Positions 1-15,770 of a stretch of 15,770 bases of DNA are shown here, in pieces. A model generated the notes under the pieces. It did not search any database, was not told the origin of the DNA, and was given only the letters and a program-made list of their open reading frames with translations. Within the stretch, counting starts at the first letter, position 1, and each line of letters starts with the position of its first letter. This DNA is from an uncultured Sulfitobacter sp. (GTDB lineage: Bacteria > Pseudomonadota > Alphaproteobacteria > Rhodobacterales > Rhodobacteraceae): positions 1 through 15,770 of the forward strand of contig CALAIJ010000291.1 in the NCBI GenBank assembly GCA_937923365.1, read 5' to 3'. The position numbers and the translations under genes were made by a program.

Positions 1-248
1 TTGATGAAGCGGCTGTATGTCAGCGCCTCGTCATGGGAACGAACGGCCGCATTGATCCGCTGAATCCACAGCGCGCGGAATGTGCGCTTGCGGTTCTTGC
101 GGTCACGTGTGGCGTATTGGTTGGCCTTGTCGACCGCCTGCGTGGCGACCTTAAAGACGTTTTTGCGACGACCGTAATAGCCTTTGGCGGCTTTGACGAT
201 CTTGCGGTGACGGGCGTGGGCAACTGTGCCCCCTTTGGTGCGTGACAT
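1..248 (-). CDS. rplT: 50S ribosomal protein L20, 3' end cut by window edge
   Basis: Structural and assembly protein of the large ribosomal subunit; it binds 23S rRNA early in assembly. The first 82 residues are visible, out of a usual length near 118. They begin [16 protein letters not shown] and are very rich in Arg and Lys. The L20 hallmark stretches GYYGRRKN (about residues 23-30) and [17 protein letters not shown] (about 50-66) are clear. The ATG at 248-246 is preceded by AAGGAG at 257-262, eight bases upstream. The gene follows rpmI after only 15 bases, the normal L35-L20 order, so the two are surely cotranscribed. In many bacteria L20 represses its own operon by binding the mRNA leader; nothing in this window proves that here. 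Identification is secure; only the C-terminus is missing. Confidence 0.97.
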
Positions 249-263
249 CTCAGGCTCTCCTTA

Positions 264-464
264 TCAGCGGTCGTAGGGCATGAAGCCCTTGATGATCTTG
301 GCATCGGGCGCGGACAGTTCTGTCGTGCCACGTGCGTTACGGATGAATTTCTTGGTCCGTTTGATCATGCCGTGCTGTTTGCCGGCCTGGCCCCCGATGA
401 CCTTTCCGGTCGCCGAGATCTTGAAGCGCTTTTTGGCGCTCGACTTCGTCTTCATCTTGGGCAT
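264..464 (-). CDS. rpmI: 50S ribosomal protein L35
   Basis: Small basic protein of the large ribosomal subunit. The 66-residue product begins [15 protein letters not shown], the canonical L35 N-terminus. It continues with [14 protein letters not shown] and ends near GFMPYDR, the family's usual length and composition. A second in-frame ATG lies two codons upstream (470-468), but it directly abuts the AGGAG at 471-475. The inner ATG at 464 has the normal six-base spacing from that site and matches the family N-terminus, so it was chosen. It is the first gene of an rpmI-rplT unit. infC, which often precedes rpmI in other bacteria, is not upstream here; a TPP-enzyme gene is there instead. The start of transcription is therefore probably the promoter proposed at 540-568. 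Confidence 0.97.
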
Positions 465-539
465 TTTCATCTCCTATGGTCTGAGTTTCAAACGCAGCTC
501 GGCATGCCACTTGAGCCGGCCACGTCGGTAGAAGTGCGT

Positions 540-568
540 CCTATAGGCGGGAAGCGGACATCTTGCAA
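540..568 (-). promoter_or_regulatory. Candidate sigma-70 promoter for rpmI-rplT
   Basis: On the minus strand TTGCAA (568-563) and TATAGG (545-540) are separated by exactly 17 bases. Transcription would begin near 533 and give a leader of about 70 bases before rpmI. The -35 hexamer sits inside a perfect 10-bp palindrome, TCTTGCAAGA (561-570). This is pattern matching only; alphaproteobacterial promoters are degenerate. Confidence 0.45.
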
Positions 569-607
569 GAGCCTTGATGCCCCCCGCCCCCGCGTCCGCC
601 CGCGGCT

Positions 608-2230
608 TTAGATGCGCATCCGTGGGACATCATGCGGATCAAGCCGCAGTTCCAGCAAAAACGGGCCTTTGCGCGCCTGCATGGCCTCGATTGCGGTCTC
701 CAGTTCATCCCACGAGCGCACCTCGGCCCCTTCGCCGCCCAGCGCGCGGGCGGTCTCGGCAAACGACGGCCAGTGGAATTCGGTCAGGCTGGGGTCCATC
801 TTGCGGTCGATAAACTGGATATGTTCGGCCCCGTAGGCAGAATCGTTTGCGACGATAACGATCAGGTCCAGCCCCAGACGCACGGCGGTGTTGAACTCGT
901 TGATGCCCCCCATCATGAAGCCGCCATCACCGGTGAACATCACAACGGGGCGGTTGGGCGCGGCAACACCGGCGCCGATGGCTTCCTGCAAACCCAGCCC
1001 GATGGCGCCAAAGTTGACGGTACAGACAAAGCTCTGCGGGTCGGGCGCGGTCACGCGGCACCAGACCTCGGTCATAAAGCGCCCTCCGTCCGTGACCAGC
1101 ACGCGGTCCTTGGGCAGCGCGTCTTCCAACCGCTCAAGCGCGTGAACGTAGCTGACAAAACCCTCCTTCGCCTTTTCCGGCCCTGCGGGGTGCTTGGTGA
1201 GCGTGTCGATATCCAACTCGGCGGTGAAGCCGCTGGGGGCAATCTCGGCCTCGTCCAGCCAATAGACGATTGTCTCGGCGGTCAGGCCTGCATCGGCCAC
1301 AAGGGCAGCGTCAGGGTGCAGACCGCCCCCGATGGCGGCTGGTTCCACATCCACCTGAATGATCCGCTTGTCCTTCATCAGCTTGCCACGATCGGTGGTG
1401 AAGTCATGCAGCGCGGTGCCAAAGCAGACAATGCAATCAGACTGCGCGATCAGGTCATAGGCCGCAGGCGTGGACAGGGTGCCAAAGATGTCGATGTTAT
1501 AGGGGTGGTCGTTGAACAGCCCCTTGGCCTTGAGCGTTGTGGCCAAAGGCGCCTCCAGCCGGTCGGCCAGCTTGATCAGCTGCGCGCGCGCATGTACCGC
1601 GCCGCCGCCTGCAAGGATCAACGGGCGGCGCGCAGAGGCGATCATGCCGATGGCATTGTCCAGCGTGTCGCCTTCGGCCACACCACCGGGCGCGGTAAAG
1701 ACGTTGAGGACCTGCATGTCGTGTTCGACCTCCTGCCACATGAAATCGGCGGGCATGTTCAACACGATGGGGCGACGCTCGACCTGCGCGCGGTAAAAGG
1801 CGCGGGCGACGTCCTTGCCTGTGGTGGCGGGGCTGCGCAACTGCTCGAACCCTGCGCCGGTGACTTTGGTCAGTTCGCGCTGGTCGATGCTTTGCAGGTG
1901 GCGCGGATTGTCGACGGGCGTGTCCCCGGCAAGGATCACCAACGGCACGTGCCCGCGTGCGGCCTCCGTCAGGGCCGTGATCGCGTTGGTCAGCGCAGGC
2001 CCGTGCGTGACCGTCGCCACGCCCACCTTGCCGGACACATGTGCATAGGCCAGCGCCATCAGGACCGAGCTGCCCTCGTGAGCCGCAGGCACAAAGCGGC
2101 CCCCGCAATCGCGCACGAAACTGTCGACCATGAACAGGTTTGCGTCCCCCATCAGGCCGAACATCGTCTCGACCCCGTGCTCGTGTGTGGCGCGGGCGAT
2201 GGATTGATAGACGTGGAATGCGGTGCTCAT
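608..2230 (-). CDS. Thiamine-pyrophosphate-dependent enzyme, acetolactate synthase large-subunit-like
   Basis: Member of the TPP-dependent decarboxylase/acetolactate synthase superfamily, which acts on 2-keto acids; 540 residues, full family length, three-domain order. The N-terminal pyrimidine-binding domain (about 1-170) carries the cofactor-activating glutamate in AAHEGSS (E52). The middle domain (about 185-325) contains LILAGGG (204-210). The C-terminal pyrophosphate-binding domain has the GDG motif at 434-436 and the paired ND at 462-463, which bind the Mg-diphosphate. GGAGGG lies five bases before the ATG at 2230. No small-subunit gene is adjacent, so true branched-chain acetolactate synthesis is not indicated; a catabolic or specialised 2-keto-acid decarboxylase or ligase is as likely. 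It is divergent from an anion permease, which may import its substrate or a precursor (inference). The exact substrate cannot be read from sequence. Confidence 0.85.
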   Translation of the reverse strand: MSTAFHVYQSIARATHEHGVETMFGLMGDANLFMVDSFVRDCGGRFVPAAHEGSSVLMALAYAHVSGKVGVATVTHGPALTNAITALTEAARGHVPLVILAGDTPVDNPRHLQSIDQRELTKVTGAGFEQLRSPATTGKDVARAFYRAQVERRPIVLNMPADFMWQEVEHDMQVLNVFTAPGGVAEGDTLDNAIGMIASARRPLILAGGGAVHARAQLIKLADRLEAPLATTLKAKGLFNDHPYNIDIFGTLSTPAAYDLIAQSDCIVCFGTALHDFTTDRGKLMKDKRIIQVDVEPAAIGGGLHPDAALVADAGLTAETIVYWLDEAEIAPSGFTAELDIDTLTKHPAGPEKAKEGFVSYVHALERLEDALPKDRVLVTDGGRFMTEVWCRVTAPDPQSFVCTVNFGAIGLGLQEAIGAGVAAPNRPVVMFTGDGGFMMGGINEFNTAVRLGLDLIVIVANDSAYGAEHIQFIDRKMDPSLTEFHWPSFAETARALGGEGAEVRSWDELETAIEAMQARKGPFLLELRLDPHDVPRMRI

Positions 2231-2285
2231 GAAGGGCCCTCCGAGCTTGACTGTTTGCGTCTGAATATCAGCCCTTTGATGCGCG

Positions 2286-2340
2286 TTGCGCGCAATTACG
2301 TGCAGCGATCCGGAAAAGATGCGGCATTTGTCCCAAAATG
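2286..2340. promoter_or_regulatory. Palindromic sites in the divergent TPP enzyme/permease gap
   Basis: The 225-base gap between the divergent starts (2230 and 2456) holds TTGCGCGCAA, a perfect 10-bp palindrome at 2286-2295. It also holds an inverted repeat of CATTT (2325-2329) and AAATG (2336-2340) around a six-base centre. Either could be an operator for a shared regulator. No regulator gene is adjacent, and short palindromes arise by chance in GC-rich DNA, so this is tentative. Confidence 0.25.
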
Positions 2341-2455
2341 AGGCCTTCAGCGCACAATTTCCGCATATCCAAAGAGAACCTCACGCGCGTGCCGTCACGG
2401 TGGTTGCCTGCCCCTCGAAAAACCGCAACACTGCGCCCAAGGGAGAAAGTGGTCG

Positions 2456-4345
2456 ATGGAAGCAATTACACTGACGCTGCAAATGCAGGTTGTGCTTGGA
2501 TTGCTGGCGTTCACCATCTTCCTGTTCATCTCGGAAATTGTGCGCATCGATCTGGCAGCGATCCTTGTGATGGTGCTGCTGGGTGTGCTGAGCCAGCTTC
2601 CCGGGCTGGAGACACTGGCGGATGTGAACCACCTTTTTGACGGCTTTGCGTCGAACGCGGTGATCTCGATCATTGCGGTGATGATCATCGGCGCGGGCCT
2701 GGACAAGACGGGGCTGATGTCCAAGGTGGCCGGCCTGATCCTGAAACGTGGCGGCACAACCGAGACGCGGATCATCCCGATTGTCTCGGGCGTGGTGGGC
2801 GTGATCAGTTCGTTCATGCAAAACGTGGGGGCCGCGGCCCTGTTCCTGCCGGTGGTCAGCCGCATCTCGGCGCGCACGGATATCCCGCTTAGCCGGTTAC
2901 TGATGCCGATGGGGTTCTGCGCCATTCTGGGCGGAACCATTACCATGGTGGGATCTTCGCCGCTGATCTTGCTGAACGACCTGCTGCTGAACGCGAACGA
3001 GACGTTGCCGGAGGACCAGCAGATGGCACCCTTTGGGCTTTTCTCGGTGACGCCGATCGGCGTGTGTCTGATCCTGACGGGCATCCTGTACTTTATGATT
3101 TTCGGGCGCTGGGTGCTGCCAGCCAAGAGGGACCGAGGGTCGGATGCCTCGTCCGCGCAGACGATGCAGACCTATATCAAGCAGACCTACGGGCTGAAGG
3201 CCGACATGTTCGAAATCAGCGTGCCCGAAGGCTCGATCCTGATCGGACAGACCCTGTCGGACCTGATGGTCGCGCATCACATGTACATTCTGGGCACGTC
3301 CTATCGCGGCAAGAAGGTGATCGCGCCGATGGCCGACACCACCATCGAAGCGCCCGCACGGCTGGCCGTTCTGGGGTTGCGCCGCGTGGTGGAGCAGGAG
3401 TTCGCAGAGCCTTACGGTCTGGACATCCTGCCCGCGCTGGATGCCTTCGCCGACGATTTCGCACCGACGCAATCGGGCGTGGCCGAAGTGGTGATCCCGC
3501 CGGGGTCCTCCGTCATCGGCAAGACCCCGATTGACCTGCGCTTGCGCCAGTCCCACGGCATGGCCCTGCTGGCCATTCACCGTGGCGAGGAAACCATGAG
3601 CCATGTGGAGACCGAGGACCACGAGGCCACGCACATCGGCACCGTCCCCTTTCAGGCGGGCGACTCGCTGGTGGTGCACACCAACTGGGAACGGCTGACC
3701 CGCACCAAACGTGACCGCGACTTCGTGGTGGTAACATCCGACTTCCCTCAGGAAGAGCTACGCCCCCACAAGGTGGGCTGGGCCGTGCTGTTCTTTGCCA
3801 TCGCGCTGGCGCTGATCCTGTTTTCGGATGTGCGCCTTTCCCTGTGCCTGCTGGTGGGCGCCGTGGGCATGATCCTGACCCGCGTGCTTGACATAGACGA
3901 GGCATATCAGGCGGTCAGTTGGTCGACGATATTCCTGCTGGCAAGTCTTATCCCATTGGGCCAGGCCGTGCAGGCCACCGGCACCGCGGAGTGGATTGCC
4001 CAGCAGATCCTGACCTTGCTGGACGGCTGGCCGGTCTTTGCCTTGCAGGCTGGCATGGCGGTGCTGGCGACGGTGTTCACGCTGATCATGTCGAACGTGG
4101 GGGCGACGGTGCTGCTGGTGCCGCTGGCGGTCTCTATCGCTGTCGCATCGGGTGGTGATCCTGCGATCTTTGCCCTGACGGTGGCGATTTCAACCTCCAA
4201 CTCGTTCCTGATACCGACCCATCAGGTCAACGCGCTGATCATGGGTCCTGCGGGGTACAAGGTTATCGATTTTGTCAAAGGGGGCGGCATCATGACGATC
4301 CTCTTCCTGATCGTCTCGCTGGCCGTGATGAACGTGCTTTTCTGA
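2456..4345 (+). CDS. SLC13-type anion permease with two RCK_C (TrkA-C) domains
   Basis: Inner-membrane transporter of the divalent-anion/sodium symporter (ion transporter) superfamily; members move sulfate, di- or tricarboxylates or related anions. The 629-residue product has an N-terminal membrane half (about 10-220), two soluble RCK_C-like modules (about 250-315 and 340-425) and a C-terminal membrane half (about 440-629). The halves are internal repeats: FMQNVGAAALFLPV (120-133) matches IMSNVGATVLLVPL (544-557). The re-entrant loops near GSSPLIL (166-172) and TSNSFLIPTHQVN (580-592) probably line the substrate site. RCK_C modules usually bind a regulatory ligand. The ATG at 2456 has GGGAG at 2441-2445, ten bases upstream. 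The kappa-GST gene begins 29 bases after the stop, so cotranscription is likely. The substrate is unknown; an organic acid or sulfonate handled by the divergent TPP enzyme is only a guess. Confidence 0.87.
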   Translation: MEAITLTLQMQVVLGLLAFTIFLFISEIVRIDLAAILVMVLLGVLSQLPGLETLADVNHLFDGFASNAVISIIAVMIIGAGLDKTGLMSKVAGLILKRGGTTETRIIPIVSGVVGVISSFMQNVGAAALFLPVVSRISARTDIPLSRLLMPMGFCAILGGTITMVGSSPLILLNDLLLNANETLPEDQQMAPFGLFSVTPIGVCLILTGILYFMIFGRWVLPAKRDRGSDASSAQTMQTYIKQTYGLKADMFEISVPEGSILIGQTLSDLMVAHHMYILGTSYRGKKVIAPMADTTIEAPARLAVLGLRRVVEQEFAEPYGLDILPALDAFADDFAPTQSGVAEVVIPPGSSVIGKTPIDLRLRQSHGMALLAIHRGEETMSHVETEDHEATHIGTVPFQAGDSLVVHTNWERLTRTKRDRDFVVVTSDFPQEELRPHKVGWAVLFFAIALALILFSDVRLSLCLLVGAVGMILTRVLDIDEAYQAVSWSTIFLLASLIPLGQAVQATGTAEWIAQQILTLLDGWPVFALQAGMAVLATVFTLIMSNVGATVLLVPLAVSIAVASGGDPAIFALTVAISTSNSFLIPTHQVNALIMGPAGYKVIDFVKGGGIMTILFLIVSLAVMNVLF

Positions 4346-4374
4346 CGATCATCCCCGATTTGAAAGTCTGCGCA

Positions 4375-5016
4375 ATGACAGAAGAACTGGACGTTTACTA
4401 TTCGTTTCGCAGCCCCTATTCCTACCTTGCGTCACCTGATCTTGTCGCACTGGAGCGGGACTATGACTTGCGTGTGAACCTGCGGGTGATCCTCCCGATT
4501 GCGGTGCGCGCGCCGGAATACTTCAAACCAGCCAATGAACAATGGGCACGCTACATCCAACTGGACTGGCCACGCCGCGCGGCGTTTCTGGGGCTGCCGC
4601 ACAAGTGGCCGGACCCCGATCCAATCGTTCAGGACCTTGAGACGCTGAAGGTCGCCGCAGACCAACCCTACATTTTCTGGATCAGCAGTCTCGCAGTGGA
4701 GGCGCAACGACGCGGATGCGGAGCGGCCTTTGCCTTTCATGTATCGCGTGCAATCTTTGGCGGGACGCCGAACTGGCACCAGACGCAGGTGCTGGGCCCC
4801 GCCGTGGCCGCAGCCGGGCTGGACCTTGCGACACTGGAAGCCGCGATCAAGTCAGGGGATCATCTTGCGGAAATTGACCGCAACCAAACCAAACTCGAAG
4901 CGTCAGGCCACTGGGGCGTCCCAACATTCGTATTTCAAGAAGAGCCGTTTTTTGGTCAGGACCGCGTGGACCTTTTGCGATGGCGACTTGACGGCGCGGG
5001 TGTCCCAAAGACATGA
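4375..5016 (+). CDS. Kappa-class GST-like protein, 2-hydroxychromene-2-carboxylate isomerase family
   Basis: Thioredoxin-fold protein of the DsbA/kappa-GST group, 213 residues, matching the usual 200-220. Characterised relatives use glutathione to isomerise 2-hydroxychromene-2-carboxylate in naphthalene breakdown; many bacterial members have no known substrate. The N-terminus has YYSFRSPYSYLA (8-19), in which S13 occupies the glutathione-activating serine position of the family, with no CxxC. The cis-proline loop GVPTFVF lies near the C-terminus. An in-frame TTG at 4360 could add five residues. The ATG at 4375 was preferred because it gives the family-like N-terminus and has GAAAG eight bases upstream, although that ribosome site is weak. 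Its TGA overlaps the next gene's ATG by four bases (5013-5016), so the two are translationally coupled. Family assignment is firm; the reaction is not known. Confidence 0.85.
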   Translation: MTEELDVYYSFRSPYSYLASPDLVALERDYDLRVNLRVILPIAVRAPEYFKPANEQWARYIQLDWPRRAAFLGLPHKWPDPDPIVQDLETLKVAADQPYIFWISSLAVEAQRRGCGAAFAFHVSRAIFGGTPNWHQTQVLGPAVAAAGLDLATLEAAIKSGDHLAEIDRNQTKLEASGHWGVPTFVFQEEPFFGQDRVDLLRWRLDGAGVPKT

Positions 5017-6182
5017 CGCGGCCCTATCTGCACTGGTCGGCACATTGCTCCCTTTATAGCGGCAAAACGCGGTCCTATCTGATCAAAAAGGGCCTTCCCT
5101 TTCTGGAGGCGACACCGGGGCACGCGCGTTTCATGCACGATATCCGCCCCGCAATAGGTTTCTTTTCTGTGCCCGTGCTAGAGACCCCTGACGGTGCGTT
5201 TATCCAAGACACCACCCAGATCATTCGCACACTTGAGACGTGGCATCCGACACCTGCCATGCAGCCCGAAGACCCCGTCATGCGACTGCTGTGCTGGCTC
5301 ATTCACGCCTATGGGACCGAAGGGTTGTTCAAGGCCGCGCAACACTATCGCTGGTCTTTTCCCGCGGAGAATTGGGACTTCGTCGTGGGTGAATTTGCCC
5401 GCGGGCTCGCCTCACCTGAGGACACGGATCCCAAGGCGGGATTGGCCCGCAGTGAGGCATTTGCGAAGGCCAAAGTGGCCGCATTGTCCAAAATTGGCGT
5501 GACGTCTGATACAATTCCCTCGATCGAGCACGGCACCTTGCGAGTTTTTGATTTGCTGGAGCGACACTTCCAAGCCCATCCCTACATCCTCGGTGGGCGC
5601 CCAAGCATCGCTGATTGCGGTTTGATGACGGCCCTTCACGCGCACTTGGGCCGTGATCCCTATCCGGCAGGGTTGATGAAACGAGTAGCGCCCGCGCTGT
5701 ACCGCTGGACCGAGACAATGAATAGACCGGGAATCACCGATGCGGAATTCAGCCACATGCCGCCAGAATACGTGCGCGCGCGAACGCTACCCGATACGCT
5801 GATCTCATTCCTGCGGTTTCTTTGGGCAGATTTCTCACCTGAATTACACGCCACACTGGAGGCCTTTGAAAACTGGAGAGCGCGCACACCAGATGCCTGC
5901 GCGGGCAGCCCTGTATCGCTGGACGGCACCCCCTTGTTGCGCCAGTCTTTGGGTCAGATTAGCTATGTCCAAAACGGGCACACCATCACCCGTGAAGGCT
6001 GGCCGGACATTCTGCTGATGCACCAATACGTGCTGGATGTTCACCGCAACATGCAAGCGGCTGACCGCGCCACACTGGACGCTATCCTGACACAGATCGA
6101 AGCGCGCGACATGCTGCGCCTGATACCGTCGGAACGGCTGGCCCGATCCGCCTCCTCGACCGTGCTGGCCTCGCCTGTTTAG
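5013..6182 (+). CDS. Glutathione S-transferase-like protein with long C-terminal extension
   Basis: A 389-residue protein, almost twice the length of a typical GST (about 200-230). Residues 1-80 look like a GST N-terminal thioredoxin fold. They contain SVPVLETPDG (52-61) followed by IQDTTQIIRTLE (64-75), the VPxL and D-S/T elements that hold glutathione. Residues about 90-235 resemble the helical C-terminal domain, with YILGGRPSIADCGL (191-204). Residues about 240-389 form an extension that I do not recognise. The start overlaps the stop of the kappa-GST gene by four bases, strongly suggesting a paired function. At its 3' end, four bases overlap the convergent small membrane-protein gene. Glutathione-dependent detoxification or a catabolic isomerisation is plausible, but no substrate can be named. 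Confidence 0.75.
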   Translation: MTRPYLHWSAHCSLYSGKTRSYLIKKGLPFLEATPGHARFMHDIRPAIGFFSVPVLETPDGAFIQDTTQIIRTLETWHPTPAMQPEDPVMRLLCWLIHAYGTEGLFKAAQHYRWSFPAENWDFVVGEFARGLASPEDTDPKAGLARSEAFAKAKVAALSKIGVTSDTIPSIEHGTLRVFDLLERHFQAHPYILGGRPSIADCGLMTALHAHLGRDPYPAGLMKRVAPALYRWTETMNRPGITDAEFSHMPPEYVRARTLPDTLISFLRFLWADFSPELHATLEAFENWRARTPDACAGSPVSLDGTPLLRQSLGQISYVQNGHTITREGWPDILLMHQYVLDVHRNMQAADRATLDAILTQIEARDMLRLIPSERLARSASSTVLASPV

Positions 6183-6409
6183 GGCAAATACCGCGCGACC
6201 ACCTTGACGAAAGTGTCCGGAATTTGATCCAGCGTCACGCCGCCAGGCTTGTTCTGGATGGCGAACAGGATCAACCCGCCGCCGATCAAAATCGTCAACA
6301 TCGACGCGCGCGGCGCGCGTTTGTCAGACAGCGCGGACAGGATCGACGGGATCGAAAACGCCGCGATTATAACCCCCAGCACCAACGCCAGATCAGGATC
6401 AAGTGTCAT
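6179..6409 (-). CDS. Small two-helix membrane protein, function unknown
   Basis: A 76-residue protein with two hydrophobic segments (about residues 7-27 and 37-51). They are separated by a short basic loop, SDKRAPRAS, predicted to lie in the cytoplasm, and followed by a soluble tail of about 25 residues. From memory, similar small proteins occur beside pyruvate kinase in other Rhodobacterales; I recognise no functional domain. The ATG at 6409 has AGAGGAAG just upstream. It begins 34 bases after the pyruvate kinase stop on the same strand, so it is probably cotranscribed with pyk. Its TAA overlaps the TAG of the convergent GST-like gene. It is likely real because of its ribosome site, protein-like composition and fit between neighbours. 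Confidence 0.7.
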   Translation of the reverse strand: MTLDPDLALVLGVIIAAFSIPSILSALSDKRAPRASMLTILIGGGLILFAIQNKPGGVTLDQIPDTFVKVVARYLP

Positions 6410-6443
6410 CTACGCTTCCTCTTACCACTGCTCTGGCGACAGT

Positions 6444-7889
6444 TTACTCTGGATCAGAGGCAAAAATCAAACGTTCGTCGATTGGGGCGACCCGAAGGAT
6501 GTTGGTACTACCTGGCGTATTAAACGGCACGCCGGCTGTGACCACGACATAGTCGTCCGGCCCGCCATAGCCTTCTTCCCGCGCCGCTTTGGCGGCAGAG
6601 ACGACGGCCATCTTGAAGCGGTCCAACGTACCGGTCAGCACGCAATTGCACCCCCAGCTTAGCGTGAGCCGACGGGCAGTGGCCGCAAGCGGCGTCAGCG
6701 CAATAATCGGCACCCTTGGCCGTTCGCGTGCGGTCAGCAATGCGGTGGTCCCGCTTTCGGTAAAGCAACAGATCGCCTTGATGTCCGTGGTCTCTGCAAT
6801 CTCGCGCGCGGCGGCGACAATGCCGTCGGCAACGGTCATGCGGTCGGCGCGGCGGCTGCTTTCGATGATCTCGGTGTAGGTGGGGTCTTGTTCGACCTCG
6901 ATGGCGACGTTGTTCATGGTGGTGACGGCCTGAACGGGATAGTCCCCCGCTGCGGATTCCGCACTGAGCATGACGGCGTCTGCGCCTTCATAGATGGCTG
7001 TGGCCACATCACTGATTTCGGCGCGCGTGGGCATGGGGCTTTCGATCATGCTCTCCAGCATCTGCGTGGCGACGATGACAGGCTTGGCTGCGGCGCGACA
7101 CTTGCGCACCAGACGCTTCTGGATGGGCGGCACGTTCTGCACGGGCAATTCGACACCCAGATCCCCACGCGCAACCATGATCCCGTCGCTGACCGCAAGA
7201 ATGTCGTCGAAGCGGTCGACCGCATTGGGCTTTTCGATCTTGGACAGGATCGCGGCGCGTCCCTTGACCAGCGCGCGGGCTTCCTCCACGTCGGCGGGCC
7301 GCTGCACAAAGCTCAGCGCCAGCCAGTCGACGCCCAGATCGCAGACAAACGCCAGATCGGCGCGGTCCTTGTCTGACAGTGCGGCCACGGGCAGCTCCAC
7401 ATCGGGCACGTTGACACCCTTGCGGTTGGAAATCGTGCCCCCTGTGATGACCGTGCAATTGGCAAAGTCCTTGCCGCAGTCTTCGACGCGCAGCCGGATT
7501 TTTCCGTCGTTAACCAGCAGTGTGGCCCCCGCTTGCAGTGCTGCGAAAATCTCGGGGTGGGGCAGGCAAACGCGGCTGGCATCCCCTTCGGCCTTGTCCA
7601 GATCAAGCCGGAAGGACGCTCCCTCGGCCAATTCCTCGCTGTCGCCCGCAAACACGCCAACCCGCAGCTTGGGGCCTTGCAGGTCCGCAAGAATGGCGAT
7701 GGAACTGCCTGTCTCTTCCTCGATCCGGCGGATATGGGCGTGCTTCTCGGCAATCTCTGCATGGCTGCCGTGGCTCATGTTGAGGCGAAACACATCCGCG
7801 CCTGCCTGGTGCAGGGTTTTGATCATCTCGTAACTGTCCGAAGCAGGGCCCAAAGTGGCGACGATCTTTACATTGCGCAGGCGTTTCAT
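6444..7889 (-). CDS. pyk: Pyruvate kinase
   Basis: Converts phosphoenolpyruvate and ADP to pyruvate and ATP in the cytoplasm, the last step of glycolysis and of the Entner-Doudoroff route; 481 residues, normal length. RLNMSHG (35-41) binds phosphate and metal ions. The active-site signature is SKIEKPNAV with catalytic K217 and metal ligand E219, followed by ARGDLGVELP (240-249). The B domain lies at about 75-170 and the C-terminal domain at about 345-481. The ATG at 7889 was chosen over an in-frame upstream start at 7931: GAGGA lies eight bases before it, and MKRLRNVKIVATLGPAS is the family N-terminus. The loop ADLQGPKLRVG has Leu, Gln and Lys where K-dependent enzymes have Thr, Lys and Glu, predicting activity without K+. 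A candidate promoter and operator lie upstream, and a small membrane-protein gene follows. Confidence 0.97.
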   Translation of the reverse strand: MKRLRNVKIVATLGPASDSYEMIKTLHQAGADVFRLNMSHGSHAEIAEKHAHIRRIEEETGSSIAILADLQGPKLRVGVFAGDSEELAEGASFRLDLDKAEGDASRVCLPHPEIFAALQAGATLLVNDGKIRLRVEDCGKDFANCTVITGGTISNRKGVNVPDVELPVAALSDKDRADLAFVCDLGVDWLALSFVQRPADVEEARALVKGRAAILSKIEKPNAVDRFDDILAVSDGIMVARGDLGVELPVQNVPPIQKRLVRKCRAAAKPVIVATQMLESMIESPMPTRAEISDVATAIYEGADAVMLSAESAAGDYPVQAVTTMNNVAIEVEQDPTYTEIIESSRRADRMTVADGIVAAAREIAETTDIKAICCFTESGTTALLTARERPRVPIIALTPLAATARRLTLSWGCNCVLTGTLDRFKMAVVSAAKAAREEGYGGPDDYVVVTAGVPFNTPGSTNILRVAPIDERLIFASDPE

Positions 7890-7930
7890 ATGGTGCGTCC
7901 TCGTTCGTTTCTTCGCAGTGGCGTGCGTCA

Positions 7931-7946
7931 CCGTTAGCGGTAACAG
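7931..7946. promoter_or_regulatory. LacI-type operator-like palindrome between pyk and the amidohydrolase gene
   Basis: On the minus strand the site reads TGTTACCGCTAACGG, a near-perfect palindrome: GTTA and TAAC half-sites around a central CG. It resembles operators of LacI-family regulators of central carbon metabolism in Rhodobacterales (CceR type, TGTTA...TAACA, recalled from memory). It lies just downstream of the proposed pyk -10 box, where a bound repressor would block transcription. The regulator gene is not in this window. Confidence 0.45.
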
Positions 7947-7954
7947 TCCTGTTG

Positions 7955-7983
7955 GACCTAGCCACCCAAGCCCTACAAGTCAA
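7955..7983 (-). promoter_or_regulatory. Candidate pyk promoter
   Basis: On the minus strand TTGACT (7983-7978) and TAGGTC (7960-7955) are separated by 17 bases. The -35 is good and the -10 is weak. The start of transcription would fall near 7948, immediately before the operator-like palindrome at 7931-7946. Confidence 0.35.
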
Positions 7984-7996
7984 AGGTTTCACAAAA

Positions 7997-8734
7997 ATGA
8001 CGTACCTGCCATACGATATTGACGGCACGGACAGGCGCGGGCGGTGGCTGATCACCTGCGACCACGCGGCCAACACCGTTCCGGACGGGGTGGCGGGCGG
8101 CAACCTTGGCTTGCCAGCGGCAGATATGGCGCGTCACATCGCCTATGACATCGGCGCGGCGGAGGTGACGCGCCTGCTGGCCGCGCATCTGGGCAGCCCT
8201 GCGATCCTGTCGAATTTCTCGCGTCTGGTGATTGATCCCAACCGTGGCGAAGATGATCCCACCCTGCTGATGAAGCTCTATGACGGCACGATCATTCCGG
8301 CCAATGCCCGCGCGGATAACGCCGAGCGCACCCGCCGCCTTGATCTGTGCTACCGGCCTTATCACGCGGCCTATGCCGATCTGGCGGCACGGGACGGAAC
8401 CGTGATTGTCTCGGTCCACAGCTTCACGCCGCAATTGCGCGGGCGCCCTCCCCGCCCTTGGCAGGTGGGTGTTCTCTACAATCAGGACACGCGGCTGGCC
8501 TTGCCCCTGCTGGCCGCATTGCGGGCCGAACCCGACCTGACTGTCGGGGATAACGAACCCTACACCGGCTATCTGAAAGGCGACGCGATGGACCGTCATG
8601 CGCTGCAAACGGGGCGCCCGCATGTGCTGATCGAACTGCGCAACGATCTGATCGCGGATGCCGCAAGCCAGCACCATTGGGCCGCGCGCCTTGCACCGGT
8701 CCTTGAAACGGTGCTGGCCCAAACCCAACTTTGA
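7997..8734 (+). CDS. N-formylglutamate amidohydrolase family protein
   Basis: Zinc-dependent hydrolase of the N-formylglutamate deformylase family, 245 residues. The HutG-type enzyme releases L-glutamate from N-formylglutamate at the end of histidine breakdown. The family signature CDHAANTVP (21-29), SRLVIDPNRG (75-84), VSVHSFTP (138-145) and a late IELRND (212-217) supply the His, Asp, Arg and Glu residues expected around the metal and substrate. The ATG at 7997 is preferred over an in-frame TTG at 7952: the upstream part is unlike the family, and AAAGG (7982-7986) is correctly placed. The gene is divergent from pyk and 17 bases upstream of a DUF1244 gene, with which it likely forms an operon. 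No other hut genes are nearby, so a substrate other than N-formylglutamate, such as another N-acyl amino acid, is possible. Confidence 0.85.
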   Translation: MTYLPYDIDGTDRRGRWLITCDHAANTVPDGVAGGNLGLPAADMARHIAYDIGAAEVTRLLAAHLGSPAILSNFSRLVIDPNRGEDDPTLLMKLYDGTIIPANARADNAERTRRLDLCYRPYHAAYADLAARDGTVIVSVHSFTPQLRGRPPRPWQVGVLYNQDTRLALPLLAALRAEPDLTVGDNEPYTGYLKGDAMDRHALQTGRPHVLIELRNDLIADAASQHHWAARLAPVLETVLAQTQL

Positions 8735-8751
8735 TCCATAAGGAGACCGCC

Positions 8752-9069
8752 ATGACATCCCCCACCCAAACAGAGATCGAATTGCAGGCCGCGGCCTTCC
8801 GTCGTTTGCAAAAACACCTGATGCAAGACCGTCCCGATGTGCAAAACATCGACATGATGAACCTGACGGGGTTCTGCCGGAACTGCCTGTCACGCTGGTA
8901 CGCCGAGGCCGCCGCCGAACGCGGCATCGAGATCGGCAAGGAAGAAGCGCGCGAATTGTTCTACGGCATGACGATGGCGGAATGGAAAGCGAACCATCAG
9001 ACCGATGCCAAACCCGAGACCGAGGAAGCGTTCAAGGACGCCTTCGCGCAGAACGTGGGCAAGGAATAG
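8752..9069 (+). CDS. DUF1244 family protein
   Basis: A 105-residue cytoplasmic protein with no predicted membrane segment or signal peptide. It matches the small alphaproteobacterial DUF1244 family, of unknown function. The conserved core is NLTGFCRNCLSRWYAEA (37-53), with a C42-x-x-C45 pair, followed by GKEEARELFYGMTMAEWK (62-79). The paired cysteines could bind a metal or form a redox pair, but this has not been shown to my knowledge. The ATG at 8752 has a strong AGGAG at 8741-8745, six bases upstream; a possible TTG at 8731 lacks such a site. It lies 17 bases after the amidohydrolase gene and is probably cotranscribed with it. Confidence 0.88.
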   Translation: MTSPTQTEIELQAAAFRRLQKHLMQDRPDVQNIDMMNLTGFCRNCLSRWYAEAAAERGIEIGKEEARELFYGMTMAEWKANHQTDAKPETEEAFKDAFAQNVGKE

Positions 9070-9073
9070 ACCT

Positions 9074-9102
9074 GGCAGGCAGTAAAGACTGCCAAATCTG
9101 CC
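9074..9102 (+). terminator. Possible stem-loop after the DUF1244 gene
   Basis: GGCAGT (9078-9083) and ACTGCC (9088-9093) pair perfectly around the loop AAAG. An alternative outer pairing is GGCAG (9074-9078) with CTGCC (9098-9102). It starts a few bases after the stop at 9069. There is no run of T after it, so it is not a classical intrinsic terminator; it may protect the 3' end of the mRNA. Confidence 0.3.
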
Positions 9103-9148
9103 GTACCCCACAACTGTTTCTATTTGCGAAACAATGCTCTGGCACGAT

Positions 9149-9178
9149 TTGACATCGCACTGTGGGGCCACGTAGGCT
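9149..9178 (+). promoter_or_regulatory. Candidate sigma-70 promoter for the RTX-like gene
   Basis: A perfect TTGACA (9149-9154) is followed after 18 bases by TAGGCT (9173-9178). Transcription would begin near 9185. This favours translation starting at 9214 or 9229 and rules out the in-frame TTG at 9124. Confidence 0.45.
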
Positions 9179-9228
9179 TTTGGTTAACGCTACGATCCCA
9201 AGCTACTTTTTCCATGAATGGAACAGCT

Positions 9229-10380
9229 ATGCTCGCCCTGTTTGCCTTGCCTGCCCTTTTGGGGCTCGCTTTCCTGATTAACGTTTTTGATGACGATGAC
9301 GGCGACGTAAACACCGCGCGCGAGGTTCTGACCAACCGCAATGAAGACCCAGAGGATGACAGGGTTGTCGACGACGAACCGCGGCCCCGTGATCCGGTTG
9401 TAAGCGACCCTTTGCCTTTGCCGGTTCTTGCTGTTCCCGATGACGTTGCCCGCTTTGAAGGCACCAACGGCGCAGACATCATCGAGGCCCGTGCCGCGGG
9501 CGGAGAGATCATCGCCGCAGGGGGCGCTGACACCGTCACAGGTGGTGAAGGCGATGACCGAATTGCAGGCCGATACGGCAGCGACGTAATCGATGCCCGG
9601 GGCGGCAATGACGTTGTCTGGGGTGATCAAGGAAATGACCGCATCTTGCTTGGGGCTGGGGCGGACAGCGGCTATGGCGCAATCGGGGACGACACTATTT
9701 TTGGCCAAGGCGGCAACGATTACATCACGGGCGACGCGGGCAATGATGTGCTGGATGGCGGCGATGGCAATGACCGCGTGCGCGGCGGTGACGGCAACGA
9801 CCTGATCCGCATGGGTGCGGGCGATGACAGTGATGTCGGTTACGGCTATGCGGGCCAAGGCAATGACACAGTCTTTGCCGGTGCGGGCAATGACAGCGTG
9901 CAGGAAGGCCACGGCTTTGACGAGGTCTACGGCGAGGCCGGCAACGATTTTATCCGCGTCGACAACGAAGACAGCTTTGGCAGCGATCCCCAGCGCGCAC
10001 CTGACACGGTAGATGGCGGGGCGGGCGATGACACCCTTCAGGCCAACGACGAAGACGTACTGACAGGCGGCACAGGCGCGGACACTTTCCGCATCTCGAC
10101 TGATGACAACACCAATTTTGGCGCGGCGATGATCACCGACTTCGACACTGACGAAGACGTGCTGGAGGTCAGCGGCTTTAGCGCCAATCCCGATATCTAC
10201 GCCTATACACTGGCCTATGACGCGGATCGCGATGCGGTGATCCTGACCCAGACAGAGCGCGATCTGAATCCGGAAGAGCTAGCGGACCTGCCCACGGTCG
10301 AACTGGCGCAACTGTCAGGCCTGACTGCCAGCGATATCCCGAATGTGGAACTGATCATCCCTGAAAGCACACGCGGCTGA
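9229..10380 (+). CDS. RTX-like calcium-binding repeat protein with N-terminal hydrophobic anchor
   Basis: A very acidic protein of 383 residues. Residues 1-20 (MLALFALPALLGLAFLINVF) form one hydrophobic segment, probably a membrane anchor or uncleaved signal. An Asp/Glu/Pro-rich linker (21-75) follows, then an RTX region (about 76-285). That region has roughly a dozen nonapeptides of the GGxGxDxUx kind, for example GGEGDDRIA (105-113), GGNDYITGDA (161-170) and GGDGNDRVR (177-185), which form Ca2+-binding beta-rolls. TGGTGADTFRIS (279-290) followed by AMITDFDTDEDVLEV (300-314) is the typical C-terminal end of serralysin-type RTX proteins. I see no catalytic domain and no adjacent type I secretion genes. 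An ATG at 9214 would add five residues. The inner ATG was chosen because TGGAA (9219-9223) lies just before it; the choice is uncertain. The role is unknown; surface adhesion or secretion are options. Confidence 0.82.
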   Translation: MLALFALPALLGLAFLINVFDDDDGDVNTAREVLTNRNEDPEDDRVVDDEPRPRDPVVSDPLPLPVLAVPDDVARFEGTNGADIIEARAAGGEIIAAGGADTVTGGEGDDRIAGRYGSDVIDARGGNDVVWGDQGNDRILLGAGADSGYGAIGDDTIFGQGGNDYITGDAGNDVLDGGDGNDRVRGGDGNDLIRMGAGDDSDVGYGYAGQGNDTVFAGAGNDSVQEGHGFDEVYGEAGNDFIRVDNEDSFGSDPQRAPDTVDGGAGDDTLQANDEDVLTGGTGADTFRISTDDNTNFGAAMITDFDTDEDVLEVSGFSANPDIYAYTLAYDADRDAVILTQTERDLNPEELADLPTVELAQLSGLTASDIPNVELIIPESTRG

Positions 10381-10515
10381 CGCGCAAGACAGGCTTTTGA
10401 CGCCGCGTCACGCGACTGCGCGTCTGGCCATATTCACAAGACTGCGTTTTGGTCTGCAAAGCGACAGGCCGACCCGACTGCGGCGGCCTGCGCCTTATTG
10501 ATCGGACAGATACCA

Positions 10516-11682
10516 ATGGGACGCGCCTGGCCAATCCTGATCCTTCTGGGCTTTTGCCAGTTCTGTGCCACTTGGGCGTCGCTGGCGATCATCGCTGTAC
10601 AAGTGGAAATGCGCGACGGGTTGCAAATCTCGGGCGACGCTGTGGCGGCGCTGATCTGGGCCTTTTCATTCTCGCTCGCCCTTGGCGCGCCTGTGGCCCA
10701 AGTGCTGATCGGGCACTGGCAGCGCCGTGCGGTGCTCTGCGCCTCACTCGTTGTGATGGGATTGGGCGCAGTGGCATTGGGTCTGGCGCAAAGCTGGGAG
10801 CAGGCAATGGCGGCCCGCGTGGCGATGGCATTGGGCGCGGCCTCCGTAATGCCCACAGCTTCGGTGATCGCGGGTGCTATGGTCACACCCGAGCAACGGC
10901 CCGCGGCCTTGTCCGTTGTCTTTGGCGGACTGACGGCGGCACTGGTGATCGCGATGCCGATCTCGAGCGCTGTGGCCGAAGTTGCGGGCTGGCGCGCGGC
11001 GTGGTTCGTGGCGGGAGGTGCTGCCTTTGTGGCGGCCATTGGCGTGGCCTTTGGCGTGTCGGGCGCGGTGCGCGGCACGCGCGCGTCCTTTGCGGCGATG
11101 CGCACGGTGCTGGCCAACCGCGCGACCAGCCTGACCATTGCGACAACCGCCTTGCTGATCTGTGGCGGTTTCCTGACTTATTCCATGATCTCGTTCTGGT
11201 TTGTGGAAACGGGCGGCGCCCCGCGCGGCGCGTTGACGACAGCACTGCTGGCGGCAGGTCTGGCCTCGATGGCGGGAAATGCGTTTTCCGCGACAATCGT
11301 GCAGCGTTTGGGCCGCGAAGGCACAATCATCGGCGGGCTGGGCTTTACCGCCTTGTGTTTCGCCGTCCTGTGGCTGGCCCCGCAGGCCTATTGGATTTCC
11401 TATCCGGCGTTCATCTGCTTTGGCGTAGGCTGGGCGCTGTGCGTCCCACCCCTACAATCGCGCCTGATGGAGACGGCAGGCCCGCTGGCGCAACTGGCCC
11501 TGGCGCTGAATGCTTCGGCATTCTTTGGCGGGCAAGGCCTGGGTGCGCTGGCGGGCGGCTTCGTCTACGAGACATTTGGCCCCGCGATCCTGCCGCTGGC
11601 CTCCATGGGCATCCTGCTGGTGACCGCCGCCCTTTTTGCGGCCTCACGCCGTGGGGAGGCACCCGGGCGTCAGAAAACGTAG
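10516..11682 (+). CDS. Major facilitator superfamily transporter
   Basis: Inner-membrane secondary transporter of 388 residues with about 12 hydrophobic helices, the standard MFS length. The loop between helices 2 and 3 has GHWQRR (66-71), a reduced form of MFS motif A. Helix 4 holds the conserved Arg (R101). Helix 5 and the following loop have GGLTAALVIAMPIS (137-150) and GWRAAWFV (158-165), like the antiporter motif of drug and sugar efflux proteins. The ATG at 10516 was preferred over a TTG at 10498 because it places the first helix immediately after MGRAW; the ribosome site before it is weak. The substrate cannot be predicted. The last 13 bases overlap the 3' end of the convergent MaoC-like gene, so the two transcripts are antisense to each other there. 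Confidence 0.87.
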   Translation: MGRAWPILILLGFCQFCATWASLAIIAVQVEMRDGLQISGDAVAALIWAFSFSLALGAPVAQVLIGHWQRRAVLCASLVVMGLGAVALGLAQSWEQAMAARVAMALGAASVMPTASVIAGAMVTPEQRPAALSVVFGGLTAALVIAMPISSAVAEVAGWRAAWFVAGGAAFVAAIGVAFGVSGAVRGTRASFAAMRTVLANRATSLTIATTALLICGGFLTYSMISFWFVETGGAPRGALTTALLAAGLASMAGNAFSATIVQRLGREGTIIGGLGFTALCFAVLWLAPQAYWISYPAFICFGVGWALCVPPLQSRLMETAGPLAQLALALNASAFFGGQGLGALAGGFVYETFGPAILPLASMGILLVTAALFAASRRGEAPGRQKT

Positions 11683-12128
11683 AGGATCAGCCACTCAGCG
11701 GTCATCGCGGGCCGCTCCTCCCCGTCGATCTCGACCACCGCATCAAGGGTGCACATCAGCTTGTCACCGCCGCGTACTTGGGTGTCGCGCAGGGTGAAAC
11801 GCCCGCGTATCCGCTTGCCCGACCGCACAGGTGTGATGAAACGCACCTTGTCAAAGCCGTAGTTCACGCTGGCGCTCATCCCTTCCATCACGGGCAGCGC
11901 GCTATAGGCCATGCCCGACATCATAGAGACGGTCAGCATCCCATGCGCCACTGTGCCCCCGAATATTGTCCCCGCCGCTCGGACGGGGTCGATATGGATG
12001 AACTGATGGTCCTCTGTCGTATCGGCAAAGGCGTTGATGCGCGCCTGATCCATGATGAACCAGTCCGAGCAGCCAAGCTCCTGGCCGATGGCCGCCTGCA
12101 TGCCCTCGCGCGTGATCGTGTTTGCCAT
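11670..12128 (-). CDS. MaoC-like (R)-specific enoyl-CoA hydratase family protein
   Basis: Hot-dog-fold protein of 152 residues, the size of single-domain PhaJ/MaoC-type hydratases, which add water to trans-2-enoyl-CoA to give (R)-3-hydroxyacyl-CoA. The hydratase motif is clear: FADTTEDHQFIHIDP (34-48) with catalytic D40 and H45 at the family's spacing of five, followed by FGGTVAHGML (56-65). The ATG at 12128 has GAGG four bases upstream. The gene is divergent from the YdcZ-family gene (52-base gap) and its 3' end overlaps the MFS gene by 13 bases. Roles in polyhydroxyalkanoate supply, fatty-acid breakdown or another acyl-CoA route are all possible; the neighbours do not decide between them. 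Confidence 0.88.
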   Translation of the reverse strand: MANTITREGMQAAIGQELGCSDWFIMDQARINAFADTTEDHQFIHIDPVRAAGTIFGGTVAHGMLTVSMMSGMAYSALPVMEGMSASVNYGFDKVRFITPVRSGKRIRGRFTLRDTQVRGGDKLMCTLDAVVEIDGEERPAMTAEWLILYVF

Positions 12129-12180
12129 TTCGCCTCGCTTGCCGTTTGATGCGACTATTGCTCACTCAAAAGGACGGCTC

Positions 12181-12624
12181 ATGCAATCCCCCCTCATCGC
12201 TCTGCTGATTGTGGTAACGGCTGGCATCGCTGTGGCGGTTCAATCGCCGCTGAACGCGGCCCTTGGGCGCAGCATCGGCAGTGGCGTCGCTGCGGCTGCG
12301 GTATCCTTTGGCGTGGGGTTCTTCGTGCTGGTCGGCGTCTCGATGGTGCTGGGCCAGTTTGGCGCCTTTGGCCGCGTGGCGGCAGCCCCACCCGTGCTGC
12401 TGCTAGGGGGCGCTTTGGGCGCGTTCTTTGTCTGGTCGATGCTGTGGGCCGTGCCTGTGGTGGGCGCATTGACGGCTATCTCTGCACTTGTGCTGGGGCA
12501 GATGACGGCAGCCCTTGTCATTGATGCGACAGGGCTGTTCGGATTGGCTGTGCAGGCCGTCACCCTGCCCCGTCTGGCGGGGGCAGGTCTGGTCGCGTTG
12601 GGCGTGGTCCTGTCACGGCTCTGA
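12181..12624 (+). CDS. YdcZ-family (DMT superfamily) small membrane transporter
   Basis: A 147-residue integral membrane protein with about five hydrophobic helices, matching the YdcZ/DUF606 family of half-size drug/metabolite-type transporters. Family landmarks are QSPLNAALGR (21-30) after helix 1, LLGGALGAFFVW (74-85), and GQMTAALVIDATGLFG (106-121), close to the family's GQ...DxxGLFG motif. The ATG at 12181 has AAAAGGA six bases before it. Such proteins probably work as dimers. The substrate is not known, and no adjacent second copy is present. It ends 20 bases from the convergent D-amino-acid transaminase stop. Confidence 0.83.
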   Translation: MQSPLIALLIVVTAGIAVAVQSPLNAALGRSIGSGVAAAAVSFGVGFFVLVGVSMVLGQFGAFGRVAAAPPVLLLGGALGAFFVWSMLWAVPVVGALTAISALVLGQMTAALVIDATGLFGLAVQAVTLPRLAGAGLVALGVVLSRL

Positions 12625-12644
12625 CAGGCCGCAGCAGCGGGGCG

Positions 12645-13505
12645 TCAGACTGCCATTTTGCGCATTTCGTCCAGATAGATTTCACGCAAGCGCGGCGCGA
12701 CGCGCCCTGGTGTGCCATCGCCCAAGGCAACACCGTCGATTTCGACGACAGGCATGACAAAAGCAGAAGCTGAGGTGGTGAACGCCTCATCCGCCTCCTT
12801 GGCCTCGTCGATGGTAAAGTTGCGTTCCTCGACTTCCATCTGGGCTTCCTTGGCAAAGCGCAAAACAGCAGAACGGGTGATGCCGTGCAGGATATCATTG
12901 GACAGTGCACGCGTGATGATCCGGTTGCCTTTGACGATATAGGCGTTGTTGGATGTGCCTTCCGTGACAAAGCCATCCTCGATCATCCACGCATCATCGC
13001 AGCCGGCCTTCTTGGCCATCATCTTGCCCATGGACGGATAAAGCAATTGCACCGTCTTGATGTCGCGGCGGCCCCAGCGGATGTCTTCGATGGAAATGAT
13101 CTTGGCCCCTTTCTTGGCGGCGGGACTGTCGGCGAGGCCCGGCTTGTTCTGGGTGAACAGAACAATCGTCGGCTCTGTGTCTTCTGCCGGATAGGCAAAA
13201 TCACGGTCGCCGTCAGAGCCGCGGGTGATTTGCAGATAGACGAGACCCTCGTTGATCTCGTTCACCCGCACCAGCTCGCGGTGGACCTCCAGCAGATCGG
13301 CTTTGGAGATCGGGTTCTTCATTTCCAACTCGTTGAGCGACCGGCTCAGCCGCACTGCGTGTCCGTCAAAGTCGATCAGCTTGCCATCCAGCACGGAGGT
13401 CACTTCATAGACCCCGTCCGCCATCAGAAACCCGCGATCAAAGATCGAGATTTGTGCTTCGTTCTCGGGCAGGTATGCGCCGTTTACATAGACGGTCCGT
13501 GTCAT
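12645..13505 (-). CDS. dat: D-amino-acid transaminase (class IV, PLP)
   Basis: Fold-type IV PLP aminotransferase of 286 residues, the normal length. It moves the amino group between D-amino acids and 2-keto acids, typically D-Ala plus 2-oxoglutarate giving pyruvate plus D-Glu. Visible residues are FDRGFLMADGVYEV (22-35), the PLP lysine K150 in RRDIKTVQLL, E182 in TEGTSNNAY (pairs with the PLP nitrogen), and the phosphate-binding loop GITRSAVL (208-215). In the Bacillus enzyme an Arg-x-His pair (R98, H100) holds the substrate carboxylate; here the aligned residues are R101-D-F103, so the His is lost. AAAGGATCG precedes the ATG at 13505. It is the last gene of the run dgcN-dgcA-exonuclease-dat, 20 bases after the exonuclease. 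D-amino-acid use fits the context better than branched-chain metabolism. Confidence 0.87.
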   Translation of the reverse strand: MTRTVYVNGAYLPENEAQISIFDRGFLMADGVYEVTSVLDGKLIDFDGHAVRLSRSLNELEMKNPISKADLLEVHRELVRVNEINEGLVYLQITRGSDGDRDFAYPAEDTEPTIVLFTQNKPGLADSPAAKKGAKIISIEDIRWGRRDIKTVQLLYPSMGKMMAKKAGCDDAWMIEDGFVTEGTSNNAYIVKGNRIITRALSNDILHGITRSAVLRFAKEAQMEVEERNFTIDEAKEADEAFTTSASAFVMPVVEIDGVALGDGTPGRVAPRLREIYLDEMRKMAV

Positions 13506-13525
13506 GGTATCGATCCTTTCAAAGG

Positions 13526-14146
13526 TCAGTTCGGGGCCAGCCCGGTGATGTGTTCAGGGCGCAGGCGGCCTGTTTGCAGCAGATGGCTTAAAGCTGTGGC
13601 AACCCCCGCTGCGTCCGCGCGGGCGTCATGCGCGCGGCCTGTGGATTTCAAACCGAAATAGGCGCAGATGGTATTGCTGCGCAAGCCGTTCACGGTTTCG
13701 ACGTCTTCACCAGCGGCAACCAGCAGATGAGCCGCATTGCGAAACTGCGGCGCGGGGATCGGACTTGTCAGCCCTTGCACAAAGAGCGACGGCGCAAAGC
13801 ACAGCAATTCGTCTTTGCCCCAGCTCAGCAACAGGTTGCCTTGGGCAAAATCGCCCAGCGCACCCAGCGCGTCGATCAAGGGCACGCCTTGGGTGTCGAT
13901 GGTCGCCTGTGTGATCCCGCACAGACGGGTCAACATGGGATCAATCGCGGTCACGTTGCCGTCGCGATCCTGCGGCGTGACGAACCATCCAACGGGCTCT
14001 GACACGTCGTAAGGCGCGCTCAGGTCAAGCCGTACCGCGCCGATCTGGACGCACAAAGGATCAGGATCCTGCGGCCCACACCAGAACCGTGAAGGAGAGG
14101 CCTCGCCCGTCAGGAATTCGCAATCGTAGACGATGACAAAAGACAC
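13526..14146 (-). CDS. DEDDh-family 3'-5' exonuclease-like protein
   Basis: RNase T/DnaQ-like fold of 206 residues. Exo I is VIVYDCEF with D8 and E10. Exo II is LLSWGKDELL with D112, reminiscent of the SWG-x-x-D form of KapD/ERI1-type exonucleases rather than DnaQ. Exo III is H173-DARA-D178, the H-x4-D of the DEDDh class. All five catalytic residues are therefore present, and a metal-dependent nuclease acting on RNA or DNA 3' ends is predicted. The GTG at 14146 is chosen, one base after the dgcA stop and after a GGGGG run. A longer reading to 14251 would run deep into dgcA and has no family-like sequence. It is coupled to dgcA and lies 20 bases before dat. Why a nuclease sits in a D-amino-acid operon is not clear. 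Confidence 0.78.
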   Translation of the reverse strand: MSFVIVYDCEFLTGEASPSRFWCGPQDPDPLCVQIGAVRLDLSAPYDVSEPVGWFVTPQDRDGNVTAIDPMLTRLCGITQATIDTQGVPLIDALGALGDFAQGNLLLSWGKDELLCFAPSLFVQGLTSPIPAPQFRNAAHLLVAAGEDVETVNGLRSNTICAYFGLKSTGRAHDARADAAGVATALSHLLQTGRLRPEHITGLAPN

Positions 14147-14147
14147 G

Positions 14148-15113
14148 CTACCCCCACAAGCCAGCGACAGGCGGATGCACCCCAGCATCGTCAAAGACCA
14201 GCGGCGTGGGACGATCCTCACCCAAAAGCAGCGGCCCATCAAGGTCGACAACCTTGACCCCCTGGGCCACCAGCGTGGCCGGGGCCATCGCCAGGGAAGA
14301 CCCCACCATGCAACCGACCATCACGTCGTAGCCTTCTGCCCGCGCGGCATCGCGCAGCTTGAGCGCTTCGGTCAGACCTCCGGTCTTGTCGAGCTTGATG
14401 TTGACCACATCGTACTTGCCTTTGAGCCGCTCCAAAGTGCTGCAATCATGCGCGCTTTCGTCGGCGCAAACGGGCACCGGGCGCTCCATCCCGATGAGTG
14501 CCGCATCATCTGCGGCGGGCAACGGCTGTTCGACCAATGCCACGCCAAGGCGCACAAGATGCGGTGCAAGGTCGGCATAGACGTCTGCCGTCCAGCCCTC
14601 GTTGGCATCAACGATGATTGTGCTTTGGGGTGCGCCTGCGCGCACGGCCTCCAGACGGGGCATGTCGTCGGGCGTGCCCAGCTTGATCTTCAAGAGCGGG
14701 CGATGCGCATTCTTGGCCGCCTGCGCCTGCATCTCTGCGGGTTCGGCAAGCGACAGGGTATAGGCGGTGATTTCGGGGCCGGGCTTGGGCAAACCGGCCA
14801 TCTCCCAAACACGTTTGCCTGCGGTCTTGGCCTCAAGATCCCACAAGGCACAATCGACCGCATTGCGCGCGGCCCCTGCGGGCAACAGATCATAAAGGCC
14901 CTCGCGGGTCAGTGCCCCGCTCAGCGCTTCGATCTGCGCGGTGACACTCTCCATTGTCTCGCCGTAGCGCGCATAGGGTACACATTCGCCCCACCCTGTT
15001 ACGCCGCCATCCGTGATCCGAACGGTAAGAACGCGGGCCTCGGTGCGCGAGCCACGCGAAATGGTGAACACCTGCGCCAGTTGAAACACATCGGCCGTTA
15101 CTTCTATGCGCAT
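14148..15113 (-). CDS. dgcA: N-acetyl-D-glutamate racemase DgcA / dipeptide epimerase-like enolase-superfamily enzyme
   Basis: Muconate-lactonizing-type member of the enolase superfamily, 321 residues. The acid-base pair is K-x-K (K142, K144 in LKIKLG) and K240 (NIKLDKTGG). The Mg2+ ligands are D169 (VDANEG), E195 (VEQPL) and D218 (ADESA). The dipeptide-epimerase hallmark D290-L-D292 follows GCMVGSSLAMAPA (267-279). By sequence alone it would be called L-Ala-D/L-Glu epimerase. Next to a DUF1611 gene it more likely acts as DgcA, converting N-acetyl-D-Glu to N-acetyl-L-Glu in the marine D-glutamate pathway. The ATG at 15113 has AAGGGGG just upstream and gives MRIEVTADVF; a longer reading to 15167 adds non-family sequence and crosses the intercistronic hairpin. 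The exonuclease gene starts one base after its TAG. Confidence 0.85.
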   Translation of the reverse strand: MRIEVTADVFQLAQVFTISRGSRTEARVLTVRITDGGVTGWGECVPYARYGETMESVTAQIEALSGALTREGLYDLLPAGAARNAVDCALWDLEAKTAGKRVWEMAGLPKPGPEITAYTLSLAEPAEMQAQAAKNAHRPLLKIKLGTPDDMPRLEAVRAGAPQSTIIVDANEGWTADVYADLAPHLVRLGVALVEQPLPAADDAALIGMERPVPVCADESAHDCSTLERLKGKYDVVNIKLDKTGGLTEALKLRDAARAEGYDVMVGCMVGSSLAMAPATLVAQGVKVVDLDGPLLLGEDRPTPLVFDDAGVHPPVAGLWG

Positions 15114-15144
15114 CGGTCCCCCTTCACCCTTCCAGATAAACTCA

Positions 15145-15172
15145 ATCCTGCACCCGCAACCGGGCACAGGAT
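15145..15172 (-). promoter_or_regulatory. 12-bp RNA hairpin between dgcN and dgcA
   Basis: In the minus-strand transcript ATCCTGTGCCCG and CGGGTGCAGGAT pair over 12 positions around the tetraloop GUUG, with two adjacent G-U wobbles. On the plus strand the same positions would be A/C mismatches, so the structure is specific to the dgc transcript. It begins six bases after the dgcN stop and ends before the dgcA ribosome site. The T-run that follows is weak (GAGTTTAT). It may act as a partial terminator, or as a processing or stability element that sets the DgcN:DgcA ratio. Confidence 0.55.
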
Positions 15173-15178
15173 CAGATG

Positions 15179-15770
15179 TTAAAGTGCTGCCAGCGCATCC
15201 GCCAGTTTCTCGGACCCAAAGCGGTACGGATCGGTGGCAGGCAGCCCCATCTCACCCTCGACCTTGGTAAGATAGGCGCGGGCGTCGTCCTCGGACATAT
15301 GTTGGGTATTTACGGAAATGCCAACGACCTGACAGGCGGGGTTGGCCACTTTGGCCAGCGCCAGCGCCATGTCGCGCACGGCTTCCATGGTGGGCGGCGT
15401 GTACTCGGGCAGACCGCGCATGTGGGTGCGCGTCGGCTCGTGGCAGATGATCAGCGCATCGGGCTGGCCGCCGTGCACCAGCGCCATGGTGACGCCGGAA
15501 TAGCTGACGTGGAACAGGCTGCCCTGCCCCTCGATGATGTCCCAGTGGTCGTCATCGTTATCAGGCGTCAGATACTCGACCGCACCGGCCATGAAATCGG
15601 CGATGACCGCATCAAGCGGCACACCAGAGCCGGTGATCAGAATGCCGGTCTGGCCGGTGGCGCGGAACGTGCTTTTCATGCCCTTGGCGCGCATCGCCTC
15701 ATCCAGCGCCATGGCGGTGTACATCTTGCCGACAGAGCAATCGGTGCCGACGGCCAGTACCCGCTTGCCA
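15179..15770 (-). CDS. dgcN: D-glutamate N-acetyltransferase DgcN (DUF1611), N-terminus beyond window
   Basis: The last 196 residues of a DUF1611 protein (usual length about 330-350); the frame is open to the right edge. It begins in a P-loop-like motif, VGTDCSVGKMYTA, then has GQTGILITGSGVPLDAV, the family signature EGQGSLFHVSYSGV, and CHEPTRTHMRG. In the marine D-glutamate pathway DgcN acetylates D-Glu with acetyl-CoA to N-acetyl-D-Glu, which DgcA then racemises. The immediate downstream position of a DgcA-like gene is the main reason for choosing DgcN over the older label of NAD-dependent epimerase. It appears to be upstream of dgcA, the exonuclease and dat in one operon. The promoter and the regulator DgcR, if present, lie beyond the window. 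Confidence 0.83.
   Translation of the reverse strand, partial: GKRVLAVGTDCSVGKMYTAMALDEAMRAKGMKSTFRATGQTGILITGSGVPLDAVIADFMAGAVEYLTPDNDDDHWDIIEGQGSLFHVSYSGVTMALVHGGQPDALIICHEPTRTHMRGLPEYTPPTMEAVRDMALALAKVANPACQVVGISVNTQHMSEDDARAYLTKVEGEMGLPATDPYRFGSEKLADALAAL

Follow-up and report, generated by a model that had tools for sequence, protein, structure and literature searches.

The minus strand of the stretch of DNA analysed here (hereafter the window; 15,770 nt) carries dgcN, dgcA, a gene for a DEDDh-type exonuclease and dat. The window is the entire contig C291, from a genome with a rated completeness of 64.75%. Three of them, dgcN, dgcA and dat, occur in this order in 87 of 120 Rhodobacteraceae genomes (86 by script plus G068). 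On balance we favour the interpretation that the locus represents the form that the DgcN-DgcA D-glutamate route takes in Rhodobacteraceae, with a D-amino-acid transaminase gene attached, an arrangement hinting that further D-amino acids may be channelled through D-glutamate. Dat would use D-Ala, and possibly further D-amino acids, as amino donor for 2-oxoglutarate, yielding D-Glu and a keto acid. D-Glu would then be acetylated by DgcN, N-acetyl-D-Glu inverted to N-acetyl-L-Glu by DgcA, and N-acetyl-L-Glu converted to L-Glu by a deacylase encoded elsewhere; these enzyme activities, the direction of Dat and the coupled flux are what we infer. Within the dgcN-dgcA-exonuclease-dat unit no deacylase was found. 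The nearby FGase gene was set aside as a candidate for the missing N-acetyl-L-Glu deacylase because it adjoins dat in genomes lacking dgcN and dgcA too (L046, L048).

Gene content of the locus

An earlier note on this DNA had described four same-strand genes with gaps of 65, 1 and 20 bases, and this layout was borne out by our check of reading frames and gaps (Table 1). The convergent YdcZ-type gene is the boundary of the unit and not a member. Since the contig ends within dgcN, the 5’ end of this gene and any promoter ahead of it are out of view.

Table 1. Features of the dgcN-dat locus and its surroundings in the window.
Feature	Position	Strand	Remarks
dgcN, DUF1611 family	ORF 15769..15179; feature 15179..15770	-	C-terminal 196 residues; stop at 15179, open at contig end
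Hairpin in dgcN-dgcA gap	15143..15174	-	MFE -28.3 kcal/mol, z -3.38
dgcA, enolase superfamily, N-acetyl-D-Glu racemase / dipeptide-epimerase-like	15113..14148	-	ATG start; NF042940
DEDDh-type 3'-5' exonuclease-like gene	14146..13526	-	GTG start; between dgcA and dat; PF00929 sub-threshold
dat, D-amino-acid transaminase	13505..12645	-	ATG start; NF005209
YdcZ-type membrane protein gene	12052..12624	+	PF04657; convergent with dat
FGase, N-formylglutamate amidohydrolase family	7952-8734		Part of conserved neighbourhood

The identities given earlier to dgcN, dgcA and dat are supported by family models. The DgcN fragment scores 344.8 bits against NF041892 (cut-off 480), covering only model positions 134-326 of 326 because the contig ends there, and matches PF07755 (2.2e-78) and the PDB entry 7xrj (2.3e-104). 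DgcA, whose gene has its dgcN partner adjoining 65 bases upstream, exceeds the cut-off of NF042940 (501.3 versus 400 bits). Its best PDB match listed is 4gfi (2.2e-105), followed by the L-Ala-D/L-Glu epimerase 1jpd (1.1e-80), a member of the enolase superfamily to which it is homologous over most of its length. Against the L-Ala-D/L-Glu epimerase model, however, DgcA stays below the curated cut-off (307.7 versus 343 bits).

Dat exceeds the cut-off of NF005209 'D-amino-acid transaminase' (381.3 versus 320 bits) and misses the stricter equivalog TIGR01121 (240.8 versus 277.45 bits). Among D-alanine aminotransferases in the PDB it matches 9pxs (1.7e-52) and the Bacillus D-amino-acid aminotransferase 1daa (3.2e-48), the latter being homologous over 266 residues with the catalytic Lys (K150) and the Tyr and Arg of the carboxylate trap (Y33, R101) kept in Dat. 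The catalytic Lys is invariant in 137 sequences comprising the window and the fetched loci. Trap Tyr and Arg are retained whereas His and Lys are replaced: the same set of sequences has Phe at the trap His in all 137 cases and Ser at K35 in 131, in which Dat differs from 1daa. Its motifs thus read MxxxxYxVxS, YxQ and RxF, in contrast to the canonical FxxxxYxVxK, YxQ and RxH given in Table 1 of PMC10671532. Because of RxF in place of RxH and Ser in place of K35, formation of D-Glu by Dat is not assured.

The product of the exonuclease gene scores 21.9 bits against PF00929 RNase_T, under the gathering score of 24. D8, E10, D112, H173 and D178, the Asp, Glu, Asp, His and Asp of the DEDDh motif, are invariant in ten aligned sequences including the window. 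A match was found in 10 of the 120 family genomes and in none of the other 110, a genome of the same genus among them; in seven of the ten the gene is located elsewhere and in three it occupies the slot between dgcA and dat. When the contigs of the 80 named relatives' loci were searched, it was absent from the locus in 78, including the nearest Sulfitobacter loci L105-L107. Altogether five loci carry it in this slot (the window, G003, G009, L119 and L172). Being rare and mostly located elsewhere, the gene is probably a passenger, that is an unrelated insertion. On this distribution it was rejected as a pathway member; of the four-gene module described earlier, the core dgcN-dgcA-dat is supported and the exonuclease is not. 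A functional fourth member, for instance in lysate scavenging together with D-amino acids, would fit the shared strand, the gaps of 1 and 20 bases and the recurrence of the gene in this slot; in view of the distribution we consider it extremely improbable.

Linkage of dgcN, dgcA and dat

We determined the linkage of dgcN, dgcA and dat in the 120 family genomes by family-model searches. These counts rest on the models because gene-calling maps miss genes: dat was uncalled in 10 of 61 maps (L095, L097 and L100 do not hold dat) and wrong-strand frames lay over dgcA in several. Only the counts for pykA, mcl and accA below were taken from such maps. All 94 family genomes with dgcN also contain dgcA. 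Of the 105 genomes with both dgcA and dat, 101 have dat downstream on the same strand at a distance of no more than 3.5 kb (100 by script, and in addition G068, where the two matches share one base). The gap measures at most 150 bases in 77 of the 100 script-linked genomes and more in 23, the window included. Among the best 80 named DgcA relatives, which were chosen for closeness, dat follows in 79 (the single exception is a contig end), in 48 of these within 20 bases. The comparison of gene order proposed in the earlier note supports dat as a conserved neighbour of dgcA in Rhodobacteraceae, with the exonuclease rarely there.

The region around dat is itself a stable part of the chromosome, containing accA, mcl, dat, DUF1244, FGase, pykA, rplT and further genes. 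In a hand-picked set of 51 mapped loci, 37 have pykA no more than 8 kb from dat. Since conservation extends to the entire neighbourhood as one block, closeness of dgcA and dat alone is weak evidence. The arrangement could be positional only, with dgcN-dgcA having arrived before a resident dat in a very stable region and the neighbours being functionally unconnected. In line with this, 11 genomes lack both dgcN and dgcA, and in six of them dat still sits no more than 8 kb from pykA (three of the 11 loci were not callable), with mcl and accA also near in four of the six. Genes are also often inserted between dgcA and dat (NUDIX, DUF6544, hydrolase-like and peptidoglycan-binding genes, and in G005, G009, G064 and G076 an opposite-strand YdcZ-type gene), as reflected in the 23 longer gaps. 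We nevertheless regard this explanation as rather unlikely, since the mostly very short same-strand gaps have the form of a translated unit and the chemistry of the products of dgcN-dgcA and dat is related.

Outside the Rhodobacteraceae dgcN and dgcA are linked in 45 of 46 genomes, and dgcA is present in all 45 genomes with dgcN over the cut-off; of two genomes with dgcN just under it, G301 contains dgcA and G210 does not. By contrast dat is found beside dgcA in only 1 of 53 genomes with both; in 38 of these genomes the two genes fall on separate contigs, some of which are fragments.

Within the unit, the gap between dgcN and dgcA holds a stable hairpin with a weak T-rich tail, possibly a partial terminator or an mRNA-stabilising stem. 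Terminator-like gaps between dgcN and dgcA were counted in 47 of 102 cases (window included) versus 19-27 in five shuffled sets. A scan yielded three terminator-like sites versus 2.2 expected and no promoter-like site of the sigma-70 type versus 1.1 expected. The hairpin would argue against one uniform transcript and might partly uncouple dgcN from dgcA-exo-dat. A GC-rich repeat (CCTCCGGCGG / TATTT..AAGATGA) present in this gap in some relatives was not found in the window.

DgcA without DgcN and the handling of D-glutamate

Eleven of the 105 dgcA-bearing family genomes contain no dgcN. In ten family genomes dgcA-dat is kept without it (nine of them at least 94% complete), and the same-genus genome, one of these ten, keeps dgcA-dat with no match for either dgcN or the exonuclease. 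Outside the family 16 of 62 genomes with dgcA lack a DgcN over the cut-off. In view of the dgcN-less genomes a call as 'DgcA' by NF042940 alone is not proof of the pathway. K142, K144, D169, E195, D218 and K240, the catalytic Lys pair and metal ligands of the enolase superfamily, are kept in all nine dgcN-less rows and in at least 52 of 53 dgcN-bearing rows, a count that leaves out the two diverged dgcN-less rows G008 and G093. Seven columns differ between DgcA with and without dgcN, none at these residues. At 182 conserved columns dgcN-less rows show 3 to 20 departures in nine cases, 40 in G093 and 49 in G008, compared to a median of 2 in dgcN-bearing rows, the columns having been picked for conservation in the dgcN-bearing rows themselves. 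Judged by these alignments, constraint on dgcN-less DgcA could be relaxed or shifted.

The pair dgcA-dat might be an older cell-wall recycling pair, in which DgcA epimerises muropeptide L-Ala-D-Glu, Dat disposes of D-Ala, and DgcN is an add-on extending DgcA to free D-Glu. The occurrence of DgcA without DgcN in and outside the family, the unchanged residues in the nine counted rows and 1jpd as second-best PDB match agree with this, as does the muropeptide-binding protein YepA, which according to PMC9790009 acts in Agrobacterium and is widespread in Rhodobacterales. However, DgcA misses the epimerase model, dgcN-less DgcA departs more at the conserved columns (chosen as described), and another N-acyltransferase could stand in for DgcN. 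By position the pair is not the older one either, because beyond the family the partner to which dgcA is linked is dgcN and not dat. We consider a recycling pair distinctly unlikely. Tentative, and in our view unlikely, is a stable D-amino-acid turnover pair formed when dgcNA joined a dat resident near pykA in the family ancestor, with DgcA having a DgcN-independent job and dgcN being lost several times. Such a job, kept or gained, might be epimerisation of muropeptide L-Ala-D-Glu or racemisation after another acyltransferase.

A further possibility is D-Glu homeostasis, in which Dat would provide the cell wall with D-Glu, in place of MurI or alongside it, while DgcN-DgcA would clear the surplus (for a MurL route see PMC5808125). 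Eight of the 120 genomes have no match to the glutamate racemase model TIGR00067, seven of these have dat over its cut-off, and six of the seven contain an alanine racemase. TIGR00067 is, however, a poor absence test, its cut-off being reached in only 33 of the 120, and co-occurrence says little when dat is present in 116 of 120 genomes. When the seven were tested again, G022, G083 and G101 proved to contain other Asp/Glu racemase relatives, while G001 and G015 probably have a divergent MurI, as they show weak PF01177 matches in the same setting as MurI in the genome of the window. This weakens the MurI-less genomes as natural proof of a D-Glu-making Dat. Neither G090 nor G118 has a racemase relative, but in G090 dat is located apart from dgcNA, and the completeness of G118 is 84%. 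We judge this explanation very improbable.

For the interpretation we favour, in which dat feeds DgcN-DgcA, glutamate racemase was counted on the opposing side, as it could also handle D-Glu and some match exists in 112 of 120 genomes. Likewise dgcA-dat without dgcN, block conservation, the rarity of dat beside dgcA outside the family, the gap hairpin, RxF in Dat, the TIGR01121 miss and the lack of a deacylase gene in the unit were counted against a drain from D-Ala to D-Glu. The broader D-amino-acid drain put forward in the earlier note is backed by the conserved order dgcN-dgcA-dat and weakened by dgcN-less genomes, the block-conserved neighbourhood and the hairpin.

Relation to known D-amino-acid routes

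The DgcN-DgcA D-glutamate route reportedly goes back to Yu et al. 2023, ISME J 17:537, and passages citing it are found in PMC12363236 and PMC10845958. For Pseudoalteromonas sp. CF6-2 a D-Ala aminotransferase route was reported by Yu et al. 2022, AEM 88:e02219-21, a title listed among the references of PMC12363236; judged by that title, a D-Ala aminotransferase in a marine bacterium is common to both systems. DgcN-DgcA is reported to come from this strain too. Both halves are already published. For the combined dgcN-dgcA-dat cluster no publication was seen among the titles and abstract openings listed, and it may well be in print. With the DgcN-DgcA route the locus shares both enzyme families, their adjacency and their order, whereas Rhodobacteraceae add dat downstream and the window adds the exonuclease. 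In support of the interpretation we favour, a Rhodobacteraceae isolate grows on D-Glu, D-Ala and D-Phe according to PMC11747546, and its authors annotated genes for a D-amino-acid transaminase, a D-Glu N-acetyltransferase and an N-acetyl-D-Glu racemase.

Cell-wall D-Ala and D-Glu are described as an important component of the dissolved organic matter of the sea (passages in PMC10845958 and PMC6965332). If dat feeds DgcN-DgcA family-wide, a single locus would account for the passage of several D-amino acids to L-Glu, and the adjacency of dat and dgcA would be usable as a genomic marker. If the reading as a dgcA-dat pair is true, cell-wall recycling would be connected with the catabolism of free D-amino acids in a main group of marine bacteria.

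Conservation of the dgcN-dgcA-dat order

The earlier note had read four genes on one strand, with gaps of 65, 1 and 20 bases, in the last 3.1 kb of the window, and this gene content is confirmed, on the minus strand. In a family-model scan the dgcA product scored 501 (cut-off 400) with the NCBI model "N-acetyl-D-Glu racemase DgcA" and the dat product 381 (cut-off 320) with the model "D-amino-acid transaminase"; the DgcN fragment spans model positions 134–326 of 326. Since the window is the entire contig of a genome that is 64.75% complete, the region upstream of dgcN lies outside the readable sequence. The nearest relatives of the DgcA are led by Sulfitobacter strains (87–88%), and the Dat matches those of the fetched loci L105 and L107 at 93%. 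The family is taken to be Rhodobacteraceae on the strength of how these DgcA relatives are named.

The search for DgcA, Dat, DgcN and the exonuclease covered 120 genomes of the family from 119 genera, among them that of the window itself. The counts take in matches that exceed the cut-off and, in addition, genes that are partial or cut by a contig end (DgcA in G114; DgcN in G000 and G108). DgcA was present in 105 genomes, Dat in 116 and DgcN in 94. Within 3.5 kb and on the same strand, dat follows dgcA in 101 of the 105; 100 of these were found by script, and G068 was added by hand because its two matches overlap by one base. The four unlinked cases have the genes on separate contigs (G008, G054, G090) or 2.4 kb apart on opposite strands (G018). 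Before dgcA lies dgcN in 90 of 94 genomes, the others having the two on separate contigs (G005, G102, G114) or 62 kb apart (G062). The gene order around dgcN, which the earlier note had proposed to compare for conserved dat and exonuclease, is conserved with respect to dat (full order dgcN-dgcA-dat in 87/120 genomes) and not the exonuclease (between dgcA and dat in 3/120: the window, G003 and G009). The core of three genes is thus conserved across the family. Among the best 80 named DgcA relatives, chosen by similarity and not an independent sample, dgcN was found in 80 and downstream dat in 79; at the sole locus without it (L148) the contig edge is reached.

For contrast we used 190 genomes drawn from the class, leaving aside 3 of the own family. 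Rows that exceed the cut-off were counted, and so was G301, which narrowly misses it. DgcA was found in 62 and DgcN in 46. The dgcN and dgcA genes were linked in 45 of these 46 (the exception is split over two contigs), whereas dat stood beside dgcA in only one (G184) of 53 genomes with both genes. In 38 of the 53, dgcA and dat lie on different contigs, some of them fragments; counting only the genomes in which both share a contig gives the stricter figure of 1 in 15. The pairing of dgcN with dgcA is therefore the more widespread one, and the added dat marks this lineage. Genome G210 departs from the rule that a genome with dgcN also has dgcA: its DgcN match, at 467 bits, narrowly misses the cut-off, and it has no DgcA over the cut-off.

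Coordinates of the genes and side observations
Feature	Sequence	Position	Strand
dgcN	window	15769..15179	minus
dgcA	window	15113..14148	minus
exonuclease	window	14146..13526	minus
dat	window	13505..12645	minus
TPP-dependent enzyme, CitMHS/TrkA-C transporter, two further genes, between rplT end and pykA	window	608-6182	
N-formylglutamate amidohydrolase-family gene and DUF1244 gene, divergent from pyruvate kinase	window	7952-9069	
418-residue protein	window	9124-10380	plus
DgcN match	G210 C57	1603-2577	
Dat-family gene with in-frame stop	G156 C11	184116-184958	
Dat-family gene with in-frame stop	G235 C27	6627-7478	

The exonuclease slot and dgcA without dgcN

Five residues that do not vary among 10 sequences identify the gene between dgcA and dat as a DEDDh-type exonuclease, although its Pfam score is slightly under the gathering score. 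The earlier note had counted it as a fourth member of the module, which is not borne out: only 10 of the 120 family genomes contain a match at all, and of the 80 named loci two have it in the slot (L119, Lutimaribacter pacificus, and L172, an uncultured Roseobacter). In G055, a genome of the same genus, the dgcA and dat matches are 8 bases apart, and a search there for the exonuclease and dgcN gave no match for either. In other genomes the slot can be occupied by NUDIX, DUF6544, hydrolase-like or peptidoglycan-binding genes, or by a YdcZ gene on the opposite strand. The slot tolerates insertions, and a passenger is the best reading of the exonuclease.

The most testable oddity is the persistence of dgcA-dat without dgcN, which was observed in 10 family genomes, of which 9 reach a completeness of 94% or more. 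A DgcA tree was built from 64 rows, 11 of them dgcN-less; 9 changes are required to explain these, and at least 3 of the changes fall on branches with good support. Because 63 of 500 label shuffles give an equally good result and support is weak for 36 of the 61 inner branches, the number of dgcN losses is uncertain. All of the 9 dgcN-less rows compared (two diverged rows left out) retain the catalytic residues K142, K144, D169, E195, D218 and K240. Of 182 conserved DgcA columns these rows depart from 3–20, compared with a median of 2 for dgcN-bearing rows; part of this excess comes from having selected the columns on the dgcN-bearing rows. Among the 62 genomes outside the family with over-cut-off DgcA (NF042940), 16 have no DgcN over the cut-off (G128, G133, G137, G158, G161, G170, G189, G197, G218, G242, G256, G262, G266, G285, G287, G293). 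The family name "DgcA" (NF042940) is wider than the pathway.

At least 7 of the 120 family genomes have a second, divergent pair of enolase and DUF1611 genes (genome and contig: G024 C18, G037 C105, G020 C22, G064 C146, G090 C1, G109 C116, G050 C8). Each gene scores about 188–230 bits, except the DUF1611 gene of G050 (421). The dgcA-like gene precedes the dgcN-like one, the reverse of the window, and the two are adjacent, except in G050 (2 kb apart). This pair possibly serves a paralogous acyl-amino-acid racemisation route.

Chromosomal surroundings and the dgcN-dgcA gap

Many genomes share a stable block of accA, mcl (HpcH/HpaI family), dgcN and dgcA where present, dat, DUF1244, FGase, pykA and then rplT, presumably followed, to judge by position, by rpmI and pheST. 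At 37 of 51 mapped loci, hand-picked and many of them for unusual arrangements, pykA lies within 8 kb of dat. Where the genome has neither dgcN nor dgcA, the same holds at 6 of 11 loci (3 of the 11 not callable), and therefore conserved closeness is partly a property of the region.

The N-formylglutamate amidohydrolase-family and DUF1244 genes are near dat at 27 and 30 of the 51 loci, respectively; the former is a possible candidate for a deacylase of N-acyl-glutamate. The genes between rplT and pykA have no counterpart in 60 mapped loci and are perhaps a lineage-specific insert in the block; for their TPP enzyme none of the NCBIfam matches listed (25 models) was over the cut-off. By eye, the 418-residue protein is rich in repeats of the GGxGxD type, which also occur in secreted proteins that bind calcium.

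On folding, the dgcN-dgcA gap of the window gave a 13-pair stem (z −3.38). Among 102 such gaps of 15–250 bases the median z was −1.45, with 22 below −3, and 47 were terminator-like versus 19–27 in shuffles. These figures suggest that in some genomes transcripts partly end, or are stabilised, between dgcN and the genes after it. Several Roseobacter-group gaps (e.g. L139, L156, L123) carry a recurring terminator-like GC-rich hairpin, then TATTTT and AAGATGAA; this combination was looked for in the window and not found.

Dat and the proposed route through D-glutamate

Across 137 aligned Dat sequences from the window and the fetched loci, the catalytic Lys shows no variation, and neither do the Tyr and Arg of the trap. 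Canonical D-amino-acid transaminases, according to the motif table of PMC10671532, have a trap His and K35, whereas the Dats carry Phe (137/137) and mostly Ser (131/137) at these positions. Dats of genomes without dgcNA share the RxF, so this change does not depend on the presence of the dgc genes. The pocket is near-canonical; its substrates, D-Glu formation in particular, are not readable from sequence. Two Dat-family genes over the cut-off, in G156 and G235, contain one in-frame stop each (TAG and TGA).

A model search for glutamate racemase, in which only 33 of 120 family genomes reach the model's cut-off, gave no match in 8. In a wider racemase search of 7 of these, G001 and G015 gave weak MurI-like matches, G022, G083 and G101 gave other relatives of Asp/Glu racemase, and G090 and G118 gave nothing; in G090 dat is located apart from dgcNA. 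Racemase-less genomes are weak evidence on D-Glu supply.

Two founding papers stand in the reference list of PMC12363236. The one on a D-Ala aminotransferase route names strain CF6-2 in its title; the one on DgcN-DgcA reportedly concerns the same strain. PMC12363236 presents dgcN as the key gene in a pathway that irreversibly racemises acidic D-amino acids. PMC10845958 judges from transcript levels that DgcN-DgcA is very probably the principal route for D-Glu in a Shewanella, besides a racemase. For a Rhodobacteraceae isolate annotated with all three activities, PMC11747546 reports growth on D-Glu and D-Ala. Among the literature matches listed, the text of the founding papers aside, we found no description of the three genes as one cluster. 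Three of the results above speak against a simple drain through D-Glu: the stable block around the genes, dgcA-dat kept in genomes that lack dgcN, and the stem in the dgcN-dgcA gap. That Dat would funnel other D-amino acids through D-Glu, for DgcN and DgcA to convert into N-acetyl-L-Glu, is plausible but unproven; the dgcN-dgcA-dat arrangement is a lineage-specific extension of a known pathway.
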